Origin: Chakrabartia godavariana
GTDB lineage: Bacteria; Pseudomonadota; Alphaproteobacteria; Sphingomonadales; Sphingomonadaceae
Reading direction: 5' to 3'
DNA: 64,000 bases
Assembly (NCBI GenBank): GCA_005518185.1
Contig: RKSN01000003.1
Span: forward strand, 496,001 to 560,000
A program made the position numbers and the translations under genes. This document shows, one piece after another, positions 1-64,000 of the stretch. How positions within the stretch are numbered: position 1 is the first letter of the stretch; every line of letters begins with the position of its first letter. Below the pieces are notes generated by a model that did no database searches, had not been told where the DNA came from, and worked only from the letters and a program-made list of their open reading frames with translations.

Positions 1-861
1 GCGCCAGGCGATCTCGGAGATGAACTTGCGGTCGATCTTGATCTTGTCGAACGGGAAAGCGAGCAGATAGGCGAAGGAGGCATGGCCCATGCCGAAATCG
101 TCGAGCGCGATGCGGATGCCCATGTCGCGCAGCGCCTTCAGCGTATCGCGCGCAGTGCCGCTGTCGTCGAGCATCGCGGTCTCGGTCACTTCGATCTCAA
201 GGCGCGCCGGGCTGAGGCCGCTGTCGGCCAGCGCGGCGCGGACCATATCGACAAAGCCGGGCGTTGTTATCTGGACGGCGGAGGCGTTGACCGAGACAAA
301 CAGGCTGCTGTCCCAATTGGCGGCTTCGCGGCAGGCTTCGGCCATTACCCAGGCCCCGACGGGGACGATGAGGCCGGACATTTCGGCCGCCTCAACGAAG
401 CGCGTCGGCATGATCAGGCCGAACTGCGGATGATCCCAGCGCAGCAGCGCTTCATAACCGATCGTCTTGCCCGAGGAGAGGCGCGCCAGCGGCTGATAGA
501 CAAGGCGCAGCTCGCCATGGCCAAGCGCAGCCGACAGGTCCTGCTGCAGGCGGGCCTCAATGGTGAGCGCGGGTGCCTCGGCGGGGGGGGGCTGGGTCGT
601 GGAGGCGGACGCGGCGTCCTCGGTGCCGTCGATGCGGACCGAATCCCGTCGGGATGACAGGCGAAACAGGACAAGTGCGGCGACGAAGAGCAGCGCCGAG
701 GCGAGGAGGAGCTGGCTGCGGCCCATCACAAGGCCCAGGACGAACACGCCAAGAGCGCCGATATGCGCCAGAAGAAGCGGCACAAGGTGCGCTGCGTGCG
801 TGCCCAGGCTGTGGCTGGGGCCTTCTGCAATCCGGCTCGGCATTGATGCGGTGTCCAACAT
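1..861 (-). CDS. Membrane-anchored EAL-domain cyclic-di-GMP phosphodiesterase (3' part cut by window edge)
   Basis: Read on the minus strand from an ATG at 861 with an AGGGGG ribosome site upstream; the frame stays open to base 1, so the C-terminus lies outside the window. Two adjacent hydrophobic segments (about residues 28-47 and 48-67) form a membrane anchor, followed by a Pro/Ala linker and an EAL domain. The signature EALLRW is at 137-142 and the metal-binding DDFGMG at 254-259, followed by FPFDKIKIDRKFI. The family hydrolyses c-di-GMP to pGpG at the inner membrane. No GGDEF domain precedes the EAL domain in the visible part. Whether all metal ligands are present cannot be judged because the end is missing. 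Confidence 0.9.
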   Translation of the reverse strand, partial: MLDTASMPSRIAEGPSHSLGTHAAHLVPLLLAHIGALGVFVLGLVMGRSQLLLASALLFVAALVLFRLSSRRDSVRIDGTEDAASASTTQPPPAEAPALTIEARLQQDLSAALGHGELRLVYQPLARLSSGKTIGYEALLRWDHPQFGLIMPTRFVEAAEMSGLIVPVGAWVMAEACREAANWDSSLFVSVNASAVQITTPGFVDMVRAALADSGLSPARLEIEVTETAMLDDSGTARDTLKALRDMGIRIALDDFGMGHASFAYLLAFPFDKIKIDRKFISEIAWR

Positions 862-973
862 GGTTCTTCCCCCTGTTGAAAACACGCTGCGGCGGCGCGG
901 CCCGCACCTCAACTCCGTCAAATTACGGGGGTGTCTCAGATACTTGTCGAACCGGAGGCGTTAAGGATGTGCG

Positions 974-1420
974 CTAACCGCGTCCGCGGTAGCCGGGCAC
1001 GCCCTGTTCGGGCACCCAAACCCCCTTGGGAGGCTCACCCGATTGCCAGAACACGTCGATGGGGATGCCACCGCGCGGATACCAATATCCGCCGATGCGG
1101 AGCCAGATCGGAGACATCTCCTGAAACAGCCGCTGCCCGATTCCCACCGTACAGTCCTCATGAAAGGCGGCATGGTTGCGGAACGACCCGAGGAAAAGCT
1201 TCAGCGACTTCGATTCGACAATCGAGTCGCCGGGCACATAATCGATCACGATATGCGCAAAATCGGGCTGTCCGGTGACGGGGCACAGCGACGTGAACTC
1301 CGGCGACACGAAGCGCACGAGATAGGGCGACCCGGGGCGCGGATTGGCCGGATAGTCGAGAACCGCCTCTTCGGGCGTGGCAGGCAGCGCGCTGACCTGC
1401 CCCAGATGCTTCATCGTCAT
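974..1420 (-). CDS. queF: NADPH-dependent preQ0 reductase QueF
   Basis: 148 residues, the normal size of the short (YkvM-type) QueF. It contains the family motif ESKSLKLFL, the nucleophilic Cys in [15 protein letters not shown], and the conserved FHEDCT segment. QueF reduces the nitrile of 7-cyano-7-deazaguanine to preQ1, the last free-base step before tRNA insertion in queuosine synthesis. The ATG at 1420 has AAAGGA about five bases upstream. It is divergent from sseA, with a gap of about 100 bp. No other queuosine genes are in the window. Confidence 0.95.
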
Positions 1421-1522
1421 GGCGTTCCTTTAGGCGAGGCGCCCCGCCTTGGCCACACCCGTCTCGACCTGCCTCTTGGGTCAGGTTAGGCTGGCCTCGG
1501 ATCAACAAGGAGACTCGGCATC

Positions 1523-2368
1523 ATGGACCAGCTTGTCACAACCGAATGGCTCGCCAATGAACTTGGCGCATCGGACCTGCGCGTGGTGGATGCGACCATG
1601 TTCCTGCCGAGCGACAATCGGAACGCTGTGGCCGAGTTCGAGGCCGGGCATATTCCGGGTGCCGTCTTCATGGACCTGTCGGAAATCGTCGACACCGCCA
1701 ATCCGCTGCCCATGATGCTGCCGGGCGCGGAGAAGTTTGCGAGCCGGATGCAGTCCTTGGGCCTCGGCGATGGCAGCCGGATCGTCATCTACGACAACAG
1801 CCCGTGGAAGAGCGCGCCCCGCGCCTGGTGGATGCTCTCGCAGGTGTTCGGTGCGCACGTCGTGGCCGTGCTTGATGGCGGGCTCGCCAAATGGACGGCG
1901 GAAGGCCGCCCGCTCGAAAGTGGCAAGCCGACGATCCGCCATCGGCACTTCACGGCGTGGAAGAATGACAAGGTCGTGCGCGACAAGGCGCAGATGCGCG
2001 CCAATATCGACAGCAACGCCGAACAGGTCGTCGATGCGCGCGGGGTGGCGCGCTTCACAGGCGAAGAAGCCGATCCCCGGCCCAATGTCGGCTCCGGCCA
2101 CATCCCGGGCAGCCGCAACCTGCCGTACAGCAGCGTCTACAATGCCGATGGCACATGGAAGCGCGGCGAAGACTTGAAGGCCGTGTTCGAGGCGGCGGGC
2201 ATCGACCTGACGAAGCCGCTCGTCGCCACTTGTGGCTCGGGCCTGACGGCATCGAGCATCGTCTTCGGCGCGCATCTGCTCGGCATGGAGAATGTGGCGC
2301 TTTACGATGGCAGCTGGTCCGACTGGGGCAGCGATCCTGAGACGCCCAAGGCAACCGGCGCTGCTTGA
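1523..2368 (+). CDS. sseA: 3-mercaptopyruvate sulfurtransferase (two rhodanese domains)
   Basis: 281 residues with tandem rhodanese domains: an inactive N-terminal one (about 5-125) and a catalytic C-terminal one (about 155-275). The active-site loop is CGSGLTAS. A CGSG-type loop is typical of mercaptopyruvate rather than thiosulfate sulfurtransferases. The enzyme moves sulfane sulfur from 3-mercaptopyruvate to thiol acceptors in the cytoplasm. A good AGGAG lies 11 bases before the ATG. It is followed on the same strand by metC after a palindromic repeat, so the pair may serve sulfur amino acid metabolism together. Confidence 0.93.
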   Translation: MDQLVTTEWLANELGASDLRVVDATMFLPSDNRNAVAEFEAGHIPGAVFMDLSEIVDTANPLPMMLPGAEKFASRMQSLGLGDGSRIVIYDNSPWKSAPRAWWMLSQVFGAHVVAVLDGGLAKWTAEGRPLESGKPTIRHRHFTAWKNDKVVRDKAQMRANIDSNAEQVVDARGVARFTGEEADPRPNVGSGHIPGSRNLPYSSVYNADGTWKRGEDLKAVFEAAGIDLTKPLVATCGSGLTASSIVFGAHLLGMENVALYDGSWSDWGSDPETPKATGAA

Positions 2369-2376
2369 GACCATCG

Positions 2377-2434
2377 ACCGTTCGTGTCGAGCGAAGTCGA
2401 GACACGTCCCTCGACTTCGCTCGGGACGAACGGT
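2377..2434. repeat. Family 1 intergenic palindrome (GTCGAGCGnAGTCGAG type)
   Basis: 58-bp inverted repeat between sseA and metC, with outer ends ACCGTTCGT / ACGAACGGT. One arm reads GTGTCGAG and the other CTCGGGAC, so the stem is imperfect in the middle. The same unit recurs at 6022-6095, 11077-11147 and 17754-17830, always between genes. Confidence 0.9.
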
Positions 2435-2467
2435 TGTATTCGTCATGACAGAGCTTACGACGGCCCG

Positions 2468-3685
2468 ATGAGCGACGAGAAGAAGACGAAGCCCGCCACG
2501 CGCCTTGTGCATGGCGGCCGACGGGCGGAATGGACGGGGCTGGGTGATGGCAAGGGCGGGATCGTCAACCCGCCGGTCTGGCGCGCCTCGACGATCCTCT
2601 ATGACGACGTCGCGCACCTGAAGCGCGGCACGACGACCAACCGCGACGGCGATCTCTTCTACGGACGGCGGGGCACGCCGACGCAGTGGGCGCTGGCCGA
2701 GGCCATTACCGATCTGGAACCCGGGGCCGCAGGCACGATGCTCTACCCTTCGGGCGTCGCGGCGGTCACGGGCGCGCTGCTTTCGGTCCTGAAGCCGGGG
2801 GACCATCTGCTGATGGTCGATTCCGCTTATGATCCGACCCGGAATTTCTGCGACAATTTCCTCAAAGGCTGGGGCGTCGAGACGACCTATTATGACCCGC
2901 TTCTGGGCGGGGAGATTGCGGCGCTGATCCAGCCGAACACCAAAGCGATCTTCATGGAGTCGCCGGGCAGCCTGACCTTTGAGGTGCAGGACGTGCCCGC
3001 CATCGTCGCTGTGGCCAGGGCGCATGGCTGCGCAACGCTCATCGACAACACCTGGGCCACTTCGCTGAATTTTCAGGCACTTGCCCATGGCGTCGATCTC
3101 GTCGTGACGGCGGCGACCAAATATCTGTGCGGGCATAGCGACGTGATGCTCGGCGCGGTCACGGCCAATGCGGCGCGCTGGATGGCGCTGCGGCGCACGG
3201 CGCAGGTGCTGGGGCAGTTCGTCGGCGCGGATGACAGTTTCCTTGTCCTGCGGGGGATGCGCACGCTTCAGCTCCGCATGCAGCAGCATGAGGCCAGCGC
3301 GCTCAAAATCGCCGCGTGGCTCGGGAGTCGCCCGGAGGTGGCGCGGGTGTTGCACCCCGCACTGCCCGGATCGGCCGGGCATGAACTATGGGCACGTGAT
3401 TTTTCGGGCGCGGGCGGGCTGTTCAGCTTTGTCCTGAACGGCGGCGATGAGGCGGCACGCGCCGCTCTGATCGACGGGCTCGCGCTGTTCGGGATCGGCT
3501 ATAGCTGGGGCGGCTATGAAAGCCTTGCCCTGCCGGTCGACCCGCAGAAATATCGCAGCGCGACCACATGGCAGGCCGAAGGCCCCGTTGTCCGCCTGAG
3601 CGTCGGGCTGGAGGATGCCGATGATCTGATCGCCGATCTGGCCGCCGGGCTGATGCGCTTTGCAAAGGCGCGCGACGCTTCCTAG
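2468..3685 (+). CDS. metC: Cystathionine beta-lyase
   Basis: 405 residues from the ATG at 2468. The reading frame is open further upstream, but that part is the palindromic repeat, so it is not coding. It is a Cys/Met-metabolism PLP enzyme: the PLP lysine lies in TAATKYLCGHSD, with DNTWATS upstream binding the cofactor phosphate and ring and a GRRGTPTQWAL segment near residue 60. The protein cleaves cystathionine to homocysteine, pyruvate and ammonia. The MetC versus MetB/MetZ choice rests on overall resemblance and is likely but not proven. No strong Shine-Dalgarno is seen before 2468. Confidence 0.88.
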   Translation: MSDEKKTKPATRLVHGGRRAEWTGLGDGKGGIVNPPVWRASTILYDDVAHLKRGTTTNRDGDLFYGRRGTPTQWALAEAITDLEPGAAGTMLYPSGVAAVTGALLSVLKPGDHLLMVDSAYDPTRNFCDNFLKGWGVETTYYDPLLGGEIAALIQPNTKAIFMESPGSLTFEVQDVPAIVAVARAHGCATLIDNTWATSLNFQALAHGVDLVVTAATKYLCGHSDVMLGAVTANAARWMALRRTAQVLGQFVGADDSFLVLRGMRTLQLRMQQHEASALKIAAWLGSRPEVARVLHPALPGSAGHELWARDFSGAGGLFSFVLNGGDEAARAALIDGLALFGIGYSWGGYESLALPVDPQKYRSATTWQAEGPVVRLSVGLEDADDLIADLAAGLMRFAKARDAS

Positions 3686-3713
3686 ATTAGACGCTCATTA
3701 TCGGAGAGTCGTC

Positions 3714-4187
3714 ATGCACCTGTCGCGCCGCCATCTTGTTCTGGGAAGTGCCGCGCTGTGGCTGACGGGGTGCGGCAGCAAAGGCGAAGCCAAGGAAAGC
3801 TTCGCGTACACGCTCACCGATGCGCAGTGGAAGGCGAAGCTCTCCCCCGCCGCCTATCAGACGCTCCGCCATGAAGCGACCGAGCGGCCCTTCACCAGCC
3901 CGCTCAACAAGGAAAAGCGGAAAGGAACCTTTGTGTGCGCAGGCTGCGCGCTGCCGCTGTTCGCTTCGGCGACCAAGTTTGACAGCGGGACGGGCTGGCC
4001 CAGCTTCTTCCGTCCGCTGCCCAATGCCGTCGGTACCAAGAGCGACTATCAGCTCGGCTATGCGCGCACCGAAGTGCATTGCCGGCGCTGTGGCGGGCAT
4101 CTGGGCCATGTCTTTGACGATGGGCCGCCGCCCACGGGCAAGCGCTATTGCATGAACGGCGTCGCCCTCGACTTCGTGCCGGCATGA
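3714..4187 (+). CDS. msrB: Peptide methionine-R-sulfoxide reductase MsrB, exported lipoprotein form
   Basis: 157 residues from the ATG at 3714. The N-terminus has a twin-arginine-like SRRHLVLG and a lipobox LTGC (Cys20), so the enzyme is predicted to be exported and lipid-anchored. Zinc-binding CAGC and CRRC pairs and the catalytic Cys in RYCMNG mark it as MsrB. It reduces Met-R-sulfoxide in proteins. Its stop overlaps the msrA start (ATGA), so the two are translationally coupled and together cover both sulfoxide epimers outside the cytoplasm. Confidence 0.93.
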   Translation: MHLSRRHLVLGSAALWLTGCGSKGEAKESFAYTLTDAQWKAKLSPAAYQTLRHEATERPFTSPLNKEKRKGTFVCAGCALPLFASATKFDSGTGWPSFFRPLPNAVGTKSDYQLGYARTEVHCRRCGGHLGHVFDDGPPPTGKRYCMNGVALDFVPA

Positions 4188-4855
4188 GCCGCGCGGTCCA
4201 TTTCGGCGCGCTTCTCGTGGGCGGTGCGCTCGCGCTTGCCAGCCTGACCTTCGTCAACAGCGCAACCTATGCCGAAAAGGCGGTCAACATCGCGCCCGCG
4301 CAGCTCGACACGCTCGAGGCGGGCAAGACCGCCGTCGCCGTGCTGGCAGGGGGCTGCTTCTGGGGGATGGAGGGTGTTTTCGAGCGGGTGAAGGGTGTCC
4401 GCGCGGTCGTCTCCGGCTATGCGGGCGGCACGGCGGCCACCGCCAATTATGATGCGGTCTCAAGCGAACGGACGGGCCATGCCGAGGCGATCCGCATCAC
4501 CTATGATCCCGCCAAGATCAGCTATGGCACGCTCCTGCGCATCTATTTCTCGATCGCGCATGATCCGACGCAGCTCAACCGGCAGGGGCCGGATTCAGGG
4601 ACGAGCTATCGCTCCGCCATCTTCCCGCAATCGCCCGCCCAGCGCGCCATGGCCGAAGCCTATATCGCGCAGCTCAGCCGCGCGCGCAGCTTTTCCCGGC
4701 CGATCGTGACGAAGGTCGAGGATGGCCGCTTCTTTCCGGCGGAAAGCTATCACCAGGATTTCATGACCAACAATCCCGGCCACCCCTATATCGTCCGCTG
4801 GGACGTGCCGAAGGTGAAGGCGTTCCGGGCGGCGTTTCCGACGCTCGCCCGGTAG
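4184..4855 (+). CDS. msrA: Peptide methionine-S-sulfoxide reductase MsrA, exported form
   Basis: 223 residues starting at the ATG that overlaps the msrB stop. A hydrophobic N-terminal segment (about 7-28) ending in SATYAE looks like a signal peptide or anchor. The catalytic Cys58 sits in GGCFWGMEG, and the C-terminal HPYIVRWDVPK matches the family. It reduces Met-S-sulfoxide. The pairing with the MsrB lipoprotein implies a periplasmic repair couple; no electron donor protein (MsrP/Q or thioredoxin-like) is adjacent. Confidence 0.93.
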   Translation: MSRAVHFGALLVGGALALASLTFVNSATYAEKAVNIAPAQLDTLEAGKTAVAVLAGGCFWGMEGVFERVKGVRAVVSGYAGGTAATANYDAVSSERTGHAEAIRITYDPAKISYGTLLRIYFSIAHDPTQLNRQGPDSGTSYRSAIFPQSPAQRAMAEAYIAQLSRARSFSRPIVTKVEDGRFFPAESYHQDFMTNNPGHPYIVRWDVPKVKAFRAAFPTLAR

Positions 4856-4865
4856 CCCGCCGCGC

Positions 4866-5276
4866 CTACTTCTTCAGATTGTCGCGAATCTCGCGGAGCA
4901 GCAGCACCTGTTCGGGCGTTGCGTCCTCGTCGCTGCGCTTCATCATCTTGTTCGCCTGACGCACGATCATGAAGATGACGAACGCCATGATCAGGAAGTT
5001 GATCAGCGCGGTGATGAAGCTGCCATAGGCAAAGGCGCCGATGCCGGCTGCCTTGGCTTCGGCCAGCGTCGTGATCACCTTGTCGCCGGGATCGCCGAGC
5101 AGGATGAACTTGTTCGAAAAGTCGACACCGCCGCCGGTTGCGAGGCCGATCACCGGCATCAGCAGGTCATCGGTGAAGGATGTAATGATCTTCCCGAACG
5201 CTGCGCCGATGATCACACCCACCGCCAGATCCAGCACATTCCCTTTGTTTACAAAGGCTTTGAATTCCTGCCACAT
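4866..5276 (-). CDS. mscL: Large-conductance mechanosensitive channel MscL
   Basis: 136 residues from the ATG at 5276, preceded by GGGGAG; upstream in-frame Met codons are not needed. It begins [19 protein letters not shown], the amphipathic N-helix and first membrane helix of MscL. Helix 1 ([15 protein letters not shown]) and helix 2 ([18 protein letters not shown]) are clear, with a charged C-terminal bundle. The homopentameric pore opens under membrane tension during hypo-osmotic shock. It converges on msrA with a 10-bp gap. Confidence 0.96.
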
Positions 5277-5403
5277 ACGCACACTCCCCATCAGGTTTTT
5301 GGCCGCCCGCAAAACTGCCAGAATGGTGTCATTTTGCAAGGTTATTGCGCCGGTCCGGAGCCGCACCTATCTTCCCTTCATCGATCCACGGGAGAGACCA
5401 CCC

Positions 5404-5997
5404 ATGACCAGCCGTCTTCGCCTTGCCACCCTCGCCCTTGCCCCCGCCGCGCTCGCCGTTTCGGGCTGCGGCCTCAACTCCGTGCCGACGCAGGAGGAAA
5501 ATGCGAAGGCCAAATGGGCCAATGTGCAGGCCGATTATCAGCGGCGCGCCGACCTGATCCCCAACCTTGTCGAAACCGTGAAGGGCTATGCCAAGCAGGA
5601 GGAAAAGGTTCTGGTCGAGGTGACCGAAGCGCGCGCCAAGGCGACCTCGGTGCAGGTGACCGCCAATGACCTGACCGATCCGGCCAAGGTCGCGCAGTTC
5701 CAGCAGGCACAGGGTGCGCTGAGCCAGGGGCTCGGCCGGCTGCTCGCCTCGGTGGAGGCCTATCCCGATCTCAAGTCCAACCAGAACTTCCTTGCGCTCC
5801 AGTCGCAGCTGGAAGGGACCGAGAACCGCATCAACATCTCGATCAAGGATTATAACGAGGCGGTGCAGGCCTATAACACCACGATCCGCACCTTCCCTGA
5901 CGCGATCGGTGCCAAGGTCTTCTATGGCGCGAAGCCGATGACGCCCTATCAGGCGACCGCCCCCAATGCAGACCGCGCGCCGACGGTAAAGTTCTAG
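5404..5997 (+). CDS. LemA family lipoprotein
   Basis: 197 residues from the ATG at 5404; the frame is open further upstream across mscL, but the lipoprotein signal fixes this start. Lipobox AVSGC puts the modified Cys at 22. The LemA helical core follows with YQRRADLIPNLVETVKGYA and the C-terminal FYGAKPM segment. The function of LemA proteins is not settled; they commonly sit beside TPM-domain membrane proteins, as here. First gene of a probable three-gene operon with the two TPM genes. Confidence 0.93.
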   Translation: MTSRLRLATLALAPAALAVSGCGLNSVPTQEENAKAKWANVQADYQRRADLIPNLVETVKGYAKQEEKVLVEVTEARAKATSVQVTANDLTDPAKVAQFQQAQGALSQGLGRLLASVEAYPDLKSNQNFLALQSQLEGTENRINISIKDYNEAVQAYNTTIRTFPDAIGAKVFYGAKPMTPYQATAPNADRAPTVKF

Positions 5998-6021
5998 GGG
6001 CCATAATGCGTTTCCCCATCC

Positions 6022-6095
6022 TCCGTTCGTCCCGAGCGACGTCGAGGGACGGGGGACGCCAGTGCCGTGTCTCGACTGCGCTCGACACGAACGGA
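6022..6095. repeat. Family 1 intergenic palindrome
   Basis: 74-bp copy between lemA and the first TPM gene, with TCCGTTCGT / ACGAACGGA ends and a longer central loop than the 2377 copy. Its right end continues as CGGAG, which probably acts as the ribosome-binding site for the ATG at 6107. Confidence 0.9.
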
Positions 6096-6106
6096 GTTTT
6101 GACCTG

Positions 6107-6889
6107 ATGCGCCGCTGGCTTTCAACGCTGCTTCTCCTCCTGTGCATCTGGGCTCCGGCCCAGGCGCAGACGTTCCCCAAGCCCAACAACACGCGCGTCG
6201 TCGATGCGGCCAATCTGTTGCCGCCCGCCGAGGAAAGCGCGCTCGATGCGAAGCTCGCGGCGTATGAGAAAGAGACCGGCCGCCAAATGGTGGTCGCGAC
6301 CATCCCCAGCCTCGAAGGCTATCCGATCGAGGACTATGGCTATCGGCTGGGCCGGACCTGGGGTATCGGGTCCAAGGAGAAGGACGACGGCACGCTCCTG
6401 ATCGTCGCGCCCAATGACCGCAAGGTCCGCATCGAGGTTGGCTACGGGCTGGAGCCGATCATGACCGACGCCTATTCGAGCGTCATCGTCAACACGCAGA
6501 TCCTGCCGCGCTTCAAGGCGGGCGACTTTGTCGGCGGCATCAATGCCGGGACCGATGCGATGATCGCGCAATTGAAGCTGACACCCGAAGAGGCGGCCGC
6601 GCGGATGAAGGCCGCCGGGACGACGTCGGCAGACGGCAAGGGCGGGGGCATTCCCATAGCCCTCATCTTCTGGATGATCGTCCTGTTCTTCATCATCCTG
6701 CCCGCTTTGCGGCGCGGCAATGGCGGGCGGCGCCACCGTGGCATGGGGCCTGTCATCATCTGGGGTCCGGGCGATTGGGGCGGTGGCTCCGGCGGTGGCT
6801 GGGGCGGCGGCGGTGGTGGCGGCGGCTTTGGCGGATTTTCAGGCGGTGGCGGCAGCTTCGGCGGCGGCGGATCGTCGGGGAGCTGGTGA
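6107..6889 (+). CDS. TPM-domain membrane protein (YgcG-like) with glycine-rich tail
   Basis: 260 residues from the ATG at 6107, just inside the end of a repeat. A signal peptide (WLSTLLLLLCIWAPAQAQ) precedes the TPM domain (about 30-165), which includes DAANLLPPAEE, an acidic GTLLIVAPNDRKVRIEVGYGLE strand pair and DAYSSVI. A membrane helix (about 183-202) and a long Gly-rich tail ending in GSSGSW follow. The TPM fold was described first as a thylakoid or metal-dependent phosphatase-like domain; its role in bacteria is unclear. It overlaps the next gene by one base. Confidence 0.9.
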   Translation: MRRWLSTLLLLLCIWAPAQAQTFPKPNNTRVVDAANLLPPAEESALDAKLAAYEKETGRQMVVATIPSLEGYPIEDYGYRLGRTWGIGSKEKDDGTLLIVAPNDRKVRIEVGYGLEPIMTDAYSSVIVNTQILPRFKAGDFVGGINAGTDAMIAQLKLTPEEAAARMKAAGTTSADGKGGGIPIALIFWMIVLFFIILPALRRGNGGRRHRGMGPVIIWGPGDWGGGSGGGWGGGGGGGGFGGFSGGGGSFGGGGSSGSW

Positions 6890-7572
6890 TGGCACGAACC
6901 GCAACACTCTCCGACGGTGAACATGCCCGCATCAGCCAGGCCGTGCATGCGGCCGAGGCGCACACCAGCGGAGAGATTGTCACCATCATCGCCGATCATT
7001 CGGACGGCTATGACGATGTCGCCTTATGGTGGGCGACGGGCATCGCGATCTTCGCGCTCGGCTGGGTCACGGTCTTTGCCGATTTCTACACGCGCATGGT
7101 GTCCGACCTGCTGGGCAGCTGGACCATCGCCTGGACCACGCACGAGGTGCTGGAACTCGCGCTCACCATCACCGTCCTCAAATTCGTCGGCAGCTGGCTG
7201 CTGCTGTTGTGGCGGCCGCTGCGGCTTGCGCTGACACCGCGGGCGATCAAGGCCCATTGCGTCCGCCGCCGGGCGGTCAGCTGTTTCAAGGTCGGCGCCG
7301 AGCGCCGGACCACGGGCAGCACGGGCATTCTCATCTACCTCTCGCTGGCCGAACACCGCGCCGAAATCGTCGCGGATGAGGGCATCCACACCCGCGTTGC
7401 CAATGAAGTATGGGGCGACGCCATGGCCGACATGATCGCCCATGTCCGCGAAGGCCGCATCGCCGACGGCATGGTCGCGGCGGTCCGCGACGTGGGCGCG
7501 GTGCTCGCGGAGCACTTCCCCCGCGCCGAGGATGACCGGAACGAATTGCCTGACCGGTTGATTGAACTTTAG
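6889..7572 (+). CDS. Second TPM-domain membrane protein
   Basis: 227 residues; the ATG at 6889 shares its A with the stop of the previous gene. The order differs from the first copy. A short N-terminal TPM start (SGEIVTIIADHSDGY) comes first, then two membrane helices (about 44-66 and 85-105). A C-terminal TPM half contains STGILIYLSLAEHRAEIVAD and VWGDAMADMIAHVREG. It has no signal peptide and no Gly-rich tail. Together with LemA and the first TPM protein it probably forms one membrane complex; that is inferred from gene order only. Confidence 0.88.
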   Translation: MARTATLSDGEHARISQAVHAAEAHTSGEIVTIIADHSDGYDDVALWWATGIAIFALGWVTVFADFYTRMVSDLLGSWTIAWTTHEVLELALTITVLKFVGSWLLLLWRPLRLALTPRAIKAHCVRRRAVSCFKVGAERRTTGSTGILIYLSLAEHRAEIVADEGIHTRVANEVWGDAMADMIAHVREGRIADGMVAAVRDVGAVLAEHFPRAEDDRNELPDRLIEL

Positions 7573-7590
7573 GCCGAAGACCTCCCGGCG

Positions 7591-7682
7591 CCGTTTGTGC
7601 TGAGCTTGTCGAAGCACTGTACTTTTCTTTGGCAAACGGTGAACAGGGAAGGGCCGCCCTTCGACAGGCTCAGGGCAAACGG
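7591..7682. repeat. Family 2 intergenic palindrome (CTGAGC.TGTCGAAG type)
   Basis: 92-bp element between the TPM gene and the NUDIX gene, with CCGTTTG / CAAACGG ends and GAGCTTGTCGAAG / CTTCGACAGGCTC inner arms. Related copies lie at 8212, 26348, 50299 and 52322. The final GG plus AG gives a GGAG ribosome site for the ATG at 7690. Confidence 0.9.
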
Positions 7683-7689
7683 AGTGGCA

Positions 7690-8202
7690 ATGACCGATAC
7701 CGAAGAAGAGACCATCGTCTGGCAGGGCCGTTTCATCACCACCAAGACCAAGGGCAGCTGGGAATATGTGAGCCGCGCGCGCGGCATCAAGGCGGCGGTG
7801 ATCCTCGCGGTCGATGACGGCCATGTCCTTCTGGTCGAACAGTTCCGCGTGCCATTGGGCGTCCCCTGTCTCGAACTTCCGGCGGGTCTGATCGGCGACG
7901 AGACCGACAATGAGATCATGGAAGAGGCCGCCGCGCGCGAGCTGGAGGAGGAAACCGGCTACCGGCCGGGGCGCATCGAACTGATCGGTGAGTTCTTCTC
8001 CTCGCCCGGCATGGTGAGCGAGAGCTTCTTCTTCGTGCGCGCGCTTGATCTGGTGAAGACCGGCGAAGGCGGCGGCGTGGACGGCGAGAACATCACCGTC
8101 CACCGCGTGCCGCTGGACGGTGTGGCCGATTTCATGGCCGCCAAGCGCGCGGCGGGCTGTGCCATGGATGCCAAGCTGCTGATGCTGCTGGGGCTGGTTT
8201 AG
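7690..8202 (+). CDS. NUDIX hydrolase, ADP-ribose pyrophosphatase-like
   Basis: 170 residues from the ATG at 7690; the open frame upstream is repeat sequence. The NUDIX box runs from GLIGDETDNE to ARELEEETGY, and VEQFRVPLGVPCLELPAGL before it resembles ADP-ribose pyrophosphatases (NudF type). The C-terminal HRVPLDGVADFMAAKRAAG also fits. Likely a cytoplasmic Mg-dependent cleavage of nucleotide sugars such as ADP-ribose; the exact substrate cannot be read from sequence. Confidence 0.9.
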   Translation: MTDTEEETIVWQGRFITTKTKGSWEYVSRARGIKAAVILAVDDGHVLLVEQFRVPLGVPCLELPAGLIGDETDNEIMEEAAARELEEETGYRPGRIELIGEFFSSPGMVSESFFFVRALDLVKTGEGGGVDGENITVHRVPLDGVADFMAAKRAAGCAMDAKLLMLLGLV

Positions 8203-8211
8203 CGCCCTCTG

Positions 8212-8277
8212 CGCTCACCCTGAGCCTGTCGAAGGGTGTCGGTGCCAAATCAGGCTTCGACAAGCTCAGCCTGAGCG
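8212..8277. repeat. Short family 2 palindrome
   Basis: 66-bp copy with CGCTCACCCTGAGCCTGTCG and its near-complement CGACAAGCTCAGCCTGAGCG around a short loop. It lies between the convergent NUDIX gene and the complex I subunit gene, so its hairpin may also help to end transcripts. Confidence 0.85.
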
Positions 8278-8290
8278 CATCTGATTGAAG

Positions 8291-8307
8291 CCCGAAACAC
8301 GTTCGGG
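8291..8307. terminator. Small hairpin between convergent genes
   Basis: CCCGAA (8291-8296) pairs with TTCGGG (8302-8307) around a five-base loop, directly downstream of the stop codons of two convergent genes. No T-run follows on either strand, so it is at best a weak intrinsic terminator. Confidence 0.4.
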
Positions 8308-8317
8308 ATGACAGACC

Positions 8318-8599
8318 TTAGCGGAAATTATCCGCGTAAGCCTGAATCTTCAGCACGCGTTCGGCGGCGGGCACGACGTGATAGTCGATGCCGTTCTTGT
8401 CGGCATAGGCCTTGGCGGCTTCCAGCGTCGGGAAGGACAGGTTGAGCTGACGGCGCGTATCGGATGATCCGGCCCAGCCCATCAGCGGGTCGGCGCGCTG
8501 GGCGTCCTTCGGTTCGAACTCCAGAATCCACTTGCCCGTGCCATAGCGGCCGGACTGGAGCGCGTTCTTTGCCTTCTGGACGATGCGTGCCTGTGTCAT
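8318..8599 (-). CDS. NADH dehydrogenase accessory subunit, ETC complex I NDUFS4-like
   Basis: 93 residues from the ATG at 8599 with GGGAAAGGG just upstream; longer in-frame starts overlap hrpB and are not needed. The sequence WILEFEPKDAQRADPLMGWAGSSDTRRQLNLSF matches the 18-kDa (NDUFS4) family of alphaproteobacterial complex I. The family stabilises the peripheral arm of complex I. It follows hrpB on the same strand within 50 bases but is functionally unrelated to it. The nuo operon is not in the window. Confidence 0.9.
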   Translation of the reverse strand: MTQARIVQKAKNALQSGRYGTGKWILEFEPKDAQRADPLMGWAGSSDTRRQLNLSFPTLEAAKAYADKNGIDYHVVPAAERVLKIQAYADNFR

Positions 8600-8640
8600 G
8601 GCCGCCCTTTCCCTGATTCGCCGGTCCGATTCAAGCGGAT

Positions 8641-11052
8641 TCAAAGCCCCTGCTTCTTCTTGGTCTTGAGGCTTGCGGCCGCGCTGGCTGGATCGTCGGG
8701 CCAGTGATGCCTGGGATAGGCGCCGCGCATGTCCTTGGCGACGTCCTTCCAGCTGCCCGCCCAGAAGCCGGGCAGATCGCGCGTCGTCTGGATCGGGCGA
8801 CCGGCGGGTGAGGTGAGCGAAAGGACCAGCGGGGTCCGCGCCGTCCCGACCACCGGATGGCTCGCCAATCCGAACAGCGCCTGCACGCGCAGCTCAACCG
8901 TGGGGCCGGCAGCAGCGGCATAATCGATGGCGTGCGTCGTCCCGGCGGGCGAGGTGAAGTGCGCAGGCGCCAGCTGGTCGAGCCGTTGCTGGTCATCCCA
9001 GCCGAGGCGCCCCTTGAGCGCGGCGAGCATCGCCCCATCGTCAATGTCGGGCAGGCGGCGCTTGCCCGCGACGAGCGGGGCCAGCCACTCGTCGAGCGCG
9101 GCGAGGAGGGCATCGTCGGTCAGCGCCTCCAGCCCGGCCCAGCCCGCGCGGTCGCGCAGCTGCTCTGCGCTGCCGGGCAGGCGGAGCACTGACAGGCCAT
9201 GCTCGCGCACACCCTCGATCAGGGCGGCGGCAATCGCGGCCGGATCGGCCTTCGCGTCCTGCCCCTTGGCGATGGTGATGGCGCCCAGATGTCGCCCGCT
9301 TTCGGTTTTCACGCCGCCGGTTGCGGGGTCAAAGCGGATGTTGGCGCCGGTTTCGATCCGGTCGGCAAACAGGCGCTCGATGGTGGCGAGGTCGATCTCG
9401 ACGGCGGACAGGATGCGGGCGCCCGCGGCTGCGCCCTGAATGTCGGCCACCGCCAGCCAGTCCTTGCGGGCGAGCGGATGGGTCGGGTCGAGCCGGAAGC
9501 CGCGCCCGCCCGCGCTGATCCAGTTTTCGCCTGAGGCGTCGCGGCGCTTGGCGATCCTGTCCGGAAAGCCGAGGGCGACGACCTCGGCGAGCGCATCGGC
9601 GTCGCCCCCCGCGTCCCCGGCCAGCTTGGCCCAGCGGCGGGCGAGCTGGCGTGCGGCGTCGGCGCGCTTGCCGCGTTCGGTCTTCCAGCGCGACAGGCGG
9701 CGGTCGAGGTCCACATCCGTCCCGCCCAGCCCCCGTTCGGACAGCAGGACAGCCACGTCCGCTGCAATCCCGCCCAGCCCGCGCGCGGCCGCGTCGATCA
9801 GCATGTGCGCCAGACGCGGCGGCATGGGGAGGCGCGCAACGGCTTTGCCATGGGCGGTCGGGCGGCCATCGGCATCGAGCGCACCCATCGCGCTCAGCCG
9901 CGTCCGGGCTTCGGACAGGGCGGCAGCGGATGGTGCGTCGAGCCAGCTGAACTGCGTCGGGTCCGCCACACCCCAGATCGCGCAGTCGAGCAGCAAGGGG
10001 GAGAGGTCCGCCTCCAGAATCTCGGGCGGGTCATAAGGCGGCAGGCCTGCAGTCGCCGCTTCTTCCCACAGGCGATAGGCGACGCCCGGCTGCTGACGCG
10101 CGGCGCGACCGGCGCGCTGGGTGGCGGCGGCCTGACTGACGCGTTCGGTCACGAGCCGCGCGATCCCCGCCGCCCGGTCATAGCGCGCGCGCCTTGCAAG
10201 GCCGGAATCGACGACGATGCGCACGCCGTCGATGGTCAGGCTCGTCTCGGCAATCGAGGTGGCGAGGATGACCTTGCGCGCATCGCCCTTGCGGATCGCC
10301 GCGCGTTGTTCCGCGGGGTCGAGGCTGCCGTGGAGGCGGTGGACCTGTGCTGCAATGCCCTCCAGCCGCTCGGCGGTCCGCTCTATCTCCCCCACGCCTG
10401 GCAGAAAGGCGAGCAGGTCGCCCTCTTCCTCGCCCAGCGCGCGGCGGATGGTGGCGGCCATCTCGTCCTCGATCCGCGCCTCGGCCCGCCGTCCGACATG
10501 GCGCAGCGTGAGCGGGAACATCCGGCCTTCGCTCTCAATGACCGGCGCGTCGAGCAGCCGGGCAAAGCGCGCGCCATCGAGCGTTGCCGACATGGCGACG
10601 ATACGCAGATTGGGTCGCAGACCTGCTTGTGCATCCAGAGCGAGGGCGAGGCCGAAATCGGAATCGAGGCTGCGTTCATGGACCTCATCGAACAGCACGG
10701 CCGAGACGCCCGCGAGTTCCGGATCGGCCTGGATCATGTTGCGGAAAATGCCTTCGGTCAGGACAAGGAGCCGCGTCGCTGCCGACTGCCGGCTCTCCAT
10801 CCGCGTCGCATAGCCGACCGTCTGGCCCACGGGCTCGCCCATCAGTTCGGCAATCCGTTCCGCCGCCGCGCGTGCAGCGAGACGGCGCGGAGAGAGCAGC
10901 AGCACGCGACCCGTGCACCAGCTTTCCGCCAGCAGGGCCGGACCGACCGTCGTCGTCTTGCCCGCCCCCGGCGGCGCCACGAGCACAGCGTTCGACCGCT
11001 GCGCGAGCGAGGCGAGCAGATCAGGCAGCACGGCGTGGACGGGAAGCGTCAT
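8641..11052 (-). CDS. hrpB: ATP-dependent helicase HrpB (DEAH/RHA family)
   Basis: 803 residues from the ATG at 11052 (a GTG at 11073 would add seven). Helicase motifs in order: Walker A APPGAGKTT, DEVH in LFDEVHERSLD, SAT in VAMSATLDG, and motif VI QRAGRAARQQPG. The HrpB-specific C-terminal region follows, with PVVGTARTPLVLSLTSPAGRP. A probable RNA or RNA-DNA helicase in the cytoplasm; its biological role in most bacteria is not defined. Full length with no damage seen. Confidence 0.95.
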   Translation of the reverse strand: MTLPVHAVLPDLLASLAQRSNAVLVAPPGAGKTTTVGPALLAESWCTGRVLLLSPRRLAARAAAERIAELMGEPVGQTVGYATRMESRQSAATRLLVLTEGIFRNMIQADPELAGVSAVLFDEVHERSLDSDFGLALALDAQAGLRPNLRIVAMSATLDGARFARLLDAPVIESEGRMFPLTLRHVGRRAEARIEDEMAATIRRALGEEEGDLLAFLPGVGEIERTAERLEGIAAQVHRLHGSLDPAEQRAAIRKGDARKVILATSIAETSLTIDGVRIVVDSGLARRARYDRAAGIARLVTERVSQAAATQRAGRAARQQPGVAYRLWEEAATAGLPPYDPPEILEADLSPLLLDCAIWGVADPTQFSWLDAPSAAALSEARTRLSAMGALDADGRPTAHGKAVARLPMPPRLAHMLIDAAARGLGGIAADVAVLLSERGLGGTDVDLDRRLSRWKTERGKRADAARQLARRWAKLAGDAGGDADALAEVVALGFPDRIAKRRDASGENWISAGGRGFRLDPTHPLARKDWLAVADIQGAAAGARILSAVEIDLATIERLFADRIETGANIRFDPATGGVKTESGRHLGAITIAKGQDAKADPAAIAAALIEGVREHGLSVLRLPGSAEQLRDRAGWAGLEALTDDALLAALDEWLAPLVAGKRRLPDIDDGAMLAALKGRLGWDDQQRLDQLAPAHFTSPAGTTHAIDYAAAAGPTVELRVQALFGLASHPVVGTARTPLVLSLTSPAGRPIQTTRDLPGFWAGSWKDVAKDMRGAYPRHHWPDDPASAAASLKTKKKQGL

Positions 11053-11076
11053 TCGTTCATTAGACCACAACACTCA

Positions 11077-11147
11077 CCGTTCGTCCCGAGCGACGTCGAG
11101 GGACGGGGCGCGGCACGGCGTGTCTCGACTTCGCTCGACACGAACGG
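11077..11147. repeat. Family 1 intergenic palindrome
   Basis: 71-bp copy between the divergent hrpB and the cation transporter gene, with CCGTTCGTCCCGAG / CTCGACACGAACGG ends and a GC-rich loop. It lies within 25 bp of the hrpB start. Confidence 0.9.
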
Positions 11148-11245
11148 ACTTGGGAGGTCTGTGCAAATTGATGCTGCTCTGGTCATCCATTGGGCGCTTC
11201 TGCTAGCGGGTGCCCCAAGCCAAGGGAAGGCCAAGGGAAAACCAC

Positions 11246-12166
11246 ATGTCGGGCGCGCATCATCATCATGACCACCACCATCATGGCCATGACCATGGTG
11301 GATTCGGCCGCGCCTTTGCCATTGGCATTGCGCTCAACCTGATCTTTGTCGCGGTCGAGGTGCTCTATGGCCTGCGCGCCAATTCGACCGCGCTCCTCTC
11401 CGATGCCGGCCACAATCTCTCCGACGTACTGGGTCTCGCCATCGCCTGGGGCGGGGCCAAGCTCGCCGCGCGCCCGCCGACCAAGCGTTACACCTGGGGG
11501 CTGCGCAGCTCCTCCATCCTTGCTGCGATGCTGAACGGCCTGATGCTGATGGTGGCGCTCGGCGCCATTGCGCTGGAGGCCATCGAACGCATCGCCGATC
11601 CGCAGCCCGTCGCCGGCCCCACGATGATGGCGGTGGCGACGGTCGGCATTCTCATCAACGGGCTGACCGCGCTGCTCTTCGCGCGCGGGCGCAAGGGCGA
11701 CATCAACATCCGCGGCGCCTTCCTCCATATGGCGGGCGACGCAGCCGTCTCGGCGGCGGTTGTCATTGCGGGGCTCGCGATCCTGTGGACCGGCGAGACC
11801 CTGATCGATCCGGTGCTGAGCCTTGCCATTGCCGCGCTGATCTTCTGGCAGACCTATGGCCTGCTCAAGCAGTCGGTCGCTATGTCACTGGGTGCCGTGC
11901 CCGAGGGGATCGACTATGACGCCGTGGCCGACGCGCTTGCCGGCCAGCCGGGCGTGGCGCGCGTGCATGATCTCCACATCTGGCCGTCGAGCACGACGGA
12001 AAATGTGCTGACCGCACACCTCGTCATGCCGGCGGGACATCCGGGCGATGCGTTTCTGATGGCCGTGTCAGAGATGCTGCATGACCGGTTCGACATCGAC
12101 CATGTGACGGTGCAGATTGAGACGGGGGATGTGGATTGCTATGGATGTGATCCGACGAAACGATAG
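11246..12166 (+). CDS. Cation diffusion facilitator, zinc/cobalt-type efflux transporter
   Basis: 306 residues from the ATG at 11246 (AAGGG upstream; a GTG at 11210 is open but less likely). A very His-rich N-terminus is followed by six predicted membrane helices. The metal site residues are in SDAGHNLSD (helix 2) and HMAGDAAVSAAV (helix 5). The cytoplasmic C-terminal domain contains HDLHIWPSSTTENVLTAHL. CDF proteins export Zn(II), Co(II) or Cd(II) by proton antiport. This resembles the CzcD/ZitB branch; the metal is inferred, not shown. Confidence 0.92.
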   Translation: MSGAHHHHDHHHHGHDHGGFGRAFAIGIALNLIFVAVEVLYGLRANSTALLSDAGHNLSDVLGLAIAWGGAKLAARPPTKRYTWGLRSSSILAAMLNGLMLMVALGAIALEAIERIADPQPVAGPTMMAVATVGILINGLTALLFARGRKGDINIRGAFLHMAGDAAVSAAVVIAGLAILWTGETLIDPVLSLAIAALIFWQTYGLLKQSVAMSLGAVPEGIDYDAVADALAGQPGVARVHDLHIWPSSTTENVLTAHLVMPAGHPGDAFLMAVSEMLHDRFDIDHVTVQIETGDVDCYGCDPTKR

Positions 12167-12186
12167 TCGGCACCCCCTTCGCGCGC

Positions 12187-12275
12187 TTTCGTGTCTTCGC
12201 GGTCTTCGCGTGAACCGAAATGGCTCAGATTCACGCGAAGACCGCGAAGAATGCAAGGTCGCGAAGACAGGAAAG
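12187..12275. repeat. Family 4 palindrome (CTTCGCGGTCTTCGCG type)
   Basis: 20-bp perfect arms at 12195-12214 and 12230-12249 around a 15-base loop, with a further partial repeat of the GCGAAGAC unit to 12275. It lies between the convergent transporter and prenyl synthase genes. A second copy lies at 38641-38731. Confidence 0.9.
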
Positions 12276-12361
12276 GGCGCTACGCGCTCACATTAGCCAG
12301 TGCGGTGCCTTCCCTCTCCGTCAGCCGCAAGCGGCTGCCACCTCTTCCGGAGGGGTAGGAT

Positions 12362-13375
12362 TTAGTAAGCTCTTGCGATCGCGAATTCGACGGCTTCGAC
12401 CAGCGCGGCCTTGGCGGAGGATTGCGGGAAGGGGCCGAGCGCGTCGATGGCGCGCTGGCCGTAGAGCCGGGCCTTGGCAAAGGTGTCGGGAAGCGCGTTG
12501 CACGCATCGAGCAGGCTCTTGGCATGCGCCAGATCGTCGTCGGACACGCGGCGTCCTTCCATCGCATCCTTCCAGAAGGCGCGATCTTCGTCGCTGCCGC
12601 GCGCCATGGCGAGGATGACGGGGAGCGTCATCTTCCCGTCGCGGAAGTCGTCGCCGCGCGACTTGCCCATCGTGGCCTCATCGGAGGCATAGTCGATGGC
12701 GTCGTCGACAAGCTGGAAGGCGATGCCCAGATTGCGGCCATAGCTGTCGAGCGCAAGTTCGGTCGCCTCGTCGCGTTCGGCGATGACGGCCGAGATGCGG
12801 CAGGCGGCGGCAAAGAGCGCTGCCGTTTTGGCACCGATAATGTCGAGATAGCGGTCCTCGGTCGTCGCAACCTGGCGCTGCGCGGTCAGCTGATGGACCT
12901 CGCCTTCCGAAATCACGGCGCTGGCGTTGGACAGGATCTTCAGAACCTTGAGGCTGCCGTCCTCGACCATCAGTTCGAAGGCGCGGCTGAACAGGAAATC
13001 GCCGACGAGTACGCTCGCCGAATTGCCCCAGATGACATTGGCGGTCTTGCGCCCGCGCCGGAGATCCGACCGGTCGACCACATCATCGTGCAGCAACGTG
13101 GCGGTGTGAATGAACTCGACCGAGGCGGCGAGCTTGTACTGCCGCGTGCCCGGATAATCGAGCAAAGCCGAGGTCGCGAGCGTCAGCATCGGGCGCATCC
13201 GCTTGCCGCCGCTGGCAATCAGGTGACCCGCCAGTTCGGGGATCAGGTGGATATGCGACTGCATCCGGTCAAGAATAACGGCGTTGACCTGGTTCATGCC
13301 GGAGGCCACAAGCGCCATCATCGGATCAAGCGATGGGGCTGCGTTTCCGGTTAACCTGTGGATGGAGGCCGTCAT
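12362..13375 (-). CDS. All-trans polyprenyl diphosphate synthase, quinone side chain
   Basis: 337 residues from the ATG at 13375. The first Asp-rich motif is in LLHDDVVDRSD and the second in LVDDAIDYASD; GGKRMRPMLTL binds isopentenyl diphosphate. Long-chain synthases of this IspB/DdsA type make the octa- to decaprenyl tail of ubiquinone; sphingomonads usually have Q-10, but chain length cannot be read safely here. It is divergent from the chorismate mutase gene. Confidence 0.92.
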   Translation of the reverse strand: MTASIHRLTGNAAPSLDPMMALVASGMNQVNAVILDRMQSHIHLIPELAGHLIASGGKRMRPMLTLATSALLDYPGTRQYKLAASVEFIHTATLLHDDVVDRSDLRRGRKTANVIWGNSASVLVGDFLFSRAFELMVEDGSLKVLKILSNASAVISEGEVHQLTAQRQVATTEDRYLDIIGAKTAALFAAACRISAVIAERDEATELALDSYGRNLGIAFQLVDDAIDYASDEATMGKSRGDDFRDGKMTLPVILAMARGSDEDRAFWKDAMEGRRVSDDDLAHAKSLLDACNALPDTFAKARLYGQRAIDALGPFPQSSAKAALVEAVEFAIARAY

Positions 13376-13458
13376 ATGCGGCGCATAGACGGCGGCTCGT
13401 CGCAAACGCAAGCAGAACAGGGTTGCAAGTGGATCGTTTTGACGAAACTGGAAGCGAA

Positions 13459-13743
13459 ATGACCGACGAAACCCTGCAACGCTACCGTGACAGCATCGAT
13501 AACATCGATGCTTCCGTCATTTACATGCTCGCCGAGCGCTTCAAGATCACCAAGGCTGTGGGTGAGCATAAGGCGAAGAACGGCCTGCCCGCCGCCGATG
13601 GCGGTCGTGAGAAGCGCCAGATCGAACGCCTGCGCCGACTCGCCACCGATGCGAAGCTCGACCCCGAATTCTCGGAAAAGTTCCTGCGCTTCATCATCGA
13701 TGAGGTGATCCGGCACCACCAGAAGATCAAGAACGGGAGCTAG
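13459..13743 (+). CDS. Chorismate mutase (AroQ class)
   Basis: 94 residues from the ATG at 13459; a GTG at 13429 is also open. It is all helical, with the AroQ pattern: YRDSIDNIDASVIYMLAERF (helix 1), ITKAVGEHKA, the loop AADGGREKRQIERL and FIIDEVIRHHQ. It converts chorismate to prephenate for Phe/Tyr synthesis. It is a free-standing monofunctional mutase, not fused to prephenate dehydratase. No other Phe/Tyr gene is adjacent, though aroC lies 4 kb downstream. Confidence 0.9.
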   Translation: MTDETLQRYRDSIDNIDASVIYMLAERFKITKAVGEHKAKNGLPAADGGREKRQIERLRRLATDAKLDPEFSEKFLRFIIDEVIRHHQKIKNGS

Positions 13744-13751
13744 GGCGCCAT

Positions 13752-13857
13752 CGTCCTCCTGAACTTGTTTCAGGATCCATTGTCTCCTTGCCGACGGGGA
13801 AACGCATAAACATCGACCGTCCGTGTTCATGGATGCTGAAACAAGTTCAGCATGACG
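13752..13857. repeat. Family 3 palindrome (CTGAACTTGTTTCAG type)
   Basis: 106-bp element after the chorismate mutase gene. The left arm contains CTGAACTTGTTTCAGGATCC and the right arm its complement with CTGAAACAAGTTCAG; the spacer is about 48 bases. Each arm is itself a small palindrome. The second copy in the window is at 50146-50253. Confidence 0.9.
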
Positions 13858-13943
13858 GAACGTGGAAACCGGCTGGCCCTTCCCGGGTCGCGGGAGGATT
13901 TAGCCGCATCCCATTGCCGAACGCCCTTCCACTCCCTAGCTAG

Positions 13944-14864
13944 ATGGCGATGGCAGATCCCTATTCGACTCTGGGGGTGGCGAAGGGCGCGAGCGAGGCC
14001 GAGATCAAGAAGGCCTATCGCAAGCTGGCCAAGGAGCTGCACCCCGATACCAATCCCGATCCCAAGGCCGCCGAGCGCTTTGCTCAGGTGACGGGGGCGT
14101 ATGACATCCTGTCCGACAAGGACAAGCGCGCCCAGTTCGACCGTGGCGAGATCGATGAGAATGGCCAGCCGCGCAGCCCGTTCGGCGGGGGCGGCAATCC
14201 GTTCGGTCAGGGCGGCGGCGGGTTCCGTGGCGGTCCGGGCGGGTTCAGCGCGGAAGGCATGGATTTTGGCGATATCTTTGACGGCCTGTTCGGTGGTCGC
14301 GGTCGCGCCGGGCCGGGCGGCTTCGGGCGGCAGGCGCCTCCGCCCAAGGGCGCCAATGTCGCCTACCGCCTGCAGGTCGCCTTCGAGGATGCGGCGACGC
14401 TGAAGCCGCAGCGCATCACCCTGTCCGATGGCAAGACGATCGACCTCAAACTGCCCGCCGGCGTCGAATCGGGCACGCAGATGAAGCTCACCGGAAAGGG
14501 CCAGCCCGGCCCCGGCGGTGCGGGTGATGCGATTGTCACGATCGAGATTGGCAGCCACCCGCACTTCACGCGCGATGGCGACAATGTCCGGCTCGATCTG
14601 CCGATCACGCTCCCTGAGGCGGTGAAGGGCGGCCCGGTCAAGGTGCCGACCGTCGACGGCGCGGTGATGCTCAACGTCCCCAAGGGCGCAACCTCGGGCA
14701 AGACGCTGCGCTTGCGCGAACGCGGCTTCACCGGCAAAGGCGGCAAACGCGGCGACCAGCTCGTCACGCTCATCGTCGATCTGCCCGCCGACGACGATGC
14801 CCTCCAGAAATTTGTCGAAGGCTGGACCGACAGCCGGAACCCGCGCGCGAAGATGGGTGTTTAA
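13944..14864 (+). CDS. DnaJ-class co-chaperone, CbpA-like
   Basis: 306 residues; the second Met (13950) is an equally possible start. The J domain (about 3-70) has the HPD tripeptide in LHPDTNPDPKA. A Gly/Phe-rich linker (FGGGGNPFGQGGGG) and two C-terminal substrate-binding beta domains follow. There is no zinc-finger CxxCxGxG region, so it is a type II (CbpA/DjlA-like) rather than canonical DnaJ. It stimulates DnaK ATPase and delivers clients. Its stop overlaps the HNH gene end by four bases. Confidence 0.92.
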   Translation: MAMADPYSTLGVAKGASEAEIKKAYRKLAKELHPDTNPDPKAAERFAQVTGAYDILSDKDKRAQFDRGEIDENGQPRSPFGGGGNPFGQGGGGFRGGPGGFSAEGMDFGDIFDGLFGGRGRAGPGGFGRQAPPPKGANVAYRLQVAFEDAATLKPQRITLSDGKTIDLKLPAGVESGTQMKLTGKGQPGPGGAGDAIVTIEIGSHPHFTRDGDNVRLDLPITLPEAVKGGPVKVPTVDGAVMLNVPKGATSGKTLRLRERGFTGKGGKRGDQLVTLIVDLPADDDALQKFVEGWTDSRNPRAKMGV

Positions 14865-15553
14865 GGGGCGTTGCGCATTTTACGGAGGCGCTCCAACCCA
14901 TCCCATTCCGCAAATCCGGACCATTTCACAGGGGTCGGATGCGAAAGCGGGTGCGCCAGTCCTGCCTCTTCAATTGTCAGGTCCATCCGGCTGAAATTAC
15001 AGGGCGCGCACGTGATGACCATGTTTTCCAGAGAACTGTCTCCACCCCTGCAATTTGGAAGGACGTGATCGAACTGTAACCACATGCACTGGAAAGCGGC
15101 ATGTTGGGTGTTGTTCGTTCGCCCCCACCCAACGGCTGTTGGGTATTGGAGACTCATCAGCTTTCGAATCTGCGGATCAATGACCGGAACTCCACAAAAT
15201 CGACAGTGATGGCCGTCTCGCTTGACCAGCTCGTGCCGGACGAGAGCTGTCGGCATTCTTGGCATGGGCCGCGACGGCAGCGGCAGTCTGGGAGGATTTC
15301 CGGACATCACGAATTTGTGGTGCCTCCTCCCCCTTTTGCCCCACGCAATGTCGGTAAAGTCCCAAACAACAGGGTCATCTGCGCGTTTAAAGAGTTGCTC
15401 AGCTTCTTGGAAGTCGCCCGCGAGATGCGCCTCGGTAGCTTTATGGAGCAAAGCGGCGACCGTGAAGATTTCTTCGATGGGCTCGAAGAGGCATTGTATG
15501 GTCAATTTCGCGCCCCATCGGTCGCCATTTGAAGGCCTTCGCCAAGGTACCAC
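14861..15553 (-). CDS. HNH endonuclease family protein
   Basis: 230 residues if it starts at 15553. A TTG at 15505, overlapping the stop of the upstream gene as TTGA, would give 214 residues and is attractive for coupling. The C-terminal half is an HNH nuclease: CRFCGVP, then QFDHVLPNCRGGDSSLENMV and CAPCN. The paired CxxC motifs hold a structural zinc, and the His of FDH is the general base. The N-terminal 90 residues resemble nothing I recognise. Base composition is visibly less GC-rich than in neighbouring genes, suggesting recent transfer. The target is unknown. Confidence 0.8.
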   Translation of the reverse strand: MVPWRRPSNGDRWGAKLTIQCLFEPIEEIFTVAALLHKATEAHLAGDFQEAEQLFKRADDPVVWDFTDIAWGKRGRRHHKFVMSGNPPRLPLPSRPMPRMPTALVRHELVKRDGHHCRFCGVPVIDPQIRKLMSLQYPTAVGWGRTNNTQHAAFQCMWLQFDHVLPNCRGGDSSLENMVITCAPCNFSRMDLTIEEAGLAHPLSHPTPVKWSGFAEWDGLERLRKMRNAP

Positions 15554-15831
15554 AAGATGTCCGCAGCCTGTGCTATCGAAGGATCGGCAGGGTCCGATTT
15601 TTTTAGGGCTTGGGCCACAGTGTTGATTGCAATTACAATTCTCCGAATTGATCTATCGAATTCGTCAACGGAAACATCGGAACTTGATTTCAGCGCGGAC
15701 GCGCACGTTGAGACAGCGCGTTCCATGCGGAGTTGAGCCATGTCCAACAAGGATTCCAGTTCGCGCATCACACCCTCACCCAGAAGCATTTTCCGCACAC
15801 GAATTTGAATGGCGCGCCGCGCGATTGTCAA
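15502..15831 (-). CDS. Hypothetical helical protein upstream of the HNH gene
   Basis: 109 residues from a TTG at 15831; an ATG at 15789 would give 95. Family not recognised. It is predicted to be mostly helical with many Leu, Arg and Ala residues and a central SSDVSVDEFDRSIRRIVIAI stretch; no catalytic motif or signal is visible. It sits directly upstream of, and overlaps, the HNH nuclease gene in the same less GC-rich segment, so the two were probably acquired together. It might be a partner or immunity-type protein; nothing in the sequence proves that. Confidence 0.55.
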   Translation of the reverse strand: MTIARRAIQIRVRKMLLGEGVMRELESLLDMAQLRMERAVSTCASALKSSSDVSVDEFDRSIRRIVIAINTVAQALKKSDPADPSIAQAADILWYLGEGLQMATDGARN

Positions 15832-15972
15832 TTCTACGAGCGCAAGGATTTTTGACGCCTGCTCGGCGTTTGTCTAGTTTGTCGGTATGACCCCATTTCC
15901 CACAAACGCTCGGAGTGCAGCGCCGAAGACTTTGCCCAGCAACCCGCGCGCGAAACTCGGCGTCTAACCCTC

Positions 15973-16926
15973 ATGCGCCCGCATTCTCCGGAAACGCCTG
16001 AAGCCCGCCGCAGGCATCCGGATGCGCATCCGCGTGTCGGGGGCTTGCGGGGGCTGGTGGGGCCGGGGTCGCGCCCGTTCGAGGTGCTGCGCCGTGTTGT
16101 GGTCGGCGTCTATAGCGACGGATTCCTCCATGCGGGCAACCTCGCTTATCTGACGCTTCTGACGGTCTTTCCATTCTTCATCGTCATGGCGGCAATCACG
16201 CAGCTGCTGGGGCGGCCTGAGGAAAATCTGCAGGTGATCCGCTCGATGCTCGGCACCCTGCCGCCCGGCGTGGCGACGATGATCGAAGGGGCGGCGCGCG
16301 AGATGCTGCTGGCGCGGACCGGGCCTTTGCTGTGGTTCGGCGCGCTGGTCGGGCTGTGGACCGTCAGCAGCTTTATCGAGACGATCCGCGATATTCTGCG
16401 CCGCGCCTATGGCACCGGCTATGGTCGCCCCTTCTGGCAATATCGGCTGGCGGGAATGGCGATTGCCTTTCTCTCGGTGCTCCTTCTCCTCTTCGGGCTG
16501 GCCGCGCAGCTGGCGGTGACCGCGATCGAGGAGATCGTGTTCCGCTTCATTCCGGCGGCCCAGCGGCTGATGTCGATGGAGGTGGGCTGGATTTCGACGT
16601 CGGTCGCGATTTTTGCCGGGCTCTTCCTGCTGTTCTGGTCACTGGCTCCTTCTGCCTATCGCGGGCGGGCCTTTCCCAAATGGCCGGGCGCGCTGGTCAC
16701 AACCCTGTGGTGGAGCGGAGCGCTTGCGCTGCTGCCGCCCGCTCTGTCGCTGTTTGGCGGCTATGCGCTGACCTATGGCAGCCTTGCCGGTGTGATCGTG
16801 GCGTTGCTGTTTTTCTGGATAGTCGGATTCGGTCTTGTTATTGGCGCCCATCTCAACGCGGCATTGGCCAACCCGGCCCCAAAAGAACCGCGACATACTG
16901 GGCAACACGACGAAGGGAAAAGCTGA
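15973..16926 (+). CDS. YihY/BrkB family inner membrane protein
   Basis: 317 residues with about six membrane helices. Family landmarks are AGNLAYLTLLTVFPFFIVM in helix 1, LFGALVGLWTVSSFIETIRDILRRAYG in the middle and GFGLVIGAHLNAAL near the end. YihY proteins were once annotated as ribonuclease BN by mistake; their true role is unknown. Its stop overlaps the fabI start (TGATG), so the two are likely co-translated. Confidence 0.9.
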   Translation: MRPHSPETPEARRRHPDAHPRVGGLRGLVGPGSRPFEVLRRVVVGVYSDGFLHAGNLAYLTLLTVFPFFIVMAAITQLLGRPEENLQVIRSMLGTLPPGVATMIEGAAREMLLARTGPLLWFGALVGLWTVSSFIETIRDILRRAYGTGYGRPFWQYRLAGMAIAFLSVLLLLFGLAAQLAVTAIEEIVFRFIPAAQRLMSMEVGWISTSVAIFAGLFLLFWSLAPSAYRGRAFPKWPGALVTTLWWSGALALLPPALSLFGGYALTYGSLAGVIVALLFFWIVGFGLVIGAHLNAALANPAPKEPRHTGQHDEGKS

Positions 16927-17729
16927 TGGCTGGATATATGGCTGGCAAGCGCGGATTGATCATGGGCCTTGCCAACGACCGAAGCCTCGCTTGGGGAATT
17001 GCAAAGAAGCTGCGTGAGGAAGGCGCGGAACTGGCGTTCTCCTATCAGGGTGAGGCGCTGGAAAAGCGCGTGCGCCCCTTGGCGGAAGAATTGGGCAGCG
17101 ACTTCCTGATCGACTGCGACGTGTCGGACATGGCCGACCTCGACAAGGCGTTTGCAGCACTTGCGGCGCGCTGGCCGACGATCGACTTCGTCGTCCACGC
17201 GATCGGCTTTTCCGACAAGAATGAGTTGCGCGGCCGCTATTGCGACACCACGCTCGACAATTTCCTGATGACGATGAACATCTCGGTCTACAGCTTCACC
17301 GCCGTCTGCCAGCGGGCGGCCGCGATGATGCCCAATGGCGGCGCGCTCCTGACGCTCAGCTATTATGGCGCCGAGAAGGTCGTCCCGCATTACAACGTCA
17401 TGGGCGTGGCCAAGTCCGCGCTGGAGACGTCGGTCAAATATCTGGCGGTCGACCTTGGCCGCGACAATATCCGCGTCAACGCGATCTCGGCCGGCCCGAT
17501 CAAGACTCTTGCCGCCTCGGGCATTGGCGACTTCCGCTACATCATGAAGTGGAACGAACTGAATGCGCCCCTGAAGCGCAACACGACCATCGAGGACGTG
17601 GGCGGTGCGGGCCTTTATCTCCTGTCGGATCTGTCCTCGGGTGTGTCGGGCGAAACGCACCATGTTGATTGCGGCTATCACGTTGTCGGCATGAAGGCCG
17701 AAGACGCGCCGGACATCGCGCTGGCGTAA
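16926..17729 (+). CDS. fabI: Enoyl-[acyl-carrier-protein] reductase (NADH) FabI
   Basis: 267 residues from the ATG overlapping the previous stop; longer in-frame extension runs through yihY. It is an atypical short-chain dehydrogenase: GLANDRSLAWGIAK (NAD site), HAIGFSDK, and the catalytic Tyr and Lys in SYYGAEKVVPHYNVMGVAK. It reduces trans-2-enoyl-ACP in the last step of each fatty acid elongation cycle and is the target of triclosan-type inhibitors. The product is clear from full-length motifs. Confidence 0.95.
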   Translation: MAGYMAGKRGLIMGLANDRSLAWGIAKKLREEGAELAFSYQGEALEKRVRPLAEELGSDFLIDCDVSDMADLDKAFAALAARWPTIDFVVHAIGFSDKNELRGRYCDTTLDNFLMTMNISVYSFTAVCQRAAAMMPNGGALLTLSYYGAEKVVPHYNVMGVAKSALETSVKYLAVDLGRDNIRVNAISAGPIKTLAASGIGDFRYIMKWNELNAPLKRNTTIEDVGGAGLYLLSDLSSGVSGETHHVDCGYHVVGMKAEDAPDIALA

Positions 17730-17753
17730 GGCTGGGTCGACGGCACCGAAATC

Positions 17754-17830
17754 CGTTCATGTCGAGCGCAGTCGAGACACGTTGAGCAAAGTCGGGGGGA
17801 CGTCCCTCGACGTTGCTCGGGACAAGCGGA
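17754..17830. repeat. Family 1 palindrome, diverged copy
   Basis: 77-bp copy between fabI and aroC, with a CCGTTCATGTCGAG start and a CTCGGGACAAGCGG end. An extra GTTGAGCAAAGTCG unit lies in the centre, making it the least symmetrical family 1 copy here. Confidence 0.85.
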
Positions 17831-17887
17831 AAGGGGTGTGAATCCCCCCGCCTTGCAATGGGCGGCAAATGGCGGCATCGCAGGCCC

Positions 17888-18955
17888 ATGAGTTTCAATA
17901 CCTTCGGCCGCGTCTTCCGCTTCACCACCTGGGGGGAAAGCCATGGCCCGGCTTTGGGTGCCGTCGTCGATGGCTGCCCGCCGGGGCTCGCGCTGTCGGA
18001 AGCCGACATCCAGCCTTTCCTCGACAAGCGCCGCCCCGGCACGTCGCGCTTCACGACGCAGCGGCAGGAGCCCGATCAGGTCCGTATCCTGTCCGGCGTG
18101 TTCGAAGGGCGGACGACGGGCACGCCTGTCAGCCTGATGATCGAGAATGTCGATCAGCGGTCCAAGGACTATTCGGACGTCGCCAAGGCCTATCGCCCGG
18201 GGCACGCCGATTACAGCTATGACGCCAAATACGGTTTCCGCGACTATCGCGGGGGTGGTCGCTCCTCGGCGCGCGAAACGGCGGCGCGTGTGGCGGCGGG
18301 GGCGGTTGCACGTGCGGTGATCCCCGAGGTCGAGATCCTCGCTTATGTCGTTGAGATCGGTGGCGACGCGATTGACCGCGACAATTTTGAGGTGAGCCAG
18401 ATCGGCAGGAACCCGTTCTTCTGCCCCGATGAGGCCGCCGCGGGCCGGTGGGAAAAGCTGGTTGATGAGGCGCGCAAGGCGGGCTCGTCGCTCGGCGCGG
18501 TCGTCGAATGTGTGGCGACGGGCGTGCCGGCCGGATGGGGCGCGCCGCTTTATGCCAAGCTCGACAGCGAACTTGCGGCTGCAATGATGAGCATCAATGC
18601 GGTCAAGGCCGTCGAGATCGGCGCAGGCTTTGCCGCCGCCCGTCTGCGTGGCGAGGAAAATGCCGATCCGATGCGCCCCGGCACCAATGCGCCCCAGTTT
18701 CTGGCGAACAACGCCGGCGGCATTGCAGGCGGCATTTCGACCGGACAGCCGGTTGTGGTGCGCGTGGCGTTCAAGCCGACCTCCTCGATCCTGATCCCGG
18801 TCGACACGATCAACCGGGAGGGCGAAGCAGCCGACATCATCACCAAGGGTCGCCATGATCCATGCGTCGGCATCCGCGGTGCGCCCGTCGTCGAAGCGAT
18901 GATGGCGCTCGTGCTCGCCGACCAGAAGCTGCTCCACCGCGCCCAGTGCGGCTAA
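17888..18955 (+). CDS. aroC: Chorismate synthase
   Basis: 355 residues from the ATG at 17888 ([20 protein letters not shown], the conserved AroC N-terminus). Other signatures are [15 protein letters not shown] and [20 protein letters not shown]. It uses reduced FMN to convert EPSP to chorismate, the end of the shikimate pathway. It feeds, among others, the chorismate mutase encoded 4 kb upstream. Normal length. Confidence 0.97.
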
Positions 18956-19052
18956 GCCACTGATCACGATTTCGTAAACCGCGCTTGCCCCCGCGCGCGC
19001 TTTTCCGCACACAGTCCTGACAGCACCGACACAGGCGGGCTGACAGGAGAGT

Positions 19053-20327
19053 ATGACAGCCACCCCCGCGACACCCGTCCGCCCGCAGTCCACCCGGCTG
19101 CTGATGTGGACGCTGCTTATCATCTACGTCTTCAATTTTCTCGACCGCCAGATCGTCAACATCCTCGCGCATGACATCAGTCGGGATCTGAAGCTGTCGG
19201 ACACGCAGATCGGTCTGATGACCGGCCTCGCCTTCGCGGTCTTCTACACTTTTCTCGGCATACCCATTGCGCGCTATGCGGACCGGCCGCACACCAACCG
19301 CGCGCGGCTCATCACCATCTCGCTTGGCCTGTGGTCGCTGATGACGGCGGCGTGCGGGCTCGCCCAGAATTTTGTCCAGCTGCTGCTCGCCCGGATCGGC
19401 GTCGGCGTGGGGGAGGCGGGCTGTACGCCGGCCGCCCATGCGCTCATCTCCGATGCTGTGCCGAAGGAAAAGCGCGCCTCGGCCATCGCGTTTTACGGGT
19501 TGGGCATTCCGATTGGCAGCCTGATCGGCATGGTCGTCGGCGGTGCGCTTGCGGACGTTGTCGGCTGGCGCAACACCTTCCTCGCGGTCAGCCTGCCCGG
19601 CGTCCTCTTCGCGTTCATCCTGCCCTTCCTTCTGAAGGACCCGGGCCGTCAGGCGCCTCCCGGCGAACAGGCCGCACCGCAGCAACCCTTTGGCGAGGCG
19701 CTCGCCCAGATCCTGTCGTCGCGCGCTTTCGTGCTCGTGCTGCTCGGCGCGTCGTTCACGGCGTTTCTGTCTTATGGCAAGGGCGTCTGGGTCACCATTC
19801 TGTTCCAGCGCGATTTCGGGCTGAGTGCTGCGGAAACAGGCTTCTGGCTCGGCATTTCGGGCGGGCTTTCCTCGATGCTCGGCACCTGGCTGGGCGGCTT
19901 TCTGGCCGACAAATATGGCGCGGCGGACAAAAGGCATATCCTGACCGCGCCCGCGCTCGGCATGGCGCTCGCCGCGCCCATCCTGTTTGCGGCCTATTAT
20001 GTCGATGACTGGCGCTGGGCGATCGTGCTGCTGATGCTGCCGGGGCTGCTCAACTATCTCTATTACGGCCCCTGCTATGCGCTTGCGCAGCAGCTTGTTG
20101 CACCGGGGCAGCGCGCGGTGGCGACCTCGCTCGTCGTCTTCGGGCAGAACCTGATCGGCCTCGGCCTCGGGCCCCTCTTTTTCGGAATGCTCTCCGACGC
20201 GTTCAAGCCGCTGGCCGGGGGCGATAGCGTGCGCTGGGTGCTTTACGGGGCGGCGTGGCTCGGGCTTGTGCCCGCGTTTCTGCTGTGGCGGGCGTCGAAG
20301 CGGCTGAACGCGGCGCTGGCCAGCTAG
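19053..20327 (+). CDS. Major facilitator superfamily transporter, spinster-like
   Basis: 424 residues with 12 predicted membrane helices. The N-terminus reads YVFNFLDRQIVNILAHDISR and LMTGLAFAVFYTFLGIPIAR, with the loop motif ARYADRPHTNR, a pattern common in the spinster-type MFS proteins that are abundant in sphingomonads. The substrate is unknown. AGGAG lies just before the ATG. It overlaps the convergent methyltransferase gene by four bases. Confidence 0.88.
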   Translation: MTATPATPVRPQSTRLLMWTLLIIYVFNFLDRQIVNILAHDISRDLKLSDTQIGLMTGLAFAVFYTFLGIPIARYADRPHTNRARLITISLGLWSLMTAACGLAQNFVQLLLARIGVGVGEAGCTPAAHALISDAVPKEKRASAIAFYGLGIPIGSLIGMVVGGALADVVGWRNTFLAVSLPGVLFAFILPFLLKDPGRQAPPGEQAAPQQPFGEALAQILSSRAFVLVLLGASFTAFLSYGKGVWVTILFQRDFGLSAAETGFWLGISGGLSSMLGTWLGGFLADKYGAADKRHILTAPALGMALAAPILFAAYYVDDWRWAIVLLMLPGLLNYLYYGPCYALAQQLVAPGQRAVATSLVVFGQNLIGLGLGPLFFGMLSDAFKPLAGGDSVRWVLYGAAWLGLVPAFLLWRASKRLNAALAS

Positions 20328-21061
20328 AAGCGCCGGACGCCGACCAGCGTCCCCTTGATCCCGGGCATCAGCTGCCAGTCGAAACCGGGCCAGTCCCGCC
20401 GCCAGTGCCGCGCGACAAGGCGTTCCCCGGGGCGGGCCGCATCGTCGAGCATCACAATGCCCCCCACCGGAACGCGCGCGAAGAGTCGTGCGGCCCCGGC
20501 GCGGATCGTCGGGCCCAGCGCCCAGGGCGGGCCATCGATCAGCAAAAGATCGATCGTGTCGGGAATGCCGTGGAGATCATACCACAGGCCGGACCAGCGC
20601 CCGTCATGCGCGACGAGCGGCGCGTGCCGGACATCGGCGCGCAGATCGTGATCGGCCAGCCAGTCGCGCACGGCGCCGACAAATTCACCATGCTGGTCAA
20701 AGCTGACAAGGCGCCCGCCGCTGCCCGCCAGCTTCAGCGCCTGCGCGGCGACGAGCGTCGAGGCGCCCGCGCCAAGTTCCACCACAACGCCCGGCCGTTC
20801 CCGCAGGATCGTATCGACAATATGGTGCAACAGCCCGGTATCGGCCTTCCAGCTGCCCAGATGGGGCAGCGCGTCATCGGGCAGCGACAGGCGCTGGAGG
20901 AGCGTCGCCTTGTCCGCCTTGCGCCCGCCATAGAGGCTCTTGAGCAGCCACGGCCATTGCACCGCGCCAAAGCCGAGCAGCCGCGCCCAGTCGGCCGGTG
21001 TGCGTTCGACCGTGATGGCGTCGGCCCGCGCCAGCGCAGACGTGGTGTTGCGGCTTGTCAT
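20324..21061 (-). CDS. Class I SAM-dependent methyltransferase-like protein
   Basis: 245 residues from the ATG at 21061 (an ATG at 21094 adds 11). The Rossmann-fold motif I is VVELGAGASTLVAAQAL; the next strand ends in LVSFDQHGEF and motif IV is DLLLIDGPPWALG. The C-terminal VGGIVMLDDAARPGE fits the same fold. Some relatives are annotated as FkbM- or macrocin O-methyltransferase-like. The acceptor is unknown. It stands alone between an MFS gene and purA. Confidence 0.78.
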   Translation of the reverse strand: MTSRNTTSALARADAITVERTPADWARLLGFGAVQWPWLLKSLYGGRKADKATLLQRLSLPDDALPHLGSWKADTGLLHHIVDTILRERPGVVVELGAGASTLVAAQALKLAGSGGRLVSFDQHGEFVGAVRDWLADHDLRADVRHAPLVAHDGRWSGLWYDLHGIPDTIDLLLIDGPPWALGPTIRAGAARLFARVPVGGIVMLDDAARPGERLVARHWRRDWPGFDWQLMPGIKGTLVGVRRF

Positions 21062-21168
21062 CCCTTTGAACTGTCCTCTCGCGCGCCGGGCCATGGCGGC
21101 CCGGACCCCTTCATGCGGGGCTAAGGGCGCAAGATTTCAGTTCCGCGACAGGCCGTCCCGGTTTCGTG

Positions 21169-22458
21169 TCAGTCCGCGAACGGGTCTCGCACGAGGATGG
21201 TGTCGTCGCGCTCCGGGCTGGTCGAGACGCAGGCGACCGGGCACTGGATCAGCTCTTCGATGCGGCGGACATATTTGATCGCCTGCGCGGGCAGATCGGC
21301 CCAGCTGCGTGCGCCGGCGGTCGTTTCGGACCAGCCGGGCATCTCCTCATAGATCGGCTCGGCCCGCGCCTGATCGGCGGCGTGCGGCGGCAGATAGTCA
21401 TAGGTCTTGTCGCCGATGCGATAGCCCGTGCAGATCTTGAGCGTCTCAAACCCGTCGAGCACGTCGAGCTTGGTCAGCGCGATGCCGGTAATGCCCGAGA
21501 CGGCGGCCGACTGACGGACGAGCACGGCATCGAACCAGCCGCAGCGGCGCTTGCGCCCGGTGACGGTGCCGAATTCATGGCCGCGTTCGCCCAGGCGCTG
21601 GCCAATCTCATTTTCCTGTTCGGTCGGGAACGGACCGGAACCGACGCGCGTCGTGTACGCCTTCACGATGCCGAGGACGAAGCCGACCGAGGACGGGCCA
21701 AGGCCCGACCCGCCCGAGGCGGTGCCCGCAATCGTGTTGGACGAGGTGACGAACGGATAGGTGCCGTGATCGACGTCGAGCAGCACACCCTGTGCGCCTT
21801 CAAAGAGCACGCGGTCGCCGCGCTTCTTCGCTTCGTTGAGCGTGACCCAGACAGGCTTGGCAAAAGGCAGGATGAATTCGGCGATCTCGGCGAGATCGTT
21901 GAGCAGACGCTGCCGGTCGATCGGCGGCTGGTTGAAGCCCGCGCGCAGCGCGTCATGGTGCGCACAAATGCGGTCCATCTGGGCATCGAGATCATCGAGG
22001 TGGGCGAGATCGCACACGCGGATCGCGCGACGGCCGACCTTGTCCTCATAAGCGGGGCCAATGCCGCGTCCGGTTGTGCCGATCTTGCCGGCGCCAGCGG
22101 CCGCTTCGCGCAGGCCATCAAGGTCACGGTGGAAGGGCAGGATCAGCGGTGCGTTCTCGGCGATGTGGAGATTGCCCGGATTGACGTCGACGCCCTGCCC
22201 CTTGAGCTTGGCGACCTCATCGCGGAAGTGCCAGGGATCGAGCACCACGCCATTGCCGATGACAGACAGCGTGCCGCGGACAATGCCCGACGGGAGCAGC
22301 GAGAGCTTGTAGACATTTTCGCCGACGACGAGCGTATGGCCCGCATTATGCCCGCCCTGAAAACGGACGACCACATCCGCGCGGCTGGCCAGCCAGTCCA
22401 CAATCTTGCCTTTGCCTTCGTCACCCCACTGGGCGCCGATCACGGTGACATTCGCCAT
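21169..22458 (-). CDS. purA: Adenylosuccinate synthetase
   Basis: 429 residues from the ATG at 22458; an in-frame extension upstream covers the divergent gene region. It begins [18 protein letters not shown], the PurA GTP loop, with [19 protein letters not shown] and [13 protein letters not shown]-type landmarks. It joins IMP and aspartate using GTP to make adenylosuccinate. Same strand as serC, serA and hisZ further upstream, but separated from hisZ by a gene on the opposite strand. Confidence 0.97.
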
Positions 22459-22588
22459 GTTCGAGTTTCCCGATATGTCGGGCCTTTTCCTCCGGCAGAG
22501 GGAACTCTCCGCGAAGGGATTCGCCGCGCCGTGCGTTATTGCGATGGACGCACCACGTCCACCCCAAAGCTTCTTTACGGGAGGAAAG

Positions 22589-23524
22589 ATGCGCAATTGG
22601 TTTCTGATCGCGGGCATGACCGCGCTGCTCGCCGGGTCGGTTGTGGAGGCAGGCCCGCTGCGGGACCGGCTGAAGGCGCGGATGGGCGAGCGCCCGACAT
22701 CTGGCCGCCTTTGGGCGGCGCGCGAGGGGCGTGCGGCCCCCGCACAGGGCGGGCGCGAATATGCCTATGGCCGCGACCCCCTGCAGAAACTCGATTTCTG
22801 GGCAGGCCCCGGCCGCGATGCGCCGCTTGTAATCTTCGTTCATGGCGGCGGCTGGAAGCGCGGCGACAAGACGAACGCGACCGGCGCCGACAAGGTGACG
22901 CATTTTACCGCGCGCGGCTATGCCTTTGCGAGCCTCAACTACCGGCTTGTGCCTGCAGCAACCGTGGAAGAGCAGGCGACCGATATCGCGACCGCCATTG
23001 CCTGGCTCAAGGCCAATGCCGGACGGCTCGGCTTTGACGGGCGGCGCATTGTCCTGATGGGGCATAGCGCGGGCGCGCATCTGTCGGCACTTGTCGGCAC
23101 CGATCCGGGATACCTTCAGGACGCGGGTCTGAGCATGGATGACTTGCGCGGCGTAATCCCGCTGGATGGTGCCGCTTATGATGTGCCGAAGCAGATCGCC
23201 GAGGGCGGCCAGTTCATGCACGACACCTATCTGCAGGCGTTCGGCAGCGACCCGGACCGGCAGCGCGATCTCTCCCCCACCCTTCAGGCCGGGGCGCCCA
23301 ATGCGCCCGCCTTCCTCCTTCTGCATGTGCAGCGCCGGGACGGGACCGAACAGTCGCGCGCGCTGGCGCGCGCCCTTGAGCAGGCGGGCACAGATGTCGA
23401 GGTGAAGGGCTTTGACGGACGCGGCTTGCAGGGTCATGCCGAGATCAACCGCAGGCTGGGTGACCCGGCCTATCCGGCCACGCCGGTCGTCGATGCCTGG
23501 CTGGAACGCGTCTTTCGGCGCTGA
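22589..23524 (+). CDS. Secreted alpha/beta-hydrolase (esterase-like)
   Basis: 311 residues from the ATG at 22589 with GGGAGGAAAG upstream. A signal peptide (about 1-22) is followed by an alpha/beta hydrolase core: oxyanion motif HGGGW, nucleophile elbow GHSAGAHL, and a C-terminal His in [10 protein letters not shown]. The HGGGW layout is that of carboxylesterases related to kynurenine formamidase and hormone-sensitive lipase. Substrate unknown. It lies between purA and hisZ on the opposite strand, its stop codon touching that of hisZ. Confidence 0.88.
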
Positions 23525-24589
23525 TCAGGCGATGGGCGTGGGCCGCCCGTTCGACAGGATGTGGGTGCAGATCTGCGCCTCGGCGCTGTCGCCGTCATGG
23601 AGCGCGGCAACCGTGACCCAGCCTTCGGCGCGCAAGGCGGCCGCCTTTTGCGGCAGCGTGCCGAGCGGAAGGAACAGGCGGCGGCGTTCGCTCTGGGCGA
23701 GGCCCGCATCGATCAGAGGATCGATATAGGCGGAAAAGCCAACCGCAGGCTCGCCGCCGATGCGATAGCTGCCGCCCCGGCCGATCTCGCCCGAAGTGTG
23801 TGCCGAAAAGATCGAGAAGCCGAACCAGCTCTGATATTCAAAGCCGTGCCGCTCGGTCGGGTCCAGCGTAACGCGGACGTCGGCGGGAAGCCCGGCGACC
23901 ACGGCGTCGATCGCATCGAGCCTGTCGGTGAGGACGCCCCTGGCATCAAAGGCGCGCAGCCGGGCAATTGCCTCTGCAAAGGGGCCAGCGGCCGCCACGA
24001 GCGGCTGGAAGTCAGCCGGGACCGCCGCAATGTCCTTGGCGTCGAGCCGCGCCTTCAGGGCCGCGGTGTCGGTGCCGGGAAGCAGGGTGTCGATCAGGTC
24101 AGGCAAGGTCAGATCGAGCGTCAGATCCTTCACGCCCGCCGCCTTCAGCGCCTCAAGCGCGATGGTGACGACTTCGGTTGCCGCCGCCACGCTGTCGAGG
24201 CCGATCAGTTCGGCGCCAACCTGCATCATCTCGCGTTCAGGGCGCAGCTGCGTTGCCTTCAGCTTCACCACCGGACCACCATAGCTCAGGCGGACGGGGC
24301 GCGGGTGATGGCCCATGCGCGTCGCAGCGATCCGGCCGATCTGCCCGGTGATATCGGAGCGGATCGCCATCGTCTCGCCCGACACCGGATCGACAAAGCG
24401 CAGCAGATCGCGCGACGAGGTGCCAAGCGCGCCGGTCAGGCTCGCCTCAAACTCGGCCAGCGGGGTCTGCACCCGTTCATAGCCAAAGGACGCCACCGTA
24501 TCGAGCACGGCACGCACCAGCCGTGCCGAGGCATCGGCCTCGGGGGGCAAGCGGTCACGAAATCCGGTCGGGAGAAGTCCAGTGGTCAT
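23525..24589 (-). CDS. hisZ: ATP phosphoribosyltransferase regulatory subunit HisZ
   Basis: 354 residues resembling the catalytic core of histidyl-tRNA synthetase but without the anticodon-binding domain. Landmarks are TGFRDRLPPEA at the N-terminus, FVDPVSGETMAIRSDITGQI (motif 2 region) and FEYQSWFGFSIF. HisZ pairs with the short-form HisG to start histidine synthesis and gives feedback control. hisG is not in the window. Confidence 0.93.
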   Translation of the reverse strand: MTTGLLPTGFRDRLPPEADASARLVRAVLDTVASFGYERVQTPLAEFEASLTGALGTSSRDLLRFVDPVSGETMAIRSDITGQIGRIAATRMGHHPRPVRLSYGGPVVKLKATQLRPEREMMQVGAELIGLDSVAAATEVVTIALEALKAAGVKDLTLDLTLPDLIDTLLPGTDTAALKARLDAKDIAAVPADFQPLVAAAGPFAEAIARLRAFDARGVLTDRLDAIDAVVAGLPADVRVTLDPTERHGFEYQSWFGFSIFSAHTSGEIGRGGSYRIGGEPAVGFSAYIDPLIDAGLAQSERRRLFLPLGTLPQKAAALRAEGWVTVAALHDGDSAEAQICTHILSNGRPTPIA

Positions 24590-24691
24590 GGGTCGGCCCT
24601 TAGAGCGATTTATGGCCAGAAGGAAATAACTGATTGGCCGGATTGCCCTCCCCGCTGCGACTAAGCTGGACCTTGTCCATCAAGTCTCGCT

Positions 24692-24713
24692 CCCCTCCCG
24701 CTTCCGGGAGGGG
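24692..24713. terminator. Hairpin downstream of serA
   Basis: A perfect 9-bp stem, CCCCTCCCG with CGGGAGGGG, around a CTTC loop lies 22 bases past the serA stop. No T-run follows, so Rho-independent activity is uncertain. The sequence resembles a G/C-rich palindrome that is common between sphingomonad genes (from memory). Confidence 0.5.
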
Positions 24714-24734
24714 TTGGGGGGAGGGCCTGCACAA

Positions 24735-26318
24735 TCAGAACTTCAAGGCCTTCACCGTTTTCACGCCCGGCAGCTTGCGGGCTTCGTCGAGCACGGATTC
24801 GGGGATCGCATCGTCCATCGACAGCAGCAGCACCGCTTCCCCGCCCGCATTGCGGCGGCCGAGGTGGAAGGTGCCGATGTTGAGGCCGTTCTTGCCGAGC
24901 AGCGTGCCGATGGAGCCGATGAAACCGGGGGCGTCCTCGTTCACGATGTAGAGCATGTGGCCATCAAGGTCGGCCTCAATGTTGATGCCGAACATTTCGG
25001 TGAGGCGCGGGGCGGTGTTGCCGAACAAAGTGCCCGCGACCGAGCGGTCACCCTGGCTGGTGGCGACCGTCACGCGGACGAGCGTGTGGTACACGCCTTC
25101 GCGGTCATGGCGCACCTCGCGCACGTCGAGCCCGCGTTCCTTGGCGAGGAACGGCGCGTTGACCATGTTCACCGTGTCCGAATAGCGGCGCATCAGGCCG
25201 GCGAGCACGGCGCCCGTGATCGGCTTGATGTTGAGCTGCGCGGCCGCCCCTTCGACCTCGATCGAAATCTGGGTGAGGTTGTCATGCGCGAGCTGACCGA
25301 CAAGGCTGCCGAGCTTTTCGGCGAGCGCCATGTACGGCTTCAGCTTGGGGGCTTCCTCCGCCGACAGGCTCGGCATGTTGAGCGCGTTGGTGACGCCGCC
25401 ATTGACGAGATAGTCGGCCATCTGTTCCGCCACCTGAAGCGCGACATTGACCTGCGCTTCGGTGGTCGACGCACCAAGGTGCGGCGTGCAGATGAAGTTG
25501 GGCGTGCCGAACAGGGGAGACTCCTTGGCCGGTTCGGTCACGAACACGTCGAGTGCGGCACCCGCGACATGACCCGAATCGAGCGCCTCCTTGAGTGCCG
25601 CTTCGTCGATCAGGCCGCCGCGCGCGCAGTTGACGATGCGTACGCCCTTCTTGGTCTTGGCCAGATTTTCCTTCGACAGGATGTTGCGCGTCTGGTCGGT
25701 CAGCGGCGTGTGCAGCGTGATGAAGTCCGCCTTGGCGAGCAGCGTGTCGAGGTCCGCCTTTTCGACGCCCATTTCGACAGCGCGCTCGGGCGTCAGGAAC
25801 GGATCGAAGGCGACGACCTTCATCTTGAGGCCGAGCGCGCGGCTGGCGACGATCGAGCCGATATTGCCCGCGCCGATGAGGCCCAAAGTCTTGCCGGTGA
25901 CTTCCACGCCCATGAAGCCGTTCTTCGGCCACAGGCCTGCCTGCGTCTGCGCATTGGCCTCGGGCAGCTGGCGGGCGAGTGCGAACATCAGTGCGATGGC
26001 GTGTTCGGCGGTCGTGATCGAGTTGCCGAACGGCGTGTTCATCACCACGACGCCCTTGGACGAGGCGGCGGGAATATCGACATTGTCGACGCCGATGCCG
26101 GCGCGGCCGATGACCTTCAGGTTGGTGCAGGCATCGAGGATGTCCTTCGTCACCTTGGTCGAGGAGCGGATGGCGAGACCATCATATTTGCCGATGATTT
26201 CCTTCAGCTCGTCGGGCGTGAGGCCCGTGATTTCATCGACTTCACAGCCACGCTCACGGAAGATCGCGGCGGCATTGGGGTCCATCTTGTCGGAAATGAG
26301 GACTTTGGGCTTGGTCAT
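24735..26318 (-). CDS. serA: D-3-phosphoglycerate dehydrogenase
   Basis: 527 residues from the ATG at 26318, the long SerA form. NAD-binding GLIGAGNIGSIVASRA, catalytic Arg in NCARGGLIDEAAL and His in CTPHLGASTTEAQ are present. An intervening domain and a C-terminal ACT domain follow (HLGRRNAGGEAVLLLSMDD). It oxidises 3-phosphoglycerate in the first step of serine synthesis and is often serine-inhibited through ACT. It lies downstream of serC on the same strand, separated by a palindromic repeat. Confidence 0.97.
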   Translation of the reverse strand: MTKPKVLISDKMDPNAAAIFRERGCEVDEITGLTPDELKEIIGKYDGLAIRSSTKVTKDILDACTNLKVIGRAGIGVDNVDIPAASSKGVVVMNTPFGNSITTAEHAIALMFALARQLPEANAQTQAGLWPKNGFMGVEVTGKTLGLIGAGNIGSIVASRALGLKMKVVAFDPFLTPERAVEMGVEKADLDTLLAKADFITLHTPLTDQTRNILSKENLAKTKKGVRIVNCARGGLIDEAALKEALDSGHVAGAALDVFVTEPAKESPLFGTPNFICTPHLGASTTEAQVNVALQVAEQMADYLVNGGVTNALNMPSLSAEEAPKLKPYMALAEKLGSLVGQLAHDNLTQISIEVEGAAAQLNIKPITGAVLAGLMRRYSDTVNMVNAPFLAKERGLDVREVRHDREGVYHTLVRVTVATSQGDRSVAGTLFGNTAPRLTEMFGINIEADLDGHMLYIVNEDAPGFIGSIGTLLGKNGLNIGTFHLGRRNAGGEAVLLLSMDDAIPESVLDEARKLPGVKTVKALKF

Positions 26319-26347
26319 GTCAGGAAACTCCAAAGGAATTCAGAAAC

Positions 26348-26438
26348 CCGTCCGGGCTGAGCCTGTCGAAGCCCCGTCCTTCCTGCGCGTATTGCCAGCA
26401 GTAAGAGGACGGGGCTTCGACAAGCTCAGGACAAACGG
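26348..26438. repeat. Family 2 palindrome between serA and serC
   Basis: 91-bp copy with inner arms GAGCCTGTCGAAGCCCCGTC and its near-complement, within the presumed serC-serA transcript. It could form a stable RNA hairpin that separates the two coding regions. Confidence 0.88.
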
Positions 26439-26445
26439 TGCAGGA

Positions 26446-27570
26446 TTAGTTTTTGAGCGAAGCCCAGGCCCAGTCGAGCCAGGGACCAAGCGCTTCGATG
26501 TCGGCGGTGTCGACGGTCGCGCCGCACCAGATGCGCAGGCCCGGCGGGGCGTCGCGATATCCGGCGATGTCATAGGCGGCGTCTTCGGCTTCGAGGAGGC
26601 CGGCGAACTTCTTGATGAAGTCTGCGTCCGCACCTTCGACCGTCAGGCAGACCGACGTGGTCGAGCGCGTGGCCGGGTCCACCGCCAGATGGTCGAGCCA
26701 GGAACGGCCTTCGACGATCAGGTTCAAGGCGCGGGCATTGGCATTGCTGCGCGCCATAAGGCCTTCGAGACCGCCCACCGACTTCGCCCATTCGAGCGCG
26801 AAGATCACGTCCTCAACGGCGAGCATCGACGGCGTGTTGATGGTTTCGCCCTTGAAGATGCCTTCGGACAATTTGCCCTTCGACATCAGGCGGAAGACCT
26901 TCGGCAGCGGCCATGCGGGCGTGTGCGTTTCGAGGCGTTCGACCGCGCGCGGCCCGAGGATCAGGACGCCGTGCGCGCCTTCACCGCCCAGCACCTTCTG
27001 CCAGGAGAAGGTGACGACATCGAGCTTGTCCCACGGCATGTCATAGGCAAACACCGCCGAGGTCGCGTCGCAGATCGAGAGACCTTCTCGGTCGTCGGCA
27101 ATCCAGTCGCCATTGGGGACGCGCGCGCCAGAGGTCGTGCCGTTCCAGGTGAAGACGACATCGTCGGCCCAGTTGACCGTCGAAAGATCGGGGATCTCGC
27201 CATAGGCCGCGTTCAGCACAGTGGCGTTCAATTTCAGCTGCTTGTTGACGTCGGTGACCCAGCCCTCACCAAAGCTTTCCCAAGCCAGCATCGTCACGCC
27301 GCGCGCGCCGAGCAGCGACCAGAGCGCCATTTCAACGGCACCTGTGTCCGATCCCGGAACGATGCCGATGCGATGCGTGTGGGGCACCTGCAGCACGTCG
27401 CGCGTCAGGTCGATCGCCAGTTGCAGGCGCGACTTGCCGATCTTGGCGCGGTGCGAGCGGCCGAGGCATTCGGTCTGGAGTTTGGAGGCTTCCCAGCCCG
27501 GCGGCTTCGCGCAGGGGCCAGAAGAGAAGAACGGGCGCGCGGGTTTGCGCGTCGGCTTGGTCACAGTCAT
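26446..27570 (-). CDS. serC: Phosphoserine aminotransferase
   Basis: 374 residues from the ATG at 27570. The PLP lysine is in [14 protein letters not shown], with [13 protein letters not shown] at the N-terminus and [12 protein letters not shown] in the middle, typical of the long alphaproteobacterial SerC. It makes phosphoserine from 3-phosphohydroxypyruvate and glutamate, using the SerA product. The 5' region carries a structured leader (27576-27629). Confidence 0.96.
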
Positions 27571-27575
27571 GTAAT

Positions 27576-27629
27576 GCGTCTCCTTGCAGAGAGCACGCGC
27601 GGCGTTGGGACCGCGTGGCCCGGCGCCGC
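27576..27629 (-). promoter_or_regulatory. Structured serC 5' leader, candidate serC RNA motif
   Basis: On the minus strand two hairpins precede the serC ATG. The first (27629-27599) has outer arms GCGGCG/CGCCGC and an inner GGGCC/GGTCCC stem with one bulged T. The second (27598-27576) pairs GCGT with ACGC and CTC with GAG, placing the AAGGAG ribosome site in the loop and stem. A serC RNA motif is known upstream of serC in Alphaproteobacteria, and the position and ribosome-site overlap fit. A weak TTGACT...TAGACG pair sits at 27656-27628. No ligand is known. Confidence 0.5.
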
Positions 27630-27837
27630 GTCTAGAGGCGGGCCGCCCCAAGTCAAGCAAATTGCGCGGCCAACCTGAATTCACCTTCGAATTCAACCTC
27701 GTGCCAGAATGACACATGTTGACACCAATGTGAATTTAGGACTCGACTTGAAACCGAAATGGGTCTTTATCAGAGCCTGATCAGAAGGGTCGCGAAACCG
27801 AAACATATCGGTCCATCCTTTTGCGGGGCAAATTGAA

Positions 27838-28560
27838 ATGCTGAAGTCTTCTCACATCCTTCTCGCGGGCATCGCGCTCGCCACCCTCGCCGGTCCGGCG
27901 CAGGCCGTTTCCTTCCTTTCGGGGACAGGTGCCGCGACGACCGTTTCCCTGGAAAAGGCTGACCCCTTCTCCTGGACGAACACCTACAATGGCTATTCTG
28001 GCAATGGCGCTCCGGCGACCCCGGGGCTGAGCGCGAAGATCACGTTCAGCTTCCTCGGCACCGAGAACAAGAGCTACAAGTTCAGCTATTCGATGCAGAA
28101 CACGTCGACCGCACCGATTGATGCGTCGCGGCTGACAATCTTTGGGTTCAACACCGATCCCAATGTGAGCAGCGTCAGCGTCGGTGCCGGCGATCTGTTC
28201 AACGTCATCGCGAGCGGCAATCAGCCCAATGGCCTCGCAAATATCGATGTGTGCTTCAAGGACCTCGGCCCGGCGAACAACTGCACAGGCGCGAGCGGCG
28301 GTCTGGCCATCGGCGCGCTGACGAGCGGCAGCTTCAAGCTGAACTTCGCGAGCCTTCCGGCCAAGCTGATGCTGTCGGACTTCACGGTCCGCTTCCAGGG
28401 CATCGATTCGAAGACGCTGGCGATCAGGGGCGGCTCGGCATCCGGCACGCCGGTGACGGCTGTTCCGGAACCGGCGGCCTGGGCGATGATGCTCGCGGGC
28501 TTCGGTCTGGTTGGTCTCGCCATGCGGCGTCGCCCGACCATGGCGCGCGCCACCGCCTGA
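27838..28560 (+). CDS. Secreted PEPxxWA-CTERM sorting-domain protein
   Basis: 240 residues. The signal peptide (about 1-23) ends PAQAVS. A beta-rich, Ser/Thr/Asn-rich middle contains one short Cys pair region (DVCFKDLGPANNC). The C-terminus is a textbook sorting signal: VPEPAAWAMMLAGFGLVG followed by an Arg-rich end. Such proteins are cut and anchored by an exosortase (XrtA-like in sphingomonads) linked to exopolysaccharide; none is encoded in this window. Divergent from serC and followed by a strong terminator. Confidence 0.92.
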   Translation: MLKSSHILLAGIALATLAGPAQAVSFLSGTGAATTVSLEKADPFSWTNTYNGYSGNGAPATPGLSAKITFSFLGTENKSYKFSYSMQNTSTAPIDASRLTIFGFNTDPNVSSVSVGAGDLFNVIASGNQPNGLANIDVCFKDLGPANNCTGASGGLAIGALTSGSFKLNFASLPAKLMLSDFTVRFQGIDSKTLAIRGGSASGTPVTAVPEPAAWAMMLAGFGLVGLAMRRRPTMARATA

Positions 28561-28587
28561 TCCACATTTCCCATCCGGGGCAGAGCT

Positions 28588-28619
28588 GGGGCTGGAGAGC
28601 GATCTCCGGCCCCTCTTTT
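28588..28619 (+). terminator. Intrinsic terminator after the PEP-CTERM gene
   Basis: 11-bp stem GGGGCTGGAGA / TCTCCGGCCCC (one T-G pair) with a GCGA tetraloop, followed by TCTTTT. It lies 27 bases past the stop codon, between convergent genes, and can end transcription of the + strand gene. Confidence 0.85.
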
Positions 28620-28636
28620 ATGCGCTGGAGGGTGCC

Positions 28637-31600
28637 TCAATAATCCTTGGACACGCGGATCGCGGCGCTCTGACGCCCGACCGAGGACAATGTCGACAGG
28701 ATCGACAGCCAGCGGGTCACCTGAAACTCGGCGCGTGTGGCTGAATAGCCGGCCCCATCGGTGATGATTTCCACAAAGGCGCGGCGGGAGATGTACTTGC
28801 CGGCGGCTACCGCCGTCCGTTGTCCTGTTGTCGCATCGGCGGGCAGAATGCGCAGACGGTCCAGTCCGACCGCCTGCCGCAGCGCGTTGATCGGGTTGAG
28901 CCCGGCCCCGCCACGCATCGAGGCGACAGCGGCGGCCAGCTGGAGCGCTTCGGGCGCCGAGAGATTGGTGATCGATGTGCCGAACAATAGGCGCGACAGC
29001 AGTTCCTCCTGCGGCAGCGCGGGCACGCTGGCAAAGGTGATCTCCGGCTTCTGCCCGGTCCCGCCGACGCGGATTGTGGCGCTCAGCCCCTGCGTGTCGC
29101 CTGCGGCCACGATGTCGAGAATGGGGTCGGGCGGGCTTTCCCCGCGGAAGCGGATGACCCCGCGTTCCAGTTCGAACCGGCGTCCGGCAAATTCATATCC
29201 GCCGCGCACGACTTCGGCGCTCCCCAGAATGGCGGGGGCGAGGATCGAGCCGGTCACTTTCAGGTCGCCGCGCCATTCGCTGTCGAGGCCGAGCCCGGTC
29301 ACCATCATCCGGCCTGGCACTGCGGCCTTGATGTCGAGCATCCAGGGCCGCGTCGCCACGGCGGCGATCTGCTGATCGGTGCTGCCATTGATTTCGCGCA
29401 CCTTGAGTTTGGGCACCGCGACGACGGCAGCGCTCTGCCCCAGGACATAGCTACTGCGGTCGACGCGGACATTGCCGCTGATCAGGCCGCCATTCCCGTC
29501 GGACTGGATGCGCAGCGGGCCGGTGACCGTCGCGCCAAGATCATCGCGTGCAATGAGCTGCGCGGCTTCCGCCTGCACGGTGAGGTCGATGCCCGGTGCG
29601 CCAGAGGCGAAGCTGATCGTCCCGGTGCCGGTCAGCCGCCCATTCTTGCCGGCATTGGCCGCGAAACTGTCAAGCACGAGGCGGGACCCGTTGAACCGCC
29701 CATTGGCCGCAACGCCGGTCAGCACCATCCCGGCTGCCGCACTTTCCACGCGAGCCGATGCGGTGCGGACCGATCCCCGGATCACAGGGTCGGCCAGACG
29801 ACCGCTGACATCGGCGCCGATGGCAACATTGCCCGTCAGGTCAAAGGTGGACACGCCGGTAAGGCGCCACAGAGTTCCGGCATCGCCATTGAAGCGGAGC
29901 TGGCCGAACAGGTTCGCGTTGGTGATCCGATCGGCAAGGGTGCCACCCCCGGCGAGACCGCTCAGCTGGATCTGCCCGCGCCCGATCGTCTGGCCGCCTG
30001 CTGCCGCCACGAGCCGCGCGCCCGCCCGCGCGCCGCCGAAGCTTGCGATGACGGCAAGGTCGATCGGCTTTGAGGCCAGCGCCAGACCCGCGCGCGACAG
30101 GCCGCGCACCTTCATGTCGATGCGCCCGGTCGGCTCGCCGCCCGCTTCCTCGCTGTAGAAGAAGGAGCCGCTTGCGCGCCCGCCAAGACCCAGACGGGGT
30201 GACACGGTGTCGAGGATCGACAGGGGCATGGCGGAGAGCGTTCCGGTCAGCTCCGGACGCGGGCCACCGATCAGGCCGGAAAGGGAGGCCTTGCCGCCGG
30301 CATAGGTCAGTTCGGTCGGCGAGAGGCGCCAGGCCGCGCCCTCGCGGACAAGCACAGCGGGCGCATCCAGCTGCAGCGGGCGCCGTTCCAGCGTTCCGCT
30401 GGCCAAAATTACGAGCCGGTCGGGGGCGACCTGGACCTGCGTCTGCAGATCGAAATCCCCGCCGCGCGACCCGGCAATCGCGCCCTTCAGAACGCCGGTA
30501 CCGCCCTTCAGGTCGATATTGCCGGCCAGTCGCGCAAAGGACATGCCGCCATAGTCCACCCCGCGCGCGACGACCGTGCCGTTGACCGAGGTTCCGGTGG
30601 GATCGAGCAGGATCGTGCCGTCAAACCGTCCGCGCCGGATGGCGATCTGGGGTGGCCCCTCAAAGCGGGCATCGCGGGCCTCGACCTTGGCGATGATCCG
30701 CTGCAGCCCGCCTGCCACATCCATGTCGAGCGTGCCGCTGGCCATGCCCGACAGGGTGATCGATCCTGCCAGCCCGCCGGTTACGGGCGTCAGCAGGCCG
30801 GTGGCGCGCAGACCCGAGGCGTTGAAATCCGCGATGCGGATGCGCGCCTGCCCGCGCGGCGGCAGGGCAATATCGCCCTGTCCGGTGAACCGCCCCAGAC
30901 GCGACTGTCCGTTCGCCGCCCAGTCAAAGCCCCCGGCATTGGGGGTGAGGAGCAGATTGACATTGGCAAGGCCCAGCGCGTCGTTGGGGCGTGCGAGCAC
31001 CAGCGAGACGCGCGGCCGCGTGATCTGCCCGTCGATCGAAATCCGCAGCGGACCATAGGTCGATTGCGTGCCGCTCCCCGAAAGCTGGAAGCTGCCATCG
31101 CGGCGGCGGATGCCCGACAGGGTCAGGCGCAGCCGGGGCGACAGGATGCGCAAATTGGAGAAATGCAGCAGCCCGTCGGGCGTGCGTTCGAGCGCCGTCT
31201 CCAGCCGGGGCAGACCACCGGCGAGCCCGGCGAAGAAGGCGTTGTCGAACCGCCGGACCCAGGCCTCCCCGCGCCCGACGATGCGCGTGCCGCGCCCGTT
31301 GGGGCCCGGCACGACCTGCAGTTCGCTGCGGATATCGACGATGCCAAGCCCTGGGATCAGATAGCGGTTGAGCTGTCCGGCAAGGCCCACGTCATAGCGG
31401 CCCGTGCGAAAATCGACGAGCAGCGCCAGCCGCCCCGACAGCTTGTCGGATTTCAGCAGCAGGCCTTCCCCGACCAGCGTCGAGGGCGTGGCAAGGAGAA
31501 CACCGTCCACCGAGATGTTGGCAAGGATGCCCCCCGCCACGTCGCCGACTCCCGTGATGCGGCGCGCGGTGAAGCGCACGGGCACCTTCACCGGCGCCTT

Positions 31601-32752
31601 GGACAGGCGGCCCTGCCCCGACACGCGGACATCCTCCAGCCCTGTCGCATCGAAGGCGAGACGCGGCGCTGTCAGCAGATAATCGAACCCGGCCTGGGCA
31701 AAGGGCCCGTCGAGACGCATCTTCAGCTGAACATTCTGGCCGCGCATCGTCGGCATGATCGCGGCAGGGTCCAGCAGGCGGGCGGTCAGCAGGACGTCGC
31801 GGAAGCTGCTCTTGCCCAGATCGACGCCGCCCGTACCCGACAGTGCCAGCGCGGCCGACGCGAGGCTGATCTGCCCGTCGAGCCGCCGGTTGCGCAGCGT
31901 TGCTTCGCCCGACAGGCGCACGCGCGGCGCAGCAAGGCGCTGGAGACGGCCCGTCAGCAGATGGCTGGCAGTGATGATGCCGCCGAGCGTGTAGCGGCCC
32001 GACCGGGCGGTCAGATCGGCCTGTGCGGTCTCCTTGCCGGAGACCTGCGCCGACAGCCGCCCGGCCCAGGTCTTCCAGCTGCCGTCGCCTGCAACACGCA
32101 GCGTGATCGGGCGGGGGGTGCCGAGCATCGCGCCAAAGACGCCGCGGGCGGGCGCATCGAGCGCAAGATCGACATCGAAGCGATTGTCGTCGGGACGCGA
32201 ATCGAGTTTCAGGACAAGCCGGTCACCCTGCTGGGCATCCGCCGTCAGGTCGATGATCGCGCGCCCGTCGGCAATATCGGCCCGCCCGGCCAGCCGCCCG
32301 ACCCTTGGCGCGCCGGAGACGGCCTTCCCGATCTCAAGCCGGTCAATCGCCAGCGCGCCGATCCGGATGTCGAAGCTGGGAAGGATGGGGGCGTTTGGCG
32401 GGCCGGGATTGAGCTTGGGCAGGCGGTGGAGCCGCGCGACCTTGGCATGGAGCCGGTCGATCTCGAGCCGGTTGCCGAACCACGCAAAGGGCGACCAGTC
32501 GAGGTCGACCGACGGCGCGTCGAAGAACAGACCCTTGGGGTCGGACAGTCGGAGGCCCCGAATCCGCGCCCTGGAATAGATCGAGCCTTCAATCGCGCCG
32601 ATTTCGATCCGCAGGCCGGAGCGCGGCTCAAGCCGGGCAATCCGGTCAGCCAGAAAGCGATGGCCCGGCCCGGTATCGGCCAGTCCCGCAAGCGCAAGCA
32701 CCAGCAGCAGCAGGCCGAGCAGCCCGGCCAGAAGGGCCTTCGCCACCCGCAT
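28637..32752 (-). CDS. tamB: Translocation and assembly module subunit TamB
   Basis: 1371 residues. A signal-anchor (about 4-24) is followed by an AsmA-like start (GPGHRFLADRIARLEPRSGL), very long repetitive beta-rich sequence, and the C-terminal TamB (DUF490) domain with LSRLLFGTSITNLSAPEALQ. TamB spans the periplasm as a hydrophobic groove and, with TamA, helps outer-membrane protein insertion and lipid transport. Its start overlaps the tamA stop by one base, confirming the operon. Confidence 0.95.
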   Translation of the reverse strand: MRVAKALLAGLLGLLLLVLALAGLADTGPGHRFLADRIARLEPRSGLRIEIGAIEGSIYSRARIRGLRLSDPKGLFFDAPSVDLDWSPFAWFGNRLEIDRLHAKVARLHRLPKLNPGPPNAPILPSFDIRIGALAIDRLEIGKAVSGAPRVGRLAGRADIADGRAIIDLTADAQQGDRLVLKLDSRPDDNRFDVDLALDAPARGVFGAMLGTPRPITLRVAGDGSWKTWAGRLSAQVSGKETAQADLTARSGRYTLGGIITASHLLTGRLQRLAAPRVRLSGEATLRNRRLDGQISLASAALALSGTGGVDLGKSSFRDVLLTARLLDPAAIMPTMRGQNVQLKMRLDGPFAQAGFDYLLTAPRLAFDATGLEDVRVSGQGRLSKAPVKVPVRFTARRITGVGDVAGGILANISVDGVLLATPSTLVGEGLLLKSDKLSGRLALLVDFRTGRYDVGLAGQLNRYLIPGLGIVDIRSELQVVPGPNGRGTRIVGRGEAWVRRFDNAFFAGLAGGLPRLETALERTPDGLLHFSNLRILSPRLRLTLSGIRRRDGSFQLSGSGTQSTYGPLRISIDGQITRPRVSLVLARPNDALGLANVNLLLTPNAGGFDWAANGQSRLGRFTGQGDIALPPRGQARIRIADFNASGLRATGLLTPVTGGLAGSITLSGMASGTLDMDVAGGLQRIIAKVEARDARFEGPPQIAIRRGRFDGTILLDPTGTSVNGTVVARGVDYGGMSFARLAGNIDLKGGTGVLKGAIAGSRGGDFDLQTQVQVAPDRLVILASGTLERRPLQLDAPAVLVREGAAWRLSPTELTYAGGKASLSGLIGGPRPELTGTLSAMPLSILDTVSPRLGLGGRASGSFFYSEEAGGEPTGRIDMKVRGLSRAGLALASKPIDLAVIASFGGARAGARLVAAAGGQTIGRGQIQLSGLAGGGTLADRITNANLFGQLRFNGDAGTLWRLTGVSTFDLTGNVAIGADVSGRLADPVIRGSVRTASARVESAAAGMVLTGVAANGRFNGSRLVLDSFAANAGKNGRLTGTGTISFASGAPGIDLTVQAEAAQLIARDDLGATVTGPLRIQSDGNGGLISGNVRVDRSSYVLGQSAAVVAVPKLKVREINGSTDQQIAAVATRPWMLDIKAAVPGRMMVTGLGLDSEWRGDLKVTGSILAPAILGSAEVVRGGYEFAGRRFELERGVIRFRGESPPDPILDIVAAGDTQGLSATIRVGGTGQKPEITFASVPALPQEELLSRLLFGTSITNLSAPEALQLAAAVASMRGGAGLNPINALRQAVGLDRLRILPADATTGQRTAVAAGKYISRRAFVEIITDGAGYSATRAEFQVTRWLSILSTLSSVGRQSAAIRVSKDY

Positions 32753-34707
32753 CAGAACGCCTGCCCCAGCGAGACATAGACGGCCAGACGCGCCTCACCG
32801 GGCCGCCGGTTGATCGGGGTGCCCACATCGATGCGGATCGGGCCGAAGCTGGAATAATAGCGCCCGCCAATGCCCGCGCCGATCCGCATCTTGTCGAGCC
32901 GGGGCACGCTGCTTGTGTAGATGTTGCCCAGATCGACAAAGGGCACGACGCCGAACGTGCCGAAGCGGACGCGTGCCTCCAGCGAGAATTCCGCGAGGCT
33001 GCGCCCGCCCACGGGGTCGCCAAAGGCGTCGCGCGGGCCGATTTCCTGATAGCTGTAGCCGCGCACCGATCCGCCGCCGCCCGCATAAAAGCGCCGCGAC
33101 GGCGCGATGTTGGCAAGCTTCGTGCCCGACGTTGACCCAAGCCGCGCGCGGCCGGCGAGCACGATGCGATCGCCGAGCGGCAGATAGGCACTGCTGTCAA
33201 TCTGCGCGCGGACATAGCCGTTGAAGCCGCCGCGCAGCGAGCCTTCGGGGGAGACGCGGGCGCTCAGGCGGAAGCCCGTGGTCGGGTCGAGCAGGTCGTT
33301 CGACCCATCATAGGCCAGCGTCCCCGGCAGGGCGCCGATAAAGTAGGTGGAGCGCGTCCCGCCGCGTGCCACGATATCGCGTTCGTCCGAGGCGAGCAGT
33401 TCAAAGCCCGTGCTCCACGTCCACTTCTTCTGCCAGATGATGTTGGTCTGCCGTTCAAGATTGCCGGAAATCTCAAAGGTGCGTGCGGCATAGGCCGTGC
33501 GCTGGATGTTGCTGGCCGCGACCCGTGCGTTCAAAATCCAGTCGCGCTTCTGCCAGTTGGACTGGCGCAGCGACGCGCCGATGGACTGTTCGCGCGTTCC
33601 GATCACGCCGCTCAGCGTGACGGCGCCTTCGGGCTTGATGAGATTGCGGTGCGTCCAGCTGCCCGAGACGCGGAAGCCTTCGCCCGTGCCATAGCCTGCT
33701 TCGGCGGCGATCGTGCGCACCGGGGCCGGGGTCATCGTCACGGCGATGTCCGCTGTCTGGGGATCGCCGCTGTCCACCGGGCTCACATCGACCGACGAGA
33801 CGAGGCCGGTCGCGATGATCGCGCGTTTCAGATCGTCGATATCGGTCTGGTTATAGGGTTCGCCGGGCTTGAAGCGGGCGATGACGCCAATATGCTTCGC
33901 CCCGAAGGGCATCCTCTCACCACGCGCCAGGATCTGGCCGAAACTGCGCTTGCCACCGGTCTCGACATGGACCTCCATCGTGGCGGTGCGGGTGTCGTGA
34001 TCGACCACCACATCGGGTTCGGTCACCTTGGCAAAGGGATAGCCCTCATTGGCGAGCGTCGCCTTGAGCGCGCCTTCGGCGAGCGTCACATTGTCGGCGT
34101 CGACGCTGTCCCGGACATTGACGTTGAAGGCGTCGCGCAGCGCGCCATTTTCATCGAGGCCCGACACGCGAATGGCGTCAAAGGTGTAGAGCGGCCCCGG
34201 CTCGACCGTCAGCGTGACGGCCAGCCGTTCCCCGACCGCTTCGATCGCGGAGTCGACCTGCGCGTCATAATATCCGTCGGCGCGCAGAAGTTCATTGAGG
34301 AGGGCCGCGTCATCCCGCGCGCGCCGGTCAATCTGCGCGACATTGGCGGTCTTGTTGCCGCCTGCCTTGAGGGCGGAGAGCGCGTTGAACCGGTCGGTGA
34401 TCTGGTTGGCGGGTTCGCTTGGCACCCCTGCGAGCACGACCGAATAGCGGCGCCCCTGTTCATCGGTGCTGTCGACGCCGGCGGCCTGTTCGCCCGCTTC
34501 CTCGGCGGGAAGGTCGGGCCATTCGACCCCGATATCGGGCAAGTCCGCCATCGGCGATTCCGGGTCGAGCGCGTCACCTGCCGGCATCGGTGCGTCGGCC
34601 GGGGCAGCGGGCGGCGGGGCAGCGTCCTGCGCAGCGACGGGGGCTGCTGCCAACAGCGCGGCCGCCAGGGCAAGGGGCGCAACACGACACTGGAGGCCGG
34701 ACTTCAT
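32752..34707 (-). CDS. tamA: Outer-membrane assembly factor TamA (Omp85/BamA family)
   Basis: 651 residues. A signal peptide ending PVAAQDAA is followed by a Pro/Ala- and acid-rich segment, about three POTRA domains (to about 330) and a 16-strand Omp85 barrel. The conserved barrel motif is GGGGSVRGYSYQEIGPRD, and the protein ends in an aromatic residue (SLGQAF). It works with TamB encoded immediately downstream. The acidic N-terminal insert before the first POTRA domain is longer than in enterobacterial TamA. Confidence 0.94.
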   Translation of the reverse strand: MKSGLQCRVAPLALAAALLAAAPVAAQDAAPPPAAPADAPMPAGDALDPESPMADLPDIGVEWPDLPAEEAGEQAAGVDSTDEQGRRYSVVLAGVPSEPANQITDRFNALSALKAGGNKTANVAQIDRRARDDAALLNELLRADGYYDAQVDSAIEAVGERLAVTLTVEPGPLYTFDAIRVSGLDENGALRDAFNVNVRDSVDADNVTLAEGALKATLANEGYPFAKVTEPDVVVDHDTRTATMEVHVETGGKRSFGQILARGERMPFGAKHIGVIARFKPGEPYNQTDIDDLKRAIIATGLVSSVDVSPVDSGDPQTADIAVTMTPAPVRTIAAEAGYGTGEGFRVSGSWTHRNLIKPEGAVTLSGVIGTREQSIGASLRQSNWQKRDWILNARVAASNIQRTAYAARTFEISGNLERQTNIIWQKKWTWSTGFELLASDERDIVARGGTRSTYFIGALPGTLAYDGSNDLLDPTTGFRLSARVSPEGSLRGGFNGYVRAQIDSSAYLPLGDRIVLAGRARLGSTSGTKLANIAPSRRFYAGGGGSVRGYSYQEIGPRDAFGDPVGGRSLAEFSLEARVRFGTFGVVPFVDLGNIYTSSVPRLDKMRIGAGIGGRYYSSFGPIRIDVGTPINRRPGEARLAVYVSLGQAF

Positions 34708-34793
34708 GTCCCTGCTCTATCCTGTCGATTGGCCAAGCGGAAGCGCCGCGTTCGGGCACGGCTCACATGGATCAGGATTTCGCGCGGCGGCGC

Positions 34794-34997
34794 CTAGTGG
34801 CGGGTTGCCTCTGCCCCGTCTTCAAGCGCGGCAATCAGCCGTTCCACCTGTCGCCAGCGGCAGTAACCGGGCACATTGCCACGATCGCGCGACCGGCGTG
34901 CCCGGGCGGCGGCCTCGCTGGAGGCCTGCGCACCGAACAGCGCCATGAACTCGGTCGCAAGATCGGCCCCGGCGCGATCGACAAAGACATGGGACAT
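34794..34997 (-). CDS. Small hypothetical protein with a CRWRQ motif
   Basis: 67 residues from the ATG at 34997 (MSHVFVDRAGADLATEFMAL). The frame is open upstream, but the sequence there reads poorly as protein. The end SRDRGNVPGYCRWRQVERLI looks conserved and helical, and I recall similar short unnamed proteins in other sphingomonads. No function can be assigned. It lies 87 bases upstream of tamA on the same strand and could be the first gene of that operon. Confidence 0.6.
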   Translation of the reverse strand: MSHVFVDRAGADLATEFMALFGAQASSEAAARARRSRDRGNVPGYCRWRQVERLIAALEDGAEATRH

Positions 34998-35162
34998 TGG
35001 CGGTTTGGCTCCGGTGGCGGCTGGGCGGGGGAAAACCCTTTGCCGCAAAGGGCTTTGCAGGCCGTGCCCAAATGGGGTGAAGGGTCTGTTCACCATGTCC
35101 CAAAGGGCAGGCGCGCACTGGCAAGGGTGGCTTTTCGCGACGGGCAATGGCAGGAACGCCGC

Positions 35163-35339
35163 ATGACTGAACCGAAAAAGCCTGCACCCCGCGCTGCCGG
35201 GGGCATTCTCGCCCTCTCGATCCTTGCCGGGGGCGCCATTGGCGTCGTCTATCAGCAGTCGACCATCGGGCTGCTCGCCGGATCGGCGCTGGGCGCTGCC
35301 GTTGCCATCGCCTTCTGGCTGGTCGATCGGAAACGCTGA
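35163..35339 (+). CDS. Small membrane protein, hypothetical
   Basis: 58 residues from the ATG at 35163 with AGGAA upstream. A basic N-terminus is followed by two close hydrophobic stretches, GGILALSILAGGAIGVVYQQ and IGLLAGSALGAAVAIAFWLV, ending VDRKR. Probably a one- or two-helix inner-membrane peptide. Family not recognised. It converges on the S24 repressor gene with a 6-bp gap. Confidence 0.55.
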   Translation: MTEPKKPAPRAAGGILALSILAGGAIGVVYQQSTIGLLAGSALGAAVAIAFWLVDRKR

Positions 35340-35345
35340 GCCGCG

Positions 35346-35993
35346 TCAGCTCATCCGACGGCCGACCCAAAGGACGCGGCCGATGATTTCCACACCCGCC
35401 GGGTCGCAATCCTCCCAATCGGGATAGGCCGGGTTGTCGCTGCGGATCGACAGCCGCCGCCCGCCCGCGCCCGCCGGGTGGAGCGCCACGCGCTTCACGA
35501 GCAGCGCATCTTCCACACGCAGAACGTAGATCCCGTCGCGCAGCCGCGCGGCCGCATCGCCCCGGTCGACAAGAATCTCGTCGCCTTCGGACAGCGTCGG
35601 CAGCATCGAGTCGCCGCGCACCGCAATCGCCGACACATTGTGCGGCGCCGACGCGATGCCGCGCAGCCACCGCGCGTCGAAGGCAAAGCGGGCGAGCATG
35701 TCCTCACGCGCCGCAAGGGCACCCGGCCCGGCCGAGGCCTCCACGGCCAGACGCGGCACTGAAATCAGGTCTCCGGCGGCGGGCGTTGCCGGCGGCCCGC
35801 CAAGCACTGCTTCGTCCACGCCCAGATAGCGGGCGAGCCGCCTGCGGTCGTCCTCAGCCAGGCGGCGCGGGCTGCCCCGGTGAATGAACTGCTGGATATA
35901 GGCGGGGTTGCGCCCGATCAGCCGGGACAAGGCGGCATAGTCTTCCCCCCGGTCCCGAATCAGTTTGTCGAGCGTGTCGCGCACATTTTCCAT
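35346..35993 (-). CDS. S24-family repressor, LexA/CI-like, with N-terminal HTH
   Basis: 215 residues. The N-terminal helix-turn-helix (about 16-60: YAALSRLIGRNPAYIQQFI) is followed by an S24 peptidase domain. The catalytic Ser129 is in RGDSMLPTL and Lys167 in LLVKRV; a possible self-cleavage pair Ala88-Gly89 lies upstream. With all parts of a cleavable phage-type repressor present, RecA-stimulated self-cleavage is plausible. It is divergent from a Cro-like small gene across a palindromic operator, the layout of a lysogeny-type switch. Its targets are unknown; a similar motif lies before the GTA cluster. Confidence 0.88.
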   Translation of the reverse strand: MENVRDTLDKLIRDRGEDYAALSRLIGRNPAYIQQFIHRGSPRRLAEDDRRRLARYLGVDEAVLGGPPATPAAGDLISVPRLAVEASAGPGALAAREDMLARFAFDARWLRGIASAPHNVSAIAVRGDSMLPTLSEGDEILVDRGDAAARLRDGIYVLRVEDALLVKRVALHPAGAGGRRLSIRSDNPAYPDWEDCDPAGVEIIGRVLWVGRRMS

Positions 35994-36008
35994 GCCGCTT
36001 CATAACGA

Positions 36009-36036
36009 TAGGAAAAATCCTAGACAAGTAGGATTT
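36009..36036. promoter_or_regulatory. Palindromic operator between the S24 repressor and the Cro-like gene
   Basis: Three alternating TAGGA/TCCTA half-sites. TAGGA-AAAA-TCCTA occupies 36009-36022, and AAATCCTA (36015-36022) and TAGGATTT (36029-36036) form a perfect 8-bp inverted repeat with a 6-base spacer. It lies 16 bases before the repressor start, in A/T-rich sequence unlike its surroundings. Probable binding site for the S24 repressor, giving autoregulation. Confidence 0.7.
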
Positions 36037-36095
36037 GAAGAGGAAAACAGGTGAGGCGGCGCGCGACTCGACCGGACAGATGTGGAGAACAAAAC

Positions 36096-36287
36096 GTGAA
36101 TATCAGACGCGAAATCGAGCTTTTCCTGCGACGGTCCGGGATGCGTCCGGCCCGGTTCGGGCGGCTCGCGGCGCGTGACCCCCGGCTGGTGTTCGACGTG
36201 CGTGCCGGCCGGGAGATGCGCGCCACGCTCGCCCGCCGCGTGCGCGATTTCATTGCGGCGCAGGACGCCCAGAAGGAGACCCGCTGA
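36096..36287 (+). CDS. Small Cro-like putative DNA-binding protein
   Basis: 63 residues from a GTG at 36096 (GGAG nine bases upstream); a GTG at 36051 would add 15. Helical, strongly basic: IRREIELFLRRSGM, ARFGRLAARDPRLVFDVRAG and ATLARRVRDFIAA are spaced like the helices of a Cro/CI-type HTH. No family name recognised. It is divergent from the S24 repressor and overlaps the next gene by one base. Role as a second regulator is inferred from size, charge and position. Confidence 0.6.
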   Translation: MNIRREIELFLRRSGMRPARFGRLAARDPRLVFDVRAGREMRATLARRVRDFIAAQDAQKETR

Positions 36288-36592
36288 TGACTGACCTGAG
36301 GATTGCCAATGCCCACCGTGCGCTCCGTGCGGCACTGCTCAAGCTCGCCACGCCTGCCGAAATGGCCGCCACCCGTGAACGCCCCTGGGCGAGTGTCACC
36401 TTCACCGGCGCCCGCCACTGGTTCGCGCTCTCGGTCGGCCCGGCCCGCGCCGAGACGGTCGCGACAGCGCTGCCTGAGGCCGAGTTTGATCTGCCCGGCC
36501 ATCTGGTGGCTGATCTGGTGGTCACCGGCAAGCGCCCTGATGGCGACCGCGTCATCCTTGAGATCGAGGCGCTGACTGTCGAAACGCATTGA
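36287..36592 (+). CDS. Hypothetical protein, coupled to the Cro-like gene
   Basis: 101 residues, ATG overlapping the previous stop (TGATG). The N-terminal helix (IANAHRALRAALLKLATPAEM) is followed by strands WASVTFTGARHWFALSVGP and HLVADLVVTGKR and DRVILEIEALTV, an alpha/beta layout of a small cytoplasmic domain. No motif recognised. The coupling suggests it works with the Cro-like protein. Confidence 0.6.
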   Translation: MTDLRIANAHRALRAALLKLATPAEMAATRERPWASVTFTGARHWFALSVGPARAETVATALPEAEFDLPGHLVADLVVTGKRPDGDRVILEIEALTVETH

Positions 36593-36660
36593 GACGATTG
36601 CCGCTTGCAAGGCGCGCCTGCCCTGCGCAATTGGAACGCAACGATATTCGGGAGAATGCA

Positions 36661-37932
36661 ATGCGAGTCTTTCTGGCGGGTCTATTGGCGGCAAGCGCCC
36701 TTTCGGGCGCGGCCCATGCGGACACGATCGTCATCCATGCCGGGCGCGTGATCACCGATGCGGCCAAGCCCGCTTCGGGTCCGTCGACGATCACCGTGAC
36801 CGACGGCAAGATCGTCGCCATTGCCGATGGCTTTGCAGAGGCGCCTGCAGGCGCGCGCGTGGTTGAACTGCGCGACAAGACGGTACTGCCGGGCCTGATC
36901 GACATGCACGTCCATCTGGAGAGCAATCCCGGCGGGGACTATCGCGACGAAGCGGTCATGACCGATGACTATCTGGCGCTGATGGGCGCCCGGAATGCGC
37001 TGACGACAGTGCGTGCGGGCTTCACCACGGTGCGCGATCTCGGCTCCGCCCCTCGCGGTGGCTTTGCGCTGCGCGATGCGACGGCGCAGGGCCTCATCCC
37101 CGGACCGCGCATTGTCGCGGCGGGCACGGCCATCTCGATCATTGGCGGGCATGGCGATGTCTCGGGCTTCCGGCCTGAAGTGAACGCCGCGCTCGATGGC
37201 AAGAACACCTGCACCGGTGCCGACCAGTGCGCCGCGCGTGTGCGCGAAGCATCCAAGAATGGCGCCGACGTCATCAAGATCACGGCAACGGGCGGCGTCC
37301 TGTCGCAGCAAGGCCGTGGCCTGGGCCAGCACTTTACCGATGCCGAACTGAAGTCGATTGCCGACACCGCGCACAGCCTCGGCCTGCGCGTCGCCGCCCA
37401 TGCGCACGGCGCGCGCGGCGTTGAGTCGGCCGCCCGTGCCGGGATCGATACGGCCGAACATGGCACCTTTGCCGATGTCGCCGCCGTCAAGGCAATGAAG
37501 GCGAGCGGGATGGCGATGGTCCCGACGCTGATGGCGCTCGCGGGCGTCAAGGAACGGCTCGGCAAGGGCATCTACACCCCGACGGTCGAGGCCAAGGGCC
37601 GCGAGGCCGTTGCGCAGGCGGGTAAGGCGCTGAAGCTCGCCAAGGCCGAAGGCGTGACCATTGCCTTTGGGACCGATGCCGGTGTGTTCGATCATGGCCG
37701 CAATGCGGGCGAGTTTGCGCTGATGGTTGACTGGGGCGGCCTGACCCCGCGCGAGGCGCTGGCGAGTGCGACGACGGTTGCGGCGCGGCTGCTTGACAAG
37801 GACACGGAGATCGGACGGCTGGCGCCCGGCTATTCCGCTGACATCATTGCGGTCGACGGCGATCCGCTGACCGATGTCCGCACGCTTGAAAAGGTGGGCT
37901 TTGTCATGGCCCGCGGCCGCATCATCGACTGA
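36661..37932 (+). CDS. Secreted metal-dependent amidohydrolase, Xaa-Pro dipeptidase/imidazolonepropionase-like
   Basis: 423 residues from the ATG at 36661; a signal peptide ends HADT. Metal-site residues in order: HVH in GLIDMHVHL, carboxylated Lys in DVIKITATGG, His in VAAHAHG, His in TAEHGTF and Asp in FGTDAGVF. This is the two-metal amidohydrolase pattern of secreted L-Xaa-L-Xaa carboxypeptidases and prolidases rather than true imidazolonepropionase. It likely degrades peptides in the periplasm. Exact specificity unknown. Confidence 0.9.
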   Translation: MRVFLAGLLAASALSGAAHADTIVIHAGRVITDAAKPASGPSTITVTDGKIVAIADGFAEAPAGARVVELRDKTVLPGLIDMHVHLESNPGGDYRDEAVMTDDYLALMGARNALTTVRAGFTTVRDLGSAPRGGFALRDATAQGLIPGPRIVAAGTAISIIGGHGDVSGFRPEVNAALDGKNTCTGADQCAARVREASKNGADVIKITATGGVLSQQGRGLGQHFTDAELKSIADTAHSLGLRVAAHAHGARGVESAARAGIDTAEHGTFADVAAVKAMKASGMAMVPTLMALAGVKERLGKGIYTPTVEAKGREAVAQAGKALKLAKAEGVTIAFGTDAGVFDHGRNAGEFALMVDWGGLTPREALASATTVAARLLDKDTEIGRLAPGYSADIIAVDGDPLTDVRTLEKVGFVMARGRIID

Positions 37933-37944
37933 CGGAGCGCAGCC

Positions 37945-38613
37945 GTGGCGAAGTTCAAGCTGAAGACCCCGCAGGAACGCCTGGCCGATTTTGGCCGGAT
38001 CGTCTCCCGCAAGCTCAAGGCCTCGGGTCGCGCCCAGATCGTGGAGCAGAACAATCTTGCCCTTTATTGCGTGCAGGATTTCATGACGCCCACCGAATGC
38101 GAGGAGCTGATCGCGCTCATCGACAAGGGGCGCCAGCCCTCGGGCCTGCTCGCCAAGCATTCCGACCCGGATTTCCGCACCAGCGACAGCTGCAACCTGT
38201 CGCCCTATGATCCGCTCGTCGAAAAGATCGAAAACCGCATCTGCGCCCTGATGGGCCTCGACCCGCGCCATGGCGAGACGCTGCAGGGGCAGGTCTATGA
38301 AATCGGGCAGCAGTTCAAGGCGCATCATGACCACTTCATGAAGGGCTCGATCTACTGGGACGACATGATGAAGCAGGGCGGGCAGCGCAGCTGGACCGCG
38401 ATGATCTATCTGAACGAACCCGCGGCCGGTGGGCAGACCGAATTCCCGATTGCCGGCATGACAGTGACGCCGCGCCGCGCGATGCTGGTGCTCTGGAACA
38501 ACATGCAGCCCGACGGGACGCCCAACCCGGCCACGCTCCATGCGAGTCTGCCGGTGATTGCGGGCACCAAGTACATCGTGACCAAGTGGTTCCGGGAAAA
38601 ATTCTGGGTTTGA
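37945..38613 (+). CDS. 2-oxoglutarate/Fe(II) oxygenase, prolyl 4-hydroxylase alpha-like
   Basis: 222 residues from a GTG at 37945. The iron-binding HxD is in KAHHDHF, and the distal His lies near the end in LHASLPVIAGTKYIVTKWFRE, whose Lys would bind 2-oxoglutarate. The N-terminal CVQDFMTPTECEELIALID is typical of bacterial P4H-like proteins. It probably hydroxylates a protein or small-molecule substrate; which one is not visible. It follows the amidohydrolase by 12 bases, so the two may share a transcript. Confidence 0.9.
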   Translation: MAKFKLKTPQERLADFGRIVSRKLKASGRAQIVEQNNLALYCVQDFMTPTECEELIALIDKGRQPSGLLAKHSDPDFRTSDSCNLSPYDPLVEKIENRICALMGLDPRHGETLQGQVYEIGQQFKAHHDHFMKGSIYWDDMMKQGGQRSWTAMIYLNEPAAGGQTEFPIAGMTVTPRRAMLVLWNNMQPDGTPNPATLHASLPVIAGTKYIVTKWFREKFWV

Positions 38614-38640
38614 ATGCCTTGAGTTTCGTCACCGGTTCTG

Positions 38641-38731
38641 GCCTTCGCGGCCTTTCTCTTCTTCGCGCCTTCGCGTGAAACCGTGACATCAGGGTTCACG
38701 CGAAGATCGCGAAGGACCAAAGACCGCGAAG
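38641..38731. repeat. Family 4 palindrome, second copy
   Basis: Inverted repeat with CTTCGCGCCTTCGCGTGAAA and its near-complement TTCACGCGAAGATCGCGAAG. Extra CTTCGCGG / CCGCGAAGG units lie at the outer ends. Less perfect than the copy at 12187. Confidence 0.88.
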
Positions 38732-38886
38732 GGGCGAGGCAAATCGACCGCGCACCAATCCTGCTTCTTTTCGTGATCCGCACACTGCCGTCATGACGTC
38801 AGTCTGAACGACGGATAAACGCGCCTTTCTCTTTCCTGACAACTCCATTCCGGGTCCGTTCAGCGCGGCGCCCCGATAAGGGTGCC

Positions 38887-39000
38887 CGCGTCACCGCTCG
38901 CGTATTGATGTGACGCGTGTTCCCTGTTGGCGTTAAACCTGTCGCCCTTCGCACAGGGGCGATGGCCCGGGCTCCTTCGGGGGCCCGGGCCGCTTTTTGT
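38887..39000 (+). ncRNA. Putative small structured RNA with intrinsic terminator
   Basis: About 114 bases with three successive hairpins. The first is GCGTCAC/GTGACGC (38888-38916), the second TCGCCC/GGGCGA (38942-38962), with an alternative CCTGT/ACAGG pairing. The third is the terminator stem described separately. A GATAAG possible -10 box sits at 38875-38880, but no good -35 box is seen. The terminator is 100 bases before the DUF885 start and 350 bases after the previous gene, so it most simply ends an independent RNA; a leader attenuator for DUF885 is the alternative. No known RNA family recognised. Confidence 0.4.
38964..38998 (+). terminator. Strong intrinsic terminator with UUCG loop
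   Basis: 12-bp stem from GGCCCGGGCTCC and GGGGCCCGGGCC (one T-G pair) closed by a TTCG tetraloop, followed by GC and five T. Textbook Rho-independent form on the + strand. Confidence 0.88.
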
Positions 39001-39101
39001 GCGCTTGGTCGATCCGCGCCCTTCCTTGGTCGAACGGGGTGGAGCGCGGGGCCGCACGCTGATAGGACGGACGCATTCATCCTCCAAAGGGGAACCATTT
39101 C

Positions 39102-40916
39102 ATGCGCCGTGCCGTTTCCGTCATCCTTCTTGCCACCCTGTCGCCCATCGCGATGACAACGCCCGCCATGGCGCAGGCGACGACATCGTCCGCCGCCGCC
39201 GAGAACCAGGCGACGCGCGACCTGCACAAACTGTTCGAAGACAGCGATGAAGGGTCGCAGCGGCGCAATCCGCTCTTCGCGATCTTCCGGGGCGACCTGC
39301 GCTATGCCGACCGGTTCGGCGACTTCATTTCGGACGCCTATTACGCCGCCGAAAAGCGCGCGAACGACAGCGACATGGCGCGTCTCAAGAAGATCGACCG
39401 CGCGCAGCTGAGCGCGACCGACCAGATCGCCTATGACGTCTTCAAATGGAATGCCGAGCAGACCGCGATCTCGTTCCGGCCCGACATCCTGAAACTGACG
39501 GCCGTGCGCCCGCTCAACCACTTCTTCGGCTTCCACACCTTCTACCCGACCTTTTCGAGCGGGAAGGGCGGCGCGCCGTTCAACACGGTGCAGGACTATG
39601 ACAATGCGCTGAAGCGCCACCGCGAGTTCATCATCTATCTCGACCGGACCATCGGCCGCTTCCGCGAAGGGATGAAGTCGGGCGTCGTCGAAACCAAGCT
39701 GACGATCAACAACGTCATCGGGCAGCTCGATGCCCAGCTTGCGCAGAAGACCGAGGAGTCGCCCTATTACGGGCCGGTGCAGAATTTCCCGGCGAGCTTC
39801 TCGGACGCGGACAAGGCGCGGCTTGCCGCCGATTACAAGGTGACGATCGAGCAGGGCATTTACCCGGCCTATCGCCGCCTTCGCGACTTCCTGAAGAATG
39901 ATTACCTGCCCGTCGCGCGCGAAGGCGTTGGCCTCAAATATATGAAGGGCGGCGACCAGCTCTACAAGATTGCCATCGAGAACACGACGACCGTGGCGAT
40001 GGACGCGGAGACGATCCACAAGCTCGGCCTGTCCGAAGTCGCCCGGATCAAGGACGGCATGGAGCAGGTGAAGACCGAGGTCGGCTTCAAGGGCACGCTG
40101 GGTGAGTTCTTCGACTATCTGCGCAACGACCCCAAGTTCAAGATGACGAGCCGTGAGGCGCTGACGCAGGGCTATTACGACATCGGCAAGCAGGTCGATG
40201 CGAAGATCGGCACCTATTTCTCGGTTCTCCCCAAGGCGCCGCTCAAGATCCAGCCCTATGAGGAATTCCGCGAGAAGTATGAGGCTGGCGGCTCCTACGA
40301 ACCGGGCACGCCCGACGGGAAGCGCCCGGGCACCTTCTACTTCAACGCCTATGACCTGCCGAGCCGGACGACCCCGGGCATGACGACGCTCTACCTCCAC
40401 GAAGGCGCGCCGGGGCACCACTTCCAGATCAGCCTCGCGCAGGAAAATGAGAAGCTGCCCAAGTTCATGCGCTTTGGCGGCAACACCGCCTATGTCGAAG
40501 GCTGGGGACTTTATGCCGAAACGCTGGGCTATGAGATGGGCTTCTACAAGGACCCCTATCAGCGCTTCGGCACGCTGTCGGACGAAATGCTGCGCGCCAT
40601 GCGCCTTGTTGTCGACACGGGCATCCATGCCAAGGGTTGGACGCGCGATCAGGCGATCGACTATATGCTCGCCAATTCGGACATGGGCCGCACCGACGCG
40701 ACCGCCGAAGTCGAGCGCTATATCGCGATCCCGAGCCAGGCGCTCGCCTATAAGGTGGGCGCGCTCACCATCCAGCGGCTGCGCAAAAAGGCGGAAGCCC
40801 AGCTTGGCCCCAAGTTCGACATCCGCGCCTTCCACGAACAGGTCCTCGGCACCGGCGCGCTGCCGCTTGCGGTGCTGGAAAAGAAGATCGACGCCTGGAT
40901 CGCGGCGTCGAAGTAG
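39102..40916 (+). CDS. DUF885 family secreted peptidase-like protein
   Basis: 604 residues; a signal peptide (about 1-24) ends AMAQA. Helical throughout, with the DUF885 signature LHEGAPGHHFQ, in which HExxxH-like His and Glu residues suggest a metalloprotease-like site. A downstream GNTAYVEGWGLYAE supplies a further Glu. The family is common in secretomes of alpha- and gammaproteobacteria, and its substrate is not established. It ends just before a bidirectional palindrome. Confidence 0.9.
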   Translation: MRRAVSVILLATLSPIAMTTPAMAQATTSSAAAENQATRDLHKLFEDSDEGSQRRNPLFAIFRGDLRYADRFGDFISDAYYAAEKRANDSDMARLKKIDRAQLSATDQIAYDVFKWNAEQTAISFRPDILKLTAVRPLNHFFGFHTFYPTFSSGKGGAPFNTVQDYDNALKRHREFIIYLDRTIGRFREGMKSGVVETKLTINNVIGQLDAQLAQKTEESPYYGPVQNFPASFSDADKARLAADYKVTIEQGIYPAYRRLRDFLKNDYLPVAREGVGLKYMKGGDQLYKIAIENTTTVAMDAETIHKLGLSEVARIKDGMEQVKTEVGFKGTLGEFFDYLRNDPKFKMTSREALTQGYYDIGKQVDAKIGTYFSVLPKAPLKIQPYEEFREKYEAGGSYEPGTPDGKRPGTFYFNAYDLPSRTTPGMTTLYLHEGAPGHHFQISLAQENEKLPKFMRFGGNTAYVEGWGLYAETLGYEMGFYKDPYQRFGTLSDEMLRAMRLVVDTGIHAKGWTRDQAIDYMLANSDMGRTDATAEVERYIAIPSQALAYKVGALTIQRLRKKAEAQLGPKFDIRAFHEQVLGTGALPLAVLEKKIDAWIAASK

Positions 40917-40922
40917 GATGTG

Positions 40923-41027
40923 CCGTCGCCCCGGCGTAGGCCGGGGCCGCTTGACGGTTCAGGAAATGGGTTCGGGAATCCGCGGCGCTGACCCACGCAG
41001 CGGCCCCGGCCTGCGCCGGGGCGACGG
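40923..41027. repeat. Family 5 palindrome (CCCCGGCGTAGGCCGGGG type)
   Basis: 105-bp element with 29-bp arms that differ at one base only, around a 47-base loop. Each arm is itself a hairpin (CCCCGGC/GCCGGGG). It fills the gap between the convergent DUF885 and lysyl-tRNA synthetase genes and could block readthrough in both directions. Confidence 0.92.
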
Positions 41028-41030
41028 GAA

Positions 41031-42584
41031 TCAGGCCAAAGCCTCGGCAATCAGCTTCCGCGTATTCGCAATCCCGTAGAGCGCGATGAAGCTGCCCATG
41101 CGCGGACCCGCTGACGAGCCGAGCAAAGTCTCATACAGCGCCTTGAACCAGTCGCGCAGGTTCTCGAACCCGCCAGTCTTGCCGATCTCGTAAACGATGT
41201 TCTGGATGTCTTCGGCGGGCGTGTCGGCTGCCAAGGCGGCCAGCTCGGCATCGAGCCGCTGGAGCGCGGCCACTTCGACGCCCTCGGGCTTGCGGCGCTG
41301 GAGCGTCGGCGCGACGTGATCGCGGTTATAGGCAAGCGCCAGGGTGATGAGGTTGGCGAGCTCGGGGTGCGTCGCCGCACTCGCATCGGGCACATAGTTG
41401 GCGAGATAGCCCCAGACCTGCGGCGCGGTCGCGTGCGGGCCCATGACGCCCGCGAGGTTCAGCAGCAGCCCGAACGTCACCGGCGGCACATCGGCGGGCA
41501 CATTGCCGTTGTGGATGTGGTGGACCGGATTGCCGAGCTTCTGTTCCACAGGCTGCGCCGCATAATTGCCGCGGAACTGGAAATATTCGTCCACCGCGCG
41601 CGGGATGACGCCCAGATGCAGCTGCTTGGCGCTCTTGGGTTCGCGATAGGCGTAAAAGGCAAGGCTCTCCTCGCTGCCATAGGACAGCCAGTCTTCCAGG
41701 GAGAGGCCATTGCCCTTCGATTTGGAAATCTTCTCGCCCTTGTCGTCGAGGAACATCTCGTAGATCAGCCCCTCGGGCTTGCGGCCACCCAGCACCTGCG
41801 CGATCTTGCCGGACTGGATGCCGCTGTCGGTCAGGTCCTTGCCGTACATTTCATAGTCGACGCCGATCGCGACCCAGCGCATCGCCCAGTCGACCTTCCA
41901 CTGCAGCTTCGACAGGCCGCCGAGGATCGACTGGGTGACGGTCTCGCCCTCATCCTCAAAGCTGACAAGGCCGGCTTCGGCATCGACGACGGTGACCGGC
42001 ACCTGCAGCACGATGCCCGACTTCTGGCTGATCGGCAGGACCGGGGAATAGGTCGCCGCGCGTTCCTTGCGCAGCGTCGGCAGCATGATGTCCATGATCG
42101 CCTGATAGTTGCGCAGGACGTTTTTCAGCGCCTCATCAAACACGCCGCCCTCATATTGGGTCGTCGAGGAGATGAACTCATACTCAAAGCCGAAGCGGTC
42201 GAGGAACTCCCGCAGCATCGCATTGTTGTGCGCGGCAAAGCTGTCGAACTTTTCGAACGGGTCGGGAATGCGCGTCAGCGGCTTGCCGAGATGTTCGCGC
42301 AGCATGTCCTGATTGGGCACATTGTCGGGCACCTTGCGCAGGCCGTCCATGTCATCGGAAAAGGCGATGAGCTTGGTCGGCACGTCGGACAGCGTTTCGA
42401 ACGCGCGGCGGACCATCGTCGTGCGCAGCACTTCGTTGAAGGTGCCTATATGCGGCAGGCCCGACGGACCATAGCCGGTTTCGAAGATCACCGGGCCCGA
42501 GGGCTTGCCCGATGGGTAGCGTTTCAGCACCTTGCGCGCCTCTTCAAAGGGCCAGGCCTTGGAAACCATCGCTGCGTCGCGCAT
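41031..42584 (-). CDS. lysK: Class I lysyl-tRNA synthetase
   Basis: 517 residues from the ATG at 42584; a GTG at 42593 and an ATG at 42569 are alternatives. It is a Rossmann-fold (class I) enzyme: HIGH-like GLPHIGTFNE near the N-terminus and KMSKS-like EKISKSKGNG. This is the archaeal-type LysRS found in many alphaproteobacteria in place of the class II LysS. It charges tRNA-Lys in the cytoplasm. Divergent from dinG. Confidence 0.95.
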   Translation of the reverse strand: MRDAAMVSKAWPFEEARKVLKRYPSGKPSGPVIFETGYGPSGLPHIGTFNEVLRTTMVRRAFETLSDVPTKLIAFSDDMDGLRKVPDNVPNQDMLREHLGKPLTRIPDPFEKFDSFAAHNNAMLREFLDRFGFEYEFISSTTQYEGGVFDEALKNVLRNYQAIMDIMLPTLRKERAATYSPVLPISQKSGIVLQVPVTVVDAEAGLVSFEDEGETVTQSILGGLSKLQWKVDWAMRWVAIGVDYEMYGKDLTDSGIQSGKIAQVLGGRKPEGLIYEMFLDDKGEKISKSKGNGLSLEDWLSYGSEESLAFYAYREPKSAKQLHLGVIPRAVDEYFQFRGNYAAQPVEQKLGNPVHHIHNGNVPADVPPVTFGLLLNLAGVMGPHATAPQVWGYLANYVPDASAATHPELANLITLALAYNRDHVAPTLQRRKPEGVEVAALQRLDAELAALAADTPAEDIQNIVYEIGKTGGFENLRDWFKALYETLLGSSAGPRMGSFIALYGIANTRKLIAEALA

Positions 42585-42598
42585 TTCGCTCACTTCGT

Positions 42599-42613
42599 GT
42601 TGCTCTTTCGTTC
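42599..42613. promoter_or_regulatory. Candidate LexA-type box before dinG
   Basis: GTTG-N7-GTTC, one mismatch from the alphaproteobacterial LexA consensus GTTC-N7-GTTC, 28 bases before the dinG ATG and 15 before lysK. Position and the known SOS link of DinG fit, but a 7-of-8 match occurs by chance fairly often. Confidence 0.35.
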
Positions 42614-42640
42614 CGGAATCGCCTATTCGGGCGTGTGGAC

Positions 42641-45358
42641 ATGACTGCTTCCGCCCCTTTGCCCTATCCTGCGCTGCATGCAAGCCATGGCGGCATCTGG
42701 ATTGCGACGCCCGATGGGCGGACGCGCGCGGTCGGGCGCGGCGAGGCGATCTCGATTGCGGCCGAAACGCCCGTCATCATGCTCAACGCGCCGCTCGTCG
42801 CTGCGCGTCTGGGCTATGGCGAATTGTCGGGGCTCGACCTTCTGGAACTCTTCGCCTTCGTCCATCCGGCGCGGTTCATGGTGCCGACGGTCAAGGGGCT
42901 GGCGCGCATCGCCGGCCTCGATGTGCCGGAAGACGAAGGTGGCGCGGCGGCGATGTTTGCGCAGACCGCTGCCAAGCTGCTCGACACCCTGTCGGGCGCG
43001 TGGCCGGAACGCGAAGGTGCGTGGACGACGGCGCAAGCGCTGGCGCGGTTGCGCTGGCCCTGGGCGCAGCCAGTGCTCGACCGCCTGCGCAAACCCGAGC
43101 GCGACGAACGCTGGCTCTTTTCAAAGCTCCCCGAATGGGAGGATGCGCCCGCCCGCCCCGTGCCGCGTACGATCAGCCTGGATGAACGGGACGTGCTCGA
43201 CCGGCTGACCCGCATCACGGGGGCCGGTGCCGAACAGCGGCAGGGCCAGCAGGATTATGCGCGGGCCGCCGTCTCCGCCTTTCAGCCGAGGACCATGCGG
43301 GATGAGCCGCGCCTTCTTTTGTCCGAAGCGGGCACCGGCATCGGCAAGACGCTCGGCTATCTGGCCCCGGCTTCGCTCTGGGCGGAACAGGCGGGCGGTC
43401 CGGTCTGGATCTCGACTTACACCAAGGCACTGCAACGCCAGCTGACGGCGGAAACCGCGCGCGTCTATGGCAGCGAAGCGGCAGCACGCGGCAAGGTCGT
43501 CATTCGCAAGGGCCGCGAAAATTACCTCTGCCTTCTGAACCTTGAGGATGCGCTTCAGGGTGGCTTTGCGGGACGCGCGGCGATCCTTGCCCATCTCGTT
43601 GCGCGCTGGGCCGCCTATAGCCGCGACGGCGATATGGTCGGCGGCGACCTCCCCGGCTGGCTGCCCACGCTGTTCCGGCGCAACGGATCGACCGCGCTGA
43701 CCGACCGGCGCGGCGAGTGCGTTTATGCCGGGTGCCCGCATTACCGGAAATGCTTCATCGAACATGCCGCGCGCGCCTCGGCGCAGGCCGATCTCGTCGT
43801 CGCGAACCACGCGCTCGTCATGGTCAATGCCGCGCGCGGGCGGGAGGAAGGCACCCGTCCGACGCGCTATGTCTTCGACGAAGGGCATCATCTGTTTGAT
43901 GCTGCCGACACGATGTTTGCAGCCGCGCTCACGGGGCAGGAAGCCATTGAGCTGCGCCGCTGGATCATCGGCCCCGAAGGCAAGTCACGCGGGCGCAGGC
44001 GCGGCCTGTCCGCCCGGCTTGCCGATGTGGCCAGCTATGATGCCGAAGGGGCGGCGGCGATCTCGGCAGCGGCGTCGGCCGCAGGGGCCCTGCCCTCTGA
44101 TGGCTGGCTGCAGCGCCTTGCGGAAGGGGCGCCGTTCGGGCCGATCGAGGCGATGCTGGCGGCGGTCCGGGGTCTCGTCTTCGCGCGCTCGGCCGATGGC
44201 GATGCGGGCTATGGGCTGGAAACTGAGGCGGCGCAGCTCGATGGGCCGCTGCTCACCGCTGTGGAACCCGCCTGTCAGGCGCTCGATGCGCTGCTCCGCC
44301 CGCTCGTCGCGCTCGGGCGGCGGCTGGAGGCCGTGATGGAGGAAGGACCGGACTGGCTCGACGGGCAGGCGCGGGCGCGCGTCGAAGGCGCGCGGGCGAG
44401 TCTGAGCTGGCGGGCCGATACGATTGCGGCGTGGCTCTCCATGCTGGCGCGGCTCGGCGGGCCGGTTGATCCCGACTTTGTCGACTGGCTCACGGTTGAC
44501 CGGATCGAGGGCCGCGAGGTTGATATCGGGCTCAGGCGCCATTGGCTCGACCCCACCCGTCCCTTTGCCGCGACGGTGCTCAAACCCGCACACGGCGCGC
44601 TCATCACCTCGGCGACATTGAAGGGCGGGGAAGGCTGGGACGTCGCCGATGCGCGCACCGGGGCGCTGCATCTTGCGGCGCCGCCCGTGCATTTCGAGGC
44701 GGAAAGCCCGTTCGACTATGCCGCTCAGTCCGAAGTGATCATCGTGACCGACGTGAAGCGGGGCGACGTGCCGCAACTGGCCAACGCCTTTGCCCGGCTG
44801 GTCGCGGCGGCCCAGGGCGGGACGCTCGGCCTGTTCACTGCGATCCGGCGGCTGCGCGCAGTCCACGCCCGCATCGCGGACCGGCTCGCGCGCGATGGCC
44901 TGCCGCTTTACGCCCAGCATGTGGACCCCATCGACACCGGCACGCTCGTCGATATTTTCCGCGATGATCCGCGTTCCAGCCTGCTCGGCACGGATGCCCT
45001 GAGGGACGGCGTGGACGTGCCGGGCGACTCGCTGCGGCTCGTCGTGATGGAGGGCGTGCCCTGGCCCAAGCCGACCGTGCTGCACACCGCGCGGCGGGCC
45101 GCAGGCGGCGGATCTCTCTATGACGACCGGCTGATCCGTGCGCGGCTGGCGCAGGCGTTCGGCCGGCTGATCCGGCGGCAGGAAGATCGCGGCATCTTCG
45201 TGCTCCTGTCCTCCGCTGTCCCCTCGCGGCTGCTGACCGCCTTTCCGCCCGGCACGCCGGTGCGCCGGATGACTCTGGATGAGGCGGTGGCCGAGGTCGC
45301 AAAGGCGCAATCCGCCCTTCCCACCCAAGCCGCTTTGCCGCATGAAGCACAGCCATGA
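42641..45358 (+). CDS. dinG: ATP-dependent DNA helicase, DinG/XPD type
   Basis: 905 residues from the ATG at 42641. Walker A EAGTGIGKTLGYL, DEGH box in VFDEGHHLFDAAD, and C-terminal FGRLIRRQEDRGIFVLL. Four cysteines suited to a 4Fe-4S cluster lie between motifs Ia and II (one in ENYLCLL, three in ECVYAGCPHYRKC). A 5'-3' superfamily 2 helicase acting on D-loops, R-loops and damaged DNA. It overlaps the sixA gene by four bases (ATGA). The N-terminal 200 residues before Walker A are longer than in E. coli DinG and unassigned. Confidence 0.92.
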   Translation: MTASAPLPYPALHASHGGIWIATPDGRTRAVGRGEAISIAAETPVIMLNAPLVAARLGYGELSGLDLLELFAFVHPARFMVPTVKGLARIAGLDVPEDEGGAAAMFAQTAAKLLDTLSGAWPEREGAWTTAQALARLRWPWAQPVLDRLRKPERDERWLFSKLPEWEDAPARPVPRTISLDERDVLDRLTRITGAGAEQRQGQQDYARAAVSAFQPRTMRDEPRLLLSEAGTGIGKTLGYLAPASLWAEQAGGPVWISTYTKALQRQLTAETARVYGSEAAARGKVVIRKGRENYLCLLNLEDALQGGFAGRAAILAHLVARWAAYSRDGDMVGGDLPGWLPTLFRRNGSTALTDRRGECVYAGCPHYRKCFIEHAARASAQADLVVANHALVMVNAARGREEGTRPTRYVFDEGHHLFDAADTMFAAALTGQEAIELRRWIIGPEGKSRGRRRGLSARLADVASYDAEGAAAISAAASAAGALPSDGWLQRLAEGAPFGPIEAMLAAVRGLVFARSADGDAGYGLETEAAQLDGPLLTAVEPACQALDALLRPLVALGRRLEAVMEEGPDWLDGQARARVEGARASLSWRADTIAAWLSMLARLGGPVDPDFVDWLTVDRIEGREVDIGLRRHWLDPTRPFAATVLKPAHGALITSATLKGGEGWDVADARTGALHLAAPPVHFEAESPFDYAAQSEVIIVTDVKRGDVPQLANAFARLVAAAQGGTLGLFTAIRRLRAVHARIADRLARDGLPLYAQHVDPIDTGTLVDIFRDDPRSSLLGTDALRDGVDVPGDSLRLVVMEGVPWPKPTVLHTARRAAGGGSLYDDRLIRARLAQAFGRLIRRQEDRGIFVLLSSAVPSRLLTAFPPGTPVRRMTLDEAVAEVAKAQSALPTQAALPHEAQP

Positions 45359-45903
45359 AGACGCTCACGCTTTTTCGTCACGCCAAATCGGGCTGGGACG
45401 CGCCCGTCTCGCGCGATTTTGACCGTCCGATCAACGAACGCGGGATCAAGGGCGCGCGGCTGATGGGCCGCCATCTGCGGACCAAGGGCTGGACGTTCGA
45501 TTACGTGATCTCCTCCCCGGCCGTGCGCTGCACGGAAACGCTCGATGCGCTTTGGGAAGGCTATGGTGAAATCCTCCATCCCAATTGGGACCGCCGCATC
45601 TACCTCGCCTCGGGCGCGACCTTGCTCGACGTCGTTCAGGACCTGCCGGATGAGGTTTCGTCGGTTCTGATGTGCGGCCACAATCCGGGTCTGGAGGATC
45701 TGATCCTGATGCTCGTCCCCGACGTGGCGGGCGATGCGCTGCGCGACGAAGTGGAAACCAAATTCCCGACCGCCGCTGCTGCCGAGCTGCAGTTCGAGGC
45801 CGACAGCTGGAGCGCGGTGACGACGGGCAAGGCGAAGTTCACCCGGCTCATCCGTCCGCGTGATCTGGACCCGAATCTGGGCCCGCAGATGGACAGGGAG
45901 TGA
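45355..45903 (+). CDS. sixA: SixA-like histidine phosphatase
   Basis: 182 residues. The phosphoglycerate-mutase-like fold starts with the catalytic TLFRHAKSGWD (His in RHAKSG), then SSPAVRCTETLDAL and the second His in CGHNPGLEDL. SixA-type enzymes remove phosphate from phosphohistidine of relay or PTS proteins; the target here is unknown. Translationally coupled to dinG, though no functional link is known. Confidence 0.88.
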   Translation: MKTLTLFRHAKSGWDAPVSRDFDRPINERGIKGARLMGRHLRTKGWTFDYVISSPAVRCTETLDALWEGYGEILHPNWDRRIYLASGATLLDVVQDLPDEVSSVLMCGHNPGLEDLILMLVPDVAGDALRDEVETKFPTAAAAELQFEADSWSAVTTGKAKFTRLIRPRDLDPNLGPQMDRE

Positions 45904-45908
45904 GTTGA

Positions 45909-45932
45909 AATCCTCCCCATCGGGGGAGGATT
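45909..45932. terminator. Bidirectional hairpin between sixA and the MerR gene
   Basis: Perfect 10-bp stem AATCCTCCCC / GGGGAGGATT with an ATCG loop, exactly between two convergent genes. A/T pairs at the base give short T and A tracts on both strands, so it can serve both transcripts, though the T-run is short. Confidence 0.65.
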
Positions 45933-45939
45933 GGGCGGC

Positions 45940-46353
45940 CTAGCCGCGTTCGGCGGCGAGGGCGGCTTTCAGCCGGTCACGGATCAGGACGAGATCGGGA
46001 ATATAGCTCGGCGGCGGGGGCGGCGGTGCTGCCGGTGTCGCGGGTTGCGCCGCAGGGGCCGGGCTCGGTGTGGCGGGGGCGGCGGCCTCAACCGCGGCCT
46101 CAGGCGCTGCGGCCTTGCCCGACAGCACCTTCTGCACGCCTTTGACGGTATAGCTCTCAACGTTCAGCAGATGGTGGATACGCCGCACCAGCGCGACGTC
46201 ATCCGGCCGGTAATAACGGCGGTTGCCCGCCCGCGTCAGCGGACGCAGGCGGGTGAATTTGGTTTCCCAATAGCGCAGGATATGCTGCGGAACGCCGAGG
46301 TCAGCGGACAGCTCGCCAATGGTCAGCAACGCTCCGGGCGCTTTGTCAGCCAT
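45940..46353 (-). CDS. MerR family transcriptional regulator
   Basis: 137 residues. N-terminal MerR winged helix: IGELSADLGVPQHILRYWE, then AGNRRYYRPDDVALVRRIHHLL. The C-terminus is a long Ala/Pro-rich linker (about 80-115), and no metal-binding Cys cluster is seen. Conserved as the last gene after plsX-fabH-ihfA in alphaproteobacteria. The ligand and targets are unknown. Confidence 0.93.
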   Translation of the reverse strand: MADKAPGALLTIGELSADLGVPQHILRYWETKFTRLRPLTRAGNRRYYRPDDVALVRRIHHLLNVESYTVKGVQKVLSGKAAAPEAAVEAAAPATPSPAPAAQPATPAAPPPPPPSYIPDLVLIRDRLKAALAAERG

Positions 46354-46369
46354 CGGCGATGTCCGTCAA

Positions 46370-46669
46370 TCAGCCCTCGTTCGCGACGCGCGCGCGCATC
46401 ATCTGGCTGGCGCGGAACGTCAGCACACGGCGCGGGGCGATCGGAACTTCGATGCCGGTCTTGGGGTTGCGGCCGACCCGGGCCCCCTTGTCGCGCAGCA
46501 GGAAGCTGCCGAAGCCCGAAATCTTGACATTCTCGCCCTGGGCGAGCGCGCCGGTCATGTGATCGAGGATCGATTCAACCAGCTTTGATGATTCTGCCTT
46601 GGACAGGCCGACATTCCTGTGAAGAGATTCAGCAAGATCGGCTCGTGTCAGAGTACCTTCCCCCGCCAT
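46370..46669 (-). CDS. ihfA: Integration host factor subunit alpha
   Basis: 99 residues, normal length. HU/IHF fold with ISGFGSF, the DNA-intercalating arm [19 protein letters not shown] and the N-terminal [18 protein letters not shown]. Forms a heterodimer with IhfB and bends DNA sharply at promoters and recombination sites. Fourth gene of the rpmF operon. Confidence 0.95.
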
Positions 46670-46754
46670 TACGCAACTCCCCCTCTCAAGTGATGGATGG
46701 ATTGCTTCTTATCGGATTGGCACAAAACGTCAATTGCGCTGCCACGCGCCTGGA

Positions 46755-47714
46755 TCAGTAGCGGACGGCCGCTGCACCCCACGTAAATCCGCCGCCCATC
46801 GCCTCCAGCACCAGAAGCTGGCCGCGCTGGATGCGTCCGTCACGCACCGCGGTGTCGAGCGCCAGCGGCACCGAGGCAGCCGACGTGTTGGCGTGCTGGT
46901 CCACGGTCACGACGATGCGGTCCCCCGACAGGCCGAGCTTGCGGGCGGTGGCATCGAGAATGCGGGCATTGGCCTGATGCGGGACGACCCAGTCGACATC
47001 GGCGGCGGTCAGCCCCGATCCCTTGAGCACTTCGCCCATCACCGTTGCCAGATTGACGACGGCGTGGCGGAACACTTCCGAACCCCGCATCCGGACATGG
47101 CCGACGGTGCCGGTGGTGGAGGGCCCGCCATCGACATAGAGCAGTTCATTGTGGCGGCCATCGGCGTGAAGGCTGGTCGCAAGAATGCCGGCCTCGCCCT
47201 CCTGCGCCTCAAGCACGACGGCGCCCGCGCCATCACCGAACAGGACGCAGGTCGTGCGGTCTTCCCAGTCGAGGATGCGGCTGAACGTTTCCGATCCGAT
47301 GACGAGCGCGCGCTTCGCATTGCCGCCGCGCAGCATCGCGTCGGCGACCGACAGCGCATAGAGAAAGCCCGAACAGACCGCCGCGACGTCAAAGGCGATG
47401 CAGTCGTTGATGCCGAGCAGCGCCTGAATTTTGGTCGCGCTGGCGGGGAAGGTCTGGTCGGGCGTTGCAGTTGCAAGGATGATCAGGTCGATCGAGGCGG
47501 CCTCGATCCCGGCAGCTTCGATCGCCTTGGCAGCGGCATCGGCGCCAAGCGTGGCGGTCGTTTCCCCTTCGCCTGCGATATGGCGGAATCGGATGCCCGT
47601 GCGCGCGACGATCCATTCGTCGGACGTGTCGACCCGCTGGGCCAGGTCTTCATTGGAAACGCGTTGCTTGGGAAGTGCTGATCCGGTGCCGAGAATGACC
47701 GCGCGTACTGTCAC
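46755..47714 (-). CDS. fabH: 3-oxoacyl-ACP synthase III (FabH)
   Basis: 319 residues. The active-site Cys is in [13 protein letters not shown] (about 112), with His in VPHQANARI and Asn nearby, the Cys-His-Asn triad of KAS III. It condenses acetyl-CoA with malonyl-ACP to start fatty acid synthesis. Overlaps plsX by four bases, consistent with coupled expression. Confidence 0.96.
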
Positions 47715-48742
47715 TTGCCGTTCGCCTTGATGAGCGCGAGATCATCGGTGATCCGCTGGGTAATATTGGCGTCGACCAGCTTGGCGGCCACGCCGACAGC
47801 ATTTGCTACGCCTTTCGGGCTCGCCCCGCCATGGCTTTTCACGACGACGCCGTTGAGCCCGAGGAAAACCGCGCCATTGTGATTGTCGGGGTCCAGATGG
47901 TGGCGCATCAGTTCGGTCGCCGGACGCGAGATCAGGAAGCCGAACTTGGACCGGATCGAGCTGGTAAAGGCGCGGCGCAACAGGTCGGTCACGAAGCGGG
48001 CGGTGCCCTCCATCGTCTTCAGCGAGATGTTGCCCGAAAAGCCATCGCACACGACGACATCGGTCAGGCCGCGCGCCATCTTGTCGCCTTCGATGAAGCC
48101 CTCAAAGCTCATGTGCAGGTGACCGGATTCGCGGAGCACAGTCGCTGCATCGCGGATCTCGTCGGTGCCCTTCTGGTCTTCGGTGCCGATGTTGAGGAGC
48201 GAAACGCGCGGACGCTCAATGCCAAGCGCAATGCGCGAATAGGCAGCACCCATGATCGCGAACTCGACGAGGTTGCGGGTCTCGCACTCGGTGTTGGCGC
48301 CCAGATCCAGCATGACGAAGTCTTTTTCGCCAAGGCTGGGGAGGAGGGCGGCCAGCGCGGGCCGGTCGATGCCCGGCATGGTGCGCAGCGCCAGCTTGGC
48401 CATCGCCATCAGGGCGCCGGTATTGCCCGCCGAGACGGCGGCGCCGGCGCGGCCCTGCTTCACGGCGTCGATGGCCAGGCCCATGCTCGTCGTCTTGGCG
48501 CGACGGATCGCCTGTCCCGCACGCTCGCTGCCGTCGATCTTTTCCGGGGCGTGGATGATCTCCGACGCGGCGCGCAGATTCGGATGATTGTCGAGCGCGG
48601 CCTCGATCGCGGCTTCATCGCCGACGAGATCAAAGGTCAGGCCGGGCCATTGGCGGCGCGCAAGGGCAACGCCGGCCAGCATCACTGCCAGCCCTTCGTC
48701 GCCCCCCATGGCGTCAATTGCGATGCGCGGCGCTTCGGCCAC
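47711..48742 (-). CDS. plsX: Acyl-ACP:phosphate acyltransferase PlsX
   Basis: 343 residues beginning with [12 protein letters not shown], the PlsX signature; [10 protein letters not shown] and DLGANTECE also match. It makes acyl-phosphate from acyl-ACP, the donor for the PlsY acyltransferase in phospholipid synthesis. Same operon as rpmF, fabH and ihfA. Confidence 0.96.
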
Positions 48743-48772
48743 CTGCCCGTCTCCCTGTTTCAGGCGACAGGA

Positions 48773-48952
48773 TTAGTCGGCAGCTGCGACGATTTCGCGA
48801 CCGTTATAGTGACCGCAGGCCTGGCAAAGATTGTGCGGCAGCTTCAGTTCGCCGCAGTTCGGGCATTCCTGAAACGTGGTGGCCGTCAGCGCATCATGGC
48901 TGCGACGCATGTTCCGCCGCGAAGGCGAGGTTTTTCTCTTAGGGACGGCCAT
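48773..48952 (-). CDS. rpmF: 50S ribosomal protein L32
   Basis: 59 residues from the ATG at 48952. Starts [20 protein letters not shown] and carries the zinc-ribbon cysteines CPNCGE and CQACGHY. The full zinc-binding (C+) form is present. First gene of the operon, with a good promoter 80 bases upstream. Confidence 0.96.
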
Positions 48953-49031
48953 CTCGGCACCTTGTTCGATTGAGTGATCACATATCCTGGCCGACCCGAA
49001 ACGAATCCGGGGCCGTCCAAGCGAAGGCGCG

Positions 49032-49059
49032 CGTATAGCCAAAATTCGCGCGGTTGCAA
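49032..49059 (-). promoter_or_regulatory. Sigma-70-type promoter for the rpmF operon
   Basis: On the minus strand TTGCAA (49059-49054) and TATACG (49037-49032) are 16 bases apart, the best -35/-10 pair in the region, about 80 bases before the rpmF start. Confidence 0.65.
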
Positions 49060-49112
49060 GCACGTGCGCCGCGTGGCACCTTCCCGCCACCCAACAGGAG
49101 GGGAAGAAGATA

Positions 49113-49574
49113 ATGATTTTACCCGTAACTTTGACGTTCGCAGGGGTCGCAGCCCTGATCAATCTCTGGCTCGCCATCCGCTGTGGCCAGGCCCGCACCA
49201 GTGAAAAGGTTTCGATCGGCGATGGCGGCAATGAAGCCGTCATCCGGCGCATGCGCGCGCACGCCAACTATATCGAGAACACGCCGTTCGTCCTTGCCAT
49301 GATCGCCGCGATCGAACTGGCCAAGACGCCGGGCGCCGCGCCGAGCTGGCTGTGGATCGTGGCCGCGCTCTATTTCCTGGGCCGGGTGGCGCATGGCCTC
49401 GGCATGGATGGCGGTGCACTTGCAAAGGGCCGGACGGTCGGCACGCTCATCACGATGCTGACACTCCTGGGTCTCGCGGCTTATTGCATCTCGATCCCCT
49501 ACACCTCGGCAGGCCAGATCCAGCCGGCCAGCTCGGTCGATCTGTCGGTCGCGGAAACCGTTCCCGCCAGCTAG
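49113..49574 (+). CDS. MAPEG family membrane protein
   Basis: 153 residues with four membrane helices; [18 protein letters not shown] is the diagnostic MAPEG segment, with an Arg/Glu/Asn set that binds glutathione in eukaryotic relatives. A strong AGGAGGGGAAG precedes the ATG. Bacterial MAPEG proteins may have glutathione transferase or peroxidase activity; here that is inferred from family only. Overlaps the convergent flavodoxin-like gene by four bases. Confidence 0.9.
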
Positions 49575-50062
49575 AACATTCCGATGGCAAGTCCCGCTGC
49601 CATGGCCTGACCGAGGTCGTGGCAGCGGGCAAGCTCTGGCGCTGCAATCGTCTTGGGCGCGAGAATTGCCTCCGGCGTCTGCGCATGGGTGCAGATGATG
49701 AGCGGCGCGGCCACAGCCTTCATCCGCCAGCCCGTCGCAATCCGCGCCATCTGTCGCGCCGCGCCCTCGCCGTCTGAGCCCGCGCAGATCATCGTCGCAT
49801 AGGGCCGCCCCTCGATCCGGCCGAGCGCGGGGTAATAGGCCCGGTCAAAGAAATCCTTCATCACGCCCGCCATGGTGGCGAGATTTTCCGGAGACGCGAA
49901 GATCGCGCCGTCGGCCGCAATAAGGTCGTCCGGACGCGCTTCTGCGGCCGTCAGGAGGCGCGTGACGACGCCCGCTTCCGCCTGCGCCCCCTCAAGCGCC
50001 GCGCGCGCCATCGCTTCGGTGCCGCCGGTGCGGCTGTGATAGAGGATCAGGAGGGATTTCAT
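49571..50062 (-). CDS. Flavodoxin/NAD(P)H-dependent oxidoreductase family protein
   Basis: 163 residues. The phosphate-binding loop of flavodoxins is LLILYHSRTGGTEAMARAAL, followed by DGAIFASPENLATMAGVMKDFFDRAYY, where the SPEN loop contacts FMN. CAGSDGEGAARQM also fits flavin reductase-like NAD(P)H oxidoreductases. Partner and reaction unknown. Confidence 0.88.
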   Translation of the reverse strand: MKSLLILYHSRTGGTEAMARAALEGAQAEAGVVTRLLTAAEARPDDLIAADGAIFASPENLATMAGVMKDFFDRAYYPALGRIEGRPYATMICAGSDGEGAARQMARIATGWRMKAVAAPLIICTHAQTPEAILAPKTIAAPELARCHDLGQAMAAGLAIGMF

Positions 50063-50145
50063 GGGCCTATCTTATCCGCGCGCCCTAAGCGAAGTCGAGG
50101 GCAGGGCTCACACGGAGGCGATAGTCTGGGGCGACCCTCCTTTCC

Positions 50146-50253
50146 CGTCATCCTGAACTTGTTTCAGGATCCATGAACACTGCGACGGCGAAGGTTAGGC
50201 ACTTCCTTTGGCCGCCTTGATGCCAATGGATGCTGAAACAAGTTCAGCATGAC
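50146..50253. repeat. Family 3 palindrome, second copy
   Basis: 108-bp element. Left arm CATCCTGAACTTGTTTCAGG, right arm CTGAAACAAGTTCAGCATGAC, with a spacer of about 50 bases that includes CCATGAACAC, seen in inverted form in the 13752 copy. Confidence 0.9.
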
Positions 50254-50298
50254 AAAAGTAGGCAAAGGCGGCGCCAACGCCGCGGCCACAACGCCTTA

Positions 50299-50393
50299 CC
50301 GCTCGCCCTGAGCTTGTCGAAGGGCTGTTCTTGTTGTGCTTCGAACCTGGACGCCCAGTAAGGACCACCCTTCGACAAGCTCAGGGCGAGCGG
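50299..50393. repeat. Family 2 palindrome upstream of terS, perfect 26-bp arms
   Basis: 95-bp element whose outer 26 bases on each side are perfect inverted complements (CCGCTCGCCCTGAGC start, GCTCAGGGCGAGCGG end). The 43-base loop is shared, in reverse orientation, with the copy at 52322-52415: about 85 of 95 positions agree when one is inverted. Confidence 0.93.
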
Positions 50394-50410
50394 TTGGGGT
50401 GGGCGCAAAT

Positions 50411-50437
50411 TACCAAATAGGTAAAAATACCTTGACA
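50411..50437 (+). promoter_or_regulatory. Candidate GTA promoter with overlapping operator
   Basis: TACC-AAATA-GGTA (50411-50423) overlaps a perfect AGGTA-AAAA-TACCT palindrome (50419-50432), which runs straight into TTGACA (50432-50437), a good -35 box. No clear -10 box follows at the usual distance (CACATC at 50455). The A/T-rich composition contrasts with the flanks, and the first GTA gene starts about 100 bases downstream. Confidence 0.5.
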
Positions 50438-50534
50438 TTTTAACCAGTCTCTGGCACATCACCGGGACTGACGCGGACGATTCGGCGCTGATCCAGCGAA
50501 CCACCCGCCCTCCCCCTTATTCCGGAGACGATCC

Positions 50535-50999
50535 ATGGCTTTTGCCGCACCGCGCGTGGACGCGGAAGGCGCTGCGTCGGGGTTCGATGCGCGTGCCCGC
50601 AAGCTGTTTCTTGAACATCTGGCGCTCACGTCCAACGTGGCCGCGTCGGCGCGCAAGGCGGGTGTGCCCTCCTCGCGAGTCTATGCGCTGAAGCGCCGCA
50701 ATGCGGACTTTGCCCGCGACTGGCAGGCCGCCCTGTGCGAGGGCTTTGCCCGGCTGGAGGCCGAGCTGCTGGCCGAGGCGCTGCGCACCATTTCGGGCAA
50801 GGTGTCCGACGCGACACTCAAGTCGCGGGCGCAGAAGCACCGCCTGGCGCTGGCCCTGCTCGCGATGCACCGGGCCTCGGTGCGCGGACCGGCCAAGTCG
50901 CCAGCCCGCGCCGACCAGAGCGCGGCCCTCGCCGCGCGTGTCGAGGAAAAATTGCGCGACATGCGGGCGCGGCTGAAGGCCCATGACGCGCAAGGCTGA
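50535..50999 (+). CDS. GTA gp1, probable small terminase subunit
   Basis: 154 residues. The N-terminal region ARKLFLEHLALTSNVAASARKAGVPSSRVYALKRR is an HTH typical of small terminases, followed by long helices suitable for ring assembly and a basic tail. In R. capsulatus the first GTA gene has been shown to act as TerS. It overlaps terL by 17 bases. Start at 50535 with GGAG upstream. Preceded by a palindromic element and a candidate operator. Confidence 0.8.
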   Translation: MAFAAPRVDAEGAASGFDARARKLFLEHLALTSNVAASARKAGVPSSRVYALKRRNADFARDWQAALCEGFARLEAELLAEALRTISGKVSDATLKSRAQKHRLALALLAMHRASVRGPAKSPARADQSAALAARVEEKLRDMRARLKAHDAQG

Positions 51000-52302
51000 T
51001 CCCATCGACCATGCGCTCAAGGTCGCGGACCTGAGTGACGCCGCCTTTGCCAGATGGCTGAAAGCCAATGGCAAAAGGCTGGCCACGCTCGCCTTTGACT
51101 GGGCGTTCTGGCGGCGTCCCGATCAGGCCGAACCGGCGGGCGACTGGCGCTGCTGGCTGCTGCTCGCCGGTCGCGGGTTCGGCAAGACGCGGACCGGCGC
51201 CGAATGGGTCCGCGCCCGGGCCGAGGCCGATGGCCGGCTGCGCATCGCGCTGGTCGCAGCGACAATGGCCGACGTACGCGCCATCATGGTGGAGGGCGAA
51301 AGCGGTCTCCTGTCGATCGCGCCCGATGCGACCCGGCCCATTTTTGAACCCTCGCTCCAGCGGCTCGTCTGGCCCAATGGCGCGATCGCCAAGCTTTATT
51401 CCGCCGCCGAACCCGAAGGGCTGCGCGGCCCCGAACATCATATCGCCTGGGCCGATGAATGTGCCAAATGGGATAACGCGTCGACCGTCTGGGACAATCT
51501 GGCGATGTCGCTGCGTCTCGGATCGCAGCCACAGGTGGTTGCCACCACCACGCCCCGGCCGGTCCCGCTGATCCGGCGGCTGCTGTCCGAAGCCGGGGTT
51601 GCAACGACGCGCGGTCGGACGGCCGACAATGCCCTCAACCTCGCCGCGCCCTTCGTGGTGGCGATGCGGACGGTCTATGCCGGAACGCGACTGGGGCGAC
51701 AGGAACTTGACGGGGAACTGATCGACGATGTCGACGGCGCGCTGTGGACGCGGGCGATGATCGAGGCCGCGCGAACGGCGGCGCTGCCGGGTCTTGTGCG
51801 CGTCGTGATCGGGGTTGATCCCCCGGCGGGAACCAAGGGCGATGCCTGCGGGATCGTTGCCGTCGGCCTTGGCGCGGATGGCACCGCCTATGTCCTTGAC
51901 GATGCGAGTCTTTCTGGCGCGTCACCCGAAGGCTGGGCGCGCCAGGTCGCCGAAAGTGCGGCCGCCCATGGCGCCGACCGCGTGATCGCCGAGGCCAATA
52001 ATGGCGGCGACATGGTGGCCAGCGTCCTGCGCGGGGCGGCCCCCGGCCTGCCCGTCCGGCTCGTGCACGCCGCACGCGGCAAGACCGCCCGGGCCGAGCC
52101 GGTCGCGGCGCTCTGTGAACGCGGCAAGGTCCGTCACGCGGACCGCTTTCCCGCGCTCGAAGATGAATTGTGCGGCCTGTGCACGGGCGGGGCCTATCAC
52201 GGGCCGGGGCGATCCCCAGACCGGGCGGATGCACTCGTCTGGGCCGTGACGGAGATGATGTTGAAACAGAGTGGGCCACAACCTCGGATACGGGTGCTGT
52301 AA
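50983..52302 (+). CDS. GTA gp2, large terminase subunit
   Basis: 439 residues. ATPase: Walker A GRGFGKT (63-69) and Walker B in HHIAWADECAKW. RNase H-like nuclease: VIGVDPPAGTKGDACGIV, IAEANNGGDM and SPDRADALVWAV give the acidic metal triad. It pumps DNA into the capsid and cuts by the headful mechanism. Start at 50983, inside the end of gp1. Confidence 0.95.
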   Translation: MTRKADPIDHALKVADLSDAAFARWLKANGKRLATLAFDWAFWRRPDQAEPAGDWRCWLLLAGRGFGKTRTGAEWVRARAEADGRLRIALVAATMADVRAIMVEGESGLLSIAPDATRPIFEPSLQRLVWPNGAIAKLYSAAEPEGLRGPEHHIAWADECAKWDNASTVWDNLAMSLRLGSQPQVVATTTPRPVPLIRRLLSEAGVATTRGRTADNALNLAAPFVVAMRTVYAGTRLGRQELDGELIDDVDGALWTRAMIEAARTAALPGLVRVVIGVDPPAGTKGDACGIVAVGLGADGTAYVLDDASLSGASPEGWARQVAESAAAHGADRVIAEANNGGDMVASVLRGAAPGLPVRLVHAARGKTARAEPVAALCERGKVRHADRFPALEDELCGLCTGGAYHGPGRSPDRADALVWAVTEMMLKQSGPQPRIRVL

Positions 52303-52321
52303 GTATTTGGAGCCCCCAACG

Positions 52322-52415
52322 CCGCTCATCCTGAGCCTGTCGAAGGGTGGCCTTACTGGGCGCCCAAGTTCGAAGAACAACAAAAACAGCCCTTCGACAA
52401 GCTCAGGGCAAACGG
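52322..52415. repeat. Family 2 palindrome between terminase and portal genes, inverted copy
   Basis: 94-bp element inside the GTA operon, the reverse complement of the 50299 copy with about ten differences and one missing base. It is the only long non-coding gap (about 200 bases) between the head genes, and its hairpin may act on the GTA transcript. Confidence 0.92.
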
Positions 52416-52500
52416 CGACGCAGACAACGCGCTCGTCGACAGGCGCAGAGCGAGCGCGGGTCAGACGGCCTGTGCATCAAAAACCTATTTGGAGAATCTC

Positions 52501-53610
52501 ATGAAACTCTTTGGCTGGAAATCGGCCGCCAAGGCCCCGGTGCGCCCGGCGTTGACGAAGGGAATACCCTGGATCAGCGGGGATTGGCCGCGCGCCTATG
52601 AGGTGCAGCTGCGTGAGCTCTATCTGGGCTGCGCCATCGCCCAGCGCGCGGTGCGGCTGGTGGCCGAAGGCGTGGCGTCGATCCCCTTTGTCGCGCGCGA
52701 TGCGGCGGCCGGACAGATGGTGTCGGCCACCTCGGGCGGACAGGCGCTGCTGGAGACGCTGGCGACGCAGTTGCTGCTTCACGGCAATGGCTATGTCCAG
52801 CTGCTCCCCGATCCCGAAGGGCGTCCGGTCGAGCTGTTTGCCCTTCGCCCGGAACGCGTGTCGGTGGAGGCCGATGCGCGCGGCTGGCCGGTCGCCTATC
52901 GCTACAAGGCGGGGGAGGTCGCGACGCTGCTTCCGGCGGATCATGTCATCCATATCCGCACGCACCATCCGCTTGACGACCATTATGGGCTGGGCAGCCT
53001 TGATGCCGCCGCCGGGCCAATGGCCGTCCACCGTGCCGCAACGGTCTGGAACAAGGCGCTGCTCGACAATGCGGCGCGGCCCTCCGGCGCGCTGGTGCAC
53101 GACGCGGCAGAGGCGCTGTCCGCCGACCAGTTTGACCGGCTGCGGGCCGAACTCGACAGCGGTTTTACCGGCGCGCGCAATGCCGGGCGGCCGATGCTGC
53201 TCGAAGGCGGGCTCAAATGGCAGGCGCTCTCGCTGACGCCCGCCGACATGGATTTTGCAACGCTCAAGGCGGCGGCGGCGCGCGACATCGCGCTCGCCTT
53301 CGGGGTGCCGCCCGTGCTGCTCGGCCTGCCCGGCGATGCGACCTATGCCAATTACCGAGAGGCCAATCGTGCGCTGTGGCGCCAGTCGATCCTTCCGCTG
53401 GCCACGAAGATTCTCGACGCCATCGCCGAAGGGCTGTCGGGACATTTTGCCGGGCTGACGCTGCGCGTCGATGCCGATCGCGTCCCGGCGCTCAGTGAGG
53501 ACCGCGAACGCCTCTGGGCACAGGTCACCGCCGCCGACTTCCTGACCGCCGATGAAAAGCGCGCGCTCGTGGGGCTTGCCCCTCTCTCCGACACCGGAGC
53601 CGACCAATGA
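52501..53610 (+). CDS. GTA gp3, portal protein (HK97 family)
   Basis: 369 residues from the ATG at 52501 with GGAG six bases upstream; a TTG at 52489 is less likely. Portal family landmarks: YLGCAIAQRAVRLVAEGVAS, LLLHGNGYVQLLPD, DHYGLGSLDAAAGPM and DIALAFGVPPVLLGLPGDATYANYREA. It forms the dodecameric DNA gate at the capsid vertex. Overlaps the next gene by four bases. Confidence 0.95.
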   Translation: MKLFGWKSAAKAPVRPALTKGIPWISGDWPRAYEVQLRELYLGCAIAQRAVRLVAEGVASIPFVARDAAAGQMVSATSGGQALLETLATQLLLHGNGYVQLLPDPEGRPVELFALRPERVSVEADARGWPVAYRYKAGEVATLLPADHVIHIRTHHPLDDHYGLGSLDAAAGPMAVHRAATVWNKALLDNAARPSGALVHDAAEALSADQFDRLRAELDSGFTGARNAGRPMLLEGGLKWQALSLTPADMDFATLKAAAARDIALAFGVPPVLLGLPGDATYANYREANRALWRQSILPLATKILDAIAEGLSGHFAGLTLRVDADRVPALSEDRERLWAQVTAADFLTADEKRALVGLAPLSDTGADQ

Positions 53611-53918
53611 CCAATTCCAACATGCTCATCCACCTAGCGGCGCAGGCCGAAGCGCGCGGCTCTGACCTCGTGACGCTGCGTGCGATGATCGAGGAGGCGT
53701 CCGATCTGGGGGCGCTCCGCGCGCTCGCCCGGCTTGGCCTGTCGGACGATCATGCCGCCAAGGACATGGCCGAACTGCGGGAGCTTCTGTCGGCCTGGCG
53801 CGATGCCAAGACGACGGTGCGCAAGGCCGTGCTCGGCTGGCTGGTGCGCGGGGCGCTGGCGCTGCTGCTGCTTGGCCTCGCCGTCAAACTGGGGCTTGCC
53901 GGGCTGGTGATCGAGTGA
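53607..53918 (+). CDS. GTA small membrane protein (g3.5 position, DUF6127-like)
   Basis: 103 residues. A helical N-terminal half (LRAMIEEASDLGALRALARL) and a C-terminal hydrophobic helix (GALALLLLGLAVKLGLAGLVI). It lies between portal and protease, the place of the small membrane ORF g3.5 in R. capsulatus. The DUF6127 assignment is from memory and tentative. Function unknown. Confidence 0.75.
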   Translation: MTNSNMLIHLAAQAEARGSDLVTLRAMIEEASDLGALRALARLGLSDDHAAKDMAELRELLSAWRDAKTTVRKAVLGWLVRGALALLLLGLAVKLGLAGLVIE

Positions 53919-54328
53919 CCGGCCCTGTCCGCTTCGCCGGCTATGCCGCCATCTTCGACCATCCCGACCGGGGCGGGGACATTGTCCGCAAGGGCGCCTT
54001 TTCCGGCGCAAAAGCGGGGCTCCCCGTCTATTGGTCTCATGACGTCACCCGCCGCATCGGCACGGTCGACAGCCTTGCCGAGGATGATCGCGGGCTGCGG
54101 GTGACCGCCGTCGTCGATGGCCGCGCCGTCCCCGTCGGGCAGGGCCTGTCCTTTGGCTATCGCGTCCAGGCCGCAGGCACGGCCGGGCCCTATCGCGAGC
54201 TGACCGCGCTCGACCTCATCGAAGTCAGCCTTGTCGCGCACCCGATGCAACCGCTCGCGCGCGTCATCGCAACACACCCCGACTCTGCCGAACCCCCAAC
54301 AGGAGAAACTGCATGGATTATGAAGTGA
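53915..54328 (+). CDS. GTA gp4, prohead protease (HK97 family)
   Basis: 137 residues from a GTG overlapping the previous stop (GTGA). Herpes-protease-like fold: FAGYAAIFDHPDRGGDIVRKGAF, catalytic His in VYWSHDVTRRIG and Ser in LIEVSLVAHPM. It trims the capsid protein during maturation. Overlaps the capsid gene by 16 bases. Confidence 0.93.
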   Translation: MTGPVRFAGYAAIFDHPDRGGDIVRKGAFSGAKAGLPVYWSHDVTRRIGTVDSLAEDDRGLRVTAVVDGRAVPVGQGLSFGYRVQAAGTAGPYRELTALDLIEVSLVAHPMQPLARVIATHPDSAEPPTGETAWIMK

Positions 54329-55380
54329 AGGCCGACGCGCTCGACGCGGCATTTGACGCGGTAGATCTGCCGCCCGTGGTTGCCCACCGCCCGGCGCTGT
54401 CCGGCGCCCGCACGGCGGACCCCGCGCGCGCCGCATTCATCGACGGCTATGTGCGCCGTGGTGCCGACGTCGAACTGAAGAGCTTCTCCGGGGCGACCGG
54501 GCCGGAAGGCGGCTTTGCCGTCCCGCGCGAAATTGACGGCACGATCGACGCGCTGCTGAAGGCCGCTTCCCCCATCCGCCAGATCGCCAATGTCGTGCGC
54601 GTGGGCTCTGCGGGGTATCGCAAGCTGGTGACGCAGAATGGTGTCGCATCGGGATGGGCTTCCGAAACGCAGGCGCGGCCCGAAACGGCGACGCCGATCT
54701 TCAATGAGGTCGTGCCGAGCTTTGGCGATCTCTATGCCAATCCGTCGGCGACGCAGGCGATGCTCGACGATGCGGCATTCGATGTCGAAGGCTGGCTCGC
54801 GGGCGAGATCGCGGCCGAATTTGCCAAGGCGGAAGGCACGGCGTTTGTCGCCGGCAGCGGCGTCAACCGGCCCAAGGGCTTTCTGACCGGGACGCCTGTC
54901 ATCACCGGCGATGCGGGCCGCGCCTTTGGCGTGCTGCAATATGTGCCCACGGGCGCAGCGGGCGCCTTTGCGACCAACCCGCAGGACAAGCTTGTCGACC
55001 TCGTCCACACGCTGCGCGCGCCCTATCGCCAGGGCGCGGTCTGGGTGATGAATGCAGCGACGCTGGCCACCATCCGCAAGTTCAAGACGACCGACGGCGC
55101 CTTCCTCTTCCAGCCGGGGCTTGCCGCAGGGCAGCCCAACACGCTGCTCGGCTATCCGGTGATCGAGGCAGAGGACATGCCCGACATTGCGGCCAACAGC
55201 CTGTCGATCGCCTTTGGCAATTTCAAGGCGGGCTATCTGATCGCCGAGCGCGCCGAAACCAGCGTGCTGCGCGATCCCTTCACCAACAAGCCGTTCGTGA
55301 ACTTCTACGCGACCAAGCGCGTGGGCGGCAGCGTGTCCAACTCCGAGGCGATCAAGCTGCTGAAATTCTCGGCGAGCTGA
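54313..55380 (+). CDS. GTA gp5, major capsid protein (HK97 fold)
   Basis: 355 residues from the ATG at 54313 with AGGAG upstream. The N-terminal helical scaffold-like segment (about 1-60) is probably removed by gp4. HK97 landmarks are GPEGGFAVPREIDGTI, PETATPIFNEVVPSFGDLYA, GSGVNRPKGFL and LLGYPVIEAEDMP. Builds the capsid shell. A strong hairpin follows the stop codon. Confidence 0.95.
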   Translation: MDYEVKADALDAAFDAVDLPPVVAHRPALSGARTADPARAAFIDGYVRRGADVELKSFSGATGPEGGFAVPREIDGTIDALLKAASPIRQIANVVRVGSAGYRKLVTQNGVASGWASETQARPETATPIFNEVVPSFGDLYANPSATQAMLDDAAFDVEGWLAGEIAAEFAKAEGTAFVAGSGVNRPKGFLTGTPVITGDAGRAFGVLQYVPTGAAGAFATNPQDKLVDLVHTLRAPYRQGAVWVMNAATLATIRKFKTTDGAFLFQPGLAAGQPNTLLGYPVIEAEDMPDIAANSLSIAFGNFKAGYLIAERAETSVLRDPFTNKPFVNFYATKRVGGSVSNSEAIKLLKFSAS

Positions 55381-55386
55381 TTGGCC

Positions 55387-55414
55387 GGTCTCCTCGCGCC
55401 AGCGCGGGGAGACC
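55387..55414 (+). terminator. Strong hairpin right after the capsid gene
   Basis: Stem GGTCTCC / GGAGACC continues through a T-G pair into CGCG/CGCG around a CCAG loop: 12 pairs, starting six bases after the capsid stop. No T-run follows, so it more likely stabilises the capsid mRNA end or causes partial termination than full termination. Confidence 0.6.
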
Positions 55415-55449
55415 ACCCCCCTTTCCTGTCCATCTGAACGGAGGCCCCG

Positions 55450-55716
55450 ATGCCCGATCCCTTTGCCGCGTCCGCCGACAGCGTCACCTCGCCCGCCGAG
55501 GATGCCGCAGCACTTGTCCCGCATGACACCAATCCTGTCGTCACCACCCCCAAGGCGCTGTTCGTCGGGACGGGTGGCCACATCGTGCTGCGCGGCATCA
55601 ATGGCAGCGCGGACGTCACCTTCCGCAACGTGCCGAGCGGGTCCGTGCTGCCCGTCCGTCCTGGCTTTGTCCGGGCGACAGGGACGACCGCCGCCGACAT
55701 CCTGGCGCTCTACTGA
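55450..55716 (+). CDS. GTA head-spike base protein (RcGTA GhsA/Rcc01079-like)
   Basis: 88 residues. The pattern is an N-terminal DPFAASADSVTSPA, then ALFVGTGGHIVLRGINGSAD, VTFRNVPSGSVLPVRPGFV and ATGTTAADILALY, matching the spike base family named after R. capsulatus Rcc01079. In that species the spike base and fibre attach to capsid vertices and are encoded away from the main cluster. Here the gene follows the capsid gene directly and overlaps the fibre gene (TGATG). Confidence 0.85.
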   Translation: MPDPFAASADSVTSPAEDAAALVPHDTNPVVTTPKALFVGTGGHIVLRGINGSADVTFRNVPSGSVLPVRPGFVRATGTTAADILALY

Positions 55717-57284
55717 TGACGAGCTTCGGCTTTGAGGCCGGGCTGGCGCTGGCGCAGCGCCGCAGCGGCGGCCCCGCCGGGCCGGTCGCGCCGGTGCCCG
55801 CCAATTACAGCTTCCTCCTCTATGGCGACAGCCGCACCGATGACGGGAAGACGACGTCCAACGGGACGAGCGGCCTTATTCAGGGCACGGCGTCGCTCGG
55901 CTATGCGCCCTGGCTGGAGCTGCTGTCGGGCTATCGGCTGCGGATCGCGCGCAATGCGAACTTCGCGGTGCCGGCCTCAACCACCTATCAGGGCGCGGCG
56001 CTCCCCCGCCAGAACGCGAACGGGGTTGTGACGCCGGGCGATGCCTGGCGGTCCAACGGCGCGGTCAACTTCTCCGACAATAAGGGCGCGGACTTTGCCA
56101 ATGCGCATGAGGCGGGGATTGGCGTGCTGCTCTATGGCACCAATGACCAGATCGTCTCCGATGCCGGCTATCTGGCCGCATCGCGGACCAACATCGTTGC
56201 CATCCTGAACGCGGCGCCCGCCAAGGTCTGGGTCGTCTGCAATGAGCTGCCCAAGGGCGTGAACGACAATGGCACGCTGGGCGGACAGACGGTCAGCGCC
56301 AATTTCAAGGCCTTCTCGGACTGGCTGCTGACGCTCGACCATGCCTCGGGCCATGCCAATGCCCGGGCCAACGTGATCGTCGTCGACACCTGGGGCGAAT
56401 TTGTCGATGCGGCGACCGGTACGCTCTACCGCAACAAGCGCGGCTATCTGCGCGACGGGCTGCACTGCACGGGCTATGGGTCCAAGCGGATCGCGGCGAA
56501 GATCATCGAGCGGCTGTCCGCCATCTGGCCGGGCTGGGGCGCGCTTCCGCCGCAGATCACGCTGCCGACTGCCAATGGTCTGGCAAGCCTTGGGGCGGCC
56601 CAACCCTGCATCATGTCCAACCCGATCTTCACGCCCGGAACGGCGGGGAGCGTGCTCGGCACTTGGGGCACGGCCCCGGTCGCGGCCAATATTCCGCAAG
56701 GCTGGACCGTGTTCATGTCGGGCACCGGCGCGGGGATCAGCTGCACGGCCGAAAAGGGTGTCGAGACCGATCCCGATGGCTATCCGGTGTTCAAGCTGAC
56801 GATCTCGGGCACGCTGGCGGCGAACAGCAGCTGCACGATCCAAGTCTATCAGCTTGCCCCGCTCGCCGCCCTGTTCGCCAGCAACTGGCTGACGATCAAC
56901 GACAAGCTGCGCGGCGTGGCGCGGATGAAGGTGGAGCCGGGCGCCCAATATTTCAGCGGCGCCTCGCTCTCGCTGATCGTGCAGAGCCCGACGACGGCCA
57001 AATATCTGACCGGCTTCACCGGGCGCGGCGGCTCGGTCATCAACATGTCGGCGCCGGCCTTTCTTGAAGCCTATGACGGCGCCTGGCTGCCTTATTGCAC
57101 CGAGGTTCTCGACTTTCAGGATCCGGGCAAGGTCGCGCTCGGGCAGAACATGGCGGCGCAGGCCGACATCAGCCAGATCCAGATCCGCGCCGACCTCGAT
57201 TTCCGCAACCTGACCGCAGCGACGCAGACTGTCGCCGCCACCGTGCGCCTGTCGCGCACCGGCGCGATGCGCGTCGCGGCCTGA
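55716..57284 (+). CDS. GTA head-spike fibre with SGNH/GDSL hydrolase domain
   Basis: 522 residues. An N-terminal anchor (about 1-30) is followed by an SGNH hydrolase domain (about 31-275): block I LLYGDSRTDD with Ser39, block III LLYGTND (141-144), and block V DGLHCTGYGSK with Asp247 and His250. The C-terminal 240 residues are beta-rich, Gly/Ser/Thr-rich and may form a carbohydrate-binding jelly roll. Position after the spike base identifies it as the GhsB counterpart. It could deacetylate or bind capsular polysaccharide of recipient cells; that is inference. Confidence 0.8.
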   Translation: MTSFGFEAGLALAQRRSGGPAGPVAPVPANYSFLLYGDSRTDDGKTTSNGTSGLIQGTASLGYAPWLELLSGYRLRIARNANFAVPASTTYQGAALPRQNANGVVTPGDAWRSNGAVNFSDNKGADFANAHEAGIGVLLYGTNDQIVSDAGYLAASRTNIVAILNAAPAKVWVVCNELPKGVNDNGTLGGQTVSANFKAFSDWLLTLDHASGHANARANVIVVDTWGEFVDAATGTLYRNKRGYLRDGLHCTGYGSKRIAAKIIERLSAIWPGWGALPPQITLPTANGLASLGAAQPCIMSNPIFTPGTAGSVLGTWGTAPVAANIPQGWTVFMSGTGAGISCTAEKGVETDPDGYPVFKLTISGTLAANSSCTIQVYQLAPLAALFASNWLTINDKLRGVARMKVEPGAQYFSGASLSLIVQSPTTAKYLTGFTGRGGSVINMSAPAFLEAYDGAWLPYCTEVLDFQDPGKVALGQNMAAQADISQIQIRADLDFRNLTAATQTVAATVRLSRTGAMRVAA

Positions 57285-57311
57285 TCCACTCTCACCAACG
57301 GGGACACGACC

Positions 57312-57857
57312 ATGATCGAACCGGCGCCGATTCCGGCACCCTTGCTGGCGCCCGCACGCGATGCGGCCAAGACCTATCTGCGGATCGACCAGAGCGCGGA
57401 AGACGCGCAGATTGACCAGCTGATCGCCGATGCCGCTGCGCTGGCCGAAGCGTTCACCGCACAGCAGCTGCTGCAGCGCGATGTCGTCGAAACACTGGGC
57501 GCCGGTTCGGGCTGGCAACGCCTGTCCAGCGCGCCGGTGCGCAGCATCACAGGCGTAGAGGGCGTGCCGGCCGAGGGCGGGCCTTTCCCGCTGCCCGTCG
57601 GCAGCTATGCGATCGATATCGATGCGCATGGGCAGGGCTGGGTGCGGGTCTCCACTCCCGGTGCGGCGGGGCGCATCCGCGTGATGCTGCGCGCGGGGCT
57701 CTCCACCGACTGGGCGGGACTGCCCGAGCCGGTGCGGCTTGGCATCATCCGGCTGACCGCGCATCTCTACACACACCGAGATGCCGCCGATGATGTCGGT
57801 CCGCCTGCGGCCGTCGCCGCGTTGCTCCGCCCCTGGCGTCGGCTGCGTCTGGCATGA
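57312..57857 (+). CDS. GTA gp6, head-tail connector
   Basis: 181 residues. PARDAAKTYLRIDQSAEDAQIDQLIADAAALAEAFTAQQLLQR is the helical start shared by phage gp6-like connectors, and LGIIRLTAHLYTHRD is the conserved last helix. It forms the adaptor ring under the portal. Overlaps gp7 by four bases. Confidence 0.9.
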   Translation: MIEPAPIPAPLLAPARDAAKTYLRIDQSAEDAQIDQLIADAAALAEAFTAQQLLQRDVVETLGAGSGWQRLSSAPVRSITGVEGVPAEGGPFPLPVGSYAIDIDAHGQGWVRVSTPGAAGRIRVMLRAGLSTDWAGLPEPVRLGIIRLTAHLYTHRDAADDVGPPAAVAALLRPWRRLRLA

Positions 57858-58180
57858 GCGGGGAGTTTTCCGGCGCGCTGCGTGAGCGCGTGACCATCGA
57901 GCAGCCCAACCCCGCGCGCGATGCGCTGGGCGGGCGGACCGGCGGGTTTCTTTATGATGGCGCGGCCTGGGCCGCAGTCTCGCCGCTGCTTGCGGCAGAC
58001 GCTGGGGTCGCAGGCGCGCTGTCGGCCCTGCCGCGCTGGTCGGTCACGCTGCGCAAGCGCGAAGGCATCCTGCCCGGCACCCGCCTCGTCTGGCGCGGCC
58101 GCTATCTGCAGGTGCGCGGCTGCATCAGCGACCCGCGCGAACCTGCCCGGATGATCCTGACCTGTGAGGAGACGCGCTGA
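57854..58180 (+). CDS. GTA gp7, head-tail joining / stopper protein
   Basis: 108 residues. SPP1-type head-tail adaptor: LRERVTIEQPNPARDALGG at the N-terminus and WSVTLRKREGILPGTRLVW, ILTCEETR at the end. Beta-barrel ring below gp6. Coupled to neighbours on both sides by stop/start overlaps. Confidence 0.88.
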   Translation: MSGEFSGALRERVTIEQPNPARDALGGRTGGFLYDGAAWAAVSPLLAADAGVAGALSALPRWSVTLRKREGILPGTRLVWRGRYLQVRGCISDPREPARMILTCEETR

Positions 58181-58374
58181 TGCTCGACGCTCTTTTTGCC
58201 CGCGCGACAAGGATCGCAGACCAGCGCCGGGCCGCGCTGATCGACCGGCTCGCCCGGGCCGATGTCCCGCCGGGCATCACGGTATCCGGAAACGAGGCCG
58301 GGGTCGTCCTGTCGGGCCAGCGGCTGCGCCACCGCCTTCTGACCGAGGCGGCGCTTCGGAGTTTCGGACGATGA
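58180..58374 (+). CDS. Small GTA-operon ORF between gp7 and gp8
   Basis: 64 residues, its ATG overlapping the gp7 stop and its stop overlapping the gp8 start, so almost certainly translated. Helical basic N-terminus (ATRIADQRRAALIDRLARAD) and a VTVSG-like strand, GVVLSGQRLRHRLL, at the end, which faintly recalls HK97 gp10-type tail completion proteins. No function assigned; I do not know an equivalent in the R. capsulatus cluster. Confidence 0.65.
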   Translation: MLDALFARATRIADQRRAALIDRLARADVPPGITVSGNEAGVVLSGQRLRHRLLTEAALRSFGR

Positions 58375-58772
58375 GCATCGCCATCGCGCTGCAACAGGCG
58401 GTCGTCGCGCATCTCTCGGCTGATCCGGGTCTTTCCGCGCTGACGGACGTCCATGACGGGCCTCCGCCGCGCGCGGCCTTTCCCTATGCGGCGATCGGCG
58501 ACGGCCTGGTGACCGACTGGAGCACCAAGTCACACGGCGGGCGCGAGATCCGCTTTGCCCTCACTCTTTGGGACGATGGGGAAAGCCCGGCGCGCCTGCA
58601 CCATCTGGTGGCCGCCGCCGAAGCCGCCATGGCCCGCCTCCCGCGCGCGCTCGACGGCGCATCGATCGCCAGCCTCGTGCTCCTGCGCACGCTCATCACG
58701 CGTGATCCGGCGGGCCCCTGGGCGGGGCTTGTCGAACACCGCATCCGCATCCTTCAAGATCAGGAGATTTAA
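58371..58772 (+). CDS. GTA gp8, tail terminator (DUF3168)
   Basis: 133 residues from the ATG at 58371. IALQQAVVAHLSADPGLSALTDVHDGPPPRAAFPYAAIGD is the DUF3168 start, and GREIRFALTLWDD and GLVEHRIRI follow. It caps the tail tube at the head side. One base separates it from gp9. Confidence 0.92.
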   Translation: MSIAIALQQAVVAHLSADPGLSALTDVHDGPPPRAAFPYAAIGDGLVTDWSTKSHGGREIRFALTLWDDGESPARLHHLVAAAEAAMARLPRALDGASIASLVLLRTLITRDPAGPWAGLVEHRIRILQDQEI

Positions 58773-58773
58773 T

Positions 58774-59181
58774 ATGCCAGCCGAAAAGGGAAGCGCCTTC
58801 CTGTTGAAAGTGGGCGATGGCGCAACGCCACCGGCCTATCAGACCGTCGCAGGCCTCAGGACCACGCAGCTCAGCATCAATGGCGAGACTGTGGTCATCA
58901 CGCACAAGGGGTCGGGCGGCTGGCGGGAACTGCTGTCCGGGGCAGGCGTCCGTTCGGTCTCGGTGTCGGGCGCGGGCATCTTCACCGGTTCGGCCGCCGA
59001 GACGCGGATCAAGGCCAATGCGCTGTCGGGCGTGCTCGATGACTATGAACTGAGCTTTGAAAGCGGAGAGCGGCTGCGCGGCCGCTTCCTTGTCGCGCGG
59101 CTCGACTATGCGGGCGATTTCAACGGGGAGCGCACCTACACGCTCGCGCTGGAAAGCTCGGGCGCGGTGACCAGCCTGTGA
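58774..59181 (+). CDS. GTA gp9, major tail tube protein
   Basis: 135 residues from the ATG at 58774 with AGGAG upstream; the frame is open further back. TP901-1-type tail protein: KGSAFLLKVGDG, TTQLSINGETVVIT, GVRSVSVSGAGIFTG and YELSFESGERLRGRFLVA. Stacks as rings to form the tail tube. Overlaps gp10 by four bases through a GTG start. Confidence 0.93.
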   Translation: MPAEKGSAFLLKVGDGATPPAYQTVAGLRTTQLSINGETVVITHKGSGGWRELLSGAGVRSVSVSGAGIFTGSAAETRIKANALSGVLDDYELSFESGERLRGRFLVARLDYAGDFNGERTYTLALESSGAVTSL

Positions 59182-59471
59182 GCGGCGCCAACCCCGCGCG
59201 CGGCGAAGCGATGGTGGCCGGTCACGTCCTGCGCCCGACCTTTGCCGCACTTGTCGCCGCCGAGGCCGAACTCGGTCCGCTCTTCGCGCTGGTCGAGCGC
59301 GCGGCGGACGGGCGGCTGGCGCTTGCCGAGATGGTGGCGCTCTTCTGGCATTGCCGCGTGCAGGAGGATCTGCGGCGCGAGGTGCTGGCCGAGGCCGTAG
59401 TGCAGGGTGGCCTTGCTGCCGCCACGCCGGCGCTGCGCACCCTGCTCGGCCAGATCCTGCAAGGGCAATGA
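59178..59471 (+). CDS. GTA gp10, tail assembly chaperone-like
   Basis: 97 residues from a GTG at 59178. GTA gp10 family: HVLRPTFAALVAAEAELGPLF, LALAEMVALFWHC. Probably a tape-measure chaperone, by position between tail tube and tape measure genes. Overlaps the following small gene (ATGA). Confidence 0.87.
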   Translation: MSGANPARGEAMVAGHVLRPTFAALVAAEAELGPLFALVERAADGRLALAEMVALFWHCRVQEDLRREVLAEAVVQGGLAAATPALRTLLGQILQGQ

Positions 59472-59656
59472 CGTTCGAGGCGGCCTCCGCCCGGCTGGCG
59501 GGGCTGGCCGGAGCCGTGCTCGGCTGGCCACCGGAGACCTTCTGGACGGCCACCCCGGCGGAGCTGGCCACCATATTCACCGCCCTCTGCCCCGCCCCCG
59601 ACACGGCGGGATCGGCGGAGCTCGCGCGACTGAAGGAGATGTATCCCGATGGATGA
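59468..59656 (+). CDS. GTA gp10.1, phage tail assembly chaperone
   Basis: 62 residues from the ATG at 59468. ARLAGLAGAVLGWPPETFWTATPAELATIF is typical of the short tail assembly chaperone family, and the end is LKEMYPDG. Together with gp10 it may mirror the G/GT chaperone pair of other siphoviruses; no slippery site was looked for in detail. Overlaps gp11 by eight bases. Confidence 0.82.
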   Translation: MTFEAASARLAGLAGAVLGWPPETFWTATPAELATIFTALCPAPDTAGSAELARLKEMYPDG

Positions 59657-60215
59657 GGAAATCGAACGGCTGGTCGTCGCCGTGCGCGCGGACACGCAAG
59701 GCTTTGCCCGCGACGTGGCCGAAATGCGCGGCACGCTGACCGGGCCCTTTGGCGATGGTGTGGAGCGTGCGGGGCGGATGCTCGAAGGCACGCTGGTCCG
59801 CGCGCTGCGGACCGGCAAGCTCGGCTTCGAGGATCTGAAACGCGTGGCGCTTTCTGTCCTTTCGGAGATTGCGGCGAACACGCTGCGCACCGGTCTTGGG
59901 ACGATCGGAGGCGGTGCAGGCGGCGGCCTGCTCGGCCTCGGCACGACGCTTATTGGGTCGCTCCTGGGCCTGCCGGGCCGGGCCACCGGCGGACCCGTGG
60001 CGCCGGGGCGGGGCTATCTTGTGGGCGAACGCGGGCCCGAAGTCTTTGTCCCGACCGCGAGCGGACAGATCACCACCCCCGGCCCCGCCGGGGCACGCGA
60101 TGTGCGCGTGTCGATCAACGTGAACGCACCGGCGGGTGCGGCCCCCGACATGCTGGCGCGCTCAAGCCGCCAGATCGCCCGCGCGGTCCGCAACGCGATG
60201 CGCGACGGCAACTGA
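59649..60215 (+). CDS. GTA gp11, short tail tape measure protein
   Basis: 188 residues, very short for a tape measure but usual for GTAs. The N-terminal LVVAVRADTQGFARDVAEMR is the tape-measure start, the centre has a Gly-rich membrane-active stretch (GTIGGGAGGGLLGLGTTLIG), and GEAGPE-like GERGPEVFVPTASG near the C-terminus is a widespread tape-measure end motif. It sets tail length and may help DNA pass the inner membrane. Confidence 0.88.
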   Translation: MDEEIERLVVAVRADTQGFARDVAEMRGTLTGPFGDGVERAGRMLEGTLVRALRTGKLGFEDLKRVALSVLSEIAANTLRTGLGTIGGGAGGGLLGLGTTLIGSLLGLPGRATGGPVAPGRGYLVGERGPEVFVPTASGQITTPGPAGARDVRVSINVNAPAGAAPDMLARSSRQIARAVRNAMRDGN

Positions 60216-60216
60216 C

Positions 60217-62517
60217 ATGGCCTTCTGGTTTGCGACGCCCGGCGATGCGCAGCAGCACGCCCCGCTCAAGCGGTTTGATCCCGCCTATTGGACGGTCAAT
60301 TTCCCGCGCCCGATGATGGCCTCGGTCGTGACCCAAGGCGATCATGGCCTGCGCGTCGATGCCGCCTTCTACCGCGCCAATGATCTGGCGGGTCTGATCT
60401 GGGCGTCGGAGGATAGGGCGGACCATCCGCTCCTCGCCTATGAAACCAGCCGCGACTATCGCGGACTGACCCTGTCATTCCGCTGGCGGTCGGCGGGGGT
60501 GCTGCCGCTCGACGCCGTGAATGGGCCGACGCTCACCATTGAGGGCCGCGATGCCGCAGGCATACCGCGCGCCTGGTATGTCCGGCTGTGGAACTATGCG
60601 CAGGGTACGCCCGAGGACGCGACCGTGACGCTCGACTTCGATGCGCTGGCCGGGGGTTTTGTCCTCCCGGCGGAGGCCGACCCGGTCTGGGCGGGGGACA
60701 TTGACCGGCTGTTCGTCTCGATGGTGCCGCAGGGCTACACCGGCGTTGACGCGCCGCTGGTTGCGCCCGTGGAGGGCTGGGTCGAGCTGGATGGTCTGGT
60801 CTGCGACGGCGCTGCGTCGGTCCTGCAGCTGGGTGACGTCATGGTGCCGCCGCATGGTCGCGCCATCGCGACCGGCTATGATGACAGCTATCACCTGACG
60901 CCCGAGCGGCTGCTGCGCAACGCGCTGCACCTCGGCTATCGCGGATCGATCAACCATTATGTGGGGATGAGCCATTATTTCCGGCTCGACACCGGCGGCC
61001 TTGTCACGCGGACGGGCGGGCCCCTCAACGCCCCGTGCGCGCGCTGGCATGCCGATTTTCTGGCGCGCGCCAAGGCGCTGGACCTGTCGGTCATCCTGTC
61101 GCTGTCCTACGAACTTCTGGCCGCGCATTGTCCGGACGCGTGGCAGCAGCGGGCCTATGACGGGGCACCGGCACGGACCGGCTGGGTGCCGCCGTCGGCG
61201 CTGCTCTCCCCCGCGCATGGTGACGCCATGGCCTATCTTCAGGCAGTCGCGCGCGCCTTTGTCGGGCTTGCCGTTGTCGCCGGGCAGGCGCCCCGCTTTC
61301 AGGTGGGGGAACCCTGGTGGTGGGTCATGCCCGACGGGCGCATCTGCCTTTATGATGCGGCGGCGAAGGCGGCCCTTGGCGGCAATCCGGTCGAGATCGC
61401 GAGCGTCCGCAGCGCGACGCTGACCGCACCGCAAAAGGCGCTGCTCGATGCGGCGGGAGAACTGCTGGCGGCCTCCACACAGGCGCTGGTCGCAGCGGTG
61501 CGCGCCGACCATCCGGCGTGCGAGCGGCTGATCCTCGTCTATCTGCCGACCGTGCTTGATGCCGCCGCGCCCGACCTTGTCCGCGCCAATGTGCCCACCG
61601 GCTGGGCGGCGCCTGCCTTCGATATCCTCCAGCTGGAGGACTATGATTGGGTCACTGCGGGCCAGACCGAGGCGAGCCGCCGGGGCGCAGCGGCGATGGT
61701 GGCGCGGCTCGGCTATCCGGCAGCGCAGCGCCACTACCTCGCCGGTTTCGTGCTTTCCCCCGCCGACCGCCTTCACTGGCGTGCCATCGATGACGCGGCC
61801 GACGCGCACGACGCGGCGGAGACCTTCATCTGGGCCCTCCCGCAGGTGATGCGCGACGGCTTCACCCATTTCAGGATCGGAGACGCACCCATGGATGCCT
61901 TTGACGATGTCGACTTCCCGCTGGCGATCGGCCTCGGCGCCGAAGTGTCACCCACCTTCTCGACGGCGGTCGTGACCACGGCCTCTGGCCATGAGCAGCG
62001 CAACGCCGCCTGGGCGAGCGGGCGGCTGCGGTTCGATGCCGGGCCGGGCGTCCGCTCCGAAGCCGATGTGCAGACACTCCTTGCCTTTTTCCGCGCCCGG
62101 CGTGGCGCGGCCAAGGCCTTCCGCTTCCGCGACCCGCTCGACCACAGCTCCAACGCGATGACAGGCCCGCCGACGCCGGGCGATGTCGTGCTGGGCGAGG
62201 GCGATGGCGCACGCGTCCGCTTCGACCTCGTCAAGCTTTATGGCGAGGGCGACGATGCGGAGGTGCGGCCGATCACGCGGCCGGTGTCGGGGTCGATCCG
62301 CGTTGCGCTGGGCGGGGCCGAACAGGTCACGGGCTGGCGCTTTGCGGACGGGGCGATCCTGTTTGACGGCGCCCCCGCAGCAGGCGTCTCCGTCACGGCG
62401 GGCTTTCTGTTCGATGTCCCCGTCCGCTTTGAGGCCGACCGGCTCGACATTGCGGGCCATCGCCCCGAAGCGGGAGACGTGCCGCACGTCCCGCTGATCG
62501 AGGTGCGCGAGGGATGA
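60217..62517 (+). CDS. GTA gp12, DUF2460 distal tail protein with large N-terminal extension
   Basis: 766 residues from the ATG at 60217. The C-terminal 200 or so residues are the DUF2460 (gp12) domain: DDVDFPLAIGLGAEVSPTFST, FDAGPGVRSEADVQTLLAFF and AKAFRFRDPLDHSS. The preceding 550 residues are extra compared with R. capsulatus gp12 (about 210 residues). They comprise a beta-rich part (1-200) and a probable TIM-barrel-like part (about 205-545) with HYVGMSHYFRLD, LSVILSLSYELLA, QVGEPWWW and FDILQLEDYDW. This layout recalls glycoside hydrolase-like folds; catalytic acids are not proven. Overlaps gp13 by four bases. Confidence 0.88.
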   Translation: MAFWFATPGDAQQHAPLKRFDPAYWTVNFPRPMMASVVTQGDHGLRVDAAFYRANDLAGLIWASEDRADHPLLAYETSRDYRGLTLSFRWRSAGVLPLDAVNGPTLTIEGRDAAGIPRAWYVRLWNYAQGTPEDATVTLDFDALAGGFVLPAEADPVWAGDIDRLFVSMVPQGYTGVDAPLVAPVEGWVELDGLVCDGAASVLQLGDVMVPPHGRAIATGYDDSYHLTPERLLRNALHLGYRGSINHYVGMSHYFRLDTGGLVTRTGGPLNAPCARWHADFLARAKALDLSVILSLSYELLAAHCPDAWQQRAYDGAPARTGWVPPSALLSPAHGDAMAYLQAVARAFVGLAVVAGQAPRFQVGEPWWWVMPDGRICLYDAAAKAALGGNPVEIASVRSATLTAPQKALLDAAGELLAASTQALVAAVRADHPACERLILVYLPTVLDAAAPDLVRANVPTGWAAPAFDILQLEDYDWVTAGQTEASRRGAAAMVARLGYPAAQRHYLAGFVLSPADRLHWRAIDDAADAHDAAETFIWALPQVMRDGFTHFRIGDAPMDAFDDVDFPLAIGLGAEVSPTFSTAVVTTASGHEQRNAAWASGRLRFDAGPGVRSEADVQTLLAFFRARRGAAKAFRFRDPLDHSSNAMTGPPTPGDVVLGEGDGARVRFDLVKLYGEGDDAEVRPITRPVSGSIRVALGGAEQVTGWRFADGAILFDGAPAAGVSVTAGFLFDVPVRFEADRLDIAGHRPEAGDVPHVPLIEVREG

Positions 62518-63317
62518 GCTGGTTCCAATCCGAGCTGACCACGCTCACCTTCTGCTGGCGGCTTGACCGACGCGATGGTGTGACGGTCGGCCTCACCAGC
62601 CATGATCGCGACCTCTGGTTTCGCGACCTGCGCCATCATGCCGCGCCCGGCATGGTCCCGTCCGCCATCGAGACGCACCGCGACATGATAGCCGCGAGCG
62701 TGGACCTGGAAGGCGCGGTCACCTCCGCGCTGCTGACCGAGGCGGACCTCGCCGCCGGCCTGTGGGATGCGGCGCGTCTGACGCTCCATGCCGTCAACTG
62801 GCAGGCGCCGGACATCGCACCGGTCTTTCTCGTGCGCGGGCAATTGGGCGCGGTCGAGTCTGCCGGGACCAGCTTTGCGGTCGAACTGTCGGGTGTGCTT
62901 GCCGCGCTCGATCAGCCGGTGAGCGAGGTCACGACGCCGCAATGTCGCGCCGCGCTGGGCGATGCGCGCTGCCGGGTCGATCTGCGCGGCCGCCGGGCCA
63001 TGGCGCGCATCGTCGCGGTCGATGGCCACACGGTGCAACTGGATACGACCTTTTCCGACGGGCGCTTCGCCCTTGGGCAGCTGCGCATGTTGACCGGACC
63101 GCGCGCCGGGCAGACGCTGCCGGTGCTGGGGCAGGACGGGGACTGCATCACGCTGGCCGATGCCATTGCGGACGCGATGGTCGGGGTGCGCGTCGACCTT
63201 CTGGAGGGCTGCGACCGGACGCTGACGGCCTGCACCGCGCGCTTTGGCAATGCCATCAACTTTCAGGGCGAACCGCATCTGCCCGGCAATGACCTGCTGA
63301 CGCGCTATGGCAGCTGA
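62514..63317 (+). CDS. GTA gp13, tail hub protein (DUF2163)
   Basis: 267 residues. The N-terminus (LTTLTFCWRLDRRDGVTVGLTSHDRDL) and the C-terminal Cys set (QCRAALGDARC and CDRTLTACTARF, then NAINFQGEPHLPGNDLL) are diagnostic of the phage BR0599/DUF2163 family. The Cys spacing resembles lambda gpL, which binds an iron-sulfur cluster; metal binding here is inference. Forms the baseplate hub. Overlaps gp14 by 11 bases. Confidence 0.92.
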   Translation: MSWFQSELTTLTFCWRLDRRDGVTVGLTSHDRDLWFRDLRHHAAPGMVPSAIETHRDMIAASVDLEGAVTSALLTEADLAAGLWDAARLTLHAVNWQAPDIAPVFLVRGQLGAVESAGTSFAVELSGVLAALDQPVSEVTTPQCRAALGDARCRVDLRGRRAMARIVAVDGHTVQLDTTFSDGRFALGQLRMLTGPRAGQTLPVLGQDGDCITLADAIADAMVGVRVDLLEGCDRTLTACTARFGNAINFQGEPHLPGNDLLTRYGS

Positions 63318-63699
63318 TCCCGACACGATCATCGCCCGCGCCCGCGCCTGTCTGGGCGTGCCCTTCCGGCTGCAGGGCCGCGACCGGTGGGGCCTCGACT
63401 GCGTGGGTCTTATCGCTACCGCCTATGAACTTCGGGAAAGCGCACCCCGCGCCTATCGCCTGCGCGGAACGACGGAGGGCACCGCGCAGGCGCTGCTGGC
63501 GGCACATTTTCGCGCGCGGTCCGGCTTGAGGCCGGAGGCCGGAGACGTCCTCCTGCTCCGGTCGGGGCCCGCGCAACTCCATCTCGGGCTCTGGGCGGGC
63601 GCGGGGATGGTTCACGCCCATGCCGGCCTGCGGCGCGTCGTGGAGACGCCCGGCCTGCCGGACGGGATCATCGGCATCTGGTATCTGGGGGAACGCTGA
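63307..63699 (+). CDS. GTA gp14, NlpC/P60 cell-wall peptidase
   Basis: 130 residues. NlpC/P60 fold: GVPFRLQGRDRWGLDCVGLI with catalytic Cys32, and the His in AGAGMVHAHAG. It cleaves peptidoglycan peptides so the tail can reach the inner membrane of the recipient. Short two-base gap before gp15. Confidence 0.93.
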   Translation: MAADPDTIIARARACLGVPFRLQGRDRWGLDCVGLIATAYELRESAPRAYRLRGTTEGTAQALLAAHFRARSGLRPEAGDVLLLRSGPAQLHLGLWAGAGMVHAHAGLRRVVETPGLPDGIIGIWYLGER

Positions 63700-63701
63700 C
63701 C

Positions 63702-64000
63702 ATGGCGACACTTTTGCTCACGGCGGTGGGATCGGCCATCGCTGGACCCTTGGGTGGCGCGGTCGGCGCGCTGGCCGGGCAGCGGGTCGATCAGGCGCTG
63801 TTTTCCCCCGGCGGGCGCAGCGGGGCACGGCTTGCGGATCTGTCGGTTCAGTCCTCCAGCTATGGCAGCAGCATCCCCCGCCTGTTCGGACATACGCGCG
63901 TGGCGGGCACCGTGATCTGGGCGACCGATCTGCGGGAAGAGCGGACGCGCGTCTCGCAGGGCAAGGGGCGGCCCAAGGCCACGGTCTACAGCTATTCCGC
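63702..64000 (+). CDS. GTA gp15, baseplate megatron / host-specificity protein (5' part only)
   Basis: 99 residues visible; the frame runs off the right edge. The start MATLLLTAVGSAIAGPLGGA, ALAGQRVDQALFSPGG, LADLSVQSSSYGSSIPRLFG and RVAGTVIWATDL match the N-terminus of RcGTA gp15 and related tail-tip proteins, normally over 1200 residues. Its receptor-binding parts lie beyond the window. Confidence 0.92.
   Translation, partial: MATLLLTAVGSAIAGPLGGAVGALAGQRVDQALFSPGGRSGARLADLSVQSSSYGSSIPRLFGHTRVAGTVIWATDLREERTRVSQGKGRPKATVYSYS

Follow-up and report, generated by a model that had tools for sequence, protein, structure and literature searches.

The two palindromic elements that bracket the terminase genes terS and terL of Chakrabartia godavariana are very probably both copies of a genome-wide, non-autonomous REP dimer, the downstream copy being ancestral and the upstream copy a later one. 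They lie in a 64,000-nucleotide stretch of contig RKSN01000003.1, called here the window. Element 1 (50299-50393) is the upstream dimer and element 2 (52322-52415) lies between terL and the portal gene; neither is assigned to a strand, and each is inverted relative to the other.

Structure and surroundings of the two elements

The small terminase subunit gene terS (50535-50999, matching profile phrog_4044), the large subunit gene terL (50983-52302, PF03237 and PF17289) and the portal protein gene (52501-53610, PF04860) are all on the plus strand. Profile searches also placed prohead protease and capsid genes downstream of the portal gene. From the gene order and from what is known of these families, we infer that the cluster encodes an RcGTA-like gene transfer agent (GTA). 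On the other side, a gene for an FMN_red family protein (49571-50062, minus strand) is divergent from terS. The gap from element 1 to the terS start at 50535 is 141 bp, and 19 bp separate the terL stop at 52302 from element 2. An Rfam search of the window gave no match. The 522-aa gene that follows the capsid gene (55716-57284) matched the phage 'lipase' family phrog_6102 and no Pfam family at 0.001.

A repeat search of the window paired 50299-50363 with 52351-52415 as 65-nt arms that are 91% complementary, and detected within each element a palindrome of its own. In global alignment, element 1 and the inverse of element 2 were identical in 85 of 97 columns, loop included. This confirms the initial annotation, which had described inverted copies of one palindrome with matching loops. 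When folded on both strands, the two elements were far more stable than their shuffles (z from -4.9 to -11.3). The likeness was not seen to extend into a larger duplicated block, as alignments of the flanks were equalled by 84 and 184 of 500 shuffles.

The elements had also been said to flank terS-terL exactly. The bracketing stands, but a promoter-like block is also enclosed, 3' of element 1 and before terS (50410-50439, plus strand). This block, TTACC-N5-GGTAA followed by TTGACA, was kept as TTACCAAATAGGTAA...TTGACA in all six aligned loci. A scan with the sigma-70 consensus returned no site there. The block is likely a promoter region, and in these sphingomonads it could serve the GTA as promoter and operator.

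A family of REP dimers throughout the genome

The arm core CTGAGCTTGTCGAAGGG occurs 25 times exactly and 111 times with up to two mismatches in the 3.17 Mb genome, while the reversed pattern, used as a control, has no copy. The arm consensus is nnnCTGAGCYTGTCGAAGnnn, and an element consists of two such hairpins inverted around a spacer. Within the stretches examined we counted 157 arms, 138 of them within dimers, and at least 69 inverted dimers, a lower bound since these stretches surround only part of the 111 arm places. Five dimers are in the window, at about 7600, 8220, 26357, 50308 and 52331. In 95, 94 and 84% of the 157 arms, the three flanking stem positions can pair with their partners in the same arm, versus 46, 37 and 49% in shuffles; the best of 1000 shuffles reached 61, 48 and 62%. 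The triplets that pair are diverse (GCC/GGC, GGG/CCC, GTG/CAC, ACC/GGT, AGG/CCT). Since they covary inside the arm, each small hairpin is a unit of its own, and two such units make up the 95-bp element, a dimer. The family thus shows two general features of REP sequences, a stem kept by paired changes and a high copy number mostly outside open reading frames (ORFs; a noisy count).

Dimer placement was scored from ORFs, a noisy procedure in which, for example, an antisense ORF was mistaken for the portal gene. It gave 23 dimers between convergent genes, 19 between genes of the same direction, 4 between divergent genes, 19 inside an ORF and 4 at an edge. On the same noisy basis, many copies lie about 15-40 nt past a stop codon. 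Nine dimer pairs are no more than 2.1 kb apart, versus 3.2 expected under uniform placement, so nearness to a sister copy is common. Of 149 genomes of the family, 84 had the repeat pattern, as did 8 of the 13 genus genomes. Literature searches returned no paper on the arm sequence by its spellings, and none on this repeat under REP and Sphingomonas. The repeat is an ordinary REP family, a described kind of element, at an interesting place.

The nearest described group is the CGTC REP super-family of alphaproteobacteria, for which the available text of Di Nocera et al. (2013, PMC3733652) gives stems of 8-9 bp, loops of 4-5 nt and no dedicated transposase. As in that description, the present family forms small hairpins arranged as inverted dimers, often heterodimers, is common in alphaproteobacteria, lies between genes near their 3' ends and has no dedicated transposase; dimers predominate. 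One possible reading of the arm is a stem of 8 positions around the loop CYTGT. Unlike CGTC REPs, two facing stem positions are G/A, which are non-standard pairs, the tag before the stem is CGYTY and the tail is not CCA, as seen in the position profile after the stem. Only 10 of 142 good arms have CGTC directly before the core, the commonest tags being GCTC (58) and GTTT (47), so a CGTC, TGTC or CCTC tag does not characterize the family. Lacking both the tag and the tail, it is filed as a REP dimer in general, outside the super-family, a provisional separation made from the published description.

The same intergenic region as element 1 contains a second, different REP-type dimer (50147-50253, no strand assigned) with core CTGAACTTGTTTCAG, which has CGTC before and CCA after the stem and fits the CGTC pattern. 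Its core has 77 copies in the genome at no more than one mismatch (reversed control, 0). A dimer of this type is found at the corresponding place in one close relative (locus L033).

An inverted pair of REPs that is separated by a spacer and spreads as one unit is also known as a REPIN, and REPINs are associated with RAYT transposases. The present element has the same architecture. Unlike a REPIN, its arms have no GTAG tag, and the profile search detected no PF01797 transposase, hence no RAYT gene flanked by the repeat, in its own genome. PF01797 was present in 24 of the 149 family genomes; the arm pattern occurred in 16 of these 24 versus 68 of the 125 others, which indicates no clear link between PF01797 and the repeat. 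Mobilisation by a RAYT was rejected on these grounds. Among 28 stretches around PF01797 matches in the family, a related variant dimer was near one only. In that stretch (L154, genome G068), the variant CTGAGCCTGGCGAAG (2399-2474) follows a Y1-type transposase gene (1462-2148) by about 250 bp. It has 33 near matches in its genome, but the reversed control has 6, so the hint that this transposase gives about the family's mobilising enzyme is weak.

The two arms of a dimer rarely match. The same stem dinucleotide was present in both arms of only 4 of the 69 dimers examined. Among long dimers the figure was 4 of 52, versus 14.6 expected on re-dealing the arms, with 3 of 5000 deals as low; the 33 dimers of a related genome (G008) showed the same tendency more weakly. 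Arms of one dimer thus avoid the same stem, and as a result almost every copy has its long hairpin interrupted at the stem positions. Such a pattern would be expected if the dimers had been copied whole from a common founder. Heterodimers in alphaproteobacteria are described in the available text of PMC3733652, with no explanation given there.

Orthologous loci and the origin of the two copies

The history of the pair was read from orthologous loci. In the three closest relatives (L029, L030 and L033; terL 84-85% identical to that of C. godavariana), the gap between terL and portal contains an element orthologous to element 2, in the same orientation and with a homologous loop. The L029 and L030 elements are identical (107/107), so the three relatives yield two distinct sequences besides our own. 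In two more distant loci (L031 and L032, terL identity 73 and 70%), no element follows terL, and the portal gene lies 29 and 38 nt downstream. Upstream of terS, all five loci lack element 1, which was seen in C. godavariana only. The initial annotation had suggested aligning orthologous loci and had counted the absence of either element from close relatives against its reading. The outcome is divided: element 2 is conserved in place in 3/3 closest relatives, but element 1 is missing from all of them.

Within the genus, terL was found in 9 of 13 genomes (in G004 on two pieces), and the gap contains the repeat in four of these nine (C. godavariana, G008, G009 and G010). The other five have no repeat in the gap as far as their loci reach. 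One of these five (G012) does carry a dimer, but it lies over 1 kb upstream of terL and occupies neither slot.

Element 1 is closest to element 2 (identity 0.88), then to the gap elements of L033 (0.83) and of L029 and L030 (0.81), the other copies compared from its own genome being at most 0.79. Elements 1 and 2 are mutual best matches and share their loop. In a tree of elements they are sisters, with L029/L030 next and L033 placed elsewhere; with such short sequences the result hinges on how the loop is aligned, and pair identities were relied on instead of the tree. A recent common origin of the two elements is thus confirmed at the level of sequence. The earlier claim that they descend from a single unit and are not chance hairpins was borne out by the common loop and by the proximity of element 1 to the terL-portal lineage. 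On the sequence comparisons, element 1 is most simply explained as a later, inverted local copy of that lineage, confined to the C. godavariana line.

Element 2 would thus have entered the terL-portal gap in an ancestor of C. godavariana and its three closest relatives, just past a stop codon, a frequent site for this repeat family. Element 1 would later have landed in inverted orientation upstream of the terS promoter region, carrying the loop lineage that it shares with element 2. It would have been copied from element 2, or from the element 2 lineage, by whatever moves the family. Some observations speak against this account. Element 1 is between divergent genes, where the noisy scoring from ORFs puts only 4 of 69 dimers. 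Nothing was identified that would make the repeat mobile, PF01797 being absent from the genome. Moreover, the arms nearly match in the two terminase elements and in the terL-portal elements of the relatives, in contrast to the rest of the family; element 1 is the sole GCC x GCC homodimer among the 69 dimers examined, and second among them in fold stability. These matching arms could reflect selection for a strong hairpin.

Alternatively, the two elements could be independent insertions of the same family, alike because they belong to one subfamily or because of later gene conversion. The family is common and its copies are clustered, and the likeness of the pair ranks only second among 1275 long-dimer pairs (mean 0.73, sd 0.05): the members of the first-ranked pair, with identity 0.89, are on two different contigs. 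Element 1, however, resembles the terL-portal elements of the relatives more closely than any non-GTA copy compared from its own genome; gene conversion would explain this as well. We consider independent insertion possible but unlikely.

Control at the terL-portal gap and inversion of the terminase genes

According to the preferred reading, an ancestral element 2 and a later element 1, element 2 would be transcribed within the operon and form a hairpin in the message between terL and portal. This hairpin may mildly attenuate the terL-portal message or aid its processing. Element 1, upstream of the promoter-like block, probably does little.

A stronger role for element 2 is suggested by Caulobacter crescentus. 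There, in the available text of PMC11150451, reporters demonstrated a terminator, terGTA, immediately after the large terminase gene (gtaT), and its passage is aided by GafZ. Like terGTA, element 2 places repeat-borne inverted repeats between the large terminase and portal genes; terGTA consists of three direct repeats of 150 bp whose terminator activity has been tested, whereas element 2 is one 94-bp REP dimer known from sequence. By analogy, element 2 might be a domesticated terminator or attenuator that partly stops transcription after terL, so that GTA output would need read-through. The slot is the same, and the long hairpin is kept nearly throughout in three distinct terL-portal sequences and in element 1; among these four sequences, pairs 12-94 and 30-76 are compensated and one sequence has a stem mismatch at pair 20-86. 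The copy of G008 ranks second of 33 dimers by fold energy in its genome, but element 2 itself ranks only 25th of 69. No U-run terminator was found at the element 2 slot, and a position after a stop codon is in any case common in this family. Most other Sphingomonadales loci examined have no outstanding hairpin after terL, and a terminator conserved across the order was rejected since no consistent hairpin was present there. Six loci (L039, L042, L048, L052, L053 and L073) have about 1.5-2.1 kb between terL and portal, room for extra genes such as Caulobacter gtaQS.

The read-through factor may itself be missing, as DUF6456, a GafA/GafZ-type domain, was not found in the C. godavariana genome. 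GafA homologues are annotated as DUF6456 in the available texts of PMC9638019 and PMC9765227. The domain was detected in 8 of the 13 genus genomes (G001-G006, G011 and G012; 126-142 bits), in proteins that are GafA/GafZ-type by domain. It was not found in G000 (C. godavariana, complete) or in G007-G010, though terL is open in these genomes. The four genomes with the terL-portal element are all without DUF6456, and four of the five terL-bearing genomes without the element have it. Since the association falls in one clade, it counts as one event, and it may reflect coincidence or divergence of the protein. A domesticated terminator or attenuator of this kind at element 2 appears quite improbable. 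A broader version, in which a REP dimer was co-opted as a GTA control point between terL and portal in the DUF6456-less clade, with matching arms under selection and element 1 delimiting the promoter, would be very improbable.

The initial annotation had interpreted the pair as an invertible DNA switch, recombination between the elements turning terS-terL relative to its promoter and the portal gene and so stopping packaging. The elements are indeed inverted and 88% identical, but their longest exact inverted match is 25 nt, a length equalled or exceeded in 217 of 2346 dimer pairs and thus unexceptional. In a survey of 30 loci, 23 had a portal match and 23 a terS match; terL was co-oriented with portal in 23/23 and with terS in 23/23, and no inverted form was present among the 23 loci with both terL and portal. 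The promoter-like block is inside the invertible segment, so the block would be inverted along with terS and terL, and portal and everything downstream would lose it, contrary to the claimed separation of the terminase pair from its promoter. With element 1 also missing from the three closest relatives, we reject the switch, to which almost no credence can be given.

Altogether, an apparent packaging switch becomes a case of repeat insertion, in which the order of events can be read: one copy is common to four species and the other is private to C. godavariana. The analysis also points to a clade that carries a GTA but in which no DUF6456 regulator was detected, and raises the question of whether GTA operons are throttled by REP hairpins in the terL-portal gap, as by terGTA.

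Follow-up and report, generated by a model that had tools for sequence, protein, structure and literature searches.

A head-spike module with a predicted SGNH/GDSL arm lies within the RcGTA-like gene cluster of Chakrabartia godavariana

Results

Organization of the RcGTA-like cluster and position of the spike genes

The window, that is, the whole stretch of 64,000 nucleotides analysed here, lies on contig C3 of the 3.17-Mb genome of Chakrabartia godavariana. According to the ORF list and profile searches, an RcGTA-like head-tail cluster begins at position 50535, with the gene order terminases, portal, DUF6127 ORF, protease, capsid, base, 522-aa gene, connector, head completion protein, tail proteins, distal-tail protein and hub. 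The genes up to the head completion protein are all encoded on the plus strand. A small-terminase-like ORF (50535-50999; from the ORF list) marks the start of the cluster and is followed by the large terminase gene (50983-52302), whose NCBIfam terminase matches are weak and whose terL orthologues at three other loci (L002-L004) are 85% identical. The portal (52489-53610; TIGR01537, 2e-54), the DUF6127 ORF (53607-53918; PF19622, 2e-27), the prohead protease (53915-54328; PF04586, 5e-14) and the HK97-type GTA major capsid protein of 355 aa (54313-55380; PF05065, 5.9e-86) come next. Directly 3' of the capsid gene lie the gene for an 88-aa jelly-roll head-spike base (55450-55716), a homologue of Rcc01079 (GhsA), and that for a putatively plug-anchored spike protein of 522 aa (55716-57284), coupled by a 1-nt TGATG stop/start overlap (55714-55718). 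The head-tail connector gene (57312-57857; PF05135, 3e-4; phrog_442, 4e-20) forms the downstream border of this slot, and the head completion gene (57854-58180; PF05521, 9e-12) follows it. An earlier note on this DNA had described the two ORFs, their sizes and their overlap, and had placed them between the GTA capsid and connector genes; the ORF list agreed with the former, and the Pfam and PHROGs assignments of the neighbours bore out the latter. Positions 55450-57284 are thereby confirmed as a head-spike module within the GTA structural cluster. Two long ORFs run antisense over the module (55977-57776, minus strand, 599 aa; 54190-55581, minus strand, 463 aa), as is expected at high GC content.

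The cluster encodes further GTA-type proteins, namely an Rcc01695-type distal-tail protein (TIGR02217) and a GTA baseplate hub (TIGR02218). GTA capsid orthologues are present in 260 of 399 Sphingomonadales genomes, and the clusters of this order have been classed as RcGTA-like (PMC6821227). A profile search of the own genome gave no match to GTA_TIM (PF13547), a domain that was seen in a Caulobacter control genome and that is no strict requirement for the RcGTA-like class; since it is missing, the cluster is worded here as RcGTA-like and not as a proven GTA. The distal-tail protein (60223-62517) belongs to the DUF2460/Rcc01695 family (TIGR02217) and is fused to an N-terminal non-contractile tail sheath domain and a TIM barrel (PF23844 and PF23845, E 1e-96 and 1e-158), the TIM barrel of PF23845 standing in place of GTA_TIM.

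The 88-aa protein is a homologue of the RcGTA spike base

The 88-residue protein had been proposed as a spike-base homologue, and the HMM comparison of 55450-55716 with the Rcc01079 family was positive. By phmmer, residues 3-82 matched Rcc01079 (6tb9_E3) at 5.1e-11, and a 63-sequence profile gave 6.8e-16. An AlphaFold2 model built from 63 sequences had a mean pLDDT of 90.1. Its best fold match in the PDB was the RcGTA head-spike base itself (6tb9_A1; Foldseek E 1.4e-7, TM 0.81/0.85), the structural match on which the earlier note had made its reading depend, and the second-best was the spike base of phage Carin-1 (8cjz). These matches, well beyond what chance would give, identify the 88-aa protein as a true homologue of Rcc01079 and thus as the spike base; the genome holds one such gene only. 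In RcGTA, the base forms a pentamer on the capsid vertices, with its N-terminus on the axial domains of the major capsid protein and Glu12 as a cation ligand to the capsid. In the alignment, Glu12 corresponds to Thr13 of the window base, and Asp10 is near-invariant instead.

The 522-aa protein carries the motifs of an SGNH/GDSL hydrolase

No sequence match between the 522-aa protein and Rcc01080 was found, and single-sequence and profile searches against the PDB gave nothing significant. The SGNH blocks GDS, GxND and DxxH are all present in it. Block I (GDSR, residues 37-40; 55824-55835, plus strand) includes the putative catalytic Ser39 and is invariant in 8 close homologues and in the orthologue from congener G839; block III is GTND (residues 141-144; 56136-56147, plus strand), and block V is DGLH (D247 to H250; 56454-56465, plus strand), with the putative catalytic Asp and His. 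The Pfam Lipase_GDSL match of the window protein (0.0018, 18.9 bits) falls below the gathering score of 23.6, and PHROGs assigned it to phrog_6102, lipase, at 9e-18. The G839 orthologue, which occupies the same slot and is 47% identical, passes the Lipase_GDSL cut-off (3e-10, 41.0 bits), and the GDSR, GTND and DGxH blocks are all kept between the two proteins, the first in a GDSR/GDSRL context.

The structural comparison that had been suggested for both proteins succeeded for the base, whereas the AlphaFold2 model of the 522-mer, built from 8 close homologues, reached a pLDDT of 38.6 and was discarded. The SGNH fold assignment therefore rests on the motifs and the homologue. The C-terminal half is beta-rich by prediction, in a low-confidence model. 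Judged by its motifs, the 522-aa protein is an SGNH/GDSL hydrolase with a C-terminal beta region, preceded by a putative N-terminal plug (domain limits approximate), and not a relative of Rcc01080. The view of the second gene as an RcGTA-type fibre could therefore not be upheld, the plug-like N-terminus being the only part in common. Bound to the particle, it would most likely deacylate surface polysaccharide and adhere to it.

An alternating hydrophobic N-terminus recurs behind the base

Residues 2-10 of the RcGTA fibre (IALGLGLGL) form a five-point star in the hydrophobic pockets of the base pentamer (PMC7296036). The N-terminus of the window protein, MTSFGFEAGLAL, has hydrophobic residues at positions 4, 6, 10 and 12 and Ala at 8. 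Its putative plug (55725-55751, plus strand; residues 4-12, FGFEAGLAL), the predicted counterpart of that RcGTA segment, scores 4 on the five alternating sites (F4, F6, A8, L10 and L12) and is weaker than the plug of RcGTA, with Ala at the centre position and Glu7 between sites. A stricter score, which asked for an unbroken run of hydrophobics interleaved with small residues, was less informative on the in-cluster N-termini, and the five-site score was used instead. With this score, which was designed when the RcGTA motif and some of the N-termini were already known and is thus not blind, 14 of 16 distinct in-cluster N-termini reached at least 3 (mean 2.9 and maximum 8 in 2000 shuffles) and 10 of 16 at least 4 (shuffle maximum 3). 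The IMG/VR loci were added after the score had been designed and gave the same outcome: with them, 44 of 55 distinct in-cluster N-termini scored at least 3 (shuffle mean 10.7, maximum 21) and 32 of 55 at least 4 (shuffle mean 1.6, maximum 6).

A -1 offset between the base and fibre genes is shared by 62 of the 78 base loci and by phages RcapNL and P8625. One family (L235, L245 and L042) has a separate plug-pattern ORF of 43-46 aa (MDGLSLSLPAAARRR...) that starts at TGATG and precedes a T4 gp9/10-like fibre gene. In three of the four members of another family (L218, L234 and L257), the protein has no N-terminal plug and ends in a plug-like C-terminus instead (RRGLTLGLNL, RRLSLALSL and RRGLTLGLGF, respectively); like the separate ORF, this is a reading of patterns and no statistical result.

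Distribution and ancestry of the in-cluster module

The base occurs in 78 of the 399 Sphingomonadales genomes, and it lies between GTA capsid and connector in 14, none of which has a second copy; most GTA clusters of the order are without this module. In the genus of the window, 8 of 13 genomes have the GTA capsid: five of these carry the base and the SGNH protein, the slot is empty in one, and another module is present in the remaining two. In the five congeners, the base and SGNH genes run collinearly within the GTA cluster with a 1-nt overlap, at fibre identities of 85% and 47%. The module is therefore not an insertion confined to one strain, the finding that the earlier note had said would count against it. 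A recent insertion was also rejected, as the GC content of base and fibre (0.69/0.67; GC3, 0.83/0.86) matches that of the cluster and the module is common to congeners. A search for plasmid matches gave none. Among 80 base loci of IMG/VR, 58 have a GTA capsid just upstream and a connector downstream, and these 'viral' contigs are therefore GTA clusters.

Where the base is missing, the slot measures 27-280 bp or holds other modules, ORFs with Mtd_N among them; because these are receptor-binding modules, the slot is a receptor-binding hotspot. The commonest alternative, seen in other genera between capsid and connector (L126, L128, L130, L135, L145, L147-L150 and L155-L157), pairs an S74/endosialidase-type spike ORF with a Gp77 fibre-tail adaptor. 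On the base tree, which has 89 columns only and few firm forks, the in-cluster bases need two changes, and their union in one clade is not rejected (p-AU 0.68). The suggestion of a single-locus GTA, ancestral or secondarily assembled, is a conjecture as to the single locus and is narrowed as to the origin: the in-cluster bases are compatible with one lineage, but most clusters lack the module. At L117, in a genome (G498) of a family outside Sphingomonadales, a GTA-related capsid ORF is followed about 0.9 kb on by a base and a 411-aa fibre.

Base copies outside the cluster lie among polysaccharide genes

The base lies outside the GTA cluster in about 64 Sphingomonadales genomes; for a few of these (e.g. 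G097, G170 and G222), the count rests on coordinates or on the lack of a capsid match, not on a reading of the neighbourhood. Pfam assignment of 131 flanking ORFs from 60 of these ectopic loci returned Wzy_C 20 times, glycosyltransferase families 10-12 times each, Polysacc_synt 8 times and Acyl_transf_3 7 times; in 88 ORFs of 20 arbitrary regions of the same genomes, each of these had at most one match. At the ectopic loci L056-L115, the base and plug-bearing proteins are surrounded by genes for Wzy, Wzx and glycosyltransferases. Of the 64 genomes, 19 are without a GTA capsid at E 1e-40. That ectopic base loci are prophages was ruled out by these polysaccharide-gene neighbours, seen by eye and then with Pfam. 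The GTA capsid was present in 45 of 64 genomes with an ectopic base and in 201 of 321 comparison genomes, which is no significant association (Fisher p 0.26). In R. capsulatus, the spike genes lie next to the capsule locus, with which they are co-regulated (PMC10218006). The own genome has Wzy_C beside O-acyltransferase matches in two places, C1:116-118 kb and C2:997-1001 kb; the second also contains ORFs that look by eye like rmlA, rmlD and a Wzx flippase. Because of this adjacency, it is plausible that the host makes an O-acylated polysaccharide.

Different bodies follow the same base

The in-cluster fibres fall into about 12-15 families whose bodies have no BLAST similarity to each other; two of these are singletons (L043 and L201) that may be wrong gene picks and not the true spike gene. 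One family is Rcc01080-like (L036, 7.8e-16). GDSL/SASA similarity appears in at least four in-cluster families, that of the window among them. The matches of L189/L208/L251 (Lipase_GDSL, 7e-4; esterase by phrog), L194 (Lipase_GDSL_2, 4e-4) and L046 (SASA, 9e-4) are sub-threshold, and L196 and L221 have SGNH motif-like matches only, by eye. GDSL domains above the cut-off were found in 4 of 10 ectopic fibres scanned. From these sequences we infer that base and plug would form a general socket and that the body is the part that is swapped. Beyond the earlier note, the analysis re-identifies the fibre as an SGNH protein, extends the scope of the module past one strain, and adds the interchangeability of the fibre, the hotspot character of the slot and the ectopic copies in polysaccharide loci. 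A literature search that lacked several key papers returned no earlier description of an in-cluster spike arrangement; an earlier report is possible.

Discussion

Proposed mechanism and alternative explanations

It seems probable that the pair is a GTA head-spike module in which the base acts as the socket for a plug-docked SGNH esterase arm acting on the polysaccharide of the recipient, with an interchangeable body. Each capsid pentamer would carry five base subunits, and a single 522-aa chain would dock through residues 4-12 in the five hydrophobic pockets, by analogy with the Rcc01080 N-terminus. If the number known for RcGTA is taken, each particle would bear about 11 flexible esterase arms. 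These would bind the surface polysaccharide of the recipient and strip O-acyl, probably O-acetyl, groups from it, and deacylation would loosen or scan the capsule ahead of tail engagement. That surface polysaccharide O-acyl groups are the substrate is a guess.

It is extremely unlikely that the SGNH gene codes for an esterase of the moron or lysis type with no attachment to the particle, its place beside the base being incidental. GDSL lipases are common cargo, and PHROGs puts relatives of the protein under moron/lipase, but the 1-nt overlap and the plug pattern are kept across unrelated bodies, and the gene is always in the slot where others have an Rcc01080-like fibre. A purely polysaccharide-binding fibre, in which an inactive SGNH domain acts as a lectin, is unlikely. 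The RcGTA head spike is known as a binder alone (PMC10218006, PMC7296036), the window domain scores below the Pfam cut-off and many of the other fibres that occupy this slot are not enzymes (Rcc01080-like or LamG-like); however, retention of GDSR, GTND and DGxH at 47% identity is unexpected for a dead domain, and GDSL/SASA similarity is found repeatedly, on several plugged bodies that are unrelated to each other.

Two further explanations concern the particle. Capsid orthologues in 260 of the 399 Sphingomonadales genomes, the GTA-type hub and Rcc01695-family proteins of the cluster, and the classification of the order's clusters as RcGTA-like (PMC6821227) make it very unlikely that the cluster is a cryptic prophage with an ordinary phage head spike, even though true phages also carry base-plus-plug modules, GTA_TIM is missing from the own genome and IMG/VR lists such contigs as viral. 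The ectopic pairs, and by extension the whole family, could alternatively serve the cell surface and not GTA particles, the in-cluster copy having been borrowed from there; the Wzy, Wzx and glycosyltransferase neighbours of the ectopic copies and their lack of a significant tie to the GTA capsid speak for this. We regard it as quite unlikely, given that the capsule-linked copy of R. capsulatus is a proven GTA head spike (PMC10218006, PMC7296036), that the in-cluster bases can be read as a lineage of their own and that the phage copies adjoin head genes.

If the pair is indeed a head-spike module with an esterase arm, the particle would be a GTA whose head is enzymatic and whose docking code is simple, a universal base versus exchangeable arms. 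This would bear on the choice of recipients by GTAs, on the matching of donor and recipient via surface polysaccharide and on why receptor-binding genes evolve apart from the conserved cluster, and it would offer a short peptide tag with which proteins might be loaded onto capsids. A broader proposal seems to us evenly balanced between right and wrong: the base pentamer would serve generally as a docking socket, and the alternating-hydrophobic peptide would act as a portable tag, placed N-terminally, C-terminally or on an adaptor of about 45 aa; sphingomonad GTAs would swap polysaccharide-binding or -modifying head proteins, repeatedly SGNH esterases, and sister modules would travel with the polysaccharide loci that they would recognise.

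Comparison with known systems

The module resembles GhsA/GhsB (Rcc01079/Rcc01080) of RcGTA in its homologous jelly-roll base of 84-88 aa and in that the protein encoded after it has an alternating hydrophobic N-terminus with five points. It differs in that its genes lie within the head-tail cluster, whereas those of RcGTA lie beside the capsule locus, in having a 522-aa SGNH hydrolase body versus the 325-aa Rcc01080 fold, and in that Glu12 is not conserved in its base. The RcGTA head spike recognises polysaccharide in R. capsulatus.

Phage modules of RcapNL, P8625 (Verrucomicrobia), ZHS (Edwardsiella) and immuto (Flavobacterium) are similar in that the base is followed by a protein with a GLGLG-like start (MGLGLGIGLGL, MIGLGLDLSL, MIGLGLNI and MYIGLGISL, respectively). 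This start is absent or weak in Rhizobium RHph_Y25 and Flavobacterium elemo despite a homologous base. The spike base of Carin-1 (8cjz) matches by profile and fold. Unlike the window module, these phage modules belong to full phage genomes and have lectin-like or small bodies, with no SGNH seen. In ZHS and immuto, the base adjoins head genes, as in the window. Base homologues are annotated as 'tail fiber protein' in KP792622/NC_029047, JQ066768, MW353176 and OM621816, and also in phrog_12296. In immuto and ZHS, however, the neighbours of the base are capsid or portal genes, and it is probably a misannotated head protein.

SGNH/GDSL esterases also occur on phage spikes or fibres (e.g. Aristophanes, Possum and Moo19/B2), for which deacetylation of surface polysaccharide has reportedly been proposed or shown (PMC8471582, PMC9569702, PMC11654681). 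In these tailed phages, the esterase is on the tail, whereas that of the window would belong to a head, and to the head of a GTA. The biofilm-degrading tailspike TspA of RcGTA (PMC13420450) is likewise an enzyme against extracellular matrix on a GTA particle, but it is a different protein and is attached to the baseplate.
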